62,895 nucleotides of DNA from an uncultured Anaerobiospirillum sp. (GTDB lineage Bacteria > Pseudomonadota > Gammaproteobacteria > Enterobacterales > Succinivibrionaceae), in contig CALXOW010000012.1 in the NCBI GenBank assembly GCA_944390115.1, positions 1-62,895 on the forward strand, read 5' to 3'. The notes beneath the pieces were generated by a model that did not search any database, was not told the origin of the DNA, and saw only the letters and a program-made list of their open reading frames with translations. Numbering within the stretch: the first letter of the stretch is position 1; each line of letters opens with the position of its first letter. Both the position numbers and the translations under genes were made by a program. Shown one piece after another: positions 1-62,895 of the stretch.

Positions 1-149
1 TTAGGTGCAAACACATCGTTGGCACCATCAACTTACCAACAGGGTATAGCCCATACTAACATATAGGCAGCAGAAAACCCCTTATTTACGCCGATTTTAT
101 ATGCCTATTTTAGGAAGATTTCCTTAGGTTATTGGGTATGGTGCGCATG

Positions 150-250
150 GGGCCGCAAGATTGGCGCGGGCGAGGCCGCAGGGCTGGCGCGCACGGGGGC
201 CGTAGAGCTGGCGCGCGCGGAGGCCGCAATTTGGGGCCATTGGCGCGCAC
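150..250. repeat. GC-rich direct repeats upstream of engB
   Basis: Four copies of a GGCGCG core, three of them followed by a GGCCG motif, begin near 163, 186, 210 and 242, with spacings of about 23, 24 and 32 bases. No convincing reading frame uses them. Similar short GC-rich degenerate repeats occur in other gaps of this window (13.08, 40.53 and 59.41 kb), so they look like a genome-wide habit of intergenic repeat expansion and not a specific regulator. Positions 1-150 hold nothing else I can support. Confidence 0.5.
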
Positions 251-267
251 TTTGCGTCCAAAAAGGC

Positions 268-273
268 TATAAT
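268..273 (+). promoter_or_regulatory. Putative -10 hexamer TATAAT upstream of engB
   Basis: A perfect TATAAT lies about 75 bases before the preferred engB start at 350. I see no well-spaced -35 element and no TGn extension, so the call rests on the -10 and its location only. Confidence 0.4.
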
Positions 274-349
274 TAGCCGTTTTTTGAACCTTATCACAAA
301 AGCGGCCTGCGCCACGGACCAAGCGGCCCGCGCCACGGGATGGAGAGCC

Positions 350-1030
350 ATGGACTCAGTTGTCATTGACTATCGCAAAACGCGCTTTATCACGAGCTCA
401 CCTGATATCAAGCGTTTACCTGATGATTTAGGCGCTGAGATTGCCTTTGCTGGACGCTCTAACTCCGGCAAGTCCTCGGCCCTCAACGCCATTTGCGACC
501 AAAAGAATTTGGCCAAGACCTCGCGCACCCCAGGACGCACGCGTCTGATCAACCTCTTTGAGGTCAAGCCTGGCTGCTCCTTAGTCGACCTGCCCGGCTA
601 CGGCTATGCCGCCGTGCCAGAGACGATGAAGCGCCAATGGCAAAAGTCGATGTCCGAGTACTTACAAAAGCGTAAGGCCTTACGCGGCATCGTGGTCACG
701 ATGGATATCCGCAATCCGTTAAAAGATCACGATCGCTTGATTATCGACTGGTCGCTTGCAGCTAACCTCCCGGCCTTAATTCTCTTAACCAAGGCCGATA
801 AGCTAGGCGTTAACAAGCGCCGTGAGGCCGTGGGCGAGGTCAAGTACCAGTTAAGCGAGTTCGGCGGCGACTTTAAAGTCATGGCCTTCTCGGCCTGGAA
901 TAAGATCGGCATCGATGAGGTGCGTCAGACCCTAACCAATTGGTTCACGATGTTCCATGGCGCCGAAGAGGCAGGCGCTGACAGTGAAGCCGACAGCGGC
1001 TTCAATCCTTACGGCAGCATCCAAGATTAG
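350..1030 (+). CDS. engB: Ribosome biogenesis GTP-binding protein EngB/YihA
   Basis: EngB (YihA/YsxC) is an essential TRAFAC-class GTPase needed for late 50S subunit assembly in the cytoplasm. The translation shows G1 GRSNSGKSS at residues 35-43, the G3 stretch DLPGYGYA and the G4 motif TKADKL, all typical of the family. The frame is open back to 284, but residues encoded before 350 are low complexity and unlike the family. The ATG at 350 gives a normal-length 226-residue protein beginning MDSVVIDY, so I use that start. The last 25 residues are acidic and Gly/Ser-rich, beyond the conserved domain. gmk follows after 15 bases, so the two are probably co-transcribed. In other gammaproteobacteria engB usually lies near polA, so this pairing may be lineage specific. 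Confidence 0.95.
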   Translation: MDSVVIDYRKTRFITSSPDIKRLPDDLGAEIAFAGRSNSGKSSALNAICDQKNLAKTSRTPGRTRLINLFEVKPGCSLVDLPGYGYAAVPETMKRQWQKSMSEYLQKRKALRGIVVTMDIRNPLKDHDRLIIDWSLAANLPALILLTKADKLGVNKRREAVGEVKYQLSEFGGDFKVMAFSAWNKIGIDEVRQTLTNWFTMFHGAEEAGADSEADSGFNPYGSIQD

Positions 1031-1045
1031 TGAGGCAATGTTTTC

Positions 1046-1795
1046 ATGGCACAAGGCAAGCTCTATATCGTTTCTGCTCCTAGTGGCGCGGGCAAATCAT
1101 CGCTCATTAATGCGCTGTTGCATCGCTTCAACTTAGATGACAGCTTGCGTCTGTCGATTTCCCACACCACGCGCGCCCCGCGCCCTGGTGAGGTCGACCA
1201 CGAGAGCTATCACTTTGTCAGCAAGGAAGAATTTGAAGCCTTAATTGCGCGCAATGCCTTCTTTGAGTACGCCAAGGTCTTTGATAACTACTACGGCACC
1301 TCGCGCGAAATCGTCGAGGAGTGGCTATCCCAAGGCAAGGATGTGCTCTTTGACATCGATTGGCAGGGCGCCCGCCTGATCAAAGAGCAGATGCCAGAGG
1401 CCATCAAGATCTTCATCTTGCCGCCATCGCTCACCGAGCTCGAGCAGCGCTTAATCAAGCGCGGTCAAGACAGCCGCGAGGTCATCTCCAAGCGTATGGC
1501 CCAAGCGATGTCGGAAATCTCGCACTACGATGAGTACGACTTTGTCATCATCAATGACAACTTCGACGATAGCTTAATCAAGCTGCGCAGCATTATCTTA
1601 AGCGAGCGCGTACGCCTTGCCACGATCAAGGAGCATCACGCCGACCTGCTTGACAATATGAAGCAGCAAGCCCACGACTATGAGACTGCGTGGCTGCCAT
1701 GCGCCAGCGCCCTCTCGGCGGCTCTAGCTGAAGCTAAGGCCAAGCAAGAGGCCGCGCAGCAAGCTGAGCCACAACAACCAGAGGCTGCTCAGTAA
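1046..1795 (+). CDS. gmk: Guanylate kinase with C-terminal extension
   Basis: Guanylate kinase phosphorylates GMP to GDP with ATP, feeding GTP and (p)ppGpp pools. The P-loop SGAGKSS sits near residue 13, followed by the GMP-binding stretch [21 protein letters not shown] region and the DIDWQGA motif. The protein has 249 residues, while the usual length is about 205-210. The surplus is a C-terminal tail rich in Ala, Gln and Glu, ending near PQQPEAAQ, with no recognisable domain. The gene starts 15 bases after engB and precedes rpoZ and spoT, the usual gammaproteobacterial gmk-rpoZ-spoT neighbourhood. Confidence 0.95.
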
Positions 1796-1843
1796 GGGCG
1801 CCGTCCCCTAACCTGTGCTCTGCACTAACCTGTGCTCTGCGCG

Positions 1844-1885
1844 CCGCCTAAATAGGCAGGGGCGCGCTCCGGCCTATTTAGGCGG
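1844..1885. other. Perfect 14-bp inverted repeat between gmk and rpoZ
   Basis: CCGCCTAAATAGGC at 1844-1857 is exactly complementary to 1872-1885 across a 14-base spacer. There is no T-run after it on plus, so it is not a typical intrinsic terminator. It could stabilise the gmk 3' end or act as an operator just upstream of the rpoZ promoter. A 14-base imperfect duplication (AACCTGTGCTCTGC) precedes it around 1810-1841. Confidence 0.55.
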
Positions 1886-1911
1886 CGGGGCGGCCCAAGG
1901 GGCTAAATTTT

Positions 1912-1920
1912 TGCTACAAT
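1912..1920 (+). promoter_or_regulatory. Putative extended -10 promoter for rpoZ
   Basis: The string TGCTACAAT combines a TGn extension with a TACAAT -10 box about 120 bases before rpoZ. The same nine bases recur before the COG0523 gene at 6696-6704, which supports a real promoter class. No good -35 is visible, as expected for extended -10 promoters. Confidence 0.5.
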
Positions 1921-2042
1921 GGGCAGTTCTAGAAAATTTCCCCTAGGGCACGACGTGCCCAAAGCTTCCTAGAAGCTCCTAACAGTTCGTTCTTGGGGAC
2001 CCAACTTGTCAGGCGTTCCTAATCATTTGAGGTATTTGATAA

Positions 2043-2336
2043 ATGGCTAGAGTTACAGTTGAAGACGCTGTGGCTAAAGTTGGCAATCGCTTTGACTTAG
2101 TACTCATCGCAGCTCGTCGTGCTCGTCAAATCTCGATGAATGGCAGCAAGCCTTTAGTCGACGAAGAAAAGGACAAGCCAACTGTCATCGCTCTGCGTGA
2201 GATTGAGGCAGGTCTGATCTCTGAGGACTTCCTCGATAAGCAAGATCGCAAGGACTTAATGCGCGATACCAGCATCCTGCCAGCCGATAGCGAGTTTGCT
2301 CCAATCGACGGCGCCGAAATGTTCAATATGGACTAA
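2043..2336 (+). CDS. rpoZ: RNA polymerase omega subunit
   Basis: Omega assists folding and assembly of RNA polymerase beta-prime and, in E. coli, forms one ppGpp site. The 97-residue product begins [20 protein letters not shown] and contains RARQI and the [12 protein letters not shown] helix, matching proteobacterial omega closely in length and sequence. It lies directly upstream of spoT, so the ppGpp enzyme and a ppGpp-binding polymerase subunit are neighbours. A strong terminator follows, so most rpoZ transcripts probably end before spoT. Confidence 0.97.
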
Positions 2337-2359
2337 AAGCTCAGCGCTATTGCGGAAAA

Positions 2360-2394
2360 AGAGCGCGTTGCCCTGGGGCACGCGCTTTTTTTTT
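2360..2394 (+). terminator. Intrinsic terminator after rpoZ
   Basis: GAGCGCGTTGCCC pairs with GGGGCACGCGCT (one unpaired base) and is followed by nine T residues at 2386-2394. A weaker second copy, GCGAGCGC followed by eight T residues, lies at about 2427-2441. Confidence 0.85.
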
Positions 2395-2699
2395 GCGCCC
2401 AGGTGGTGGGGGCGGCGCTGTTATTGCGAGCGCTTTTTTTTGTGCCCTAGGACGCAAGTTTGCATTCCTTGCGTTTGTTAGGTCACAGCTTGAGACACGG
2501 AGCCTAGTCACTGGCGCGACCCTTGCCTAAAATTAATGGGAGAGGGGCTGCTTAATCTTGCCCTTTATTGGGGCACAGCCAGCTGCCGCACTGTGGCGCT
2601 TTGTTGTACACTGAGAGGCTAAGTGCAGGAGCACTCCCCCGGCCTCAGGTTTGGCCCTGTTCTTAGGTTTTAGCGCAGTTTGAGCAAGGAGAAGCAGTT

Positions 2700-5219
2700 A
2701 TGGAGAGCAACCACAATTTGCCATCTGATCAGTCTGCTCCTAGCCCCGCAGATATCGATGCCGCTTTGGCCGCTGCCTCGTCTACAGCACGCGCCGTGGC
2801 TCAAGGTAAATTCGACGAGAGCTATGAAGACGGCACCGGCTTAACCAAGTCCGGCCCCGTTATCACTGTGGCCACCGAAAGCATAGTCGATAGCCCGATT
2901 GGCGTCAGCGCCGCCGCTGCCGCCGTGAGCCCGTCGCGCCCTCAGTTAGAAGCTAGCTCCGCCGCGCACGAAGGCATCTACAGCGATAGCATCAACGTCA
3001 ATGCACGCGATAACGGTGCGTTTAGCGCCTTTGAGAGCCCAAAAGAGCAATTTGAGCTCCAGCCCACCAGCACCCCAACCCCGGTTGAACCAAGCGCTGA
3101 AGCCCTAGCCTCGCCCAATTTCCATTACTACCTGCCACTGCACGACTTAGCCTCGTCCTATCTGCCGCCAGAGTGCATGCCCGATATCGACCGCGCCTTT
3201 GTCTTAGCTGACACTGCGCACGCCCCGCAAAAACGCGCCTCTGGTGAGCCTTACATCATTCACCCGATTGCGGTTGCCACCATCATTGCCCAGATGCACC
3301 TCGACAAAGAGTCGATTATCGCGGCTCTCTTGCACGATACGGTCGAGGACACGGGCGTGACCCCCGAGGACATCACACGCGAGTTTGGCCCAGTGGTCTG
3401 TGATCTGGTCAATGGCGTGACCAAGCTCGATAAGCTGCGCTTCCACGATTACCGCGAAGCTCAGGCTGAGAACTTCCGCAAGATGATCTTGGCGATGACG
3501 CGCGATATCCGCGTCATTCTGATTAAGCTGGCCGACCGCACCCATAATATGCGCACCTTGGGTTCGCTGCGCCCTGATAAGCGCAAGCGTATTGCGCGCG
3601 AAACCTTAGAGATCTTTGCCCCAATTGCCAATCGCCTCGGTATCTCCGATATCAAGGTTGAGTTAGAAGAGCTGGGCATTGCCGCGCTCTACCCGCTGCG
3701 CTATCGCGTGCTCAAGTCGGCGGTGACGCGCGCACGTAACAACCGCAAGGAAATCATCAACAATATCCTGGAGTCGATCAACCGTCGCCTCAAGGAAGTG
3801 GGCATTCACGGACGCGTCTTAGGACGCGAAAAGCGCATCTACTCTATCTACAAGAAGATGATCAAAAAGGAGCTGCAATTCCGTGAAATCATGGATGTCT
3901 ACGCCTTCCGCATCATCTTGGATGACGTCGACACCTGCTACCGCGTCTTAGGTCAGATGCACAACCTCTACAAGCCTCGCCCCAGCGGTTTTAAGGACTA
4001 CATCGCGATCCCTAAGATCAACGGCTACCAATCGCTCCACACCTCACTTATCGGCCCGCATGGCGTACCGATTGAGGTGCAGATCCGCACTGAGTTCATG
4101 GACCAGATGGCCGCCCGTGGTGTCGCCGCGCACTGGTCGTATAAGGAGAATGGCTCGGAGCCTACCTCCACCACCGCCCAAAAAAATGCCCAGCAGTGGA
4201 TCAAAAACATCATCGACCTCCAGCAGAGCACCTCAAGCTCGATGGAGTTCATCGAGGGCGTTAAGACCGACCTCTTCCCTGATGCGATCTTCGTCTTTAC
4301 CCCAGATGGCAAGATCTTCGATCTGCCCGCCGGTTCAACTCCGGTCGACTTTGCCTATGCCCTGCACACTGACATTGGTCAGCACTGCATCGGCGCCCGC
4401 GTTAACCACCGCATGTATCCATTAGGCCGCCCATTGCAGTCAGGCCAAGCAGTTGAGATCATCACCGCCCCGAGCGCTGAGCCTAATGCCATGTGGCTGT
4501 CGACTGTGGTCACGCCGCGCGCCCGCTCCAAGATCCGCCAGTACCTCAAGGGCTTAAAGAGCCAAGAGTGCGTCTTAATTGGTCGCCGCCTGCTGCAAAA
4601 TGTCCTCAAGGATATGCGCTTAGAGGAAGTTGCACCGGAGCAAATGGAGGCGGTCTTAAAGGAGTTTAAGGAGCCTGATCTCAACGCGCTCTTAAGCGAC
4701 GTCGCCTTGGGCAATATCTTGGCGGTGGTAGTGGCCAAGAAGTTAAAGAGCGATCTTTCGGACGCCGAAGAGGGCAAGCCAATCACCGGTACCGGTGGCT
4801 TACCGTACACCTTTGCCCAGTGCTGCCTGCCAATCCCAGGCGATGCCATTATTGGCCACATTACGGTCAAGGGCTTAGTCATCCACATCGCCACTTGCTC
4901 CAATATCCGTGAAGAGGACAAGCTCAATGAGCCGGAGAAGTTCATCAAGGTCGATTGGGATTACTCGGTCACGGCCAATATGGCCTTCCAGACCGGCCTG
5001 AGAATTGAGCTTGAAAATCGCCAAGGCATCTTAAGTGAGATCTCCAATGCCGTGGATATCGCCGGTTCCCAGATTGATGCGATCAACTCCGAGGTCAAGG
5101 AGGATGGCACCTACCTCATCAATCTAACGGTCACGGTGCGCGATCGCGAGCACCTGGCGGGCATCATCCACCGCATTAAGGCAATCCCGAACATCCTCAC
5201 AGTCAATCGCCGCCGCTAA
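2700..5219 (+). CDS. spoT: Bifunctional (p)ppGpp synthetase/hydrolase SpoT with long N-terminal extension
   Basis: SpoT makes and degrades the alarmone (p)ppGpp. The translation shows the HD hydrolase domain (HDTVED near residue 211, RTHNMRTL), the synthetase domain (YSIYKKM, the FKDYIAIPK loop, GYQSLHT), the TGS domain (FTPDGKIFDLP) and a C-terminal ACT domain. It has 839 residues against about 702 in E. coli. Roughly 140 extra residues, rich in Ala, Ser and Pro, precede the HD domain. A strong AAGGAG ribosome-binding site just before the ATG at 2700 argues that this extension is translated. In the synthetase loop the residue before FKD is Gly, where I recall Arg in E. coli SpoT (RXKD), so synthetase activity may differ. 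A terminator follows, making the gene largely self-contained. Confidence 0.96.
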   Translation: MESNHNLPSDQSAPSPADIDAALAAASSTARAVAQGKFDESYEDGTGLTKSGPVITVATESIVDSPIGVSAAAAAVSPSRPQLEASSAAHEGIYSDSINVNARDNGAFSAFESPKEQFELQPTSTPTPVEPSAEALASPNFHYYLPLHDLASSYLPPECMPDIDRAFVLADTAHAPQKRASGEPYIIHPIAVATIIAQMHLDKESIIAALLHDTVEDTGVTPEDITREFGPVVCDLVNGVTKLDKLRFHDYREAQAENFRKMILAMTRDIRVILIKLADRTHNMRTLGSLRPDKRKRIARETLEIFAPIANRLGISDIKVELEELGIAALYPLRYRVLKSAVTRARNNRKEIINNILESINRRLKEVGIHGRVLGREKRIYSIYKKMIKKELQFREIMDVYAFRIILDDVDTCYRVLGQMHNLYKPRPSGFKDYIAIPKINGYQSLHTSLIGPHGVPIEVQIRTEFMDQMAARGVAAHWSYKENGSEPTSTTAQKNAQQWIKNIIDLQQSTSSSMEFIEGVKTDLFPDAIFVFTPDGKIFDLPAGSTPVDFAYALHTDIGQHCIGARVNHRMYPLGRPLQSGQAVEIITAPSAEPNAMWLSTVVTPRARSKIRQYLKGLKSQECVLIGRRLLQNVLKDMRLEEVAPEQMEAVLKEFKEPDLNALLSDVALGNILAVVVAKKLKSDLSDAEEGKPITGTGGLPYTFAQCCLPIPGDAIIGHITVKGLVIHIATCSNIREEDKLNEPEKFIKVDWDYSVTANMAFQTGLRIELENRQGILSEISNAVDIAGSQIDAINSEVKEDGTYLINLTVTVRDREHLAGIIHRIKAIPNILTVNRRR

Positions 5220-5247
5220 AACGGTGAAAATAGCTTAAACAAGATAA

Positions 5248-5297
5248 AACAGGCGCTCAGCCGCAAAAAGATAGCGGCGGCGCCTGTTTTGTTTTAT
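5248..5297 (+). terminator. Intrinsic terminator after spoT
   Basis: AACAGGCGC and AGCCGC pair with GCGGC and GCGCCTGTT around an A-rich loop, followed by TTTTGTTTT. It ends the spoT transcript about 75 bases before the next gene. Confidence 0.8.
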
Positions 5298-5369
5298 GCT
5301 AGTGATGATGAAAGAAGATTTGACCGGGCCTGGCAGTAACGCGTTGCCGCAGCCAGCTCTGAGGAGGAA

Positions 5370-6551
5370 ATGATGATTAAATTCACAAATATTGGCACCG
5401 AAGCCTCCTTAACTAGCCTCTACCCTAAGATCGATGAGTTTTATGAAAAGGAGCTCAAGTTCCATCGTATCCATGTCAGCGACAATTTGATCTTAAGTGC
5501 GGTCGAGCTGAAGGCACCGCAAGGGGCACCGGGTACCACGCTGCAAGATAGCTCCCATACCTTGGTGATTGTGCCGGGCCGTGCTGAGACCGAGCACAAG
5601 TACGCCGAGCTGCTCTACCACTTAAAGGACACGGGCCTGAGAGTGCTGGTGTGCTTTGTCCGGGGTCAAGGCCAGTCGTCGATGGTGCTGTACGACTCCA
5701 ATAAGTGCCATGTCGAGCGCTTCTTACACTACCGCCACGACCTCGAGAATATCTTAAGCTACCTCGATGTCGGCCCGAACTTTAGACTGATGGGCTTTTC
5801 CTTAGGTGGCCTTATCTCGATGGAGTTCTGCTTTAACACGACCTATCGCTACAAGCCGCGTGCGGTGGCCTTAATCGCGCCGTTCTTAGGCATCAATATG
5901 CCGTTCTCACCGCGCGTGGTTTATCCGATCCTCAAGATCTTGTGCAATATTCGCGCTTTTGCCTTGGCTTACACTCCACATGGCAAGGAGTACAAGCGGG
6001 TGCCGTTTGAAGAGAACTTCCACTCGCACAGCCCGATCCGCTACAACCTCTACCACGACTATTACGCCAGCCACCCACAGTTGCCTTTAGCGGGCCCAAC
6101 CTACAAATTTGTGAAGTGCTGCATGCAGGCCCAAGGGCGCCTGCACAAGCGCAAGAGCCGCTTCACCTTCCCGATGCTGTGTTTAGGCGCTGGTGCCGAT
6201 AACGTGGTCTCAACCCAGGCAGCCCAAGAATTTTGCCAAGAGCACAGCCATGATCCAATTCCGCCGATCTTCGAGCTGGTACCGCACGCTTATCATGACA
6301 TCCTCAACGAGTCTGATAACTACCGCAATGAGCCGCTGCTCAAGGCCTTAAACTTCCTGTTTAACGGCACCACCGACTTGAGCTACTTAGCCGAGCAAGA
6401 GGAACACGAGGCCGAGGAGGAAGCTCCTCACAGCCAGCCAGAGCCTAAGAGTGCACCGAGCGACGTACCGGCAGGCGCGACCGTGATCTCCGAGCAGGAA
6501 GTTGATGAAAGCGAGCTCATCGGCGATGCACCACGCGTTCCTCATAACTAA
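5370..6551 (+). CDS. Alpha/beta hydrolase, probable lysophospholipase L2 (PldB-like)
   Basis: This is a serine hydrolase of the alpha/beta fold, probably acting on lysophospholipids or monoacylglycerols at the inner membrane. The nucleophile elbow GFSLGG is near residue 147. An acid candidate lies in GAGADNVV and the catalytic His probably in HAYHDIL near residue 310. That triad order and spacing fit PldB. The 393-residue product has an acidic Pro/Glu/Ser-rich tail of about 55 residues after the catalytic domain. The GAGGAGG ribosome site is only 2 bases before the first ATG (5370) and 5 before the second (5373), so the second is the likelier start. No membrane segment or signal peptide is obvious. 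Assignment to PldB and not to another hydrolase of the fold is moderate. Confidence 0.75.
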   Translation: MMIKFTNIGTEASLTSLYPKIDEFYEKELKFHRIHVSDNLILSAVELKAPQGAPGTTLQDSSHTLVIVPGRAETEHKYAELLYHLKDTGLRVLVCFVRGQGQSSMVLYDSNKCHVERFLHYRHDLENILSYLDVGPNFRLMGFSLGGLISMEFCFNTTYRYKPRAVALIAPFLGINMPFSPRVVYPILKILCNIRAFALAYTPHGKEYKRVPFEENFHSHSPIRYNLYHDYYASHPQLPLAGPTYKFVKCCMQAQGRLHKRKSRFTFPMLCLGAGADNVVSTQAAQEFCQEHSHDPIPPIFELVPHAYHDILNESDNYRNEPLLKALNFLFNGTTDLSYLAEQEEHEAEEEAPHSQPEPKSAPSDVPAGATVISEQEVDESELIGDAPRVPHN

Positions 6552-6695
6552 GGGCGGCTCCGTGCAACCTGCGTAAAGCTTTGCGCAATACGCAGTCGGC
6601 GTAACGCTCGGCGCAGCGAGCAACCAGTGTAAAGCTCGGCGCGCACGGTTACAATCGACAAAAAAGAGCTAAAAGGCCGCCGCCGTGAGCGGCGG

Positions 6696-6704
6696 TGCTA
6701 CAAT
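6696..6704 (+). promoter_or_regulatory. Putative extended -10 promoter TGCTACAAT
   Basis: TGCTACAAT lies 90 bases before the COG0523 gene and is identical to the element before rpoZ. It is immediately preceded by a GC-rich hairpin (CCGCCG, loop TGAG, CGGCGG, near 6680-6695), which may terminate readthrough from the pldB-like gene. Confidence 0.5.
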
Positions 6705-6793
6705 GAGGCGCTCATCCTAGTAAGCGGGGGCTAACCTGACTACGGGAGAGCGCTTTATTTTTTCTTTTCAAAACATCGTTAGTGGGTGCGACC

Positions 6794-7984
6794 ATGTCAG
6801 AAGTTGATAACAGAATCCCAGTTAACATCATTACGGGCTTTCTGGGCAGTGGCAAGACCACTTTGCTCAACCAATGGGTCAACACTGAGGAATTTAAAGA
6901 CACCTTAGTTCTGATCAACGAATTTGGTGATGTCGGTCTGGACCATGAACTGGTGCAATCGGTAGACGACACCGTAGTGCTCTTAGGCTCAGGCTGCATC
7001 TGCTGCACCTTACAAGGCGAGTTAGTCCAGTCCTTAGCGCAAAACCTGATCAAAGCTGAAGAAGGCACGATTCCTAAGTTTAAGCGCGTCTTAATCGAGA
7101 CTACGGGTCTTGCTGATCCAGCCGGCGTAATCTCGACCTTAAACAACGACGAATTTTGCTTTGCCAACTACCGTCACGATGGCACGGTCACGGTATTAGA
7201 CGGCCAATTCGTGCGCGAGCAGCTGCGCACCCAATACGAAGCGGTCAAGCAGATTGCCCTGGCCGATATCATTTTGATTTCCAAGACTGACTTAATCGAC
7301 GCCGAGGAAATCAAGGCTATTACCGAGACCGCCCGCTCGATCAATCCATCGGCCCAGATCCATCCAATGGTACGCGGCCACATCACGCCAAAGATCTTAG
7401 ATGAGATCGGCCCTTACAAGAACTCGGGTGAAACCAGCTCCAAGGTCAGCTCCTGGCTTGAGATCAAGGGCCCAATCAAGAGCCAAGACGGCACGACCTT
7501 AGCCTCGCCCCTGCGCCCGGTTAATGCCACGATTGAGGCGGCGGTCGCTAAGCCTAAGATCATTGCTCACACCAATATTGAGAGCTTTGCCTTAGTCTTT
7601 GATGAGCCAATCAAGAGCTTAGTGTTGCTAGCTGCGATCAACTTAGTCCAGCAGCAATACGGCGACTCGATTCTGCGCTTAAAGGGCATCTTAGATATTG
7701 AGGGCCAGGACAAGCCGGTGGTCATTCACGGCGTGCAAGGCCAGCTCTACCCATTAGGCCAATTAGATGAGTGGCCCGAGGACAAGCATCAGTCCAAGCT
7801 GGTCTTTATCGTCCGCGCTACGGTCTTAGAGCAGATCAAGCTGATGTTCACTCAGGCCATTGAGAATCCAGACGAGTCGACTATCGACTACTATCGCCAA
7901 ATCATCAGCGCCGCCGAAGCCGCCAGCGCCCAGATGGAAGATGACGTCGAGGAAATCGACTTAAGCGACACCTACCAGAAGTAG
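6794..7984 (+). CDS. COG0523/CobW-family GTPase (YjiA-like metallochaperone)
   Basis: Members of this G3E family use GTP to deliver zinc or other metals to client proteins. The sequence has Walker A GFLGSGKTT near residue 17, the metal-binding CxCC signature in SGCICCTLQ near residue 75, the switch-like ETTGLADP motif and SKTD as the G4 motif. A C-terminal CobW_C-like domain follows. The frame is open from a GTG at 6782, but the ATG at 6794 gives the usual short start before the P-loop and is preferred. At 396 residues it is longer than YjiA (about 318), with an acidic tail. No Zur box or metal enzyme gene is visible nearby, so the metal and client are unknown. Confidence 0.85.
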   Translation: MSEVDNRIPVNIITGFLGSGKTTLLNQWVNTEEFKDTLVLINEFGDVGLDHELVQSVDDTVVLLGSGCICCTLQGELVQSLAQNLIKAEEGTIPKFKRVLIETTGLADPAGVISTLNNDEFCFANYRHDGTVTVLDGQFVREQLRTQYEAVKQIALADIILISKTDLIDAEEIKAITETARSINPSAQIHPMVRGHITPKILDEIGPYKNSGETSSKVSSWLEIKGPIKSQDGTTLASPLRPVNATIEAAVAKPKIIAHTNIESFALVFDEPIKSLVLLAAINLVQQQYGDSILRLKGILDIEGQDKPVVIHGVQGQLYPLGQLDEWPEDKHQSKLVFIVRATVLEQIKLMFTQAIENPDESTIDYYRQIISAAEAASAQMEDDVEEIDLSDTYQK

Positions 7985-8101
7985 CACGCACCAAGCTGCA
8001 GCTTGACGGCAGCTTGCGCCCTAAGCCGCAGCTTGGCGCTAAGAAGCAGCTGACGCTAAAACGCAGCTTGCGCCGCAAGGCGCAAGTTGGCGCTAAAGCG
8101 C

Positions 8102-8140
8102 AACAAGGCCGCAGGGAGGTAACTTCCTGCGGCCTTGTTT
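8102..8140. terminator. Bidirectional intrinsic terminator between COG0523 gene and ompA
   Basis: AACAAGGCCGCAGG pairs perfectly with CCTGCGGCCTTGTT across a 10-base loop. It separates two convergent genes. The preceding 7985-8100 holds about five degenerate copies of a GCAGCTTG/GCGCAAG motif and no gene. Confidence 0.8.
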
Positions 8141-8214
8141 GCTTTGCGGGCCCACGCCCATGGCGTGGGTCTCTTAGTTAACGCGTAAGACACTAAGCCC
8201 CAGCGCGTTAGTCA

Positions 8215-9273
8215 CTACTGCTGCTCAGTAGTGGTGGTCGAACCGGTTACGTTAACAACAACGCGGCGGTCTGGAGCGTAGCACTTGAGCTTCTCGTTGC
8301 GTGGTAAGCCGTCGCAAGCATCGCCCACGGTCGACTCAGTGGCACCTAAGCCCACAACGGTGATAGCACCAGCTGGGACACCCTTAGCCTGTAACTCAGC
8401 CGAAACGGCCTGAGCACGACGTAAGGATAAGCCCTTGTTGTACTCAGCGTTACCGATTGGGTCGGTGTAGCCCTTAACGTCGTAGGCAACAAAGTCTAAG
8501 TTGGCGTTCTGAGCATCAACTACTACCTGGCTAACAGCGGCGTGGCCTTCCTCAGTTAAGGTAGCGCTATCAAAGCCGAACAGAGCGCTAGCATCTAAGT
8601 TGTAGGAGGTAGTAACAGTCTTGGTGACAGGCTGTGGAGCAACTGGGGCTGGAGTGCGATCGCCAAAGACGTAGCCTAAGGTTAAGTAGGCGTAGTCTAA
8701 GTCCATATCGACGTCTTCGGCATCGATTACGTCGAAGTAACGATCGTAGCCTAAGCGCAGAGCCCAGTTATCGGTTAAAGCGAAGTTAACACCAGCACCA
8801 ACAAATGGCGAGAAGGTATCGCAATCATCGAGGTCGCCGGTGTACATAGCATAGAAACCACCGCCACGTACGAAGAGGTCAGTGCCAGCGTCGGTTAAAG
8901 GAATCGAAACGCGCAGGCCTAACTCAGGACCGTGGATAGCGAAGTCCGAAGTCCACTCATTAACAGTAGCTGGATTAGTACGACGATCAGTTTCGCGCTC
9001 GCTGATCTCAAAGCCGTCGAAGTAGTTGTAGCCTAACTCAACGCTGAAGTACTGGTTAACGCTGTAACCACCAAACAGGCCAATGCCATAGCCTGCGGTA
9101 TCAGAATTGTAGATACCATCGCCAGTTGCATCGGTGACGAAGTCGTCAGTGTCGATGTGAGCGTAACCGCCACGAACACCTGCATACCAAGTGTTAGGAA
9201 TTGCTGCGCTCGCAACAGTGGTAAAAGCTAAAGCTGCAGCAGCAACTGATAAAGCTAATAAATTCTTCTTCAT
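8215..9273 (-). CDS. ompA: OmpA-family outer membrane protein
   Basis: OmpA is an abundant outer-membrane beta-barrel with a periplasmic peptidoglycan-binding domain that ties the outer membrane to the wall. The 352-residue product has a signal peptide (MKKNLLALSVAAAALAF, cleavage probably after ASA near residue 23). An eight-strand-type barrel with aromatic-rich strands follows, then a Pro-rich hinge (TPAPVAPQPV). The C-terminal OmpA domain has GYTDPIGNAEYN and LSLRRAQAV, plus the family Cys pair near CDGLPRNEKLKC. It closely resembles enterobacterial OmpA in length (about 346). The gene stands alone between a terminator and a long upstream leader. Confidence 0.93.
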   Translation of the reverse strand: MKKNLLALSVAAAALAFTTVASAAIPNTWYAGVRGGYAHIDTDDFVTDATGDGIYNSDTAGYGIGLFGGYSVNQYFSVELGYNYFDGFEISERETDRRTNPATVNEWTSDFAIHGPELGLRVSIPLTDAGTDLFVRGGGFYAMYTGDLDDCDTFSPFVGAGVNFALTDNWALRLGYDRYFDVIDAEDVDMDLDYAYLTLGYVFGDRTPAPVAPQPVTKTVTTSYNLDASALFGFDSATLTEEGHAAVSQVVVDAQNANLDFVAYDVKGYTDPIGNAEYNKGLSLRRAQAVSAELQAKGVPAGAITVVGLGATESTVGDACDGLPRNEKLKCYAPDRRVVVNVTGSTTTTEQQ

Positions 9274-9970
9274 ATAAAAACTTCCCCGCTCAATCAGAAT
9301 CGGTCTTACGCAGCTTACTTCCTTGGGTGGGAACTTTTAAGTTAAGCCCCTGTCCAAGAACCAAAGCAAGCTGGCGTCGGTACGCTCCCCAAAGCGCACC
9401 ACGACCGCAATGTCCACTTAAGATGGGATCAAGCCCTAGCAGTGGGGAGCAGGCTCAGCCCGCTTGCCTGCTAAGTGCTGTTACCCCATGGCCATCCTAG
9501 CCTCTGAACTTTGCAGCACAAAGCTAATCTCAGCCAAAAAGCATTGCATGGGGGCAAACCCACGCAACTTTCCTCTTAGTGGCTCGACGCAGTATCCCGA
9601 CTACGTCCTTAACTTACGACACTAAGTGCCCGCAAGTTAAGCTCAGCACGAGCCAACAGCTCATCGCTCAGGGCTTACGCCCTGAAGTTCACTGTTACAC
9701 TGCCTCATGACATAGTGTAACGCTAGCGCGCGTTAATTTGGTATTTTTTTGAAAGCACACCCCAATTTTGGCACCCTACCTTGCACTTTTTAGATGCAGT
9801 TAATAAAACAGTACCAAGCTTAGGGCACAGCCTTGCGACTGCACTGCCTCCATTGAGCTATTGTGCATCCAAAAGGCAAAGCTGACATACCAGTTGCGCT
9901 TTTTTGCTCAACTAAACGCGCTCGTGTCCCACCTTAGGCAAGATGGATACCATAAATACATTCTTGCCCC
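9274..9970. other. Long gene-free leader region upstream of ompA
   Basis: Nearly 700 bases carry no supportable gene. The part next to ompA is probably its 5' untranslated leader, which in enteric bacteria is long and stabilises the mRNA. Visible structures include the hairpin CAGGGC-TTAC-GCCCTG near 9669-9682 and the inverted repeat at 9694-9721. The reading frame beginning at 9974 runs across a terminator and into the antisense of the neighbouring gene, so I do not count it. Confidence 0.5.
9694..9721. promoter_or_regulatory. Inverted repeat GTTACACT-N12-AGTGTAAC
   Basis: The 8-base arms at 9694-9701 and 9714-9721 are exactly complementary with a 12-base spacer. The position, about 430 bases upstream of ompA near a plausible minus-strand -10 (TTACACT), would suit an operator. 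I cannot name the regulator. Confidence 0.4.
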
Positions 9971-9975
9971 AAAAT

Positions 9976-10009
9976 GAAAAAAGCCCCCAAGCACGGATGT
10001 GCTCAGGGA
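9976..10009 (-). terminator. Intrinsic terminator of the GH42 gene
   Basis: Read on minus, CCCTGAGCAC pairs with GTGCTTGGGG around loop ATCC and is followed by a T-rich run. It lies about 50 bases after the beta-galactosidase stop codon. Confidence 0.75.
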
Positions 10010-10056
10010 CTTGGTCGTGGCCTTAACAAAAGGCCTTATGAGTGGATGTTAGATTC

Positions 10057-12183
10057 CTACGAGTTGATTGGACGGCGCAGGACGCGCATCTCAAATGGCT
10101 TCAAGGTGATAGCGCCGCTGACGGCCTGCTTATTACCTTGCTCGTCCTCGTTTAACATATCCTCATAGGCGAAGTTCAAGCCCAGCGACTGCTCGTAGCT
10201 GGCGTAGTTGCCAATGAAGACATAGCGATAGTTATCGCTTAAACGGGCGGTGACGCTTAAGCCTTCAGCTAAGCGATAGGCCTTTTGACCACAGCCATTG
10301 TGCAACTCGTGATCAGCAATTAAGAGCTGGACTAAGTTGTCATAGAAAGCGCGATCCATGCGCGAGGCGACATAGTAGGCTTTGCCCTGACCGTAAGCAT
10401 GGCGGGTTAAGACTGGCATGCCGGCGTAGAAGATTGGGCTGTAGCTCTGAGGCTGATCGACATCGTAGCTGACTAAGACCTCGGTGTCGGCATCAGGGTG
10501 GACTAAGCCACATAATTCATGGCCCTTGAAGATATCGCTTGGCTCGACGCTGTTAAAGCACAGCTCAGCGCCCTTAGGCTCCATCTTGGCATAAACCTCA
10601 ATGCCGTCCTCTAAGGAGTCGATTTCCTCCTCCCAAATACCCATAACCTCACGTAATGGGCCAGGGAAGCCGCCTAAGAAGCACAGATCGGTATCGTCGA
10701 CGATGCCCGACCAGCAGGTGCTGACGTAGGTGCCGCCTTGAGCTACGAAGTTCTTAACGCGCTCGGCGTAGCCCTCACGCAGCATATAGGTTAAAGGAGC
10801 TACTACGACCTTGTACTTGGACAGATCGCAGGTCTCATCGATAACGTCAACCGCGATACCGCACTTGTAGAAGGCGCGATAGTAATCCAGGCAGTGCTCG
10901 AGGTAGTTCATACCCTTATTGCGTGGGCCCTGGGCATCATCGATCGCCCAACGATTTTGGGTATCGAAGACCAAGGCGACTTCAGCCTTGACCTCACTGC
11001 CGCAGATCTCGCCTAACTTCGAGAGCTTCAGGCCTAAATCGCAAGCCTCGCGGCCGACGCGGGTGTCTAAGTGGCCGACATGATCGATGATCGCGCCATG
11101 GAACTTCTCGCTCGAGCCTCGGCTCTTACGCCATTGGAAAAATTGCACCGAGTCGGCACCGTGAGCGACTGCTTGCAGCGATGCTAAGGTGTTCATACCA
11201 GGGCGCTTTAAGGTGCTGAGCTCACGCCAGTTGGTGCAGCTTGGGGTCGACTCCATTAAGACCCAAGGCTGACCGCCCTTTAAGGAGCGCATCAGGTCGT
11301 GGTTCATCGCGGTGTAGCTGGCGATGTAATCTGGATCCTTGAAGACATGCCACTGAGGGTAGGAGTCCCACGAAATGAAATCTAATTCCTTAGCCCACTG
11401 GAAGTAGTCGTAGTCTAAGAAAAATTCCATGAAGTTGGCGGTAACTGGCAGATCTGGGGTGATCGCCTTAACGCAGTCACGCTCCCACTTGCAGAAATCG
11501 AGGGCATTGTCACTGGTAAAGCGCTGCCAATCGAGATTCAAGGCATGGACAGCCTTCTCACCTAAGAGCGAAGGCGAGTGGATCTGGCTCCAATCGGTGA
11601 TCGTGTGCGACCAGAAGGTGTTCCACCAGCGGGCATTTAAGTTCTCTAAGGTTTGATACTTGTCCTTGAGGTACTGACGGAACTTCTCTTGGCACAGAGG
11701 GCAATGGCACGAGCCACCGTACTCATTGGATAAGTGCCAGCCGATCACAGCTGGGTGCTTGCCATAGCGCTCAGCCAGCTTTTGGTTAATGATCTTGACC
11801 TTTTCGCGGTACACAGGCGAGGTCATGCAGTGGTTGTGACGGCCACCAAATAAGGCACGCTGGCCCTGTTCGTTGACACGTAAGACCTCAGGGTACTTTT
11901 GCGCCAGCCAGGCTGGACGAGCACCGCTTGGGGTAGCTAAGAAGACCTTAATGCCATGAGCATTGAGGCGATCTAAGGTCGCATCTAACCACGAGAAATC
12001 AAAGACGCCTTCCTCCGGCTCCAGCTTGGCCCAGGAGAAGATGCCAACCGACATGATATTGCAGCGAGCCTGCTGCATCATCTTGACATCAGCGTCCAAA
12101 ACCTCGGGCATGTCAAGCCACTGCTCTGGATTGTAATCTGCGCCATAGAGCATTTGATGGCCAAATAACGGAGTAAAAGCCAT
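10057..12183 (-). CDS. Glycoside hydrolase family 42 beta-galactosidase
   Basis: GH42 enzymes hydrolyse beta-galactosides, often plant-derived galacto-oligosaccharides, in the cytoplasm. The acid/base Glu is in HLSNEYGG near residue 152 and the nucleophile Glu in VLMESTPS near residue 310. The Cys cluster CHCPLC just after the acid/base matches the GH42 structural zinc site. The order catalytic TIM barrel, trimerisation domain and small C-terminal beta domain fits the 708-residue length. The frame is open 38 codons further upstream, but those residues are unlike the family. The ATG at 12183 has an AAGG ribosome site and gives the usual MAFTPLFGHQMLYGADYNPEQ-type start. No signal peptide is present. 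No transporter or regulator gene is adjacent, so it is an isolated sugar-use gene. Confidence 0.9.
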   Translation of the reverse strand: MAFTPLFGHQMLYGADYNPEQWLDMPEVLDADVKMMQQARCNIMSVGIFSWAKLEPEEGVFDFSWLDATLDRLNAHGIKVFLATPSGARPAWLAQKYPEVLRVNEQGQRALFGGRHNHCMTSPVYREKVKIINQKLAERYGKHPAVIGWHLSNEYGGSCHCPLCQEKFRQYLKDKYQTLENLNARWWNTFWSHTITDWSQIHSPSLLGEKAVHALNLDWQRFTSDNALDFCKWERDCVKAITPDLPVTANFMEFFLDYDYFQWAKELDFISWDSYPQWHVFKDPDYIASYTAMNHDLMRSLKGGQPWVLMESTPSCTNWRELSTLKRPGMNTLASLQAVAHGADSVQFFQWRKSRGSSEKFHGAIIDHVGHLDTRVGREACDLGLKLSKLGEICGSEVKAEVALVFDTQNRWAIDDAQGPRNKGMNYLEHCLDYYRAFYKCGIAVDVIDETCDLSKYKVVVAPLTYMLREGYAERVKNFVAQGGTYVSTCWSGIVDDTDLCFLGGFPGPLREVMGIWEEEIDSLEDGIEVYAKMEPKGAELCFNSVEPSDIFKGHELCGLVHPDADTEVLVSYDVDQPQSYSPIFYAGMPVLTRHAYGQGKAYYVASRMDRAFYDNLVQLLIADHELHNGCGQKAYRLAEGLSVTARLSDNYRYVFIGNYASYEQSLGLNFAYEDMLNEDEQGNKQAVSGAITLKPFEMRVLRRPINS

Positions 12184-12522
12184 AACTGGTAACCTTACAA
12201 CATGAGGACAAGAACGGTACAAACACCAAAGCCAAGGTAGGCGCGGGGTGGATGTCGTAAGGCGCAACTTAAGCGCAAACTCAAATAACAGCGACATCCT
12301 AACGCACTGGCTGCACCTGAGCTTTAGGGGCTATGTTATACGGTCACATCACCTAAAACAAGCCTTTATTTAGCGCTTATATCTAGTCAATTGTTAAATT
12401 TTGACACAAGTTCACATTTTTTGGCCAAAAGCTAACAAAACTGGCGCAAATGAATGAGACCCAAAGTCCCCAATGACGGCCTCTTAAACCATTAAGGAGA
12501 AAAAATCACAGGGCCCAGATAC
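12184..12522. other. Intergenic region upstream of the GH42 gene
   Basis: No gene is visible. The AT-rich stretch near 12365-12425 is the probable promoter zone for the minus-strand beta-galactosidase. I cannot identify a specific operator. Confidence 0.35.
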
Positions 12523-12558
12523 AAAAAAAAAGCGCCGTAGGCGCCCTGAAAAAAAAAT
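12523..12558 (-). terminator. Terminator downstream of tRNA-Thr
   Basis: Read on minus, GGCGCC-TAC-GGCGC forms a short tight hairpin followed by nine T residues. A-runs on both sides make it potentially bidirectional. Confidence 0.75.
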
Positions 12559-12566
12559 TTAAGAAG

Positions 12567-12642
12567 TGGTGCTGGTTGTAGGTCTCGAACCCACGACCCC
12601 CTGTTTACAAAACAGGTGCTCTACCAACTGAGCTAAACCAGC
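12567..12642 (-). tRNA. tRNA-Thr (anticodon UGU)
   Basis: The minus strand gives a complete 76-base cloverleaf. The acceptor GCTGGTT pairs with AACCAGC, the D-arm is in AGCTCAGTTGGTAGAGC, and the anticodon stem CCTGT/ACAGG encloses loop TTTGTAA. The T-arm loop is TTCGAGA and the 3' CCA is encoded. The anticodon TGT reads ACA, hence threonine. It has its own terminator downstream and stands alone. Confidence 0.96.
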
Positions 12643-12738
12643 AAAGCGCGCCTATTGTACCAAAAATCGGCCCGATTTCAAGCGCTAAATCACGATCCCC
12701 GCCTATAATGGCGTTAAAGCTAAACCTGAGGATTTGCC

Positions 12739-12981
12739 ATGGATAATGATGAGCTGACGATCAACGCCTCCATAAACGGCCTAGGGCTGACTTGTCCTGA
12801 GCCCTTGATGCTGCTGCGCAAGTGCGTGCGCGAGAGCAATAGCGGCGATCTCATTGCGCTATTCTCCGATGATCCCGTGTCCTTACGCGACGTTCCGGCC
12901 TTTTGCGAGTTCATGCACCACACCTTAGTCAGCCTACCTGACGCCGAGCACCCGCACCGCTTCCTCATCCGCAAGGGCTAA
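12739..12981 (+). CDS. tusA: Sulfurtransferase TusA
   Basis: TusA accepts persulfide sulfur from IscS and passes it to the TusBCD relay for 2-thiouridine synthesis in tRNA, and to molybdenum cofactor pathways. The 80-residue protein has the CPxP motif as TCPEP with the active Cys at residue 19, the DDP stretch, RDVPAFCEFM and the terminal RFLIRKG, all closely matching E. coli TusA. It is encoded divergently from tRNA-Thr. No tusBCD genes are in the window. The ribosome site is GAGG nine bases before the ATG. Confidence 0.93.
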   Translation: MDNDELTINASINGLGLTCPEPLMLLRKCVRESNSGDLIALFSDDPVSLRDVPAFCEFMHHTLVSLPDAEHPHRFLIRKG

Positions 12982-13079
12982 CCACCGGTAGCCGCCAGGA
13001 CTAACCAACTGCTGGGCGCCCGAGCACAGCCACCGCTGGCCACCCTGCGCCCGCCCCCTGGCCTAGGACCAAAACTAGG

Positions 13080-13170
13080 CCCCGCGCCTCAGGCCGCACC
13101 ACACGGCCCAGCCCTTAAGGCCGCACCGCATGGCCCAGCACCTAGGGCCGCAGCCCCAGCACGCGCCCCC
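13080..13170. repeat. Degenerate GGCCGCA direct repeats
   Basis: Three units of about 27 bases begin GGCCGCA and contain GGCCCAG, separated by CTTAA or CTAG sequences. Positions 12982-13260 contain several CCTAGG palindromes and no supportable gene. Confidence 0.5.
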
Positions 13171-13260
13171 CTTAAACCTAGGGCCCAGTCACTTGAGCAT
13201 GGGGCCTGCCCCATGCCTAGGCATACGACGCCCACAAAATCGGGCTTTAGGCCGCTCACC

Positions 13261-13269
13261 TGATATAAT
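13261..13269 (+). promoter_or_regulatory. Extended -10 promoter for glyQS
   Basis: TGATATAAT has both the TGn extension and a perfect TATAAT and lies about 150 bases before the glyQ start, implying a leader of roughly 140 bases. Confidence 0.6.
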
Positions 13270-13417
13270 TGGGGCCGATTTTGTGACCCAAAACGAATTT
13301 TACCGTCCGTGCGGCCCAAATTTGGGCACAAGGATGGGCCCTGATCCGTGATCTGATCACGTGCGGGCAGAGCTCGTGGGGCACTGGACCTATTTACTTC
13401 GTGGTTGGACTAAAACG

Positions 13418-14326
13418 ATGTCTAATTCATATGATCTACAAACCTTCCAAGGTTTAATCTTCACTCTCCAAGATTACTGGATGCGACATGGGTGCATGGT
13501 CTCGCAGCCTTTTGACATGGAAGTCGGTGCTGGCACCTCCCACCCTATGACCTTCTTACGTTCTTTAGGTCCTGAGCCAATTTCGTGCTGCTATGTGCAA
13601 CCATCGCGTCGTCCTACCGATGGCCGCTATGGTGAGAACCCAAACCGCCTCCAGCACTACTACCAGTTCCAGGTGATCTTGAAGCCATCGCCTGACAACA
13701 TCCAAGACCTGTACTTAGGCTCGTTAAAGGAGCTGGGCTTTGACCCAACCGTCAACGATATCCGCTTCGTTGAAGATAACTGGGAAAATCCAACCTTAGG
13801 TGCCTGGGGTTTAGGCTGGGAAGTTTGGCTCAACGGCATGGAAGTCTCGCAGTTCACCTACTTCCAGCAAGTCGGCGGCCTCTCGTGCTACCCAGTTACC
13901 GGTGAGCTCACCTACGGCTTAGAGCGTCTTGCCATGTACATCCAAGGCAAGAACTCGATCTACGATCTGATTTGGGCTCACACCGCTAACGGCGATGTCA
14001 CCTACGGTGATGTGTTCCATCAAAACGAAGTCGAGCAATCCGCTTACAACTTTGAGCACGCCGACACCGCCTTCTTATTTAAGATGTTCGAGCAAATGGA
14101 AAAGGAGAGCAGCGATCTCTTAGCTTTAGAGAAGCCTCTGCCATTACCTGCTTACGAGCGCATCTTAAAGGCGGCCCACTGCTTTAACCTGCTCGATGCC
14201 CGCCACGCCATCTCGGTCACGGAGCGCCAGCGTTACATCTTACGTATCCGCACCTTGTCCAAGGCCGTAGCCGAAGCCTACTACAAGTCCCGTGAGGCTT
14301 TAGGCTTCCCTATGTGCAAGCACTAA
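13418..14326 (+). CDS. glyQ: Glycyl-tRNA synthetase alpha subunit
   Basis: GlyQ is the catalytic subunit of the bacterial alpha2beta2 glycyl-tRNA synthetase, charging tRNA-Gly in the cytoplasm. The sequence contains [32 protein letters not shown] and the class II motif region [22 protein letters not shown], as in other GlyQ proteins. The ATG at 13418 gives 302 residues, essentially the E. coli length of 303. The earlier GTG at 13361 would add 19 unconserved residues. glyS follows after 165 bases, the standard pairing. Confidence 0.97.
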
Positions 14327-14491
14327 GGCAATAGTGCCAGCGTGCCGCAACGCACGCCCCAAGGTTTACGGCTCACGAGCTTACAGAGCACCAAGCGCTC
14401 ACCAAGAGCACGCCCTAAGCTCGCTTGAGCATTCAGATTTTGGCAGCCGCTGCTTTGCAGCTTGAGCTGCCCCGCTTTTTGATTTGGCATC

Positions 14492-16558
14492 ATGGACAAG
14501 CAAAACTTACTGTTAGAATTAGGCACCGAAGAGCTGCCACCAAAGGCCCTGCGCAAGCTGGCCGAGGCCTTACGCGATAACTTCGTTAAGAACTTAGCCC
14601 AGGAAGGCTTAAATTACGCCGAGGCTAAGTGGTACGCCACCCCACGTCGTTTAGCCTTGTACCTCAAGGATCTCGACGTCAAGCAAGCCGATCGTGAGGT
14701 CGAGGTTAAGGGCCCTGCCATCAAGGCCGCCTTTGACGCCGAGGGCAACCCAACTAAGGCCGCTTTAGGCTGGGCTAGCGCCAATGGCATCAAGGTTGAG
14801 GATGCTCAGCGCTTAAAGACCGATAAGGGCGAGTGGCTCTATATCAAGTCGGTCAAGCACGGCACCGAGACCGCAAGCTTAGTGCGCGATATGTTTGCCA
14901 AGGCCTTAGCGGGCTTACCTATTCCTAAGCTCATGCACTGGGGTGACAAGCACGATGAGTTCGTGCGTCCAGTCCACACCTTATGCATGCTCTTTGGTGA
15001 CCAATTAATCGAAGGTGAGATCTTAGGCGTTAAGTCCAGCAAGACCATCAAGGGCCACCGCTTCATGGGCAAGCAAGAGCTGACCATCAACCACGCCGAT
15101 GAGTATGTGCAGAAGCTGCGCAGCGAAGGCGCAGTCGTAGCCGACTTTGAAGAGCGTAAGGCTGCGATCAAGGCTCAGGTTGAACAGCTGGCCGCTTCGG
15201 TTAACGGCAAGGCCGACTTAGATGACGCCCTGTTAGAGGAAGTTACCTCCTTAGTTGAGGAGCCACACGTCTTCTTAGCCTCCTTTGAGGAGCGCTTCTT
15301 ACAGGTGCCTTCTGAGGCGCTGGTTTACACCATGAAGGGCGATCAGAAGTACTTCCCAATCTACGACGAGCAAGGCAAGCTCTTACCTAAGTTTGCTTTC
15401 GTCTCCAATATCAATCCTCAGGACACCACCGCTTTAATCTCGGGTAACGAGCGTGTCGTACGTCCACGTCTGTCGGATGCTGAATTCTTCTTTAACACCG
15501 ACCGCAAGCAGAGATTAGAGTCCTTCTTCCCACGCCTCGAGACGATCGTCTATCAGCAAGACATCGGCACTATTGCCGAGCGTTCGGCTATCGTTTCCAA
15601 GATCGCTGCCACCATTGCTCCAATGGTCGGCGCCGACGTAGCCTTAGCCGAGCGTGCCGCACACTTAGCTAAGTGCGACCTTGCTACCACCCTGGTTACC
15701 GAGTTCACCGATACCCAAGGCATTATGGGTATGCACTACGCTGAGTTAGACGGTGAGAACCAAGACGTAGCCACTGCCATCTTCGAGCAGTACTGCCCAC
15801 GCTTCTCGGGCGACTTGATCCCAACCAAGCCAGTACCAGTAGCCGTATCCTTAGCTGAAAAGCTGGCCACCTTAGTTGGCATCATGGGCATCAATCTGAT
15901 GCCAAAGGGCGATAAGGATCCATTTGGTCTGCGTCGTGCCGCAATCGGTGTCATCCGCATCGTGATTGAGAACAAGTTAGAGCTCAACTTAGTTGATTTA
16001 ATCAATAAGAGCTGCGAGTTCTTTGGTGCCAAGATCAAGGCTCCACAATGCGCTCAGACGGTCGCTGACTACATCTTTGGTCGTCTCAAGGCCTACTACC
16101 AAGATCAAGGCATTGGCGCTGAGATCTTCCAGGCAGTGCTCTCGACCCACCCAGTTTCGCTCTTAGACTTCGATCAGCGCGTTAAGGCTGTGGTCAAGTT
16201 CAAGGAGTTAAAGGAAGCTCAGGACTTAGCTGCCGCCTACAAGCGCGTCAACAACATCCAGGCTAAGAGCGGCCGCGTCAGTGCTGCCATCAAGCTTGAG
16301 CTGTTACAAGACAAGGCTGAGAAGAAGCTGGTTGAGCACTTAAATCAGCTGTTGCCAACCATCAACGAGCTCTACGGCCAGGGCAAGTACGATCAGGCTA
16401 TGACCACCTTAGCCGAGCTGCGTGATGACGTCGACAACTTCTTCGAGAAGGTCATGGTTAACGACCCAAATGAGGAGATCAAGCAAAACCGCTTAGCTAT
16501 CCTCAACGAGTTAAGCCAAGTCTTCTCTAAGACCGCCGACATCTCGGTGCTGTACTAA
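14492..16558 (+). CDS. glyS: Glycyl-tRNA synthetase beta subunit
   Basis: GlyS is the tRNA-recognition subunit that partners GlyQ. It begins with the conserved LLLELGTEELPPKAL, contains MHWGDKHDEFVRPVHT and KGDQKYFPIYD, and ends in a helical anticodon-binding domain with VMVNDPNEEIKQNRLAIL. The length, 688 residues, matches E. coli (689). A perfect-stem terminator follows immediately, so glyQS forms a two-gene unit. Confidence 0.97.
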   Translation: MDKQNLLLELGTEELPPKALRKLAEALRDNFVKNLAQEGLNYAEAKWYATPRRLALYLKDLDVKQADREVEVKGPAIKAAFDAEGNPTKAALGWASANGIKVEDAQRLKTDKGEWLYIKSVKHGTETASLVRDMFAKALAGLPIPKLMHWGDKHDEFVRPVHTLCMLFGDQLIEGEILGVKSSKTIKGHRFMGKQELTINHADEYVQKLRSEGAVVADFEERKAAIKAQVEQLAASVNGKADLDDALLEEVTSLVEEPHVFLASFEERFLQVPSEALVYTMKGDQKYFPIYDEQGKLLPKFAFVSNINPQDTTALISGNERVVRPRLSDAEFFFNTDRKQRLESFFPRLETIVYQQDIGTIAERSAIVSKIAATIAPMVGADVALAERAAHLAKCDLATTLVTEFTDTQGIMGMHYAELDGENQDVATAIFEQYCPRFSGDLIPTKPVPVAVSLAEKLATLVGIMGINLMPKGDKDPFGLRRAAIGVIRIVIENKLELNLVDLINKSCEFFGAKIKAPQCAQTVADYIFGRLKAYYQDQGIGAEIFQAVLSTHPVSLLDFDQRVKAVVKFKELKEAQDLAAAYKRVNNIQAKSGRVSAAIKLELLQDKAEKKLVEHLNQLLPTINELYGQGKYDQAMTTLAELRDDVDNFFEKVMVNDPNEEIKQNRLAILNELSQVFSKTADISVLY

Positions 16559-16602
16559 CAGCTAGGCGCACCTAGCGCCAAGCAAGCTAGCAAAGCTTGA
16601 AA

Positions 16603-16635
16603 AGCCCTGACATCGCAAGGTGTCAGGGCTTTTTG
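16603..16635 (+). terminator. Intrinsic terminator after glyS
   Basis: AGCCCTGACA at 16603-16612 pairs with TGTCAGGGCT at 16621-16630, followed by TTTTT. Confidence 0.9.
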
Positions 16636-17060
16636 TTCCACTCCCAGAACCTACCCTCAACTTACAATAGCCTGCTATATAAAAGCCTATTCAAGTTATG
16701 TTAATTTAGCGCGCATAAGGGTTGAGCGCTCAGGTCCTGCTGGTTCAGATACCGTCCCAACAACGCCAATTGCTGGCCCTCTCTCCTGCCACACTAACCT
16801 CTCTGCCTGTGACCGGTGCGCGCCGATCCACTCAGCGCTCTGTGGCCGCACTCTTTCCACGCACCGCTCGACGAGCTGGGACGGTTCCACACAGCACTGG
16901 CAACAAACTTATTGAGATGCGCACTTGTTGAGACGTGCACCCCGCCACAGCGCAGCTAAACCGCGCCGATAAAGCCTGCACGCAGCTCAAAATAGGCATC
17001 TGGCATGGCATATAAAACCCGTTTTAAGTTATGTTAAATATTAGCACGACCTATGCCAAT

Positions 17061-18829
17061 TGTTCCATGTGGAACATTTTCCCAAGATGATTCCACCACG
17101 CAATCCACCAGCGCTCAATAAACTGGGGCACACAAAATTTTGGTGGGGAAAAGCTGCTTCACGCAAAAGATTTTGCTCTTTTCCCACGTGTAATGTTCTA
17201 CGTGGAACATTTGCCAGCGGCCTATTTATCGGCTTTAAGGCGACAAAACCATTATTTCCCACTGAAGTGCAATGATCACTGAGCCCCCAGCTAACGCTTG
17301 ATTAAGAAAAGTGATTGCAGTGGGAAGAGCGCCCTTCCCACCATACAGCTGTCACTGCAAGCACGCAGCGCAAAAATTGTTGCAAATTTAGCGCAGCATT
17401 TTGCGCCAAAAGCGTCCACGTTGCCCGCTAATGCCCAACAGACTACCCCAAAAGCATTCACTGGACGTGGGATTTACTCCGCTGTGGGGACCAAAATAGG
17501 GAAAGTCGCGCCGGACAATGTTCCACATGGAACATTTCACCCACCTTCACCCATATCTTGCCCCCAAGCGGCCGTGCTAACCCCCCATCTCACACTCAGC
17601 GTGTCGGAAAAGTTTGCTTTCCAACCATCATCCCACCCTTTCCCGCTGACAAAAAGCAAAATTTCCCACCTGCATTGTTCCACGTGGAACAATGGACAAA
17701 ATCGATAAATAAGCCCTTTTGAACACAGAACATCAATTTTCTCCCACCTCCGCTGCGCGCCCGAATGGGCGTTAAATGTTCCACATGGAACAATTCACCC
17801 GTGCTTACGCTCGAGCAGTGGGTAAAGAGTGAGCTTCCAGGGGGTAAGGTGCGAGCAACTGGGCATACGCAACCAACAACCGGCCGCTTTTAACCCACCA
17901 AAATATCTTTTCCCACGTGCGCTGTTCCACGTGGAACAATGCAAGAAGCTGATAAATATCAGCCTTAAACGCCCAGCAGCCGCCACTATCCCACTGTAGG
18001 ACTCATGCCCAGACCGAAAGTCGCTTGTTGTTTTTTCTGGGCTCACCATCCATTTTTCCGGGGGAAATTGTTCCATGTGGAACATTTGCTTAAGACTTTT
18101 TTGCGCTCAGGTAGGTAAATGCGCCCCTCTTGTTGGAAAAGTTTGCTTTCCAACCATCATAATGGCGGTTTATGCCCTTTTTCCCACTTGATTTGTTCCA
18201 CGTGGAACATTGCAAAAAGCTGATAAATATCGGCTTTTAACCCCAAGGTGCTCTTGTTATCCCACCGCACCTACGCGTTCTGACGTTTAAGGCTTAGGAG
18301 GCACGCTCAAACTTCATTTTTCCGGGGGAAAATATTCCATGTGGAACATTGAGCCCCGCTGTTCCTGGGGACAAAGCTCTTTTTGCCCACTGCTGAGGTG
18401 GGAAGTAAGGCAGCAGGTGGAATGTTCTACGTGGAACAGTGGCATTGAGGGCTCGAACTGGTGGGCAATCTGGTCTCAGAGTGGACTGAGCTGGGGCTTG
18501 AACTGCTTTTTTCCCACCAAAAATGTTCCATGTGGAACATTTCCCTGTTGCTGGCGGGTAATTGGGTGTTTTTCCTGGGGGCAAATCGCGCCCCACACTG
18601 ACTACGGTGGGACTCACGCCAGCAATTGTTCCACATGGAACATTGCATTTGCCCACTATTTTCCCCCGAGGCTTTCCTCGAACTTATTGCGCGCAAAGCC
18701 TGATTGCGCCTAGCTTTTTGAGCTTAAGCCCGTACTAAGCTTGACGGTCGAGGCCGCCCAAATCGTGGTGAGGAACAATGATGACAGCTTGTGGGAAAAT
18801 GTTCCATGCGGAACATTTTCCCACAAGCT
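17061..18829. repeat. Cluster of 13 parS-like centromere palindromes
   Basis: Thirteen 16-base palindromes close to TGTTCCACGTGGAACA start at 17061, 17194, 17519, 17676, 17777, 17923, 18069, 18194, 18333, 18423, 18524, 18627 and 18800. Four match that form exactly, and the rest differ mainly in the central bases (ATGT, ACAT, TACGT, ATGC). This is the ParB-binding parS consensus of Pseudomonas and relatives. About half the sites have a CCCAC tract a few bases upstream, and several are followed by short hairpins containing GATAAATAT. The whole 16.64-18.98 kb interval has no credible gene. The short frames there, reading Met-Phe-His-Val-Glu-His on both strands, are only translations of the palindrome. 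ParA and ParB genes are not in the window. Confidence 0.85.
18786..18829. repeat. 44-bp perfect hairpin containing the last parS-like site
   Basis: The arms at 18786-18805 and 18810-18829 are exact 20-base complements around a 4-base loop ATGC. The parS-like core lies at the centre and GTGGGAAAA/TTTTCCCAC in the arms. It marks the gyrB-proximal end of the parS cluster. Confidence 0.85.
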
Positions 18830-18988
18830 CGGGCAGATGTTCCACGCAGCGCTCTGCTCCACAGTTACGGCCTTAGTACGCGCTCGAGCAGCGGCGCCAG
18901 CGGCAGGCTGCACCAGCGCCCGCCCCGTAAAATCAGGCGTGTAGCTCCGGCGTTTCATTGTTATGTTAAATTGTATTCAGGAGTATGA

Positions 18989-19015
18989 AAAAAGGCAGCC
19001 CGCGCTGCCCTTTTT
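18989..19015. terminator. Bidirectional terminator beyond gyrB
   Basis: GGCAGC-CCGC-GCTGCC is flanked by six A residues on one side and TTTTT on the other, so it can end gyrB transcription from the right and any transcription from the parS side. Confidence 0.8.
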
Positions 19016-19064
19016 GCTTGGTAAGGCGCGCCCGCCGGGCGCGCGCTGGTTATGGCTTGGGTCG

Positions 19065-21533
<2,469 letters not shown>

Positions 21534-21614
21534 CTAACAGTTGGCTCACAGCTCCCGCTGTCAACCCGCGCTGTATGAGAGAGACGTTACGACTAAGGTG
21601 GACCTTAGGATTGC

Positions 21615-22868
21615 CTAAGGCACGACCTTACCGCTCTCTAAGTTGAAAACCTTGCATTGAGACGTGTCACTAGGGAAGAGCAGCTCTTGCTGGATATTGC
21701 TGATAAAAACTTGGTGCTGACACGACACCAGCGTGTCAAGCAAGATGCGTTGCGCCCGATCATCGAGCTCAGAATTGAGATCGTCGATGAGGTAGATGCA
21801 AGTACGGTTGGTCAATTGCCTCAGCAACATGCCCTGCGCCAAACGCATCGCATACACCAGCATCTTGAGTTGCCCGCGCGACAAGGTAGCTCCTGCTGAA
21901 ATGTTGTTGTTTTTGATCTTCAAATCAGCCCTATGACAACCGTATAAAGTATAGCCTAATCCCCGATCTTTTTCAAGGTTTTGCGCCAGCAAAACCCGCA
22001 GATCTTGGCCTTTTTCCCAGCCTTGGTTGAGCTCAAACTTAAGATGGAAGTCGGGTAAAAATTGCCCCACAATATCCTGCAAGATCACCTGGAGCTGCTC
22101 TAAATACGCTTGACGTTTTTGGGTAATTTGCTCGGACAGGCGCGCCAGCGCCTCATCCCAGACTCCCATCTCATCAAAACCAAAGTTTGGCTGATCACAA
22201 CCATGCTTATCACAGCCGAAGTTCTGCTGCTCAAAACCTAAGTTCGACGCTAAGGCCGCATTAAGAGTCAGGCTCACCTCACCTTGCAGACCTGCAATGC
22301 CCTCAGTAAGCTGAGGGGTAAAGTCCGAAAAGGGCGATTGATAGCGCCTTTTAGGGCCGTCGCGGCGCAGCAGGGTATTGCGCTGCTTTAAGGTCTTACG
22401 GTATTGCAGCCACAGCTGCTTGAACTCAGGATCGGTGTAGTACACCCCCCAATCAATAAAGGCACGGCGCACCTCGGCCGACTTAGTGATGAGCTCGACC
22501 CCCTGCGGATGGATGATTTGCACGTAGATGTGGTCAATCAAATCAACCATGCGCGTAATCGGGTCAGAGTTGATCTTGATGACCGGTTCACCATTGCGCG
22601 GCCGCAATAGACCAATCGTCGTGTCGAGCTCGGCGTTATCGGCTTGCACCTGGGCAAAGAGGGTAAATTGGGGCTGGCCTTGGCGAATCAAATACTGATA
22701 GCTGCTGGTGCGAAATGAGCGTGCTAACGACAGATAGTGGATCGCCTCAATGATCGAGGTCTTACCACTGCCGTTGGGTCCGCAAATGAAGTTAAAGCCC
22801 GAGCAGGGAGTGAGCTCGACATACTCCAGATTGCGAAAGTCGTTGATGAGCAGGCGCTTGATGTACAT
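21615..22868 (-). CDS. recF: DNA replication and repair protein RecF
   Basis: RecF is an SMC-like ATPase that helps load RecA at gaps. Walker A is GPNGSGKTS near residue 30, the signature region is GATLSRGQLKMLVYAMRLAQG and the Walker B-like stretch is YLIDDLNSELD. At 417 residues it is about 60 longer than E. coli RecF (357). Part of the surplus is a segment near residues 208-230 with repeated NFG and Cys-Asp motifs (NFGCDKHGCDQPNFGF), absent from the homologues I know. The start lacks a clear ribosome site, and a hairpin lies between dnaN and recF, so expression may be low and coupled to dnaN. Confidence 0.95.
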   Translation of the reverse strand: MYIKRLLINDFRNLEYVELTPCSGFNFICGPNGSGKTSIIEAIHYLSLARSFRTSSYQYLIRQGQPQFTLFAQVQADNAELDTTIGLLRPRNGEPVIKINSDPITRMVDLIDHIYVQIIHPQGVELITKSAEVRRAFIDWGVYYTDPEFKQLWLQYRKTLKQRNTLLRRDGPKRRYQSPFSDFTPQLTEGIAGLQGEVSLTLNAALASNLGFEQQNFGCDKHGCDQPNFGFDEMGVWDEALARLSEQITQKRQAYLEQLQVILQDIVGQFLPDFHLKFELNQGWEKGQDLRVLLAQNLEKDRGLGYTLYGCHRADLKIKNNNISAGATLSRGQLKMLVYAMRLAQGMLLRQLTNRTCIYLIDDLNSELDDRAQRILLDTLVSCQHQVFISNIQQELLFPSDTSQCKVFNLESGKVVP

Positions 22869-22898
22869 CGCAGGCGATTAGGTCCCAGAAAACGACAA

Positions 22899-22921
22899 AG
22901 CTCCTACCTAAGGCAGGAGCT
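22899..22921 (-). terminator. Hairpin between dnaN and recF (weak terminator or attenuator)
   Basis: AGCTCCT pairs with AGGAGCT with two further pairs inside, and on minus is followed by TTTGTCGTTTT. The interrupted T-run suggests partial termination, reducing recF relative to dnaN. Confidence 0.5.
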
Positions 22922-22944
22922 CTGCACAAAACAGCTATGGCCAA

Positions 22945-24105
22945 TTAGACCATGATGTGGCTTACGACATAACGGATACGTACGCCCATCTCATTGACTT
23001 CATCCTTAGGACGAATCTGAGTGTTGCTGTACGGAGGCGAGAAGCCAAAGACCACCTCATCGGTGTCCGTGGCATTTAAGATCTCACGCACGTAGTCATA
23101 ATTGAGGTTGGACTCGCGATGGCCGGTCTCATCTGGGTAGTCGATGTTGATGATGGCCTTAGCGGTCTCGTGCTCGCTGTTTTGCGTGTTTAAGGTTAAC
23201 AGGTTGTGGGTGAAGGTGAAGTTAACCAGATTGAGGCGCTTGTTCGAGAACAAAGCCACACGCTTCACATTGCGCTTTAACTCCTCAAGCGGAATATGCA
23301 GCTCAGGAGCACAATTTGCAGGGATCACACCACGAACGTTAGGATACTTGCACTTGAGCAAGCGATTAACGATGGTGTAGCAGTTAATCTGAGTGTAAAC
23401 AAAGTTCTCAGTGACTGCGAGCTTAATGAGCGCATCCTGATTGCTCGAGAGCAACTTTTGCAGCTCAGTGACGCCGCGCAGGGTCATTAAGAACTTAACC
23501 TTACCGGCCGGTGGATTTTGGAGCTCAGTTTGAATCGCAGCCATGCGGTGACCGTCGAGCGCGAAGATCGAAAGCTCACTATCTTCGATCTCAAAACGGA
23601 CGCCCTTCAAGTAGTCGCGGTAGTTGTCGCGCGAGACACAGAAGATCGACTTGTCGAGCATATAGCGCAGCTTGTTCTCTTCAATCTCGACCAAGCTTGG
23701 CTCCGGCTCCTCATCTAAGGCAAAGAGCGGGAAGGAATTGTCCTCAGGGACAGCGCGCACACGCATCGAGTAATCGTTTTGCGCCGAGCTGATCTGCAAG
23801 AGATCGTCGTTAGGCTTGAGCTCTACGGCGACGTCATCTTCGTTACCCAGCACGCGGAAAAATTCACTGGCACGATCAGCCATCATCAAGAACGAGCCTT
23901 CCGACTCGCAAGCACCCTCAGGTAAAGGGATTACGGCCTTAAGCTGAACCGTGCCATCCGTACCGGTCATGGTGATGCCGTCTTTCTTGACATCAAGCAT
24001 GAGGTATTGAGCCAGATCATCCGGGTTCGAGGTATTGCTGGCGCAAATCGAGGCCACACGCGTGATTGGATCAATGATGGTTTGAACAGGAACAGTGAAT
24101 TTCAT
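22945..24105 (-). CDS. dnaN: DNA polymerase III beta sliding clamp
   Basis: DnaN is the ring-shaped processivity clamp of the replicase. The 386-residue product shows the three-domain clamp pattern, with LMLDVKKDGITMTGTDG near the start, VRFEIEDSELSIFALDGHRMA in domain two and SEHETAKAIINIDY in domain three. It is about 20 residues longer than the E. coli clamp and ends unusually, in RYVVSHIMV, instead of the typical MPMRL. The ribosome site is AAAGGAAA. Its own promoter and an inverted repeat lie in the dnaA-dnaN gap. Confidence 0.95.
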   Translation of the reverse strand: MKFTVPVQTIIDPITRVASICASNTSNPDDLAQYLMLDVKKDGITMTGTDGTVQLKAVIPLPEGACESEGSFLMMADRASEFFRVLGNEDDVAVELKPNDDLLQISSAQNDYSMRVRAVPEDNSFPLFALDEEPEPSLVEIEENKLRYMLDKSIFCVSRDNYRDYLKGVRFEIEDSELSIFALDGHRMAAIQTELQNPPAGKVKFLMTLRGVTELQKLLSSNQDALIKLAVTENFVYTQINCYTIVNRLLKCKYPNVRGVIPANCAPELHIPLEELKRNVKRVALFSNKRLNLVNFTFTHNLLTLNTQNSEHETAKAIINIDYPDETGHRESNLNYDYVREILNATDTDEVVFGFSPPYSNTQIRPKDEVNEMGVRIRYVVSHIMV

Positions 24106-24127
24106 CAGACGAAATTTCCTTTACTGT

Positions 24128-24167
24128 GGTCTCAGACCAATCTGAGACCAAACGTCCCCACATTATA
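24128..24167 (-). promoter_or_regulatory. dnaN promoter with 9-bp inverted repeat in its leader
   Basis: A minus-strand TATAAT corresponds to 24162-24167. Just downstream of the probable transcription start, GGTCTCAGA at 24128-24136 and TCTGAGACC at 24141-24149 form a perfect inverted repeat around CCAA. It could be an operator or a leader hairpin just ahead of the dnaN ribosome site. Confidence 0.55.
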
Positions 24168-24257
24168 CAACCGGCCTCTTTCAGGCCCGCAAAACCACGT
24201 ATTAATGGGGAAAAAATCCGGTAACAGCCAAGCACGTGAGCTTAGCTTCAGGTCACT

Positions 24258-27200
24258 TTAAGGTTTGCGCGTCAGCTCGGCTAAAGCCTTAATGATATGG
24301 TCGTACTTTTCCTTCAAGGAGCTGTCATGCTGGAGGCGATCACGGGTGCGGACAATAGCCTCATGCACCGAGGTGTGATCCTTCTTGAAAGCACGGCCCA
24401 AATCATTGAGCGAATTATTAGCAATGACATCGCGGGCGATAGTCATAGCCAAGGAGCGTGCCTGCGAAATCGCCTTCTTCTTACAGCTCGAGAGCAAGTC
24501 CTTGACCGAGACGCCAAATTCCTTAGCGACCGTAGACTGAATCTCGCTTATCGTCAGCACATGACCTGAACCACTGCTGATAAAGCCTGAGAGCGTGCGC
24601 ACGGCATCGTCGTAGCTCAGCGAACCATTGCTGTTTAAGAAGGAGTGCAGCGTCTTGAGCGCGCCCTCGATCTCTCGCACATTTGGGTTCATATTGATCG
24701 AGATGTAATCGACGATGTCCTCAGACATAGTGATCCCCATCTCTTGGCACTTGGCATTGACGATGTCGCGGCGATTAGACCAATTCGGCTTCATCAATGG
24801 CATGCACAGACCCGAGCCCATGCGCGATAAGAGGCTAGCATCAAAGCCCTTTTCCTTAAGTTCGCGCGGCATCGTGTTAGCAGCGACAATGAGCTGCGTG
24901 CCGGGACGATCTAAGAAGGCCGAGATCACCTCAAAGAAGACCTGACGGCTCTTCACACCCTTAGCCAAGGCTTGGATGTCGTCGAAAATCAGGACGTCAT
25001 ACTGCAAGAAGGCTTGCTGGAAGTAAATCTGGCTATCGGCAAAGCGATTCTTACCGCTCTCGGAGATCGAGGACACGTAGTTCTGCAAGAACTCCTCAGC
25101 GCGGATAAAGGCCACCTTGTAATCTGGGTGATAGTAGGCAATCGCATTGGCAATAGCGTGCAGGATATGGGTCTTACCCACGCCCGAGTCGCCATAGACC
25201 AAGAACGGATTGACCTGTGAAACACCGACGTACTTAGCCAAGAGCGAAGCCGCGTTCAAAATCTCGAAATTGCGCGTGTCAGAGACGTAGGTGCTAAAGG
25301 TCTTAACCGGATTGATCTCGACCGTCGGCACCGCGAGCGTTAACTCTGGCTGCTCTGGCGTCACGCCTGCCATCGGTCCCAGCTGAGAGCCTGGATAGGA
25401 CCCCGGCAGTGGACCGCGCGGATCGATGCACGGCGCAGCAAAGCTCATCACGGGCTCCACGCCAGGGATCGCACCAGCAAGTAGACCTGGGGCGGTACCA
25501 TCAAAGCGCTCTAAGAGCTCAGGCTCACCCTTACGCTTATGCGACAGGGCGCGATTTTTGGCAAGCTCTGCTTGGCGGGCCTTATAGGCGGCACGCTGGG
25601 CCGAGACGATCTTAAACTGCTCAGCTAAAACCTGGTTTAACTTCTTGCTCGACTCAATTTGCTCGGGAGTGAGCTTGAAGTTATCTAAGTTGAGCTGATG
25701 GCGCGAGCCGTCATCAGGCAACAGGGCTTGAGCCATCAAGCTTTCTGAGCCTTCGACTTGACGCAATAAATCTGGGGCGGGCAGGACCGCTGGCTCATCT
25801 GGATTGAGCGTAGTGGTCTGCACCTTCTCTTGGTTTAAGAGGGCGTTAGGCTGCGGCAGCGAGGAGCAATTGCGCTTACGCTTAGCGGCAGCGGCATAGA
25901 CGCTTGCCATTGGGCCCGTCACCACCTGTGGTAGGGCGGCAATACTGGCGTTGCGCGCGGCTTGCTCGCGTTGCGCCTTAGCATTTAACGCTTCAGTCAC
26001 CAGGTCGGAGGCATGCACCGGCTTTAAGATCTCATCGGCGAGCTCTTCGCAGCGCGTAATGGCGCGCACCGACGGCGGCACTTCCTGCTCTAAGGCAGGC
26101 GCAGTAATCTGAGCCGACGCTGTAGCAGGCACAGCAACCGGGGCTGGCGTAGCAGCAGGCGTAGCAGGAATAGCGTGAGCGACTGGAGCCGCCCCAGCTA
26201 CGGGCTGGGCTGGAGCAACCAAATTCTGGGCTGGAGCTGCCACTAACTCGACTTCAGGCTCGACAAAATGCGGCGCAGCCTCGGGACCTGCCGACGGAGC
26301 AAGCTCCGCGCGCGCAGGCAACGGCACACGACGGCGCTCCGAGTAAGACGGAGTCCGCTCATAATCGTAGCTATCGTCGTAACTGGTCAGCTCTGGGCGC
26401 GGCATCAGCGGCATATTGTGGATCGCCGCCGCCATCGCTTCAGTATTCTGCGTGGACTTAGCGGCCGCACCGATATATGGGCCATCCTCAGGCGCTACCG
26501 TCAGGCTATTTGCAGGCAGATCTACCCCTAAGCTGTCCTCAAGACGCAGATCAGGGCCGGTCTCGTTATCCGAGGCCAATGGGGCCATGACCGGAGCGCT
26601 AAGACGCTCAGGAGAAGAAGGCAAGAAGGCTTCATCGTTAGCCACTGGCGGTACCTGCTGGTGCTCCATCTGAGGCGCGAGATGAGCCTGGACCCAATCG
26701 TCTGCAATCAGGCAGAACTCACGGGCCGCTGGATCATAGAGCGGATTTGGAGCCGGATGGGCCAGCTGTGATACATCAGGGTACACCTCACGCAGATCAG
26801 GCTGAGCGGCCTCAGCCTCGGCGATGAGGGCTGCTAAATCGCTGTTGGCAGCAAATTCGGTGTTGTTAAGGCACTGGCGATCATAAGTCTGCGAAGAGAC
26901 CGCACCATCCTGCGCTGGCTCGAAGAGATCGTTGCCGGAGGCACAGTTGCTCGGTTGGGAATCTGTAACCCATGACGAAGTGTGTAATTCCCGATGGTTT
27001 GTGTCATGTTCCTCGTAAGAGGAGTTAGCAGGCAACCTAAGCGATGCTAAATCGCCAGTTTTTACAACATCAGTTACAGCTTCACCGCCACGGCTTGAAA
27101 AATCCTGAGCGATCAAGTCCGCAGCAGCTGACTGCATCTGAATAGGGTTAGCGCCGACTGCTGGTGCAGCAGCCGCGTTAAATTCTGGGGCCGAATAATT

Positions 27201-27806
27201 TGGGGTGTGACCAAACGCGCCCACACCAGAGACCTTGGTGGAGCCTTGTGGGCCAGCAGCGTAAGCTGCACTCGCAGCAGTGCCATAAACTGCAGCGCCG
27301 TAAGCTGGAGCATGCGCAGCAGCGCCCTGCGAGGCGTGTGCCGACGCGGCCATACCTGACATACCCTGAGGGAAGGTGCCAAAACCCGCATTGATCGGGT
27401 TCAAGCCCTCGGCTGGACCTGCGGTGATCAGACAATCCACCTTAGGGAAAGCCGATGGGCCCGCTTGCATCCCCTCGAGGCTAATAGCGGCCAAAAATTC
27501 TGGGCGTGGCAGCTGACCTGACGCGTGCAGCTGAGCCAATTCCTTGGCCGAAACTACCTCCAAGGAATAGCCTAAGCTTGGGATGTCCAGCAGCGACTTT
27601 GCCTCGTTGAAGCAACGCCAGCTGTAAGGAGCAAAGCTCCTCAAGGCGTACTCCGAGGAGCAGACGAGGCGCACCTTGTCTAAGGCAGGGTCAAAGATAA
27701 AGCCCACTTCGTAGAAGAAGAGCTTTATGACCTTCGCCTCAAGCGTCTCTGCTGTCGACGCGGCAACCCTTAAGATTACCTCACGCCAAATTTGCCAAGA
27801 GTTCAT
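24258..27806 (-). CDS. dnaA: Chromosomal replication initiator DnaA with a giant domain II linker
   Basis: DnaA binds oriC and melts it in its ATP form. Domain I (residues about 1-90, MNSWQIWREVILRV) is divergent. The AAA+ domain III begins near residue 835 (KTFSTYV) with Walker A YGDSGVGKTH and Walker B LIFDDIQAL. Domain IV has the DNA-binding signature RAFKKDHTSVHEAI. The frame is uninterrupted for 1182 codons, against about 467 in E. coli, because domain II spans some 735 residues rich in Ala, Pro, Gln and acidic residues. The linker has no recognisable fold. Codon use in the linker looks like that of neighbouring genes and there is no in-frame stop, so this looks like a real expanded protein. 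The ribosome site upstream is weak. A shorter internal start cannot be excluded, but would lose domain I. Confidence 0.93.
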   Translation of the reverse strand: MNSWQIWREVILRVAASTAETLEAKVIKLFFYEVGFIFDPALDKVRLVCSSEYALRSFAPYSWRCFNEAKSLLDIPSLGYSLEVVSAKELAQLHASGQLPRPEFLAAISLEGMQAGPSAFPKVDCLITAGPAEGLNPINAGFGTFPQGMSGMAASAHASQGAAAHAPAYGAAVYGTAASAAYAAGPQGSTKVSGVGAFGHTPNYSAPEFNAAAAPAVGANPIQMQSAAADLIAQDFSSRGGEAVTDVVKTGDLASLRLPANSSYEEHDTNHRELHTSSWVTDSQPSNCASGNDLFEPAQDGAVSSQTYDRQCLNNTEFAANSDLAALIAEAEAAQPDLREVYPDVSQLAHPAPNPLYDPAAREFCLIADDWVQAHLAPQMEHQQVPPVANDEAFLPSSPERLSAPVMAPLASDNETGPDLRLEDSLGVDLPANSLTVAPEDGPYIGAAAKSTQNTEAMAAAIHNMPLMPRPELTSYDDSYDYERTPSYSERRRVPLPARAELAPSAGPEAAPHFVEPEVELVAAPAQNLVAPAQPVAGAAPVAHAIPATPAATPAPVAVPATASAQITAPALEQEVPPSVRAITRCEELADEILKPVHASDLVTEALNAKAQREQAARNASIAALPQVVTGPMASVYAAAAKRKRNCSSLPQPNALLNQEKVQTTTLNPDEPAVLPAPDLLRQVEGSESLMAQALLPDDGSRHQLNLDNFKLTPEQIESSKKLNQVLAEQFKIVSAQRAAYKARQAELAKNRALSHKRKGEPELLERFDGTAPGLLAGAIPGVEPVMSFAAPCIDPRGPLPGSYPGSQLGPMAGVTPEQPELTLAVPTVEINPVKTFSTYVSDTRNFEILNAASLLAKYVGVSQVNPFLVYGDSGVGKTHILHAIANAIAYYHPDYKVAFIRAEEFLQNYVSSISESGKNRFADSQIYFQQAFLQYDVLIFDDIQALAKGVKSRQVFFEVISAFLDRPGTQLIVAANTMPRELKEKGFDASLLSRMGSGLCMPLMKPNWSNRRDIVNAKCQEMGITMSEDIVDYISINMNPNVREIEGALKTLHSFLNSNGSLSYDDAVRTLSGFISSGSGHVLTISEIQSTVAKEFGVSVKDLLSSCKKKAISQARSLAMTIARDVIANNSLNDLGRAFKKDHTSVHEAIVRTRDRLQHDSSLKEKYDHIIKALAELTRKP

Positions 27807-28189
27807 AAAACGAACATACCCTCAGCGACGTATCACCCCCGCCACCATCTTCAAAAGCGAGCTGACGCTAAGTCATAACGCTTTTGGAGATGAAGCGTGT
27901 ATCGGGAATCTTTACGCGCTCTAAGAGCAGCCCACGTGTCACCTGAGGTCACACGATGAAGCCTATGACTGACCTAGGATCAAATAGTGACTTGCACCGC
28001 GACTAAGCGGCACAGTTAAGCAACCATTCAACCGTTGATTACGACTACGCTCAGGTGGAGTCGTGCACCCATTTACTCAAGCACTAGGGAATACGCCTGA
28101 AACTCTCTGACTCAGATGCCAAGTAACCTTGAGCGCCTTAGGCAGCAATCACGCGCAAACTAGCTCCTTCAACTAACAACACCAAAAAG
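27807..28189. other. dnaA upstream region
   Basis: This 380-base stretch precedes dnaA on minus and joins it to the GATC-rich origin. It must contain the dnaA promoter, but I see no clean -10/-35 pair and no consensus DnaA box here. Confidence 0.35.
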
Positions 28190-29530
28190 TTAAGTTCTCA
28201 CGATCCAGATCCAGATCGATCTCGATCTAGATCGCGGCACGATCGCAAAAAGTGATCGTGTGACCCTTAAATATGATCTTAAGCGATCAGATACGATCGG
28301 ATCCATACTGATCTAATGCGATCACAAAGCCGATCTCGATCAGCTTTATGCGCCAAGCATGCTCCTATCTCATTTCCCGCGCTCCGCGAGCAGCGCGCCA
28401 AGAAATTGATCCAAGAACAGTCTCAAGATCCTTTCCCGATTGTGTCACTTAACCCAGAACAACGTAGGTAACTCAAGTAAACTTCCTGTCAGCTCAACCT
28501 TAGGTGTCACCGCCACCAAAAGAAGCGATGGATTAAGCCTTATGGAGACACAAGCGCACCTTGGTCATGATGTTGGACCCGCTGCTGCGGACCAGTACCA
28601 CCAAAAACACTCGATTGTTTGTTGTTTGATTGGGTCAGGAACTGCCTTACGATCTAAGATCAATAAGTCAGTCGGTTATTGACACGGGTTTTACTAAAAC
28701 TTGCCACAAAACCGATGGGACAAGCACTCCGAAAACCACCGGAAATTGTGCATATGATACGGGGTTCCGGGTCTAAGATCAAGTGATCAAAGCGCGATCA
28801 AATGGGATTTGCATGCGTTTTGTGGGCTTTCTAGCTACCAGTTGGAGCACGTCTCAAAAGGTCTAATTTGATCGGATTGATGATCAAAATTATCACGAAC
28901 GCCCATTCCTGTCGGGCTCGTGACCACCCCCGCACGCCCAATCGTCACGCCTAGCTCAACATTTTGAGCACACCAAAAGCCTACAAAAAATTTTTTCGTG
29001 TATATCTAGATCTCAATTTGCCCTTAGCACCGATCGCACTTAGATCAGATCTAAGATCACCGATCAGGCTAGATCGGATCTAAGCAAGATCGAGATCACC
29101 ACCTAAAGTGCCCTAAAAATCAGGGCTCCCACGATGATCTGACTTTAGATCCAAGAGCGATCTGAGTAGCAGGAAGATAGACATCGTATAGACAACAGAT
29201 AGACGGTTGGTAGACATTCGATAGATGATCTGCCGCTCGCTCAATTCAGCGATCTGGGAAAAGATCCAAGCGGCGATCACCCTCTGCCCTCGATCTCGTT
29301 AAAACCGCGATTTTATGCGCCTTCTCCATCGTGATCTTAAGATCGATCACCCAGCGCTCACATGCTCGATCTACGGCGAGATCACACCGCGATCTAATAC
29401 TTGATCTCAGGTGCACCACCACGCGATCTCGGAGCAGATCACCACCACACGCAAGATCAGCCTACTTCGTGATCACAGGGCAGATCGCCGCCCTGCGTAC
29501 GCAGGGTCGCCATGATCACAAAGCTCACCG
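28190..29530. other. Probable replication origin oriC, saturated with GATC
   Basis: I count about 56 GATC sites in roughly 1.3 kb, where about five would be expected by chance. Up to eight occur in a single 60-base stretch (28200-28260 and 29041-29100). The region lies directly upstream of dnaA, between dnaA and rpmH, the classical oriC position. The tract ACAAAAAATTTTTT at 28984-28997 is a candidate unwinding element. AGATCT, described as an ATP-DnaA recognition hexamer in E. coli, occurs near 29007 and 29047. I find only one near-consensus 9-mer DnaA box (ATATGCACA on minus, near 28747-28756). No credible gene overlaps the region. Confidence 0.8.
29177..29226 (+). repeat. Five hexamers phased at exactly 11 bp inside oriC
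   Basis: ATAGAC at 29177, 29188 and 29199, GTAGAC at 29210 and ATAGAT at 29221 follow one another at exact 11-base steps, close to one helical turn. Such phasing is typical of multimeric binding sites or iterons. It lies within the GATC-rich origin but is itself free of GATC until its end. Confidence 0.75.
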
Positions 29531-30068
29531 AACGCTACTCCTCTGAGCGCGCTGCTAACCCGCCCTTTTGTGCCTTAACACTAAGACTTTGGGGCATAAA
29601 ACGCCGGCCCCCGCAGAGTCGCCGTAACCAGCTGCTTGCACCGCGCCTCTTAACACCGCCCAAAATCTTTAACCAAGGCACAAAAAGCTGATAAACAAGG
29701 CGTTTTAGCCCAGCAGAGCGGCCTGAAACAACAACCCAAGCCAGCCCATGCGGCTGGCCCACTCAAGTCAAGCAAAAGCGCATATTTATGCCCTTTTACC
29801 GCTAAAACATGCTTCTTTGGAAAATTGGGACTATATAGCTTTATTTGCTCAAGGACAGATTGTCCCCAAAAAATTTTTAACACGCGCAAAGCCGCATCAG
29901 ATCAGGCTTTGCGGGCAATTTGAGTGACCACAACGCCAAAAGCGTGACCGCAATCACAATATTTTCCAAGAATCGCATAAAATCGGGCTTGGCGGCCCCT
30001 TAACCCACCTCCTGAATAAGAAAAGGTCCCCGAGGCCCAAAAGCGCGCATCGTAAATTTGAAATCAGG
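29531..30068. other. Gene-free region with hairpins, right of oriC
   Basis: No supportable gene. Hairpins include CCAGCC/GGCTGG (about 29739-29756), GGAC/GTCC (near 29854) and GCAAAGCC/GGCTTTGC (about 29886-29910). Near 29679 there is AAAGCTGATAAACAAGGCG, resembling the GCTGATAAATAT hairpins in the parS cluster. Frames on minus here show no family resemblance. A small RNA ending at the terminator at 30072 is possible but unproven. Confidence 0.4.
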
Positions 30069-30071
30069 TAA

Positions 30072-30100
30072 AGCCTTTGAGTTCGCTCAAAGGCTTTTTT
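30072..30100 (+). terminator. Strong UUCG-loop terminator just upstream of the unknown operon
   Basis: AGCCTTTGAG at 30072-30081 pairs perfectly with CTCAAAGGCT at 30086-30095 around loop TTCG and is followed by six T residues. It ends only 29 bases before the first ORF of the operon, so either that operon starts from a promoter inside this short gap or the structure is a leader attenuator. Confidence 0.85.
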
Positions 30101-30128
30101 ATTACCCCAAACACCGCAGGAGCACGCC

Positions 30129-30305
30129 ATGTCACGCAAGACCCGCGAACGCCGCAAGGCCAAAGCCCAAGAGCTCAACGCTCTCAATCACTCAGAAACT
30201 CCGCACTCGGAGGCCAAGACCAAGCCGCAGCACCAGCTGCTGCGCCGCTTCTCGCCGCTGTCCTTGCGCGTCGCCTTTTGGGCCTCATTCACCGACTACG
30301 ACTAA
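30129..30305 (+). CDS. Small basic protein of unknown function (58 aa)
   Basis: An ORF of 58 codons begins MSRKTRERRKAKAQELNALN and ends FWASFTDYD. An AGGAG ribosome site is correctly placed before the ATG. The first fourteen residues are almost all basic, which suggests nucleic acid binding. The second half has a short hydrophobic patch (LSLRVAFWASF). I do not recognise a family. The stop is followed by AAAGGAG and a 15-codon ORF, then TAAGGAG and the 1176-codon gene, so the three look translationally arranged as one operon. Larger overlapping frames in the same interval lack ribosome sites and are less likely. Confidence 0.65.
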   Translation: MSRKTRERRKAKAQELNALNHSETPHSEAKTKPQHQLLRRFSPLSLRVAFWASFTDYD

Positions 30306-30316
30306 AGGAGCGCCTC

Positions 30317-30364
30317 ATGAAACCTAAACCGGTCCCGTTCCCAACCGCCACCACCGCTAAATAA
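30317..30364 (+). CDS. 15-codon ORF, possible leader peptide
   Basis: ATG at 30317 is preceded by AAAGGAG and encodes MKPKPVPFPTATTAK before a TAA stop. The TAA at 30362 runs into the TAAGGAG ribosome site of the next gene, nine bases before its ATG. Four prolines in the first nine residues (Pro-x-Pro-x-Pro) suggest a slow, EF-P-sensitive translation that could couple to the next gene. This functional idea is inference. Confidence 0.5.
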   Translation: MKPKPVPFPTATTAK

Positions 30365-30373
30365 GGAGTTCAT

Positions 30374-33300
30374 ATGGAACACCTACTACTTCAAGGCCAT
30401 GCTGCCACCGCCCATGAGCAGCATTACTTCAGCCCGGCACCGACCAGTGCTTACCTGACCACGCATCAAGACGTAAGCGAGAACCACGAGACTAAGGTAG
30501 CCGAGCGCGCCGCCGCCGCCCGCGCCCGCTTAGCGCAAGCAGCGCAAGTACGTGCCACCCAGCAGGCCTACCTGCACCACCAAATGCAAGCTTTCAACTC
30601 TTGGTACGCCCAGGCGCAGCAAACCAACGCCGCTGAGAGCGCAGCTCCAGCGCCGGACTATGCTGAGGCCGACTCGTCGCACTTACAGCTCAAGCCGGAG
30701 CTGTTAGCTAAGCTCAGCACCTTCCCGCCAAAGGCCGCTCAGATCACTTGTGCCTGCAAGTGCCTGCGCTCGCATCCCATCGCCCAGGTGCCCGTAAAGC
30801 AGCAGGCGCGTGCTCACAAGCGCACCAAGTCCGAGCAGTTAAGCTGCGATTATTTGGCGCTGATCTTAAGCTGCCTCAAGCCGGCCGAGCGTCCTGCTTT
30901 CTACAATACCTGCCTGACCAACCTCAACGCGCTTGACGGCCTGACCGGCGCGCAGTTGCAGCAGCAAGAGCAAGCTGCCGCCCACTATGCGCCGCTCACC
31001 TTACGCACTTGGGCCAATCAGTTCAGCGGTGCCCCCGAGGCTCAGCTCACCCGTGCTTGGACTTACGCTGATCTCAGCCATTTTGAGTGCTGTGATTATG
31101 AGCTGCCGCAGCAACCTAAGGCCTACGACGTCAAACGCACATGCTTAGGCTTAAGCGAGCGTGCTCAGTGCGTCACCTTAGAGGCACAACAGGCGATCTA
31201 CGATCTGAGCCTGAACCTCAATCGCCTGCAACCGCGCTACTTGGGCCCCGCTCTGACCAAGATCAATCCGCTCTTTGAGCTTGATGGCGTCGGCTTCATC
31301 CAAGGCTTAGCAAAGTTAGGCTGCTTCATTACCCAGCGCTACCCATTAGCCGCGCTGCTGGCTCCGCAGATCAACCCAACTGATCCGACTGACCCTACCA
31401 AGCTGCAAGAGCAGGTGAACACCTATCTCAAGTCCACTGAGGCCAAGCTCACCGCCAAGCTGCGCAAGCAGGCTGAGCGCAACGACGCCCAGTTCCAAAA
31501 GGAGCAGGAGCAAGCTCAGCAACAGGCTCTTGCCCCTAAGTCCGATCACTCAGATCCCGATGATCAAGGCGGCAGTTCGGGCTCCAATGATTCAGGCTCA
31601 ACGCCAAATGACTCAGGCAACATGCCTGGTGGCAGCGGCAGCTCTGAGGGCGTCGCAGCGGCCAGCTCGACAGATAACCCGGTAGATCTAGCAGATCACG
31701 ATTGGTTCGTACCGGTCTTGCCCGAGTCACCTTTTGGCTCGGAGCACTCGGCCGACACCGTTGATCCAGTAGATCACGACTGGTTCGTACCGGTCTTGCC
31801 TGAGTCGCCTTTTGGCTCGGTCGACGCCGTAGCTCCAGAAGAGCACGACTGGTTTGTACCGGTCCTGCCTGAGTCGCCTTTTGGCTCTGAGCACTCGGCC
31901 GACACCGTAGATCCAGAAGATCACGACTGGTTCGTGCCGATTCTGCCTGAATCGCCTTTTGGCTCTGAGCGCGCGGCCGACACCGTTGATCCAGAAGATC
32001 ACGACTGGTTTGTGCCGATTCTGCCTGAATCGCCTTTTGGCTCGGTCGACGCCGTAGCTCCAGAAGAGCACGACTGGTTTGTACCGGTCCTGCCTGAGTC
32101 GCCTTTTGGCTCTGAGCACTCGGCCGACACCGTAGATCCAGAAGATCACGACTGGTTCGTGCCGATTCTGCCTGAATCGCCTTTTGGCTCTGAGCGCGCG
32201 GCCGACACCGTTGATCCAGTCGATCACGACTGGTTCGTGCCGGTTCTGCCTGAGTTTAGCTTGAGCGCTGCGCCTCAAAGCGAGTCCAATCTCGTCCCGG
32301 CAGCAGATCCTGAGGATGAACTTCCTTGGAGCGCGCCATGCCTGCCGGTTACTGATTTTGGCTTAAGCGCCGATCCTCAGATCAACGTGGCCTTGGACTA
32401 TGACGAGGTCGTTTCGACCTATCAACAGCACGAGCTCACGCCGGTCATGCCTGATCTGTGCTACCTGCGCCCTATGCTGACCGAACTGCCGCACGCTCCT
32501 GCCTTCTTAGCCCAGCATGCTCAGATCCAGCATGACGCTACTAATCCCGAGCGCTGGTCGGCAACCTTTCCGCAGCTCTACGGCAGCTCCAACTCGTACG
32601 GCTACGTCGATCTGGTGCAGCCTAAGTTAGTCAACGCCCTCGACCCTCAGTGTTGGGTAGGCGCGAGCGCCGGTGCCCTGCCCCACACCTTCGTGCTGCC
32701 CCAGCCCATTGTCACTTGTGATGCCCAAGGCGTACCGCAGGGCCTCGTGCTCGACATGATGAATCAAGGCCATGCAGCAGCCGCCACGCTTCTTAAAACC
32801 TACTCTCAGTACGACTTTGAGGCGTATCTGGCCACCGGTTATTTGACCTTTGAGCACGGCCTGCAGGTATTTGAGGGCTTCCGTCGCACCTGGCTCAACA
32901 ACAATGGAGGTGCAGGCTTTGCCGTCAGCTCCGATCAAACGGCACCGGAGTATTTAGAATTAAGCCTTACCGACTGCCACAGCATCGGAGCCGATCCTGC
33001 TGAATTGTCCGGCTATTGCTTTGCCCCATTGCCTTACGATGTGCTGCGCATCGAGCAAATGGCCGTGGAAAGCTCCTACGCCACTGCCGCGCATCCCTTT
33101 GGTCCGGTCGCTACCACCGGCCTTGCCCCTTATTGCAATGCCTTCCGCTACCTGAAGCAGCAGGGGGGTAGCACTGACCAGCTCAGCGCCATAGAGTACA
33201 AGCTGCATGAGGCTGCCTTCAAACTGCATTGGTATGCCAATCGTCGCTTAAACTTCGAGTACAGCTGCGCCTTGGTTAACCAAGCCTTAGCCGCCAGCGG

Positions 33301-33904
33301 CCGTCAGGTCTGCTATGACATCCACCACTGTGATTGGGTCGCCAATGAAGCCCAGCGCAATATCTTAATGCAAGCCCGTCGCGTCGAAGGTCAATTACGC
33401 AACGCTCTCAACACGCTCGACCAGCTGTGCGCGCACGTACCGTACTACCAGGCTGAGCTTGATCCTAACGAGGGCTTGGGAGCCCTTTATGCTGCGGCGC
33501 AGCACAAGCAATTGGCTTTAGGGGCGACCGCCTTTAATTACTCAGCTTTGCCTCCGTTGCCGCAAGGCAAGTTGCCGCCGTTCTTAAGCACCGAGGATAG
33601 CTATCGCTTACTGCAAAATCGTGCCTTGTTCGCTGCTATCAAAACCCAGTTTAGTGGTGACTCTGAGCGCGCAGAGCTCAAGGAGCTGCGCGCGCGCAGC
33701 ATTCAGGCCAACTTGGCGGGGAGCAAGATCAGGGATCTGATCGATCAGAACCTACCTGAAGCCACTGCCAAGGTTAAGGGGCTGATCGACTCGGGGATGG
33801 AGTTCTTTGACGCAAGCGAGGTCGGCGCTAAGGCCAAGACCTGGCTGGATCAGGGCAGCTCCAAGGTCATGGATCTGCTGGGACGCTTCACCAAGCACAA
33901 CTAG
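30374..33904 (+). CDS. 1176-aa repeat protein of unknown function next to oriC
   Basis: I do not recognise a family. A TAAGGAG ribosome site precedes the ATG. The N-terminal half is Ala/Gln/Leu-rich and probably helical, with a CACKCLRSH Cys cluster near residue 120. Residues about 440-635 hold eight near-identical repeats of HDWFVPVLPESPFGS separated by acidic linkers, alternating 26- and 23-residue periods. Repeats 3-5 and 6-8 are nearly the same block, indicating recent duplication. A long Tyr/Cys-rich, apparently folded region follows, and the C-terminus is basic and helical (GSKIRDLIDQNLPEATAKVKG region). No signal peptide or membrane segment is seen. It is the last gene of a three-ORF operon, between oriC and the giant RNA candidate. 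Base composition resembles neighbouring genes. Confidence 0.85.
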   Translation: MEHLLLQGHAATAHEQHYFSPAPTSAYLTTHQDVSENHETKVAERAAAARARLAQAAQVRATQQAYLHHQMQAFNSWYAQAQQTNAAESAAPAPDYAEADSSHLQLKPELLAKLSTFPPKAAQITCACKCLRSHPIAQVPVKQQARAHKRTKSEQLSCDYLALILSCLKPAERPAFYNTCLTNLNALDGLTGAQLQQQEQAAAHYAPLTLRTWANQFSGAPEAQLTRAWTYADLSHFECCDYELPQQPKAYDVKRTCLGLSERAQCVTLEAQQAIYDLSLNLNRLQPRYLGPALTKINPLFELDGVGFIQGLAKLGCFITQRYPLAALLAPQINPTDPTDPTKLQEQVNTYLKSTEAKLTAKLRKQAERNDAQFQKEQEQAQQQALAPKSDHSDPDDQGGSSGSNDSGSTPNDSGNMPGGSGSSEGVAAASSTDNPVDLADHDWFVPVLPESPFGSEHSADTVDPVDHDWFVPVLPESPFGSVDAVAPEEHDWFVPVLPESPFGSEHSADTVDPEDHDWFVPILPESPFGSERAADTVDPEDHDWFVPILPESPFGSVDAVAPEEHDWFVPVLPESPFGSEHSADTVDPEDHDWFVPILPESPFGSERAADTVDPVDHDWFVPVLPEFSLSAAPQSESNLVPAADPEDELPWSAPCLPVTDFGLSADPQINVALDYDEVVSTYQQHELTPVMPDLCYLRPMLTELPHAPAFLAQHAQIQHDATNPERWSATFPQLYGSSNSYGYVDLVQPKLVNALDPQCWVGASAGALPHTFVLPQPIVTCDAQGVPQGLVLDMMNQGHAAAATLLKTYSQYDFEAYLATGYLTFEHGLQVFEGFRRTWLNNNGGAGFAVSSDQTAPEYLELSLTDCHSIGADPAELSGYCFAPLPYDVLRIEQMAVESSYATAAHPFGPVATTGLAPYCNAFRYLKQQGGSTDQLSAIEYKLHEAAFKLHWYANRRLNFEYSCALVNQALAASGRQVCYDIHHCDWVANEAQRNILMQARRVEGQLRNALNTLDQLCAHVPYYQAELDPNEGLGALYAAAQHKQLALGATAFNYSALPPLPQGKLPPFLSTEDSYRLLQNRALFAAIKTQFSGDSERAELKELRARSIQANLAGSKIRDLIDQNLPEATAKVKGLIDSGMEFFDASEVGAKAKTWLDQGSSKVMDLLGRFTKHN

Positions 33905-34072
33905 GGTGGGGATCTCAGTCACTCTTGAGTGGCTGGGGTTAAGTCACTTCTTGGTGGGCCTGGGGGAAGGCCTACCATCTTGGTTATGCTTGAGTACTAC
34001 CAGCTTGATCTCGTGCTGGATCAAGAACGGCATTTAGATCGGCTTTGACGATCAAAAATGTTGGAGTTTTAC

Positions 34073-34102
34073 TTGATCTTAAAGCCGGAAAATTTGTAAA
34101 AT
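34073..34102 (+). promoter_or_regulatory. Sigma70-type promoter for the candidate large RNA
   Basis: TTGATC at 34073-34078 and TAAAAT at 34097-34102 are separated by 18 bases, giving a predicted start near 34109. It lies about 170 bases after the 1176-codon gene, and no ORF of 60 codons or more begins in either direction until rnpA. Confidence 0.6.
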
Positions 34103-34274
34103 AAGGTATTCAAACTTTTGCCCCTAGGGTTGGTGTGTCCATCCTAGGTATGCTGAAGGCTGCGGGATGCAAATCCTGCGCGCTTTTGGTACTTGGTGAA
34201 GGTTAAGGATTTCCTGTTACCAGGAATGAAGTAGCTAACAGTGCTCTTCTCTTAGTTGAGATGAAACTAGGCTT

Positions 34275-34916
34275 AGCCTTGAGCTCTCTTAACTATGAGG
34301 ATTGATGCTCGGTGCTTAGCTTTGAGCTCTCCTGAGAATGAGAGGTAGTTAAACCTTGAGCTCTCTTGTGAGATTGCCCAAATTGAGCCTTGAGCTCTCT
34401 ACCTGAGATTGAACTCGGTAGCCTGCTGCTCTCCGAGCTTTGGATTGAGCTTGGCGGTTGCTTTGAGCTCTCTTAGTTAGAATCGATTGACGCTCGGTTG
34501 CTTTGAGCTCTCAGCTTGCGGTGATTTATCGCTGTGAGTTTGATTGAGCTTGGTGGCCTTGAGCTCTCTTCTAAATAAGATTGAGCTTGGCAGTTGCTTT
34601 GAGCTCTCCTAAGTGGGGATTGAGCGCGGCAGCCTTGAGATCTCTTGGGTATCGATTGATGCTCGGTGAAAGTTTGGATGGTCTAATGAGATTGAGTTCG
34701 GTGCGATTGCTTTAAATTTCTTTTGGGATTGAGCTTGGCGGTACCTTGAGCTCTCCGATTAGTGGAGATTGAGTTCGGCCACCATGTTGCTCTCTTTAGG
34801 GAGTGATCGATGTTCGCAGGCCTTGAGCTCTCCTAAGTGCGGACTTCTCTGAAGTCAGGTGTTTAGTTGATTGAGTTCGGTTTGCTTGAGCTCTCGCCTT
34901 AGAGATTGAGCTCGGT
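34275..34916 (+). repeat. Array of about 15 hairpin units with GAGCUCUC core
   Basis: Exact GAGCTCTC occurs at 34281, 34324, 34358, 34392, 34465, 34505, 34561, 34601, 34748, 34825 and 34888, with degenerate copies near 34429, 34637, 34703 and 34789. Spacing is 34-66 bases. Most units fit one fold: CC, a UU bulge, GAGC, then UCUC, a variable loop of 4-9 bases, GAGA, UUGA, GCUC and GG. The inner stem changes but stays paired in different units: TCTC/GAGA, TCTCC/GGAGA, TCTT/AAGA, CTCTC/GAGAG, TCTCC/GGGGA. Outer G-U replacements (GTTC, GCTT) also keep pairing. This pattern of compensatory change supports selection on RNA structure. Confidence 0.8.
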
Positions 34917-35940
34917 GCGTCTGGGGACGTTTCCTAAGAGGAAACTGTGGTTGCTTATTTTCTGGGGCATGCGCAGCCTCAACTTATTCAGCTTGAGTAG
35001 GGAGAGGAGCCTGCCTCGACTTAAGGTGCTTTCTTTGCGCCCCATCCTGAAGAGCTACTTTGGCTCCTCGGTTGATTGAACCAAGCACTAGGTGCAGTGT
35101 GCGCGACTACTCGGCTAGCTGCAGTTAGAGTCTTGGCCAGAATAGACTGGGAGCGGTCTACGGGTCTTTGGCACGTAGACTACTCTAAACTCCAGTTTGT
35201 TTTACGGCTGACTTAACCCGCAGTGGGCTGTAGCGGTGCACTACATCCAAAGTTTGGTTTGATTGACCTCAAGAGACAAAGCCTGATTCTTCCTTGGTTT
35301 TTTCGCGCAAAAAAAGAGCCTCGGGGAAGTGCGGCCTAAATTCTTGGGCTGTTGCCTCAAAAGTCGTGGTGCTCTGCTCTAACTTGGGTTTGAAGGTCGA
35401 GGCTTACGCAGCTCTGCAACTCCAGCAAGGCATTTTGCGCTTGGCACGTTAACGTGCGCTTGCTCTTAATGTTAGGCATCGAGTGCTTGCATCCAGGCAC
35501 GATGTGGTTTGCTGGCTAGCCGCTTCACTCGGTCAGGAACTCTGCGTTACGTAACGCCCTCTTAAACAGAGCATTACGGGCGGACTAAACTTCGGTTTAG
35601 TCTGAGAGATTGGCTTCAATCAGCGCGCACGGCCAGAGGTCTAGCCAAAGGCTACCAAAGGCTGATGGTGACTTGGTACCACGGCGCTTTGCTTAATTAG
35701 GTGGAGCAAAGTGAGCGGTACTCGGCACGCCTCAGGTAAGCCAGGCATAGCGATGTGCTTGAGCCCACAGAGCTTTGCACGCGAAGTAAAGCTGCTCTCC
35801 AGCCCTTTCCTTTTGAGCCTAAGACGCGTATGCTATGGGGCTCTCAAGGCTCAGGCGTTATGAACCTTGCAGGTCTAAATCTCCTTTTGGGGAGATTGTG
35901 CTGCCCCTGTTTTTGGGGGTAGGGGGCCTTATGGCCAAAG

Positions 35941-35962
35941 AGACCACTTAGTGGTCTTTTTT
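35941..35962 (+). terminator. Intrinsic terminator of the candidate large RNA
   Basis: GACCAC at 35942-35947 pairs with GTGGTC at 35951-35956 around a three-base loop and is followed by six T residues. The opposite strand lacks a comparable T-run, which assigns the transcript to plus. Confidence 0.85.
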
Positions 35963-36067
35963 GTGCCAATTTTTTCTTAGCTGAATACGGGTTCGTATCC
36001 AGCACCAGCATCGATGATTAAGGCACTGCCGCTGAGGCAATTGCCGCCCCTTTGGAGAATTTGTTAA

Positions 36068-36202
36068 ATGAAACGTACTTTTCAGCCTAACGTTTTAAAG
36101 CGTAAGCGCACCCACGGTTTCCGTAAGCGTATGGCTACCGCTGATGGTCGCAAGGTTTTATCCCGTCGTCGTGCAAAGGGCCGCAAGCGTTTAACCGTCT
36201 AG
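36068..36202 (+). CDS. rpmH: 50S ribosomal protein L34
   Basis: L34 is a small basic protein of the large ribosomal subunit. The 44-residue product begins [19 protein letters not shown] and ends [10 protein letters not shown], matching L34 almost residue for residue. A GGAG ribosome site lies upstream. It is the first gene of the classical rpmH-rnpA-yidD-yidC-mnmE series on the opposite side of oriC from dnaA. In most bacteria rpmH lies within a few hundred bases of dnaA; here about 8 kb separates them. Confidence 0.98.
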
Positions 36203-36212
36203 TTACGCCGTA

Positions 36213-36581
36213 ATGCCTAACCATGCCTTTCCTCGGGAAGTCCGCCTGTTGACGCCCGAGGATTACGACCAGGTATTTAAGAAGCCCGTACGCGCAGGTT
36301 GCAATGGCATGTTGGTTCTTGCTCGCAAGAACGAACTGTCACATCCGCGCCTCGGGCTAATTGTGCCTAAGAAGGTGCTCAAACGAGCCGTATGGCGCAA
36401 TCGGGTCAAGCGTCTGGTGCGCGAATCATTTCGCTTAAGCCAAGATAGCCTGCCCAATGTCGACCTGGTCTTTTTAGCCAAGCCGGGCATAGGTGACCTG
36501 AGCAATCGCGACTTAACTTCTGCTCTTACACGGCTATGGGCTCAAATCTCTCGCCAATTGGGCAAAGCGCGATCCTCCTGA
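36213..36581 (+). CDS. rnpA: Ribonuclease P protein component
   Basis: RnpA is the protein cofactor of RNase P, which matures tRNA 5' ends. The 122-residue sequence has the conserved [13 protein letters not shown] helix (RNR motif) and [16 protein letters not shown]. It starts 10 bases after rpmH, as usual, and its end overlaps yidD by 46 bases. Confidence 0.96.
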
Positions 36582-36907
36582 TCCGCACCTACCAAAAAGT
36601 TCTAAGTCCTCTCTTAGGGCAGCGCTGCCGCTTCTATCCAAGCTGTTCGCAATACACCCTCGAAGCCATCCAAGAATGGGGTTTGGCCAAGGGGACGTGG
36701 CTGGGAATGAAGCGTTTGAGCCGTTGCCACCCCTTAAATGAGGGCGGCTTTGATCCCGTACCTAGAAGAAATGGCACGGTTTCAGACCTAGAGAGCGCTC
36801 AGGAAAATCCTACCGCAGATTCAAATCTTCAGGCTCAGCCTGAGGATTTGTCACACCTAAAGAAAACTGAGGCTGACGCCACACCACCTAAATCCTCCCA
36901 ATCTTAG
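36536..36907 (+). CDS. yidD: Membrane protein insertion efficiency factor YidD
   Basis: YidD is a small inner-membrane-associated protein that assists YidC-dependent insertion. The family signature is clear: [16 protein letters not shown], then [14 protein letters not shown]. Length is 123 residues. After the conserved domain there is a polar tail (from about residue 80) rich in Glu, Ser, Pro and Gln. It overlaps the 3' end of rnpA, the normal arrangement, which implies translational coupling. Confidence 0.94.
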
Positions 36908-37071
36908 TCCCCGCAAGCGCGGGACGCTATAGCGCCTGAGAGGCTCGGGAAAGCTGGGAGCGTGGGTGGGGAGCTATTTTTGTCCTGAGGTGCACCTAGG
37001 CGCAAACTTGATTTTGCGTGCCAGGTTGGTCTTTGGCCCGGCTGGGGCGCTCAAGCGCTAAGTTCTTTAGG

Positions 37072-37077
37072 TATAAT
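37072..37077 (+). promoter_or_regulatory. Putative -10 (TATAAT) upstream of yidC
   Basis: A perfect TATAAT lies 160 bases before the chosen yidC start and downstream of yidD, so yidC may have its own promoter. No convincing -35 was found. Confidence 0.4.
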
Positions 37078-37236
37078 AGGCGTTTGTCTTGGCTTTGGCG
37101 CCACGCCCATTCTTCTCACTTTTTGTTCTGGTGGGCACCGTGCTTGAGGCAAGGCACAGGCACTATCCAAATTTTGTCTGGCTTCAGCTGGCAGGATTTG
37201 GGACGCTCGTACGCGGTTTGGTTATCTGGTTGTGCC

Positions 37237-38889
37237 ATGGAACAGCAAAGAAACATCCTATTTATTCTTTTCTTAACTCTCTCCTTGTTCATCTATTGGT
37301 CTTGGGAGAGTGACAAGATCACGCTGCAGCAACAAGAAGAGTTGCAGGCGCAACGCATTGAAATGGCGGCTGCGGCTGAGAGCTCCGAGCAGGCTGTGGG
37401 CAAGCTCATCACCTTGCAAAGCGACACCTTAAACCTGACCTTATCCTCGGTCGGTGGCGATGTCGTGGACGCCAAGTTACTGCGGGTTAAGCAAGAGTTA
37501 GGTAAGGACGATCCTTTCCACCTCTTAATGCGCGACCCATTATTCGTCTATGAGGCGCAAAGCGGCTTAATCGGTGCCAATGGCCCTGATTCCAAGGCCC
37601 GCCCAACCTATACCAGCGCCCAGAACAGCTACGTATTAGCTGATGGCGAGGATAGTGTCAGCGCAGTCTTGACCTTTAGCCAAGACGGGGTCGACTACAC
37701 CAAGACCTACACCTTAAAGCGCGGCTCCTATGTGGTCGACGTCACCTATGACGTGCAAAACCACAATAGCAACGCCGTTTCCATGGCTTTCTATGGCCAG
37801 TTAAAGCAGACCGTGGACGCTTCGCTGCAGCAAAACTCCGGTCTGTTTATGGTCGCAGGTGCCTATCGTGGCACGGCTTACTCTACCGCCGAGACCCGCT
37901 ACGAAAAGAACACCTTAGAGGACTTAGTGGACCGCGCGCGCGAGCGTAATGCCGTCAATGTCGCCACCCCAGGCGGCTGGGTCGCGATGATTCAGCACTA
38001 CTTCGTCTCGGCTTGGATCGGCGATACCACCGAAGGCACGACCAATGTGATCTTCTCTAACGCCGCTAACAACGGCGCTGAGGCCATTATCGGTATTCGC
38101 ACTGAGCCAACGACGATTGCCGCAGGTCAAAGCCACCAATTCAAGTCCCAAATGTGGATTGGTCCTAAGAACCAAGAGCAAATGGAGCAGTTAGCTCCTA
38201 ACCTCGACCTGACCGTTGACTACGGCTGGCTGTGGTTCTTATCGATCCCACTGTTTAAGATTCTGGAGTTTATCCAAAGCTTTATCGGCAACTGGGGCTT
38301 CTCGATTATTATCTTAACCTTAGTGGTACGTTCGGTCTTGTTCCCTCTGACCAAGGCCCAATACACCTCGATGGCTAAGATGCGCCTGTTAACCCCGAAG
38401 ATGCAGGAACTGCGTGAGCGCTATGGCGACGATCGCCAGAAGCTGGGCCAGGAGACCATGCGTCTGTACAAGACTGAGAAGGTTAATCCATTAGGTGGCT
38501 GCTTACCGCTGCTGATCCAGATGCCTATCTTCATCGCCTTGTACTGGACCTTAATGGAGTCGACCGAGCTGCGTCACGCCCCATTCATTTTCTGGATTGA
38601 GGACTTGTCGGTACACGATCCTTACTTCGTCACCCCAATCCTCTACGGCATCTCGATGTTCTTTATCCAAAAGATGTCGCCAACCCCAGTTAATGACCCA
38701 GTTCAGCGTAAAGTGCTGATGGCGATGCCAATCGTCTTCACCTTTATGTTCTGCACCTTCCCAGCAGGTCTGACTGTTTACTGGTTAGTCTCCAACTGCT
38801 TCACCATTCTCCAGCAGGTGATCATCTACCGTTCGCTTGAGAAGAAGGGGCTGCATGTTAAGACGCCAGCTCCGGCTAAGTCCAAGTAA
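37237..38889 (+). CDS. yidC: Membrane protein insertase YidC
   Basis: YidC inserts and folds inner membrane proteins alone or with SecYEG. The ATG at 37237 gives 550 residues (E. coli 548), beginning MEQQRNILFILFLTLSLFIYW, the usual first membrane segment. The open frame reaches back to 37018 but those 73 residues are unlike YidC. A large periplasmic beta domain follows (residues about 60-330). The conserved core has IPLFKILEFIQSFIGNWGFSI, the KAQYTSMAKMR cytoplasmic hairpin and the NPLGGCLPLLIQMPIFIALYW segment. Two terminator-like hairpins separate it from mnmE. Confidence 0.96.
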   Translation: MEQQRNILFILFLTLSLFIYWSWESDKITLQQQEELQAQRIEMAAAAESSEQAVGKLITLQSDTLNLTLSSVGGDVVDAKLLRVKQELGKDDPFHLLMRDPLFVYEAQSGLIGANGPDSKARPTYTSAQNSYVLADGEDSVSAVLTFSQDGVDYTKTYTLKRGSYVVDVTYDVQNHNSNAVSMAFYGQLKQTVDASLQQNSGLFMVAGAYRGTAYSTAETRYEKNTLEDLVDRARERNAVNVATPGGWVAMIQHYFVSAWIGDTTEGTTNVIFSNAANNGAEAIIGIRTEPTTIAAGQSHQFKSQMWIGPKNQEQMEQLAPNLDLTVDYGWLWFLSIPLFKILEFIQSFIGNWGFSIIILTLVVRSVLFPLTKAQYTSMAKMRLLTPKMQELRERYGDDRQKLGQETMRLYKTEKVNPLGGCLPLLIQMPIFIALYWTLMESTELRHAPFIFWIEDLSVHDPYFVTPILYGISMFFIQKMSPTPVNDPVQRKVLMAMPIVFTFMFCTFPAGLTVYWLVSNCFTILQQVIIYRSLEKKGLHVKTPAPAKSK

Positions 38890-38923
38890 TTGTCCAACTA
38901 ATTGGCCAAGTAATGGGCACTTG

Positions 38924-38960
38924 ACGGACCGCAGGCACTGCCTGTGACGGTCCGTCCTTT
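38924..38960 (+). terminator. Hairpin after yidC
   Basis: CGGACCG at 38925-38931 pairs with CGGTCCG at 38948-38954, with an inner CAGGC/GCCTG pair, followed by TCCTTT. The short T-run suggests partial termination or 3' end protection. Confidence 0.6.
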
Positions 38961-38981
38961 AAGCCGCCGTGCGCGGCCTCG

Positions 38982-39036
38982 CCCCAAATCTTGGGGGTCA
39001 CGTTACGCGACCTGCAGGATTTGGGGCGCTTTTTTT
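38982..39036 (+). terminator. Intrinsic terminator between yidC and mnmE
   Basis: CCCCAAATC at 38982-38990 pairs with GATTTGGGG at 39018-39026, followed by GCGC and seven T residues. Confidence 0.75.
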
Positions 39037-39109
39037 AACATGTTGCTGTGAATTTGTTTTAAGCTAAGCCTTAGTTTCCGTAGTTCATGGCTAGTACCTG
39101 AGGATTGTT

Positions 39110-40501
39110 ATGATCGACTTTAATGACTCAATTGCTGCGATCGCCACCCCACCTGGGCGCGGCGGTATTGCTATTGTGCGCATCTCAGGACCAGATGCCC
39201 TTAAAGTCGCCAGCCTCATCACTACGCCGCCAGGCGCACAGCCGCGCCCGATTAAGGCGCGTACCGCCTATTTTCGTAAGTTCTACGACGGCCCGGAGGA
39301 GATCGACGAGGGCGTGGTGCTGTACTTTGCTGCCCCACACTCCTACACGGGCGAGGATGTAGTCGAGCTGCAAGGCCATGGCGGTAATGTAGTACCCCAA
39401 CGCGTCCTGTCAGCCGTGCTCAAAATCGCCGGGGTGCGCCAAGCCGAGCCTGGTGAGTTTACCCGCCGCGCCTTTTTAAACGGCAAAATGGATTTGACCG
39501 CCGCTGAAGCGGTCGAGGATTTGATTTCGGCAGGCTCTGAGAGTGCGGCCAAGGCCGCTCTTGCGTCGCTCAGCGGCGCTTTTGCCAGCCGTCTTGAGAC
39601 CTTAAGTGATAAGCTCACCCAATTTCGCGTGCGCTTAGAGGCCTGCCTCGATTTCCCTGAAGAGCACGAAGATTTCTTTGACTCAGGCCGGGCGGCCAGT
39701 GAGCTCAATGACCTTGAGACCTTGACTAAGCAAGCCCTGACTATCGCCGGGCAAGGCGTGCGCTTAAACGAAGGCGCGCGTATTGTGCTCGCCGGTCAAC
39801 CCAACGCCGGTAAGAGCTCGCTGTTAAATGCGCTGGCCGGCAGCGAGCGCGCCATCGTCACCAATATTCCGGGCACCACCCGTGATGTCCTGACCATCAA
39901 TATCGAAATCGGCGGCATTCCGGTCACAATCACCGATACCGCCGGTATCCGCGATCGCCCAAGCGATGAGATTGAAGCGATCGGCATCGAGCGCGCCTTA
40001 AATGAGCTCAAGCAAGCAGACTTAGTCTTGCTTATGATTGACTCCTCTAAGCCTGCCGCTGAAGCCCGTGAGGCCTTAGCCCATATCCAAAAGCTCTTTG
40101 ATCACCCTAAGAATCTAATGGTGGTCAAGTCCAAGATCGATTTAGCGCCTAACGCCGAAACCGCCGCGCTCTTAACGCAAGAGCCTTGGTCGCATCTGCC
40201 GCAAATTGCGACCTCAACGAAGACCGAGCATGGCTTAGATCGTTTGCGTCAACAGCTCAACGAAGTTTTAGGCTTGATTCCAAGCGAAGGTGTCTTCTCG
40301 GCGCGCCGTCGCCATGTCACCGAGCTCAACGAGTGCGCTGCGGCGCTCATGCGCGCCCAAGAAATGCTTGAGCTGGGCGATTTGGTCTTAACCGCGCGCG
40401 AACTGACTTTGGCCCAAGACCATCTGGGTACGATTACCGGCAAGGTCACCTCCGATGACATCCTGGGCATTATTTTTTCCACATTCTGCATTGGCAAATA
40501 G
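39110..40501 (+). CDS. mnmE: tRNA modification GTPase MnmE
   Basis: MnmE with MnmG installs the cmnm5/mnm5 group on wobble U34 of several tRNAs. The N-terminal tetrahydrofolate-binding domain starts MIDFNDSIAAIATPPGRGG. The GTPase domain has G1 GQPNAGKSSLLN near residue 228, the IPGTTRD switch and DTAGIRD. The conserved C-terminus FSTFCIGK carries the essential Cys. Length is 463 (E. coli 454). The ribosome site is GAGGA. MnmG, often further along the same region, is not in this window. Confidence 0.97.
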   Translation: MIDFNDSIAAIATPPGRGGIAIVRISGPDALKVASLITTPPGAQPRPIKARTAYFRKFYDGPEEIDEGVVLYFAAPHSYTGEDVVELQGHGGNVVPQRVLSAVLKIAGVRQAEPGEFTRRAFLNGKMDLTAAEAVEDLISAGSESAAKAALASLSGAFASRLETLSDKLTQFRVRLEACLDFPEEHEDFFDSGRAASELNDLETLTKQALTIAGQGVRLNEGARIVLAGQPNAGKSSLLNALAGSERAIVTNIPGTTRDVLTINIEIGGIPVTITDTAGIRDRPSDEIEAIGIERALNELKQADLVLLMIDSSKPAAEAREALAHIQKLFDHPKNLMVVKSKIDLAPNAETAALLTQEPWSHLPQIATSTKTEHGLDRLRQQLNEVLGLIPSEGVFSARRRHVTELNECAAALMRAQEMLELGDLVLTARELTLAQDHLGTITGKVTSDDILGIIFSTFCIGK

Positions 40502-40531
40502 GCAGAGCTAGCGACCTGCGTCGGCAGGGAC

Positions 40532-40623
40532 CTGCTAAACGCGCCGGTTGAGCCCTGCTAAACGCGCCGGTTGAGCCCTGCTAAATGCGCCGGTTGAGCC
40601 CTGCTAAACGCGCCTGCGGGCTC
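40532..40623. repeat. 23-bp tandem repeat (about four copies) after mnmE
   Basis: CTGCTAAACGCGCCGGTTGA plus GCC repeats at 40532, 40555 and 40578, with a partial fourth copy at 40601. The first two copies are identical and the third differs by one base. It lies in the gap before the McrB-like gene and has no ORF. Confidence 0.85.
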
Positions 40624-40744
40624 TGCCAAAAGCGCCCGCTCCTTAAGATCCACTAAGGCGCGGGTTTCTCCACCTGACAGCGCCCAGAAACAAGGTAACT
40701 TCTGGCCGCTGCCCGGCTTCACACATAATTAGGTTTTTGCTTTT

Positions 40745-43700
40745 ATGGATAGTAAGTACTTAAATCGCCAACTGATCTGCTGGCTCTCCTACAACCCGTA
40801 TTTTGAAGATAATGGAACTGAAAATCGCGTAATCTATCTCTATCCGCGCTATATCGTAAATAATGGCAAGTTTGAATGGGTTGATAGCGAAGTTGATTTC
40901 CCGACCGTCGGACGAATGGCGGTGCGAGTTTATGGTAAAGAAACAGCAGTAGATATCTATCAGCGCCTCGGCCCGCTGGTCAGCGTGCGCATCAACACCG
41001 ATCCCCAGCCTGCCTACGAAGCCAAAAACTATTACACCCTACGCTATAACCCAAGCTTTGGCCGCGAGCGCAGCGAAATTTGGCTCGAGTCAGTTGATAG
41101 CACCTCGTTCTACGAAATCAAAGAATGCAGCCAAGACCTCAATAGCATCTTGCGCTATCACCAATGCGATAGCTACAGTGACAGTGATTGCTTTAGTAAC
41201 GCGATTCTGCTGCGCATTGGCAATATGCTCTATGGTCCATTTGAGCCTGAATATAGCGCCGGTATTATGAAGTTACACGGCTTAGAGCGCTATGACTTTA
41301 TGATCGGCGGCTACCCTATTGCCCGCTTTGATCAGAGCATCATCACTATTCGCGATCAACGTGATTGTGATGCGATCTACGCCCTTCCCGCCAATGCCTT
41401 AAACGCCCCGCAATCGTGCTCGCGCAGCTACGACATGATCGATCAACACCGCTTGGTCGAGCTGTTCTTAGATCGCGTCCGCGCCCAGCTCAATTTAAGC
41501 CGCGCCGATATCCGTCCGGTCACCACCTTCTGCAAGGAACTGTTTGAGGGCAATCAGAAGATCGACTTAAGCGAAGAGCGCCTGCAAACGATCAAGCAGC
41601 TCTTACCGCGTCTCTTCCGCGACGAGGATTTGTACAAGAATATTATTGAGCTGACGATCGACAATGATGAGTTCCGTGAGCACTTGATCTCCGATATTAT
41701 CAGCGCCGACGGCGACCGTCTGATGCGCAACCTGCCCAAAGCCTACCTCGATGAGGTCAAGGCGGCCTTATTAAACCGCACCCAAGAGGAGCTCTTAGAC
41801 GATCCGAAAATCGCCCGCACCTTTGCGCAGCAACCAAAAGAGCAGGCTCCAGCCGAGCCGCAGGGGAGCACGGCCAACTTTGACTTCTTGCAAGATGAAC
41901 ACACCATCGCCAACCTCCACAGTTTAGTCGGTGAGGGCAACCACATCTTAAGCAAGCTCAATGAGACCTACTCAAGCTTAGCCTTTGCCTCGGACCCGGA
42001 TATCGATATGGATGTGGCCGTGAACACCTCGGCCTTAAATCCTAACATGATCGCCCACTTTATGGACGTGGGAGGCCTCATCGTTAAGCTCTGCGCCAAC
42101 ATCGGCACGGTACTGCACGCGGCCTTAGAGCACAATGACAATTTAGGCGATAAGAAAGCAGAGCTCCAAGAGTTAAGCACGGCTTTAGATCAACTGCACC
42201 ACAACTTAAACAACCGTATCTCGGAGCTGCAAAGTAGCAAGCTCTTGGCCGACTATATCGAGAGCTATCAGGGCGTCGCCAACCTCAACGTCAAGCTCGA
42301 AGAGATCACGACCTTAGCCGGTATGGGTGCTCAAGCCACCCAGGAATCTTTAGCGGCAGCCCAAAAGGAAGCTGAGGCCAAAGTCGCCCAGGCTAAGGCT
42401 GAAGCCCAACGCCAGATTGCTGAAGCCCAAGCCCAGGCCGAGCAGCAAGCGCGCCTTGAAGCGGCAGCGGCCGAGGCTGGTATCGCGATTGCGGCCGCCG
42501 ATAAGGCCAAGAAGAAGAGCCAGTTAATCAAGAATAGCGAACTTTCGACCGACGCTATCGCCCAGAGTGCCGCGATTACCGCCTTAAACCAAGAATTGGA
42601 GAAGGTCAAAAAGCAGCTTGAGAGCCAGCAAGAGCAAAATAAGCTGCTCGAAGGCCGCAACAAGCAGCTGACCGAAGAGCTCTCGCTGTACGATGAGGGC
42701 CGCGCCAATCAGCTGCTCACAGGCAAGAAGAGCGTACTCAAGGCTCAAGCTAAGCCAACGGTCGCCCATACTGCCTCCGAGCAAACCACTAAGGCCATAG
42801 AGGCCCTCGATGCCGCGATCAGCGCCAAGCAACAAGAGTCTAAGGAACTCAACTTAAAGATTGCCGAGCAAAACAACACGATCAGCTCCCAGCAGCAGAC
42901 CTTAGCCCAGCTCCAAGAGCAGGCTAATAAGATCGCTGCCCGCAATAAGGATCAAGAAAAGCTCGCCCAAGAACTGGAGCACAAGTTCAAGGAAGCCCTC
43001 ACGGCGTACCAAGACCGTGCTACCACTGCACTCAAGCTGATTGACGCCAAGATCTTAGCTGAGACCTTAGGGACGATCACACCTGTGCTCAGCGCGCCAA
43101 GCATCACGACAGAGGTGGTCGCCCCAACCAGCGTCAAGGTCAAGGGCGCGCCGGTACGCAGCAGTGAGGTATCCTCAGCTGAGGCTATGGCCCAACTGGC
43201 ACCAAACTTCGATACTAAGCTGTTAGCTGAAGCCAAGAGCGTTGATAGCGCCGGTAAGATTTTGGATCGCGTCGGACGCTACTTGAACGACGTCGGGCAC
43301 CGCAATTTAACGGTCAACGATGTCGCTAACTACCTCATTTGCCTCACCCAAGGCTTTATCACCACCTTTGCCGGTGAGCCAGGTACGGGTAAGACCTCGT
43401 TGTGCAATCTGTTAGCGCGCGCCTTAGGTTTAGCCCGCGCCGACGGCGCCGATCGCTTTAGCGAAGTTTCAGTCGAGCGTGGCTGGACCTCGCTTAAGGA
43501 CATGATCGGTTACTACAACCCACTGACTAAGCGCATGGAAAAGAGTAATGCGGAGATCTTCGATGCCTTCGTCAACTTAAACCGTGAAGCGCAATGGGCC
43601 AGTGACGGTTCGGCTTACGATCCGGCCAAGATCGCCCCTTATTTCATCTTGCTCGATGAGGCCAACTTAAGCCCAATTGAGCACTACTGGTCTCCGTTCT

Positions 43701-44329
43701 TTAGAAACTGCGACTTCAGTCCATTAAACGAGCGCACGATCAGCTTAGGTGGTAACGCCAATTGGCTTTTACCTGACCACCTGCGCTTCTTAGCCACGGT
43801 CAACTTCGACCACACGACTGAAGAGCTCTCACCACGTTTCTTAGATCGCAGCTGGGTGATCACGCTCGAGCCTAATGTGGTCGATTTAGAGTTAGATGAG
43901 CTCCCTGAGCACGACGAGAACATGGTGCCATTTGCCAGCTTGTTGCAGGCTTTTAGCGCCCAAAGCGGCGATCAACTCGACTCAAGCTTAGCGGACAAGT
44001 GGGATGCCATTCAGGAAATCTTTGCCCACGAAAAGTGTGCGCTGCCGCTGCGCCCGCGCAACGTCCGCATGGTTTACAACTACTGCGTAGTTGCTGCTAA
44101 GTGCATGACGCGCACGACCACCGCGACCAAGTTTGCGCCGCTTGATTACGCCGTCGCCCAGAAGATTCTGCCAACCATCAATGGCAGCGGCGAGCGTTAT
44201 CGCTACCTCATCTCTGAGCTCATGAAGGAATGCTCGGAGCAGACCATGCCGCTTTGTGCTCAGCACTTAAAGCGCATCGAGCGCACCGGTGGGGCCGAGT
44301 TAGGCTTCTATCAGTTCTTTGCCCGCTAA
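40745..44329 (+). CDS. Coiled-coil McrB-like AAA+ ATPase/GTPase (probable defence module)
   Basis: This 1194-residue protein has a novel N-terminal half (about 1-400). A long Ala/Gln/Lys/Glu-rich coiled coil follows (about 530-755), then a McrB-like AAA+ domain. Walker A is GEPGTGKTS near residue 877 and Walker B YFILLDEANLS near 966. The following LATVNFDHTTEELSPRFLDRS resembles the sensor region of McrB relatives that accompany DUF2357 nucleases. McrB proteins are NTP-driven motors that assemble as hexamers on a McrC-type nuclease to cut foreign nucleic acid. The next gene encodes such a partner. A fused long coiled coil resembles the recently described coiled-coil nuclease tandem class of type IV systems, but I see no EVE or YTH-type reader here. 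The N-terminal domain may be the target sensor. The ribosome site is weak. Confidence 0.8.
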   Translation: MDSKYLNRQLICWLSYNPYFEDNGTENRVIYLYPRYIVNNGKFEWVDSEVDFPTVGRMAVRVYGKETAVDIYQRLGPLVSVRINTDPQPAYEAKNYYTLRYNPSFGRERSEIWLESVDSTSFYEIKECSQDLNSILRYHQCDSYSDSDCFSNAILLRIGNMLYGPFEPEYSAGIMKLHGLERYDFMIGGYPIARFDQSIITIRDQRDCDAIYALPANALNAPQSCSRSYDMIDQHRLVELFLDRVRAQLNLSRADIRPVTTFCKELFEGNQKIDLSEERLQTIKQLLPRLFRDEDLYKNIIELTIDNDEFREHLISDIISADGDRLMRNLPKAYLDEVKAALLNRTQEELLDDPKIARTFAQQPKEQAPAEPQGSTANFDFLQDEHTIANLHSLVGEGNHILSKLNETYSSLAFASDPDIDMDVAVNTSALNPNMIAHFMDVGGLIVKLCANIGTVLHAALEHNDNLGDKKAELQELSTALDQLHHNLNNRISELQSSKLLADYIESYQGVANLNVKLEEITTLAGMGAQATQESLAAAQKEAEAKVAQAKAEAQRQIAEAQAQAEQQARLEAAAAEAGIAIAAADKAKKKSQLIKNSELSTDAIAQSAAITALNQELEKVKKQLESQQEQNKLLEGRNKQLTEELSLYDEGRANQLLTGKKSVLKAQAKPTVAHTASEQTTKAIEALDAAISAKQQESKELNLKIAEQNNTISSQQQTLAQLQEQANKIAARNKDQEKLAQELEHKFKEALTAYQDRATTALKLIDAKILAETLGTITPVLSAPSITTEVVAPTSVKVKGAPVRSSEVSSAEAMAQLAPNFDTKLLAEAKSVDSAGKILDRVGRYLNDVGHRNLTVNDVANYLICLTQGFITTFAGEPGTGKTSLCNLLARALGLARADGADRFSEVSVERGWTSLKDMIGYYNPLTKRMEKSNAEIFDAFVNLNREAQWASDGSAYDPAKIAPYFILLDEANLSPIEHYWSPFFRNCDFSPLNERTISLGGNANWLLPDHLRFLATVNFDHTTEELSPRFLDRSWVITLEPNVVDLELDELPEHDENMVPFASLLQAFSAQSGDQLDSSLADKWDAIQEIFAHEKCALPLRPRNVRMVYNYCVVAAKCMTRTTTATKFAPLDYAVAQKILPTINGSGERYRYLISELMKECSEQTMPLCAQHLKRIERTGGAELGFYQFFAR

Positions 44330-44336
44330 GGCATAA

Positions 44337-44368
44337 CAGCTGCCCTAAGTCCAAGACTTAAGGCAGCT
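44337..44368 (+). other. Intercistronic hairpin in the McrBC-like operon
   Basis: CAGCTGCC pairs with GGCAGCTG and an inner TAAGT with ACTTA around CCAAG. There is no T-run. It fills most of the 58-base gap between the two genes and may set the relative amounts of motor and nuclease. Confidence 0.65.
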
Positions 44369-44387
44369 GGATCAGCAGGGATACTTT

Positions 44388-47348
44388 ATGGCTTTACTTT
44401 TTGCCACTTTACGAAGTATTGGACAGCGTCATCCGCCGCTGGAGCTGCCTTTGTCGTTGCAGGCACCAGAACTGAGTAGCGTCGATCTTGCCTCCTGCCC
44501 CAACGTCATTGAGGATGCCAGCTATGAGCTGGAGCTCAAACTCGACTTAGACGAGCTGCAGCGAGAGCTCACGGCCGCCGCCCAAGAGCGCCATGCGGCT
44601 CAAGCTAAGCTCAACGAGCTCTTAGACCAAGACCAAGAGGAAGAAGCTGAGGCCAGCAGCACTCTGAGCGCCGGTGCCGCCGCTGTGAGCGCAGGCGCGA
44701 CACTGGCCCGGCGCGATTTAGGCCTAGCTGAGAGCGAGGATGAGATTTCCGCTGAAGGCACCGCCTTAGGAGCGCAGCTGTACCCCCAACAAACGCACAC
44801 CTTATTTCGCCCTACAGGCGCGTTTAAAGGTATTGGCAGTATTGCCCTTAAGATCAACGATCAAGACAAGGGCTTCTTCAGCTATCGCATCTTAAGTGAG
44901 AGCCGCAACTCAGCCGCAAGCGAGCAAAGCGCGCCGTGGGAGCGCACTTCAGGCTTCACTGCGCCCAGTGCGGACCACAGCATCCTGATCGGGCAATTAA
45001 ACCCCGACACGCGCACGGGTCATAACAATAACCAGCTGTTTTTATTGCAGTACGACACGGTGAACTTGAGCATCGTGCTCACCTTAAACGACCGCAGTGA
45101 AATCACGCTCTACAGCGGCTTTTTACTCTGCGCGAGCCAGCATCAATCAGATAATCGCAACATCAGCCAAATCTTAACGGAGCTGACCGCGATCGAAGAT
45201 GACACCATATTGGATCTGATGTTTGCCCACCGCAGCAAGCAAGAGTCGTTAAGCTCGAACTTCTTTGGCGGGCACCGCGCCTATCAGTCCTTGAGCTCGT
45301 ATGTCGCGCTCTTAGAGCAAGTGCATAACTGCTATCGCGATAATTACAACTACTTTCGCACCCTCGCCCGGCATATGCTGGTCAAAGCCAATATCGTGAC
45401 CTCCTTTGACCGGGTGCGCATGCTCACGCATCAAAGCCAGATGTGGCTCACGCACAATCTGCAGGTGTTAACCGAGGTTCTGCCTGAGCAGGCAGCGGTT
45501 AACTATCTGGGCAAGAACTATCTGCCGATGCAGATGCAAAGCACCACCAATGTGAAAAGCTATGACACCTACGAAAACCGCGTGGTGGTCGGCTTTTTAC
45601 AGCTGGTCTTGCACAATGCCGGTAAGATTGCCCAGGATTACAAGGATTTCTTGCACGAGCACTTAAACTCGATTAAGGACCTGCGCTCCAAGCTCAATGC
45701 CAAGGGTGACACCTACGAGGCACCGATTATCACCTTAAAGTTCTTGCAGTACCAAAAGTGCGAGCAGGAGCTTGAGCACCTCTACGAGCTGCTCACCGAC
45801 TTAAACAGCATTTACCGGGGCTATGCCCAGCTGTTTAAGCTCAAGGGGGCCCTACTGCACAATCTCCCCCGCAAGGCTAAGGCCTTTCAGGAGATCAAGC
45901 CGTACGCTCAGGTGTTCCACACGATCAACCGGTGGTTCCGCTTCGGCGAGTTTTCGCTGCAAAAAGACATGCTCTTCTTGCAAGGCAAGACCTTGGACAA
46001 GCTCTTTGAGTACTATTGCCTCTACCGCATCTTGGATATGCTGCTTAAAGCAGGCTTTACTCCGATTAGCGGCGAGGCCTCGTACACCTTTGCCTACGCG
46101 CAAAACGAGCCGACCTGGCAAGCCCCGCTGACGCAGCCCACAAACTACCAAGGGCACCAGTGGGAGCCGCGCCGCGTAAGCCCGGCAGGCGTAAGCCCTG
46201 CAAGCTCGGTAGAAAGCGCAGCGAACGCAAGCGCAGCTGGCTCCAACATTCAAGGCCCAAGCCCACGCAACAGCTACATTCGCCATTATCAGCGCCCTAA
46301 TAACCAAGGCGTTGCGATGCCTAATACGCGCGTAAATCGGCTGAGTGCCCGTTTTACCCCTGGAGCTGAGCACCTGCAAGGGCCTACGGCACGCAAAGGT
46401 TTTACCGAGCGTTTTGATCCGCGCAACAATATGCGCTATCGCAACGGCTTCCATAACCCTAATCAGGCGACCACGGGCGGCACACGCCGCATCGGAGGCA
46501 TGGCGGTGCGCGCCAACTACCATTACGATGATCCGGTGGCCAACACCTACGTCTTAACGCGCGGCAAGCAAAAAGTCACGGTGTACTATCAGCCGGTCAT
46601 TTCGACCTCGGCCTTTTACAACCAGATCTTTGCTTTCCGTACCAATGGCACCACCAACACGGGACGCTACTTTGAGGACAATTTCTACAGCCCGGACTTT
46701 ATCTTGAAGTTCTCAAGTGGAGATAGTTTCCAAGGTGACGATGACTACGTCATTATCGACGCCAAGTTCGCCCGTAGCTCCAATGTCATCGATTTCTACA
46801 TCGACGACCTGATCAAGAAGTACAGCACTAACACCGCGATTGCGGTGCTGCGCCGCACTCAAGTGCTTCGGGACGAAGATGACGAAGATATTGCCCCACA
46901 GGGCACGCCAATCGAGGGCATGCCGGGCTATGAGTTTGTGGGAACCAAGACGCCGCGCATGATTATGGCGCTGCACGGTCGAGTCGCAAGCACCTCGAGC
47001 TTCAAGGAGCGGGTGGCCAACTTAAATAGCGAGCCTCAAGGCGACGCTGCGCCCAAGAGCGACCAGGCGCGCTACTGGCGCTATCACAACACGCCGATGG
47101 CTCAATTTTTCCAGCCATCCACCAATATCGGCGTGCTGGAGCTGGGCACCAACGAGAGCTCCACTCAGATCTTGTGGTCGGAGCTGGTGCGCACCCTGCC
47201 ATACTTAGAGCGTGGCCTCAAGAACAAGGCGCGCGCCCCTGAGGCCGAACTCGACACCGCGCTTGACGAGGAGCTCGACGCCACGCTCGATCTCGACCAG
47301 GACAGCGTACCGGAGCTAGCTCAAGACAGCGTACCTGAGCTGGCTTAG
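44388..47348 (+). CDS. DUF2357 / PD-(D/E)XK nuclease, McrC-like partner
   Basis: The 986-residue product has an N-terminal Glu/Ala-rich region and a DUF2357-like central part with QMWLTHNLQVLTEVLP and SYDTYENRVVVGFL. A low-complexity Ser/Asn/Arg/Pro-rich insert spans about residues 575-720. The C-terminal nuclease core shows the PD-(D/E)XK pattern as YSPDFILKF near residue 768, then YVIIDAKFAR near 790. McrC-type proteins pair with McrB motors as restriction nucleases. The order motor then nuclease, on one strand 58 bases apart, matches McrBC-like operons. Catalytic residues appear intact. The tail ends in two copies of a short DSVPELA repeat. No methylase or specificity gene is nearby, consistent with a type IV-like, modification-dependent or RNA-directed system. 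The exact target is unknown. Confidence 0.78.
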   Translation: MALLFATLRSIGQRHPPLELPLSLQAPELSSVDLASCPNVIEDASYELELKLDLDELQRELTAAAQERHAAQAKLNELLDQDQEEEAEASSTLSAGAAAVSAGATLARRDLGLAESEDEISAEGTALGAQLYPQQTHTLFRPTGAFKGIGSIALKINDQDKGFFSYRILSESRNSAASEQSAPWERTSGFTAPSADHSILIGQLNPDTRTGHNNNQLFLLQYDTVNLSIVLTLNDRSEITLYSGFLLCASQHQSDNRNISQILTELTAIEDDTILDLMFAHRSKQESLSSNFFGGHRAYQSLSSYVALLEQVHNCYRDNYNYFRTLARHMLVKANIVTSFDRVRMLTHQSQMWLTHNLQVLTEVLPEQAAVNYLGKNYLPMQMQSTTNVKSYDTYENRVVVGFLQLVLHNAGKIAQDYKDFLHEHLNSIKDLRSKLNAKGDTYEAPIITLKFLQYQKCEQELEHLYELLTDLNSIYRGYAQLFKLKGALLHNLPRKAKAFQEIKPYAQVFHTINRWFRFGEFSLQKDMLFLQGKTLDKLFEYYCLYRILDMLLKAGFTPISGEASYTFAYAQNEPTWQAPLTQPTNYQGHQWEPRRVSPAGVSPASSVESAANASAAGSNIQGPSPRNSYIRHYQRPNNQGVAMPNTRVNRLSARFTPGAEHLQGPTARKGFTERFDPRNNMRYRNGFHNPNQATTGGTRRIGGMAVRANYHYDDPVANTYVLTRGKQKVTVYYQPVISTSAFYNQIFAFRTNGTTNTGRYFEDNFYSPDFILKFSSGDSFQGDDDYVIIDAKFARSSNVIDFYIDDLIKKYSTNTAIAVLRRTQVLRDEDDEDIAPQGTPIEGMPGYEFVGTKTPRMIMALHGRVASTSSFKERVANLNSEPQGDAAPKSDQARYWRYHNTPMAQFFQPSTNIGVLELGTNESSTQILWSELVRTLPYLERGLKNKARAPEAELDTALDEELDATLDLDQDSVPELAQDSVPELA

Positions 47349-47361
47349 CCCATCTCATGCC

Positions 47362-47392
47362 AAGGCCGTTTGAGCCCCGCTCAAGCGGCCTT
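47362..47392 (+). terminator. Hairpin after the McrBC-like operon
   Basis: AAGGCCG and TTGAGC pair with GCTCAA and CGGCCTT around CCC, with one bulge. No T-run follows, so it may be a 3' stabiliser and not a strong terminator. Confidence 0.5.
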
Positions 47393-47445
47393 GCTGTATC
47401 CACAACGCAGAGCACGCGCTCTAGTGTGCCGCTGCGCGCATCGGC

Positions 47446-47694
47446 GCTCTCGACCAAGCCCAACCTACTCTCCAACGCCCCAGCGCGCTCCTAGGGCCTT
47501 CTACGCGTGGCTGGTGCAGGCGTGAGACACCTTCCCCGCTCTCAGAGCGCATAACCCATTCCTTCAGAGAGTTCATCTGCGATCAGCGCACCCCGTCGCA
47601 CCGCATCCTGGCGCGCTGCGGCGCGCGTTGACGCCCTCGACCAAGTCAACCTACTCTCCAGCGCACCAGCGCGCTCCTAGGGCCCTCTACGCGT
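47446..47694. repeat. Pair of 60-bp direct repeats
   Basis: A segment beginning CTCGACCAAG and ending CTACGCGT, containing CAGCGCGCTCCTAGGGCC, occurs near 47449-47508 and again near 47636-47694 with about 90 per cent identity. The flanking sequence shows weaker similarity. No gene is visible from 47349 to 49732. Confidence 0.7.
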
Positions 47695-48075
47695 TGCTTT
47701 TGCGGTCACCAGAAATTTTGTGAAGCGCAGTTCAAGCGCGCTTAGGCCCACCCACCCGCCCCACTGGGCGCGGCCCCCAAGTTCAGCTCAATCACAGTGG
47801 CCGCGCCGCCTGGTTTAGTGACACGCAGCGCGCTGATTCTGCGTGCTCAAACGCGTTAAGCAGTTAAAGCGGAAAAAACGCGAAATCGCAGCAATCAATC
47901 CTGCCTTTCCCAGCAATATCGGCGTGCTGAAGTCGAGCTGTCAGGCTTGTGCCCCAAATTTTAGACTTTTCGTACTCCTGAAAATACACAAAATTTTGCG
48001 TGAAAAAGATAATTTAGTGTAGTTTTAGCTCAAAATGCCTCTAAACTCCATAAAGTTCAATCTTAGTTGATTTTA

Positions 48076-48209
48076 CTTGTGGGAAAGTCACGCTTTTACA
48101 TATCTAGCAAGAGCAAGCATCACTCAGACTCATCTAAGGTAAAATTTGGCATAAATAACGCTATTTAATCGCTAACTTTTTGTGGGTTAATCTGTGACTT
48201 TCCCACAAG
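48076..48209. repeat. 16-bp perfect inverted repeat 102 bp apart in an AT-rich zone
   Basis: CTTGTGGGAAAGTCAC at 48076-48091 is exactly complementary to 48194-48209. The enclosed AT-rich stretch and its flanks (47950-48420) stand out from the GC-rich surroundings, and TAGTGTAGTTTTAG occurs on both sides (near 48014 and 48393). It may be the remains of a mobile element or an operator pair. The TTGTGGGAAA core also occurs in the large hairpin of the parS cluster at 18789. Confidence 0.6.
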
Positions 48210-48696
48210 CAAAATGCAGCACCGTAAATTTAAGGCATAGTATTCACTAGATGCTAACAACTATTAAAACCTAACCCCCTGGAAATCGACACTGACCGCA
48301 ACCAACTCGATATTTATCGCATTTTAGCAAGCGGTGGCTCTAGGTTGATCCCTTACCGCTCTCAAGGGGTACTTGTTGGATTTTGGTTAAAATAGTGTAG
48401 TTTTAGTTAGCTTACACAAAATTCCTACTAGGCTTATTTAAGCCCTTAAAGCATGAGCGTTTTGAGGCGTAACGATCACCAACTTTTCCCCGGCAGCTCC
48501 AACGATAGACCACCAGCGCTTAAAGCTGCTCCCAACCGCGCTGGCGGCGGGATTTGCGGATAAAGTAGGTACACGAGCCCAGAAAATGGATATCAGCCCT
48601 CTTGCTGCGGGCGTGGCGGAACGCCGCGCCGGAGTCCTGCCGGACGGCAAGCTGCGAGCAGGCTTGATTAAAATGTGAGGCGAAGCAGCTTTTAGC

Positions 48697-48800
48697 TAAA
48701 ATCTGTATACAGATACCCGAGCTTAAAGCGCATAGCTATGCGGTTTTATCCAGATTGGCCATCAGAATAAAATTTTAATAAATTTTCCCGTATACGGATT
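48697..48800. repeat. GTATAC-bounded inverted-repeat element, copy A
   Basis: One of three roughly 105-base elements bounded by AAAATCTGTATAC at one end and CCCGTATACGGATT at the other, which are imperfect inverted repeats. The interior contains AAAGCGCATAG and an AT-rich end. Size and structure suggest a REP/MITE-like non-autonomous repeat. Confidence 0.65.
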
Positions 48801-48823
48801 GCCCATGGGGCACCTCCCTCAGA

Positions 48824-49197
48824 GCGAAAAAAGGTACACGGTTAGGGCCTGGGTCGACTTTTCTTCCTCAAATGGCTTGCTGGTAGCAGCGGCGCTTAGT
48901 GCGGTCTGCACCAGCATCATTTGATCTCCTGGGCGGCTAAAGCGTGAGGGGTGAAAAAAGGTACACCGTCCCCTAAGATCGACCTGACCTGGGCTGCACT
49001 TGGTCTAAAAGCGAAAAAAGGTACACGGTAAGGGCAGGGGTCGACTTTTCTTCCTCAAACGGCTTGCTGGTAGCAGCGGCGCTTAGTGCGGTCTGCGCCA
49101 GCGTCGTTCGGTCTTCTGGGCAGCAAAACCTTGAGGGGTGAAAAAAGGTACACCGCCCCCTAAGGTCGACCTGGCCTGCGCTGCGCTTGGTCTAAAA
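48824..49197. repeat. Two tandem 187-bp repeats with GGTACAC/GTCGAC modules
   Basis: Unit one starts at 48824 and unit two at 49011, about 88 per cent identical. Each contains two copies of the module GGTACAC, 11-13 bases, then GTCGAC or ATCGAC. Further single modules follow at 49207 and 49276, giving six at 48833, 48960, 49020, 49147, 49207 and 49276. No reading frame is conserved. The regular pairing of two hexamer-like words looks like a multi-copy binding site or a short interspersed repeat family. Confidence 0.75.
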
Positions 49198-49433
49198 ACA
49201 CACCAAGGTACACGAAAAAGTTTGAGTCGACTTGGTTACAAAGCCATCACTAAGGGACGACCTCGGCCCAAAATAGGTACACGGTCGGGGCTCAAGTCGA
49301 CATAGCGTTAAAAGGTCGACCCAGTTCGTTTCCAATTATCAGAATTTAAGCGGCGGCTGGGCCGACAGCGCGTGACGCGCTGCTTGGTACGCTGAAAGTA
49401 GGGCAAAGTGCGAGCGGAAGCGCGTTTTAGCGC

Positions 49434-49537
49434 AAACCTGTATACGGGTAGCCCCGCGCCCAGCCGCATAGGGTGGGGCTTAGCGCCCTTTTGGGGGTGC
49501 AGAGACGAAATCTGGCATCATTTTCCCGTATACAGTG
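49434..49537. repeat. GTATAC-bounded inverted-repeat element, copy B
   Basis: Same architecture as copy A, with ends AACCTGTATACGGG and TTTTCCCGTATACAG. The interior has diverged and is GC-rich, but the end-to-end distance is conserved. Confidence 0.6.
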
Positions 49538-49631
49538 GAATAGACTGAGCGTGCCTGATTATTGAATAGTTGGGGCACATAGTCGGGCCGCCTTACGTCC
49601 AAAAAAATGTGCGCTGGTGCACCCTTTTGCT

Positions 49632-49734
49632 AAAATCTGTATACATGTCGCACCAAGAAAGCGCATGGAGCGGCGCTTTGAGAGCGGGGAGAGGCTTAAC
49701 GCTAAATGTTTTGCCATGTCCCCGTATACGGATT
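49632..49734. repeat. GTATAC-bounded inverted-repeat element, copy C, touching the pqiC stop codon
   Basis: Ends are AAAATCTGTATAC and CCCCGTATACGGATT. The right end includes two bases of the pqiC stop codon, so the element sits exactly against the gene and could provide its 3' hairpin. Confidence 0.65.
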
Positions 49735-50317
49735 AGCGCTCGAGCTGATTGAGGTCACGGGCAAAGGCCTGTACCGCTGCGCGGAAGTTCGCCTTGAGCG
49801 CTTGCACTAAGGCGCTGTAACCATCGGCCGTTAGGGCGCTGTTGTGCTCATAGGACTTGCTCATGAGCACAGGCATCAGCGGAGTTTGCCCTTGCTGCGT
49901 CACCGGCGTAAAGGCGGTGATAGGCTTAGGCTGCGCTCTGACCTTAAAGGCCACGGTGACCAGGGCCTGACCGTCGGCTGTGCCTTGGAATTTAGCCACA
50001 TAGACCTCGTAGCTTAGGTCCTTGGGCGCCTTGGCCGTGATGAGCTCGTCGCTCACCAGGAGGCTGAGCTCATCGCTCAGGCTCGTGCTGTAGCGGAAGT
50101 TTTTAGCTGGGCGCAAGGTCACATCCGAGGTCTGCAAGACCACGCCGCCTTGATTTAAGATTGGCGCTAAGCTGAGCATGACCGCGTAATCGTGGAGGTA
50201 AGCCTCCGGCTTGACGTCTTGCGTGAGGGTGTAGCGCTCAAAGTTCACCTCAACTGGGCTCATGCAACCGCCCAAAGCGAAGGCACAAAGGACTAAGGCT
50301 AATTTGCTGTAACGCAT
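49733..50317 (-). CDS. pqiC: Outer membrane lipoprotein PqiC
   Basis: PqiC is the outer-membrane lipoprotein of the PqiABC lipid-transport machine, binding the tip of the PqiB tunnel. The 194-residue product has a lipoprotein signal with lipobox LGGC and Cys18 as the lipidated residue, then the DUF330 (ABC_trans_aux) pattern with FRYSTSLSDELSLLVSDEL. It starts 3 bases after the pqiB stop with a GGAG ribosome site, so the two are tightly coupled. Confidence 0.88.
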   Translation of the reverse strand: MRYSKLALVLCAFALGGCMSPVEVNFERYTLTQDVKPEAYLHDYAVMLSLAPILNQGGVVLQTSDVTLRPAKNFRYSTSLSDELSLLVSDELITAKAPKDLSYEVYVAKFQGTADGQALVTVAFKVRAQPKPITAFTPVTQQGQTPLMPVLMSKSYEHNSALTADGYSALVQALKANFRAAVQAFARDLNQLER

Positions 50318-50320
50318 CTT

Positions 50321-52021
50321 CTACTCCTGCTTGGTGCGCTGAGCACGTGGGATCGGGTCCTCACCCGTCCCAAAAATCAGGCTGGTTGGATCTTGGCCCA
50401 CTTCACTGGCAGCAGGGGCAATGTCTTGGAGCAACTGCTCGATGTTCTTGAGGTTTTGCAAGATGCCCTCGTAAAGCGGCGTGTTCGGGCCATAGCCCTT
50501 GACCGTGTCGTTGAAGTTATCAAAAGCCTCTGCAAGCTTAGCAATGACCTGGGTGCGGTCCATCATCGTGTTGCTGACGGTAAAGGCATCCATGGCAGCC
50601 GTAATCGAGCGCAAGCTCTGTTGTAGATCAGCAGAAAGCCCCGCTAAATCCAACTCGTTGAACTTGGCGATAAAGGCGTCAAGCTGCGTGCGCAGCGACT
50701 GCATTGGAATAAGCGGAATCACGTTGTAGTCACGATAGGCCATGAGCCCATCAGCTCCCATCTTACTGCCGCTTAACGCAATGACGTCCGATCTTAAGGC
50801 GCACTGATGCTTAGGGTCGTGCTTGAGCTCAATCAAGTTATTGCTAAAGAGCATATTGGCTGAGCCCACTTGGGCACACAGACCTTGATCTCTGAGCATA
50901 GTATTGAGCGAGTTCTCAATCATCTCTTGGTTCTCGGTGGTGCGATCGATCGCGATCAACACCGGCAGAACCTGGCGCGTGAAGACCTCACTTTGGTCTT
51001 CAAACCACGGTACCTTGACCACCTCGCCGACCTTAACCCCGCGATACATCACCGCCGCGCCCGGCGCCAGCGCATAAATGGAGTCCTCGAGCATCACCAC
51101 GTACAAAAGCGAGCCTTCAAGCGAGGCTAAGCGCGCATCCTCACGCTTGGTGTAGAGAGTATAGGTGGCGCCATCGGCGACCTCTTGGCTCACCGCTTCA
51201 GCATTGGCCGTAATGAAGTTATCAAAGGAGACGCCGCCCACAATGAGGTTATCTAAGGACTCCGAGTAAAAAGATAAGCCTGAGGTGCTGACGTTGAGCT
51301 CCACACCCGAGCTAATCCAAAAGGCGGTGTTCGGGGTCACCAGCTGAGCATAAGGCTCGCGGATAAAGACGCCGTACTCGATAAGCTGGGTGTCCACATC
51401 CAAATGGGTCTCGGTGATCGCGCCCACCTCAAAGCCACGAAAGGTCACAACATCGCCATTCCCAAGCTTGCGTGAGTCCGAGGACACTAATTTAAGCATC
51501 AAGCCCCGCTCACCGCTGTGGCGTACCGGCGGCTCATCTAAGGCCACAAATTCCTTAGCGTAGCTGCTATTAGAGCCCATATTGAGCTCGATATAGGAGC
51601 CTGACAGCAGAGTATCAAGGCCCGACACCCCGGTGTTTTCGATTCTAGGCTTGACCACCCAGAATTGGGTATCCGAGCGCAAGAGATCGTCCGTGCCCTG
51701 ATCCATTTGCACTGTGAGCTCAATGTGCTGGTAATCAGGCGAGACGGTGACGTCTTTGACAATACCCACATTGACCGAGCGCATCTTGACTAGGGTCTTA
51801 CCCTCTTCAATGCCTTGGGCACTGTTGGTAATAATGGTGATGGTCGGGCCAATATTGAGTTTGCTGGTCCACAGCAAGGAACCCGCGATAATCAAGGCAA
51901 TCAGCGGCACCACCCAAATAAGGGAAAAGCGTCCTGCCTTCACCTGCGTTCCTTGAGCCGGGGCATGATTAGGTTCAGCCTGGGTACTAGGCTTAGATTC
52001 GTGCTGATCACTACTTGCCAT
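50321..52021 (-). CDS. pqiB: PqiB, MCE-domain lipid transport protein
   Basis: PqiB spans the periplasm as a hexameric tube of MCE domains. A single N-terminal membrane segment (FSLIWVVPLIALIIAGSLLW, about residues 32-51) anchors it. Three MCE domains follow: TIITNSAQGIEEGKTLVKMRS, LKLVSSDSRKLGNGDVVTFRG, and YVVMLEDSIYALAPGAAVMYRG. A C-terminal helix with repeated hydrophobics should form the tube end. Length, 566, is close to E. coli PqiB (546). It lies 17 bases after pqiA. Confidence 0.94.
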   Translation of the reverse strand: MASSDQHESKPSTQAEPNHAPAQGTQVKAGRFSLIWVVPLIALIIAGSLLWTSKLNIGPTITIITNSAQGIEEGKTLVKMRSVNVGIVKDVTVSPDYQHIELTVQMDQGTDDLLRSDTQFWVVKPRIENTGVSGLDTLLSGSYIELNMGSNSSYAKEFVALDEPPVRHSGERGLMLKLVSSDSRKLGNGDVVTFRGFEVGAITETHLDVDTQLIEYGVFIREPYAQLVTPNTAFWISSGVELNVSTSGLSFYSESLDNLIVGGVSFDNFITANAEAVSQEVADGATYTLYTKREDARLASLEGSLLYVVMLEDSIYALAPGAAVMYRGVKVGEVVKVPWFEDQSEVFTRQVLPVLIAIDRTTENQEMIENSLNTMLRDQGLCAQVGSANMLFSNNLIELKHDPKHQCALRSDVIALSGSKMGADGLMAYRDYNVIPLIPMQSLRTQLDAFIAKFNELDLAGLSADLQQSLRSITAAMDAFTVSNTMMDRTQVIAKLAEAFDNFNDTVKGYGPNTPLYEGILQNLKNIEQLLQDIAPAASEVGQDPTSLIFGTGEDPIPRAQRTKQE

Positions 52022-52038
52022 GATGTTGTCTCAGTCAG

Positions 52039-53652
52039 TCAATTAGCTAAAGCTTGAAACCGTTGATAGGTGCGCACCAGCGAAGCGGCGGCACACTCCG
52101 CCGGAGCCGCACCCGCCGCCGAGGCAGCCGCATCAGGCGCGGGCGCTGGGGCCCCAACACGCGAGTCCGCCACACGCGCTGAAGGCGCTGCGGCAGCGGC
52201 AGCACGCCCTGAGGCTGGGGCGGGCGCGGCTTTTGTCGCTGGAGCCGCAGGGGCTTGAGGCTTGCGCCGGGCCTTATGGCGCCTCTTGGCGCACAAGCGC
52301 AGATTATCCCAAATTAAGCGCTCGTCGAACTCGTCGGCGGCGAGCATGGTAATGAGGACCACGCCGCAAAAGAACAGGATGGCGATCCCCGGATCGATCG
52401 TGATAATACCGGTGATGCGCACCACGGTCGACATGATGATCACGACGAAGACGTCGATCATCGACCAGCGCCCAATAAAGAGCACTAAATGGTATAGCTT
52501 GTTGAACTTGCTCGGGCACGCCGTCGGGCGCAGGTAGGCGTAGATAAGCAGCGCAATTAAGCACAAGATCTTGATCACCGGGATACAGATCGACGCCACC
52601 AAGATCACTAAGGAGACAAAGTACGAGCCCATGCCCCACAGGGAAATCACACCATCGATGATGTTCGAGCCTAAGTTGCTGCCCAAATAGCCCGTGAACA
52701 TGATGGGATACACGTTGCTCGGCACATACAGGATGAGCGCGGTGATAAGCAGCGCCACCGTCTTTTGACCGCAGTGCCGGGCGCGATTGTCATTGGAGCT
52801 GCCACAACGTGGGCAGCTCTGCGCGCCGTCGTAGAGCGTGGCATGCTCCGCGTTGGTACTGCCGAGCGCTCCGGCACGCGCTTTTTGCTCGGGGCTTGGT
52901 GGGCTTAGGCGCCGATAGACCATGCCACAATGGCGGCACATGATAAGCCCCTGGTCGATACCGCGTACCCCAGTCTTGGCCTCCATCAGCCCGGCGTCCG
53001 TATGACGCAGCACCAGCTCCCAGATGCGATAAGGACTGCCATGGCGATAGCACCAGATCATGAGACCGGCAAAGACCATGGCGGTAAAGAAGCCGACATG
53101 AAAGCTGACCTCCGCTAGACCCACCAGCTTTACCAAGCTGACCAAGACGCCCAAGATAAAGACGTCGACCATAGCAAAGCGATAGCAAAAGGAATAGAGA
53201 TTGGCGACTGTCGGGGTGATCTTGAGGTGTAAAAAGACATGGGCAATGACAATGAGGTGCATGCCCAAAGGAAAGAGGAAGGTAAAGAGCAGGCAAACGT
53301 ATAAAAGCAGGGCCCAGTCGTCTTGGAGGACGTAGAAGATCGACAGGAGCGACATCGACTGGGAGAGGCCCAAGGCCGAGATGCTGAGAAAAGGCAGGGT
53401 CAGCGCGGTAAAGAGCATGATAACCGAGGCGACCGACACTACCGCTAAATCGTAGATCGAGACCTTATAGCCCGAGCGCTGCTGGGTGCGACAACGCGGG
53501 CACACCACCTTAACGCCCTTTTGATAAGGGGGCATCTCAAACACCAGATCGCAGGAGCGACACAGCTGCTTGCTTTTAGTCGTCCCCATCGGCGCTACAC
53601 TGGGCGGCGTCTGACGCCGCAACAGTTTATTTTCAGAGAGCGCTTTGCCCAT
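52039..53652 (-). CDS. pqiA: PqiA inner membrane protein with low-complexity C-terminal tail
   Basis: PqiA is the multi-pass inner-membrane subunit, with two tandem domains each starting with a zinc-ribbon-like Cys cluster. Both are visible: CRSCDLVFEMPPYQKGVKVVC with CPRC, and CRHCGMVYRR with CPRCGSSN. Each is followed by four hydrophobic segments including VPSNVYPIMFTGYLG. At 537 residues it exceeds E. coli PqiA (417). Most of the surplus is an Ala/Pro-rich tail of about 85 residues after the last membrane helix, presumably cytoplasmic. The tail is disordered in appearance. It begins the pqiABC operon. Confidence 0.93.
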   Translation of the reverse strand: MGKALSENKLLRRQTPPSVAPMGTTKSKQLCRSCDLVFEMPPYQKGVKVVCPRCRTQQRSGYKVSIYDLAVVSVASVIMLFTALTLPFLSISALGLSQSMSLLSIFYVLQDDWALLLYVCLLFTFLFPLGMHLIVIAHVFLHLKITPTVANLYSFCYRFAMVDVFILGVLVSLVKLVGLAEVSFHVGFFTAMVFAGLMIWCYRHGSPYRIWELVLRHTDAGLMEAKTGVRGIDQGLIMCRHCGMVYRRLSPPSPEQKARAGALGSTNAEHATLYDGAQSCPRCGSSNDNRARHCGQKTVALLITALILYVPSNVYPIMFTGYLGSNLGSNIIDGVISLWGMGSYFVSLVILVASICIPVIKILCLIALLIYAYLRPTACPSKFNKLYHLVLFIGRWSMIDVFVVIIMSTVVRITGIITIDPGIAILFFCGVVLITMLAADEFDERLIWDNLRLCAKRRHKARRKPQAPAAPATKAAPAPASGRAAAAAAPSARVADSRVGAPAPAPDAAASAAGAAPAECAAASLVRTYQRFQALAN

Positions 53653-53801
53653 ATGTGCCCTAAACCCTAAAACCTAAGCGACGGAGCGGGCGTATAACTC
53701 CAGCGCCCCCTCTCCATCGGCGCAAATGTTCAGACTACTGAGCCGGGCCCGCCCACGCAAGACACAATGGGGCAAAATGTGGGTAAAATCGCACAAAAAT
53801 T

Positions 53802-54329
53802 TTATTTGAAGCCCTCGGCTAAGACCACTTTGTCTTGCGCCAGCGACTTTTGGACATCAATGATGCGCTGATTGGTCGAGCCGCGAAAATCGATATCCAT
53901 GCTGGCCTTGGCTTGCACAAACGGGCCATCTACCAACACGTCCAGCTCCTTTAACAGCTCCATACAGATGTCATCTTGCAGCAGCTTCTCATAGAGGTAG
54001 CCGGTGTAGGACCACAAAGAATAGCCCTCGGCGCGTAAGATGCGGGCCATCACCGCTAAGGCGCGGGCTTGGATAAAGGGTTCACCGCCCGAGAAGGTCA
54101 CGCCGGTCACCAGCGGATTGCGCTTTAACTCGTTATACAGGGCAATGAGCTTGACCTCCATGCCCCCCACTAACGGCTGGGACTGCGGATTATGGCAACC
54201 TTTGCAGCGGAACGGGCAGCCTTGGGTAAAGATAGTGTAGCGAATGCCCGGGCCATCGACGATCGACTCTTCAACGGCGCCGGCAATGCGCAGCGAGGTG
54301 TTTTCTAACAGCTTAAGCTCGGGACTCAT
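53802..54329 (-). CDS. nrdG: Anaerobic ribonucleotide reductase activating protein NrdG
   Basis: NrdG is a radical SAM enzyme that generates the glycyl radical on NrdD. The CX3CX2C cluster motif is CPFRCKGC (Cys38, 42, 45), followed by TFSGGEP, the SAM-binding GGE motif. Length 175 is usual. An AGGAG ribosome site precedes the ATG. It is the third gene after nrdD and the small nrdD-tail gene. In this genome its substrate glycine appears to lie on that small protein. Confidence 0.95.
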   Translation of the reverse strand: MSPELKLLENTSLRIAGAVEESIVDGPGIRYTIFTQGCPFRCKGCHNPQSQPLVGGMEVKLIALYNELKRNPLVTGVTFSGGEPFIQARALAVMARILRAEGYSLWSYTGYLYEKLLQDDICMELLKELDVLVDGPFVQAKASMDIDFRGSTNQRIIDVQKSLAQDKVVLAEGFK

Positions 54330-54509
54330 CTACAGCTCCTAACAGCAAAAACGATGGCCCCATCATACAAAAAAGCACACGCCCGCACTGTTTCGTCGGG
54401 CGCAATTTCGCTATTTTTCTCAAAAAGGAGCTGTCTGCGTGGGAAAAGGCGCAGCTTTCACGAGGCGCTGCCCACAGCCTCTGTTCCTAATTTGGGAGCC
54501 TACAAACAC

Positions 54510-54532
54510 GTGAGGCCCCGAAGGGGCCTCAC
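54510..54532 (-). terminator. Strong hairpin between the NrdD tail gene and nrdG
   Basis: GTGAGGCCCC and GGGGCCTCAC are perfect 10-base arms around GAA, which on minus makes a C(UUCG)G tetraloop. A short T-rich stretch (GTGTTTG) follows. It probably reduces transcription into nrdG. Confidence 0.7.
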
Positions 54533-54574
54533 TTAGGTCAGCTCACAGCTGACGAACCAAGATTAAGCAGCAGC

Positions 54575-54733
54575 TTAGACGTGCATGTGCTTAACACGAT
54601 CGTGCTCTTCAGCACGCTTGGCGTTGTTGAAGCGGTCTAAGGTGCCGACGAGGTAGCCCGTAACGCGACGAATGCGCTCGAACTTAACACCCTCACCGAC
54701 GATACCATTGCGAGCATGTAATCTGGTTACCAT
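54575..54733 (-). CDS. Separate glycyl-radical tail of NrdD (52 aa)
   Basis: This short gene encodes RRVTGYLVGTLDRFNNAKR and EEHDRVKH, which is the C-terminal glycyl-radical segment that in E. coli NrdD is part of the big subunit (RRVCGYLGSPDARPFN, with Gly681 the radical site). Here the equivalent Gly is residue 26 of the 52-residue protein. A GGAG ribosome site lies eight bases before the ATG. The large NrdD gene just upstream stops about 25 residues after its zinc motif and lacks this segment. The class III reductase therefore seems to be split into two chains, with nrdG downstream to activate it. Comparable autonomous radical carriers exist in another system (GrcA/YfiD for pyruvate formate-lyase). 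It could instead be a spare tail, but the large chain has no tail of its own. Confidence 0.8.
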   Translation of the reverse strand: MVTRLHARNGIVGEGVKFERIRRVTGYLVGTLDRFNNAKRAEEHDRVKHMHV

Positions 54734-54904
54734 TTGTTGTCTCCACTATTGCAAGTCCTCACGGCCTTGCGCTAAGTGAGCGCGTCAGCGCTCGATGCAA
54801 AAATCTGATACCCACCCCACTCACCTAGGCGTACTAAGCCTACACAGGTTATGGGGCCTAACCATGCCCCGCCTTACGGGGCTTAAGTTGTGAAAAATCC
54901 TTTG
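54734..54904 (-). other. Structured 170-base linker between the two NrdD parts
   Basis: Four consecutive hairpins fill the gap: GCCCC/GGGGC (54866-54882), TAGGC/GCCTA (54826-54842), GAGCGC-GTCA-GCGCTC (54778-54793) and GCAAG/CTTGC (54751-54770). I looked for group I or group II intron cores and saw none. It may be a translational regulator for the tail gene or the scar of an insertion that split nrdD. Confidence 0.55.
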
Positions 54905-57169
54905 CTAGCCGCGACAGATGCAGTCCACACCTAACTTGCTCAAGCGCTCGATGCTGACGCCCTCGCCGTCCTTACGACCGCACTTCGGGCAAACATCGTT
55001 GATCACGCCGACGTAGCCGCAAACTGGGCAGCGATCGACTGGGTGGTTGATCGAGCCGTAGCCGATACCGCAATCGCGCATGTAGAGAATGACCTTCTCA
55101 AAGGCATCGATGTTCTTGTTGAGGTCACCGTCCATCTCAACATAGGAAATCGCACCGGCATTGCACAGCTCGTGGAATGGGCCCTCTAAGCGAATCTTAT
55201 CGGCGGCCGAAATGTTGTAGTAAACCGGTACGTGAAAGCTATTGGTATAATAAGCGCGATCGGTGATGCCTGGGAGTTCGCCGTAGATCTTGCGATCGAT
55301 CTTAACAAAGCGGCCCGACAAGCCCTCAGCTGGGGTCGAGAACAAGGAGAAGTTAAGACCGGTCTTCTTGGTCTGCGCATCTGTCAGCGCGCGCATGTGG
55401 CGGATAATCTCCAGGCCTAAATTCCAAGCCTGCTCGCTCTCGCCGTGATGCTTGCCTACTAAGGCCACTAAAGCCTCAGCTAAACCAATGAAGCCTACCG
55501 ACAGAGAACCGTTCTTGATGACGTCACGGATCTTATCGTCCCAGTGCAGACGGTAGGAGTCAATCCACACGCCCTGACCCATCAAGAATGGGTAATTATA
55601 AACATGCTTCTCGGCGATAATCTCAAAACGGTCTAATAACTGCTCAAAGACCATATTGACGACGCGATCGAGCGATTCGTAGAACTTGCTGATCGAACCG
55701 TGCGCCTCGATCGCCAGACGTGGCAGGTTAACCGTGGTGAAGGACAAGTTGCCACGACCTGGGATGATCTGCTTGGTCTTATCGTAGTCGTTACCGAAGA
55801 CGCGCGTACGGCAGCCCATAACCGCTACCTCAGTCTCAGGACGGCCTGGGACGTAGTACTGCATGTTAAATGGCGCATCTAAGAACGAGAAGTTAGGGAA
55901 GAGGCGCTTGGCGCTGACCTTACAGGCTAAGCGGAACAGATCGTAGTTTGGATCGCCTTCCTTGGTATTGATGCCATCCTTAACCTTGAACACCTGAACT
56001 GGGAAAATTGGGGTCTCACCACCACCTAAACCAGCGTCAGTTGCTAAGAGCACATTCTTCATGATCATGCGCTGCTCTGGGGTGGTACCAGTGCCGTAGT
56101 TGATTGAGGAGAATGGGACCTGAGCACCAGCACGGCTCTGCATCGAATTTAAGTTGTGGATGACCGCTTCCATCGACTGATAAGTCTCACGATTGGTGAG
56201 CTTATGAGCCTCTGACAGGGTGTAGCTTAAGTTATCTTCTAAGTCTTGGCCTGAGAACTTGGTCGCTAAGATCGTGCGAACTAATGGCGCAATCTCGGCT
56301 TGGGACTCCTCAGCTAAGGCCGAGCCATTCTTCTTATAGATGGCGTCGATAGCCTCCTTTAAGTCCGAGAGATCGACCTCGTCGTCACGCAGCACGATTT
56401 GGATGACCTTGCGTAAGTGCTTGCTGTAGGACTTAACGACATATGGGGCTAAGTCGTACTCAAACATTGGAATCGACTGGCCGCCGTGCATGTCGTTCTG
56501 GTTCGACTGAATGGCGATGCAGCATAAGGCACCCGCCGACTGAATCGACTGCGGCTCACGTAAGAAGCCATGGCCTGTGGAGAAGCCGCGCTGGAACAGA
56601 TCGCTTAAGCTAATCTGGCAGCAGTTGATGGTCAGCAGGTAGAAATCCAGATCGTGGATGTGAATCGTACCGTTGCTGTGAGCAATCGAATGCTCTGGCT
56701 TTAAGACATAGCGCTTAACGAAGTCCTTGGAGCCCTCGGAGCCAAAGCGCAACATCAGGCCCATTGGGGCATTGGCGTCGATGTTGGCATTCTCACGCTT
56801 CAAGTCCATATCGTCGGTGGACTTGGAGGTGAGGTCACGATAGATCTTGGTCAGCTCCGCGTTGTAGGTACGGACATTGGTACGCTGCTGGCGGTACAAG
56901 ATGAAATTCTTGGCCTCGTCCGAGAGATTGTGCTTGATCAGGACGCGCTCAATGAGGTCTTGGATATGCTCGACCGTAGGCGCAGTCTCATCGTGCTCGG
57001 TGATCTTGGTAACGACTTCCGAGGTTAAGCTGTCGACCAGCTTCAGGTCTTGTTCAGAAAGCTCGTCGTCGGGATGTACCGACATTAAAGCCTTCTTAAT
57101 CGCATTAGCAATCTTGATGCGATTGAACGCCACCTTACGGCCGTCACGCTTAACGATATACCTGATCAT
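54905..57169 (-). CDS. nrdD: Anaerobic ribonucleoside-triphosphate reductase NrdD, lacking its radical tail
   Basis: NrdD reduces ribonucleoside triphosphates to deoxyribonucleotides without oxygen. The N-terminal ATP-cone (MIRYIVKRDGRKVAFNRIKI, about residues 1-95) gives allosteric control. The ten-stranded barrel follows with HDLDFYLLTINCCQ, GGGETPIFPVQVFKVK and the NSFHVPVYYNISA stretch. The zinc motif is CPVC at residue 714 and CPKC at 727. The protein then ends after GRKDGEGVSIERLSKLGVDC and three more residues. It has no RRxxGY glycyl-radical motif, which every complete NrdD carries about 15-40 residues after the zinc site. That segment is encoded by the next gene. All 754 codons are clean, so this is a fission and not an obvious frameshift. 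Confidence 0.93.
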   Translation of the reverse strand: MIRYIVKRDGRKVAFNRIKIANAIKKALMSVHPDDELSEQDLKLVDSLTSEVVTKITEHDETAPTVEHIQDLIERVLIKHNLSDEAKNFILYRQQRTNVRTYNAELTKIYRDLTSKSTDDMDLKRENANIDANAPMGLMLRFGSEGSKDFVKRYVLKPEHSIAHSNGTIHIHDLDFYLLTINCCQISLSDLFQRGFSTGHGFLREPQSIQSAGALCCIAIQSNQNDMHGGQSIPMFEYDLAPYVVKSYSKHLRKVIQIVLRDDEVDLSDLKEAIDAIYKKNGSALAEESQAEIAPLVRTILATKFSGQDLEDNLSYTLSEAHKLTNRETYQSMEAVIHNLNSMQSRAGAQVPFSSINYGTGTTPEQRMIMKNVLLATDAGLGGGETPIFPVQVFKVKDGINTKEGDPNYDLFRLACKVSAKRLFPNFSFLDAPFNMQYYVPGRPETEVAVMGCRTRVFGNDYDKTKQIIPGRGNLSFTTVNLPRLAIEAHGSISKFYESLDRVVNMVFEQLLDRFEIIAEKHVYNYPFLMGQGVWIDSYRLHWDDKIRDVIKNGSLSVGFIGLAEALVALVGKHHGESEQAWNLGLEIIRHMRALTDAQTKKTGLNFSLFSTPAEGLSGRFVKIDRKIYGELPGITDRAYYTNSFHVPVYYNISAADKIRLEGPFHELCNAGAISYVEMDGDLNKNIDAFEKVILYMRDCGIGYGSINHPVDRCPVCGYVGVINDVCPKCGRKDGEGVSIERLSKLGVDCICRG

Positions 57170-58218
57170 CCGATCCCCCAGTCATTAGCCAAAACCAACT
57201 TACGAGACTTACCCTAGGGCCCAGCTCTGGTCTTACCTAAGGCCCAGCCCTTGTCTTATAAGCGGCGGCACCACCTCCCTAAAAGGAGCTAGCACCTAAA
57301 AGAAAAAGTTAAGTTTTGCGCGCCCCTAGCATTAAGCACCTGCACCACACAGGCTTGCTTACTAGCAAGCTACACAAAACAAAGGCGTCAACCGACGCCC
57401 ACAATTCAGTTCTCAAGCTGCGTTGTTGCTCTTACTGTGAGTGTTTTGCTGCGACTTCGGCTTCTTTTGGGCAAACAAAAGCCGACTTGCTTTCATTACC
57501 TACGAGCAAAACGCAGGTAACAGCTTTGAGTCAGCCCAAATGTTTGTTTCAGGTTAGCTAAAGTCGTTTTCGTCACAGTACCCCGGTCACAGCATGGGCT
57601 ATGCCGGTTACTTGAACCTTACACCACAACGCAGAGCCTGCTGCCCTAAGAGCGCTCTGGTAAGAAACCCACCAGTTTCAAAGCGCGCCCACGGGCCTAA
57701 ATACAGGCTTAAGCCACGATTGTCTATTGCACATGACAACCTCGCTTGTCCCTTATTTTAGGCAAACGGTCAAAAGATGTTTGATAATTTTTCTAACTTT
57801 TTCGCTTGACAAAAAAGATGAGCGGCGACGATCGCCGCCAAATCGGGGCTAGGCGCAAATCGCAATTTTTTTAATTCTTAAAGCTGGTTCATTTAAGTTG
57901 AAATTCGGGACCGCGCACGTTTTTTACGCCGCTCCCAGCATCAAGTGGCTCCCCTATGCCATCTAGACTTGAGCGCTAGCCCCGATAAAAAAGCGCTAGG
58001 TCAGCGCCCGCTCCCACGCGCAAATTTGTGCCAACCGCAGTAACCCCGTAGGCACTCTGTGCCCCATAAAATCAAAGTTGCGTACCAAGCTCATTCTCGG
58101 TGGCCCAGCCTCGCAGTAGGGATCCAACCTCGAGGTAGGTGCCGCGTGGTCACCACCAGCACCACTCGTCGGTCCTAGCCCCGCTCGTCTGCTCCAGCCC
58201 CGCGCGATCCCGTTCAGG
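57170..58218. other. Gene-free region between nrdD and earP, probable nrdD leader
   Basis: About 1 kb without a supportable gene. Hairpins include CTTGCT/AGCAAG (57353-57368), GGCGTC-AACC-GACGCC (57384-57399, followed on minus by TTTGTTTTG, a possible attenuator of nrdD) and GCGGCGA-CGA-TCGCCGC (about 57831-57847). I found no clear NrdR box, FNR site or cobalamin riboswitch. The right end, 57960-58210, is GC-rich. Confidence 0.4.
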
Positions 58219-58224
58219 TACAAT
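58219..58224 (+). promoter_or_regulatory. Putative -10 TACAAT before earP
   Basis: TACAAT lies 30 bases before the earP ATG with a short leader; no good -35 was seen. Confidence 0.4.
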
Positions 58225-58253
58225 GACTGCGGAATGATTTGCAAGGAGCTGCC

Positions 58254-59402
58254 ATGGGCCCGATTAGTCTTGATATCTTCTGCCGCGTCATTGATAACTA
58301 CGGCGATGCCGGGGTCTGCCTGCATCTGGCGCGCAGCTTAAGCACGATAGAGCCTACAGGCAGCGCCATGAACCAGCCCTTTAGCGTGCGCCTGTTTTGT
58401 GACGACCTCAAAGTCCTGCACACAATCGCCACTGCCGCTGACTTAAGCAATCCTCATCTCACCTTTTGCTCGTGGGAAGCACCACTCACGCACTACGAGC
58501 CCAGTGACGTCATCATTACGGCCTTTAGCTGCCGCTTTGATGAGCCTACGCTTAAGACCTTGCAGCAGGCGAGCGCCAAGCCCCTTATTATCAACCTCGA
58601 GTACTTAAGTGCCGAGAGCTGGGTCGAGGACTGCCATCTGCTGCCCTCCCCGGTCGACGGCCTAATCAGCCATTTCTTTTTCCCTGGCTTTACCGCCCGC
58701 ACCGGCGGCCTCAATCTTGATCCGGCCTTTATCGCTCAGTGCCAAGCCGGGTTCGAGCAACCGAGCCATGACTCGCTTAGGGTGAGCCTCTTTAGCTATC
58801 ACAATCCTGCGGTCAAGCGCCTCATCTCAGCTCTGGCCGCTAGTGGGCGCTCCTGTGACCTCAAGGTCTTTGCGGGGCTGGCCCAAGACAATCTCAACCA
58901 GCTCTACCAGCAGCAGCTGCAAATAGGGGATAGCTTTAAGCCAAGTCCTGAGCTCACCTGCACCATTGTCCCAATGACCGACCATTCAGGCTACGACCAA
59001 GTGCTGCTGAACAGTGACTTTAACTTGGTACGAGGCGAAGACAGCATTGTGCGAGCGATGCACACTGGCCATCCCTTCTTATGGCAGATCTACCCCCAAG
59101 ATGAGCAAGCTCATATCGTCAAGCTTACGGCCTTTTTAGACTGCATGGAGCGCACGCTTGAGGCGCAAGGCACTGTGACCGAGTTCGAGGCACGCATGGA
59201 GCTGCTACGTGCCACCATGCTCTCTTACAACGAGGCACTGCCAGAGGGCACGGAAGATCCCCTCACGCGTCCTGACTTTTTGCCTTTGTTCCTTGAGCGC
59301 TGTGGCCCGCTCTTTAGCGCTTGGGCCCGCTATCTGTGCGCCCAGCCGACCTTAAGCGCGCGCCTGACCAGCTTTATCCTCAGCAAGCTCAGCGCAACCT
59401 AA
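58254..59402 (+). CDS. earP: EF-P arginine rhamnosyltransferase EarP
   Basis: EarP transfers rhamnose from dTDP-L-rhamnose to Arg32 of EF-P, which activates EF-P for rescuing ribosomes at polyproline. The GT-B fold start has LDIFCRVIDNYGDAGV with the two conserved Asp residues at 14 and 18. The nucleotide-sugar pocket carries RGEDSIVRA with the conserved Glu. Length is 382. The ATG at 58254 has an AAGGAG site five bases upstream; the TTG five codons earlier is less likely. efp follows on the same strand and its product carries Arg32, so enzyme and substrate are encoded together. Confidence 0.93.
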   Translation: MGPISLDIFCRVIDNYGDAGVCLHLARSLSTIEPTGSAMNQPFSVRLFCDDLKVLHTIATAADLSNPHLTFCSWEAPLTHYEPSDVIITAFSCRFDEPTLKTLQQASAKPLIINLEYLSAESWVEDCHLLPSPVDGLISHFFFPGFTARTGGLNLDPAFIAQCQAGFEQPSHDSLRVSLFSYHNPAVKRLISALAASGRSCDLKVFAGLAQDNLNQLYQQQLQIGDSFKPSPELTCTIVPMTDHSGYDQVLLNSDFNLVRGEDSIVRAMHTGHPFLWQIYPQDEQAHIVKLTAFLDCMERTLEAQGTVTEFEARMELLRATMLSYNEALPEGTEDPLTRPDFLPLFLERCGPLFSAWARYLCAQPTLSARLTSFILSKLSAT

Positions 59403-59403
59403 G

Positions 59404-59484
59404 AGTGCCATCTTGCGCATAAAAGCGCCATCTTGCGCCCCAGAACGCGATCTTGCGCTTTAGCGCGCCATCTTGCGCATAAGG
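59404..59484. repeat. Four degenerate GCCATCTTGCGC repeats between earP and efp
   Basis: Copies start near 59406, 59427, 59449 (CGATCTTGCGC) and 59468, about 20-22 bases apart. No ORF or known element. Confidence 0.7.
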
Positions 59485-59509
59485 CTTTAATTGCGCGTGT
59501 CAAATGCGA

Positions 59510-59515
59510 TATAAT
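59510..59515 (+). promoter_or_regulatory. -10 TATAAT for efp
   Basis: A perfect TATAAT lies about 255 bases before efp, implying a long leader. The best upstream -35 match (TTGCGC at 59491) is spaced too closely at 13 bases. Confidence 0.45.
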
Positions 59516-59771
59516 TGAGGGCTGTCACTACGTTGGGCTTTATGCCCGCGTTCACAGTTTTTGCGCTTTCTAAGCTCCAGCACAAGTGCGCTGCGACTTA
59601 GAAGCCCAGCCGAAGCTTAAGTTGGTGGCCAGTGGAACCAACCTGACGCTTGCGGCTTGTTTGCACCCTCGCCTGAGGCGCAGTGCTGAAGCGAGCGTCC
59701 GTTTCCTATTGAATGTAAGCGCCTAAAGTGACCAAGGCTAGGCCACTTAAGTTGCGCTCTGGAGTTCCTCG

Positions 59772-60335
59772 ATGAAGTTAGCACAAGAAATTCGTGCTGG
59801 TAATGTAATCATGCTCAACGGCAACCCAATGGTTGTACAAAAGGCCGAGTACAACAAGTCCGGTCGTAACGCTGCCGTTGTTAAGATGAAGCTCAAGAAC
59901 CTGCTGTCCGATGCTGGTACTGAGACCGTATTCCGCGCTGACGACCGCTTAGAGGACGTTATCTTAGAGCGCAAGGCTTGCACCTACTCGTACTACAACG
60001 ACCCACTCTACGTCTTCATGGACGAGGAGTACAACCAGTACGACATCGAGAAGGACAACTTAGGTGACGTCTTAAACTACCTCGTTGACGGTATGGAAGA
60101 TGTTTGCCAGGTTACCTTCTACAACGGCAAGGCTATCTCGGTTGAGTTACCAATCTCGATCGTTCGTGAGGTTGAGTACACCGAGCCTGCAGTTCGTGGC
60201 GACACCTCCGGCAAGGTTACCAAGCCAGCTCGTTTAGCCGGTACTGGCTTTGAGTTAAGCGTTCCTGAGTTCGTTAACATCGGCGACAAGATCGAAATCG
60301 ATACTCGCACCAACGAGTTTAAGAAGCGCGTCTAA
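59772..60335 (+). CDS. efp: Elongation factor P (Arg32 type)
   Basis: EF-P binds between the P and E sites and relieves stalling at consecutive prolines. The 187-residue product has all three domains, and the modified tip loop reads NKSGRNAA with Arg at residue 32, the EarP substrate, and not the Lys34 of the EpmA type. The C-terminal domain contains [15 protein letters not shown] and [17 protein letters not shown]. Codon use is strongly biased, as expected for an abundant protein. A terminator follows. Confidence 0.97.
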
Positions 60336-60392
60336 TTGCTAAGGGCGCAAGCCCTGCGGCGCCCGCCCATTAAGGCGGCGCCTTACGCCAGC

Positions 60393-60421
60393 AAAAATGC
60401 CCTACTGCGTAGGGCATTTTT
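60393..60421 (+). terminator. Intrinsic terminator after efp
   Basis: ATGCCCTA pairs with TAGGGCAT around CTGCG, with A-run before and TTTTT after; potentially bidirectional. Confidence 0.88.
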
Positions 60422-60446
60422 GTATCCAATTAAGGAAGAAAAGCGC

Positions 60447-61705
60447 ATGTTCAACCTATCCCTCAGCTTTCGCTCCATTGAAGGCAAAAGATTTCTGGCC
60501 TTATTGAAGCTAGAAGATAATCGCAACTATTCGTACGCGCAACGCAGAGTCATCCAACGCTTTTGGCCACAAGAAGAGACCCCCGCTGCGGTGCTGGAGC
60601 TGCTGAAGGATAAGAAAAAATGCTCGCACTTAGCCAATATTCTGAAATTTGTCGCCCCTGAACAGCGCGCCCAAATGATCTTGGACACCGCGCTTCATCC
60701 TGAGCGTAAACTCCAAAAACCAACTGCCCCTGCCCGCTGCCACAAGGCGCATTTGTTACGCTATGGCCACTTAGCCTTCAAGGGTATCTGGGAGGACGAT
60801 CTCAAGCTTCGGGCTCTCATCGAGCAACTGCAACAAAACACCACCAAAATTACTACCTGGTCGCTTAATGCTCTGCTCTTCTACTTCGTTGATTGCAAAA
60901 TGCGCTATCCGAATGTCGAGATCGACGCACGTACTCAGCGCTATCACTATTTCTACTGCCCATGGGACAACATTCGTGATGCCCACTTCGCCTATGGATT
61001 GGAGTTCTTGCATCAACATGGCCCTGAGCTGATAATTCATGCTGCGGCCGCGCATAGAGAGCTTCACCATAGTACCCTCCGCACGGCTTTTGTCGCTGAG
61101 CTCTACAACCATGAAGGGATACTGTTAGCGTTGCTTGCATTTGACTCCACCGGTTATCCTCTGGGCTGCCAAACCGTTGAGACGAGGCACGGGATGCGCT
61201 CAAGCACAGCTTAAAGCAGCGCCTGGGCATCACCACCGTGAAGTTTAGCGACCTCACCGACTTACCTGAAAAAGTGTTCCTCAATGCCAACTTCGCACGA
61301 CAAATCGGCAATAGCTTCATCCTGCCCGATATCAGCACGCCCGCCCAGTATCATGCCCATTTCTACCTGGCCATGCTGTCCTTCATGCTGATCTTGGAGG
61401 TTCACACTAAGCTGACTTTCCCCGGCGTGGAACTTCCCTTCCCTAAGATTCCACCGTCACTGGACGGTGTCAGCTTAAGCTTGTTGGGCGGCAACTCTTA
61501 CGACAACGTCGACTTAGTCAGCATCAGCATCCATGAGCCTGAATCTGAGCGCAGTGATCAGATCTTTAAGGCTTTGGGGCTACAACCAGCTCAGCTGCAC
61601 AACAGCCTAGAAGAGCTTAAACAGCGCTTTAAGCTGCAAGATGTGCCTAACAGCGAGCTGTTCTCGCAGCATTGTTGGAACCACCACCTTTCAAGATCTA
61701 AGTGA
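60447..61705 (+). pseudogene. Frameshifted transposase, probably IS1634-like
   Basis: Two ORFs in different frames form one broken gene. The first (ATG 60447, AAGGAAG ribosome site, to 61214) contains RYGHLAFKGIW and AFDSTGYPLGCQ. The second (from 61238) continues the same protein in another frame, and its upstream codons read GDEARDAL-like residues directly after the first part, placing a frameshift near 61175-61195. The downstream ORF at 61713 has the same order of motifs without the shift (FAFDPMGYPVGCQAGSGDEALETL), which confirms the reconstruction. Assignment to the IS1634 family rests on the YGHLxF and DSTGYPLG patterns only. I did not find terminal inverted repeats. Confidence 0.65.
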
Positions 61706-61712
61706 GGTTTAG

Positions 61713-62588
61713 TTGTACACCCTTCACTACGGCCATTTGGCCTTCAAAGACCTGTGGGCTGAGCTCAAATTGCCCGAGTTTATCGGCAAGCTGCAACAAG
61801 ACAGTACAGACATCACCTCATGGCAGCTGAGCGACTTTATTTTTTATTTGACCTCGATGAAAGCCATGGAGCCTAGGTCGTTGTTTTTTAGAGAATTCCA
61901 TTGCTACTACTCGGCTCCCTGCTTCTTCTATTGCCCGTGGATCACCATTCCCGATATCACAAAATCCTACTATGCTGGTCTCGATCTCTTTGCTGCCCAA
62001 GGCTCCAGCATTATCTCTCATGTAGCCGCAATACACCGTGAGCGCCAAGCACGTAGTGGACGTAAAGCCAATGTGCTCGCAGATGGGCCCGCTTGGTTCG
62101 CTTTTGACCCAATGGGCTATCCTGTCGGCTGCCAAGCAGGCAGTGGTGACGAAGCGTTAGAGACCTTGCGCGAGCGTTTGCAGCAGCTTGGGTTCACCAC
62201 GATTGAAGTGAAAACAGACGACCAATTGCCCCAGAAAACTAGCCGGAGCTGGTGTGAGCTTGCAGATAACCAAGATTGGGAAATCCTACCCCCTAACGAG
62301 CAACATAGCGCCTCCGAACAGGCAGCACGTTGTTACCTTGCCGTGCTGAGCTTAATGGTGCTCAAAGAACTGCAAGCTAAGCTCAACGCTGCTGGGGTCA
62401 AGTTAACCCTAGAGCGCATCAGTGCCGCGCTCAAAGATAGCCAATTTATGGTGGAACACGGTACCCAAGATGATGAGATGGTCTTGATAAAGGAGCCTGC
62501 GCACACCCCACTCGTAAGAGTGGGGATAAGCAGGCAGGAGCTTAGAAAAATAAGTGTTGTCTTTTGCTCAAAAATGTGGTATTTGTGA
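61713..62588 (+). pseudogene. N- and C-terminally truncated second copy of the same transposase
   Basis: The frame starts with a TTG at YGHLAFKDLW, lacking about 105 residues of the N-terminal part seen in the neighbouring copy. It then aligns through FYCPWITIPDITKSYYAGL and FAFDPMGYPVGCQ. The end, SVVFCSKMWYL, departs from the first copy after about residue 275. The two remnants lie in tandem, eight bases apart, as if one element had inserted into or recombined with a relative. Confidence 0.6.
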
Positions 62589-62895
62589 GCTATGGCTTAA
62601 GCATTTTCGATTAGATGCTTCTTGCAACAACTTTGTGAGGATCAGCTGTTGCTCGTTGCCGTGCTCAATTAGTCCTCTAATTCAGACTTAACCTCAATGA
62701 TTGGCAGCAACTTATGGCACTGAAGAAAGGAAAAGATACTGCTGAGCAAACTGATACGTTTGTTGAAGAGTTTGGTCTGTCTGTGGAGGATCAGGTTAAT
62801 AATCTACTGTGCAAAGTACTGGTTCTTTGTGATTAGTGGTGAAATGCCCCAATTGTGATCAACGCTTGATAGTTAGCTTTTATCAATTTTGCTGT
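62589..62895. other. Window end, mostly unassigned
   Basis: The only candidate is a 40-codon ORF at 62714-62836 (MALKKGKDTAEQTDTFVEEF and onwards) without a convincing ribosome site or recognisable family. Otherwise nothing is seen. Confidence 0.3.

Follow-up and report, generated by a model that had tools for sequence, protein, structure and literature searches.

The interval directly upstream of rpmH in the DNA of an uncultured Anaerobiospirillum sp. analyzed here (the window, a stretch of 62,895 nucleotides in all) is predicted to encode a single structured RNA of ~1.85 kb on the + strand, which consists of two domains and in which a tandem array of hairpins would form a multivalent binding platform. 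We assign this combined reading a probability of about 0.5, and its components differ in strength. That the interval yields a real, conserved, structured RNA is highly probable, judging from the sequence comparisons, and that the multivalent platform is the main role of this RNA is a tentative proposal, plausible at somewhat less than even odds. Comparison of the four genomes carrying the interval, namely, that of the window (G000) and three relatives (G003, G009 and G010), shows a predicted fold that is conserved in part, substitutions that keep base pairs, conservation above that of the spacers nearby, and a shared position upstream of rpmH. The initial annotation of this DNA had proposed a new large RNA class, a proposal that is supported by the conservation, the pair-keeping substitutions and the lack of an Rfam match at the gathering score, for a class found in one clade only.

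The genes of the locus, named from their sequences together with their order, are, from left to right, dnaN and dnaA, both on the − strand, followed on the + strand by an ORF of 1176 amino acids (aa), the RNA interval, rpmH, rnpA, yidD, yidC and mnmE. Among the matches listed, the best for YidC of the window is that of Candidatus Anaerobiospirillum stercoravium (94%). In all four carriers, the RNA lies directly upstream of rpmH, the gene for ribosomal protein L34 (36068..36202, + strand), which is the first gene downstream and is on the same strand in each of these genomes. The 1176-aa ORF upstream of the RNA (30374..33904, + strand) contains internal DHDWFVPVLPESPFGSE-type repeats and has no Pfam match. 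It belongs to a multi-copy family represented in 4 of the 57 genomes of the bacterial family, the same four that carry the RNA, a co-occurrence that follows from the carriers sharing one clade. Next to the RNA in G009, this ORF is broken, aligning over 38 of 3531 bases (1%). Given this break, the multiple copies and the lack of a Pfam match, we did not adopt the protein as an obligatory partner of the RNA.

Several features of the dnaA side are unusual in their own right. The region between dnaA and the large ORF (27807-30373) contains 58 GATC sites compared to 9.6 expected from composition, an origin-like cluster, and no match to the TTWTNCACA DnaA box. The dnaA ORF (24258-27806) is 1182 aa in length, a very long central part of it being of low complexity, and the ORF of a relative reaches 2669 aa, whereas the usual DnaA is far shorter. 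The gap between dnaA and rpmH is 1.3-3.6 kb in four RNA-less genomes of the genus (L116-L119) versus 144-634 bases in 9 other loci examined in the family.

As initially annotated, the interval 34073-35962 is devoid of ORFs of at least 60 codons: the longest in any frame is 57 aa, and a 76-aa ORF from the same ORF list ends at 34037, ahead of the interval. The RNA copies of G003, G009 and G010 contain ORFs of 94-189 aa, and a frame on the antisense strand near 34899-35045 has 48 aa here and 156 aa in G003. A hidden protein was nevertheless rejected, given that no ORF here exceeds 57 aa and that the longer ORFs of the relatives are at differing places, mostly on the − strand.

The predicted RNA (34109..35962, + strand) would start ~7 bases past the −10 box of a promoter and end at a U-tract. 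It opens with a 5′ end domain (34109..34240, + strand) of variable stem-loops followed by a conserved GAAGTAGCTAACAG-like block. The front third of the RNA harbours the tandem hairpin array (34277..34917, + strand), which was overlooked in the initial annotation: 12 exact copies of TTGAGCTC occur in 727 bases, compared to 0.1 expected from shuffles. The array consists of repeats of the module CC-UU-GAGCUC-UC, a variable segment, and GA-UU-GAGCUY-GG. By pattern, there are 12, 12, 11 and 15 regular 5′ arms and 13, 13, 14 and 17 regular 3′ arms in G000, G003, G009 and G010, respectively, with one G009 arm in the latter set appearing spurious. A UU precedes the GAGCU[CU] arms almost without exception (16/17, 16/16, 13/14 and 13/13 across the four genomes, 58/60 overall), and the inner loops are variable. 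Furthermore, the copy number of the array varies; in G010, a 97-nt unit of two hairpins is duplicated in tandem.

When each 5′ arm is paired with the directly following 3′ arm (local pairing), 176 of the 186 cells are canonical (31 units); when each 3′ arm is paired with the next 5′ arm (neighbour pairing), 179 of 198 are (33 units). Pairings involving a 7-base 3′ arm, 11 of them local and 7 neighbour, enter neither count. The neighbour pairing scores almost as high as the local one because the arms are palindromic. Three hairpins of G010 carry GAUCUC/GAGAUU in place of GAGCUC/GAGCUU-type arms, a compensated change that gives a full local fit and a poorer neighbour fit. The combination of a constant module with free loops points to recognition of the module or, alternatively, to homogenisation of the repeats.

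The same arms lend themselves to another reading, under which the RNA would be an RNA-only multimer like OLE, ROOL and GOLLD, perhaps held together by self-complementary GAGCUC arms that pair between molecules. Such pairing would suit the arms, which remain palindromic for the most part and differ little between units or species, and the size and ornate core of the RNA resemble those of known RNA-only complexes (PMC12286853). However, local pairing accounts for the arms. The loops give a divided picture as well: one hairpin loop forms a palindrome in G000 and G010, with different letters in the latter, but not in G003 or G009. In addition to many strong hairpins in general, the initial annotation had singled out a UUCG stem (35583-35602) and two 14-base palindromes (35444-35457 and 35544-35557). 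All three are present in the window, but they are only partly kept in relatives: the UUCG stem is not kept at the aligned place, the exact form of the first palindrome is absent from the three relatives, with a different 12-base palindrome at this place in G010, and the second palindrome, likewise counting against the multimer, is retained in G003 only. Palindromic loops as conserved kissing loops were rejected because each is palindromic in just two of the four genomes. Overall, we consider the multimer distinctly unlikely.

The 3′ kilobase of the RNA includes several predicted structural domains on the + strand. Core E (35619..35741) is the best supported of these, with 34 pairs, 136 of 136 cells paired and 7 pairs changed on both sides, a number not reached in any of 500 shuffles, although scoring used the very four sequences from which the structure had been derived, which favours it. 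For further pair types in core E, 23 of 500 shuffles were as high. Six of the seven double changes are in one apical stem; in G010, most of this stem is replaced, and the loop it carries is conserved. Core B (34964..35236) combines conserved hairpins with one long hairpin whose distal stem is replaced; of its 60 pairs, 4 show double changes and 15 are broken in one sequence. One stem, formed differently by each sequence, seems to be misplaced by the aligner, as illustrated, though not tested, by a set of helices chosen by hand once the folds were known. Core D (35420..35520), which includes the first of the two palindromes, has 32 pairs with 2 double changes; 71 of 500 shuffles were as high, so this domain is weak on its own. 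Close to the 3′ end, there are two hairpins, AATCTCC/GGAGATT and CCCCTG/TGGGGG (35878..35919, + strand). Covariation, sought in the relatives as the mark of a structured RNA, was thus found, and it is strong only in core E and parts of the array.

A separate observation concerns the segment 35813-35860, a CCTAAGRCGCGTATGCTATG block that is nearly invariant across the four RNA copies and may represent an additional rpmH promoter or a tertiary contact. An 11-nt pattern near 35813-35850, which we took to resemble a tetraloop receptor, was dropped because it is not kept in G009.

Folding of complete sequences is in line with a structured + strand RNA. The first 852 nt (34109-34960) fold with a z-score of −8.6 (20 shuffles), and the z-scores for the whole RNA are −8.3, −9.4, −12.1 and −9.1 on the + strand and −7.4, −6.1, −5.4 and −5.2 on the − strand in G000, G003, G009 and G010, respectively (10 shuffles each). 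The alignment was also divided into 22 half-overlapping windows. The + strand consensus is lower in energy in 19 of these (best z −8.8) and richer in double-changed pairs in 16, with 4 ties and 2 windows with fewer; in the column-shuffle z-score, a control with a mixed outcome, the − strand is the more negative one in 11 of the 22. When folds of single sequences were tested on the others (nine comparisons for each strand), one-sided changes kept pairing in 28-41% of the cases on the + strand and in 20-24% on the − strand; double changes were kept in 44-67% versus 33-57%, not far above chance. The choice of strand thus rests on energy, G-U use and one-sided changes, and the + strand is likely rather than proven. 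The initial annotation had the transcript running toward rpmH, and most of the strand evidence fits this direction, the windowed z-scores being mixed. In sum, an RNA structure is well supported by these predictions, and its placement on the + strand moderately so.

The strand comparison also bears on whether the repeats could act as DNA, with GAGCTC serving as protein-binding sites near the origin and the hairpins being incidental. The proximity of dnaA, the palindromic nature of GAGCTC in DNA and the − strand z-scores in half of the windows would all suit such an element. However, pairing within the array makes use of G-U (GAGCUU and GAGUUC arms), which fits only the + strand as RNA, and the better folding of this strand in all four genomes, together with its higher share of one-sided changes that keep pairing, also speaks against DNA sites. 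Moreover, the 3′ kilobase, which has no such array, is conserved too. A DNA-level element therefore appears very improbable.

Conservation in relatives with the same gene order, one of the checks set out in the initial annotation, was detected in G003, G009 and G010, in a comparison that encompasses four RNA sequences, two of them ~90% alike. In G009, the RNA aligns over 1427 of 1860 bases (77%; 721/852 at 80% identity for the 5′ part and 706/1008 at 77% for the 3′ part), whereas the four spacers align over 0-42% of their length: 697 of 2567 bases at 72.5% on the dnaA side, 0 of the 168 bases ahead of the promoter, 111 of 329 at 87% between yidD and yidC, and 92 of 220 at 75% between yidC and mnmE. 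In G010, 1348 of the 1860 bases of the RNA align (736/852 in the 5′ part and 612/1008 in the 3′ part, at 76%), compared to 90 of 329 for the yidD-yidC spacer and 0 of 220 for the yidC-mnmE spacer; the contig starts near the promoter, so that the large ORF and the dnaA side are uninformative in this genome. In G003, the RNA aligns in full, at 93% (5′ part) and 88% (3′ part); for the spacers, 61-73% of the length aligns, with 80-94% identity. Among the coding genes, yidC, rnpA and mnmE are 78-89% identical in G009 and G010. What sets the RNA apart is thus the proportion of its length that is retained, which exceeds that of its neighbours, rather than its identity, which is no higher than theirs where these align.

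A promoter of the sigma70 type, TTGATC-18-TAAAAT (34073..34102, + strand), precedes the RNA, and its architecture matches that of the presumed rpmH promoter of the relatives. The motif reported in the initial annotation is present and of a recurring type, but its score alone is at chance level, with 1 promoter found between 33000 and 37000 against 1.7 expected. Within up to 2.6 kb upstream of rpmH, this promoter type was identified in 9 of 10 genomes, with one match each and always an 18-bp spacer, these counts being raw matches to a pattern that permitted spacers of 17-19. The exception is G001, with no match within the 579 bases available upstream of rpmH, and the variants include TTGCTT in G008 and TAGAAT in G006. 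In the five RNA-less relatives (G004-G008), the promoter is located at −361 to −429 relative to rpmH, whereas the four carriers have it at −1995 to −2390. By sequence, the RNA interval sits between an rpmH-type promoter and rpmH and, because this promoter resembles the rpmH promoter of RNA-less relatives, the RNA appears to be placed within the rpmH leader. Therefore, instead of being a gene of its own, it may in part be a leader.

Taken further, this arrangement would make the whole RNA a giant cis-acting leader of the rpmH-rnpA operon, the fold and terminator of which set the operon output. The shift in promoter position between carriers and other relatives would suit such a leader, as would the scan of 33000-37000, where the only promoter is the one at 34073, with none between the terminator and rpmH. 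In addition, of the 99 bases from the terminator to rpmH, 91-98 align in each of the other three carriers, and the GCTGAATAC..GTATCCAGC-type hairpin of this segment is found in G005-G007 as well. The intrinsic terminator that the initial annotation placed on the same strand is readily seen in the sequence (stem 35942-35947/35951-35956, T6 at 35957-35962, + strand) and in the RNA fold, although the consensus scan missed it; a stem followed by T6 is also found in G003 and G010, and none is clear in G009, which would again agree with a leader. On the other hand, a stem with T6 in three of the four genomes suggests a released RNA, the RNA-less relatives manage with a leader of ~320-390 nt, and no shared leader peptide was noticed. 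We also know of no leader regulator of nearly 1.85 kb with a repeated array. On balance, we regard a purely cis-acting giant leader as unlikely.

Among the 11 genomes of the genus, which named relatives identify as Anaerobiospirillum, a DNA search identified the interval in four, G000, G003 (91%), G009 (74%) and G010 (76%), the values for G009 and G010 being those of the best pieces. Six other genomes match only at rpmH or just before it, and the locus of G002, where nothing matched at all, is uninformative. The four carriers, which are gut bacteria, group together as a single clade in a 14-row YidC tree (support 100/100). Across the 57 genomes of the family, the DNA search added two short matches, of ~48 bases in G012 (L006), rejected as a relative because it looks like coding DNA, and of 24 bases in G060 (L125); a further weak match is L007 in G048. 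A covariance model of core E (R1) recovered the same four carriers and none of the 46 other family genomes, and a fifth match, L132 in G001 (E 0.013), was dismissed as low-complexity, coding-looking DNA. Over 295 sampled genomes of the order, the core E model matched G000 and G009 only, G003 and G010 evidently being outside this sample, and RNA-bearing relatives may exist beyond the genomes examined. This distribution suggests that RNAs of this kind can be missed by broad surveys, being limited to a single clade of a genus.

Searches of 50,697 phage and 72,556 plasmid records gave no match to the RNA, nor did two exact RNA patterns match in viral contigs. Within its own genome, there is one full copy, and six other matches are of 18-24 bases. 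The G009 copy includes, in a highly variable region (L114:5975-6225), an inserted dispersed repeat of ~220 nt that has 21 matches in that genome. This insertion and the broken neighbouring ORF are what might be expected of an ordinary spacer, a decayed mobile element or a decayed gene. The conservation above neighbouring spacers and the pair-preserving changes argue against decay, as do the single full copy and the lack of matches in the phage and plasmid collections, making this explanation extremely improbable.

The structured RNA with a binding platform can be outlined as follows. The anatomy of the locus suggests that transcription would proceed from the former or present rpmH promoter and that the RNA would mostly end at the terminator ahead of rpmH, with some read-through or processing feeding rpmH. 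The RNA would then act in trans as a folded molecule. Its array would offer ~12 copies of a two-fold symmetric module, with UUGAGCUC on both strands and a UU bulge beside each arm, and may represent a multivalent binding platform for a putative, perhaps dimeric, RNA-binding protein. The 3′ kilobase would fold into a core by which this platform is held or positioned. With expression under a ribosomal-protein promoter, the level of the RNA would follow the growth rate. A bolder version, which we find rather unlikely, is a new giant RNA class in which the hairpin array is joined to an ornate core of 1 kb and the self-complementary arms link copies into a network or cage of RNA alone, its production coupled to that of the ribosome through a takeover of the rpmH promoter. 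To our knowledge, the architecture of an array plus an ornate core has no parallel in other giant RNAs. If true, a further, unrelated giant RNA class at a chromosomal housekeeping locus would widen the sample of such RNAs, and the repeat array, which invites a simple binding test, would make it a tractable case.

The initial annotation recognised no motif of the known large RNA classes, and the interval matches no Rfam family: at gathering scores, the whole window yields only a tRNA against Rfam 15, and two matches at E up to 1 are both under their gathering scores. OLE, ROOL and GOLLD are contained in the Rfam library, and the interval has no match to the covariance models of these families at the gathering score; by the tests made here, they are similar in kind but not related. 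Apart from ribosomal RNA, we are aware of few bacterial RNAs of comparable size. Like OLE, the RNA is large, ornate and chromosomal; OLE genes are in a chromosomal context, in hosts that differ from Anaerobiospirillum. It shares with ROOL the large size, complex secondary structure and lack of a known protein partner, and we know of no tandem hairpin array of such type in ROOL. GOLLD is likewise a very large, ornate bacterial RNA, whereas the RNA described here is located upstream of rpmH and contains a hairpin array. GOLLD is a phage and prophage RNA often found near tRNA islands, with many members exceeding 800 nt, ROOL occurs in phages and prophages, the partner protein of OLE is OapA, and the functions of all three are poorly understood (PMC12286853). 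Instead of the phage, prophage or near-tRNA location typical of ROOL and GOLLD, the present RNA is found between dnaA and rpmH, and the only tRNA of the window is at 12567-12642. A displaced or expanded RNase P RNA was rejected because a match to that RNA is present elsewhere in all 11 genus genomes (in G009, as pieces on two contigs). Among the literature matches listed, judged by titles and the starts of abstracts, none describes such an RNA in Anaerobiospirillum, at rpmH/dnaA or among large structured RNAs.

CsrB and RsmZ are protein-sequestering RNAs with repeated hairpins and many GGA motifs in the hairpin loops. A relation to CsrB was rejected, given that the Rfam CsrB model matches in 0 of the 11 genus genomes (and does match in the E. 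coli control). The GGA counts in the array, irrespective of loop position, are 10, 6, 10 and 13 in the four genomes versus shuffled means of 13.6, 12.7, 12.5 and 20.7, and CsrA is present in 11 of the 11 genus genomes. The likeness of the RNA to CsrB and RsmZ, a working analogy only, is that of repeated hairpins on one RNA acting as a multivalent platform, here on a molecule several times longer.
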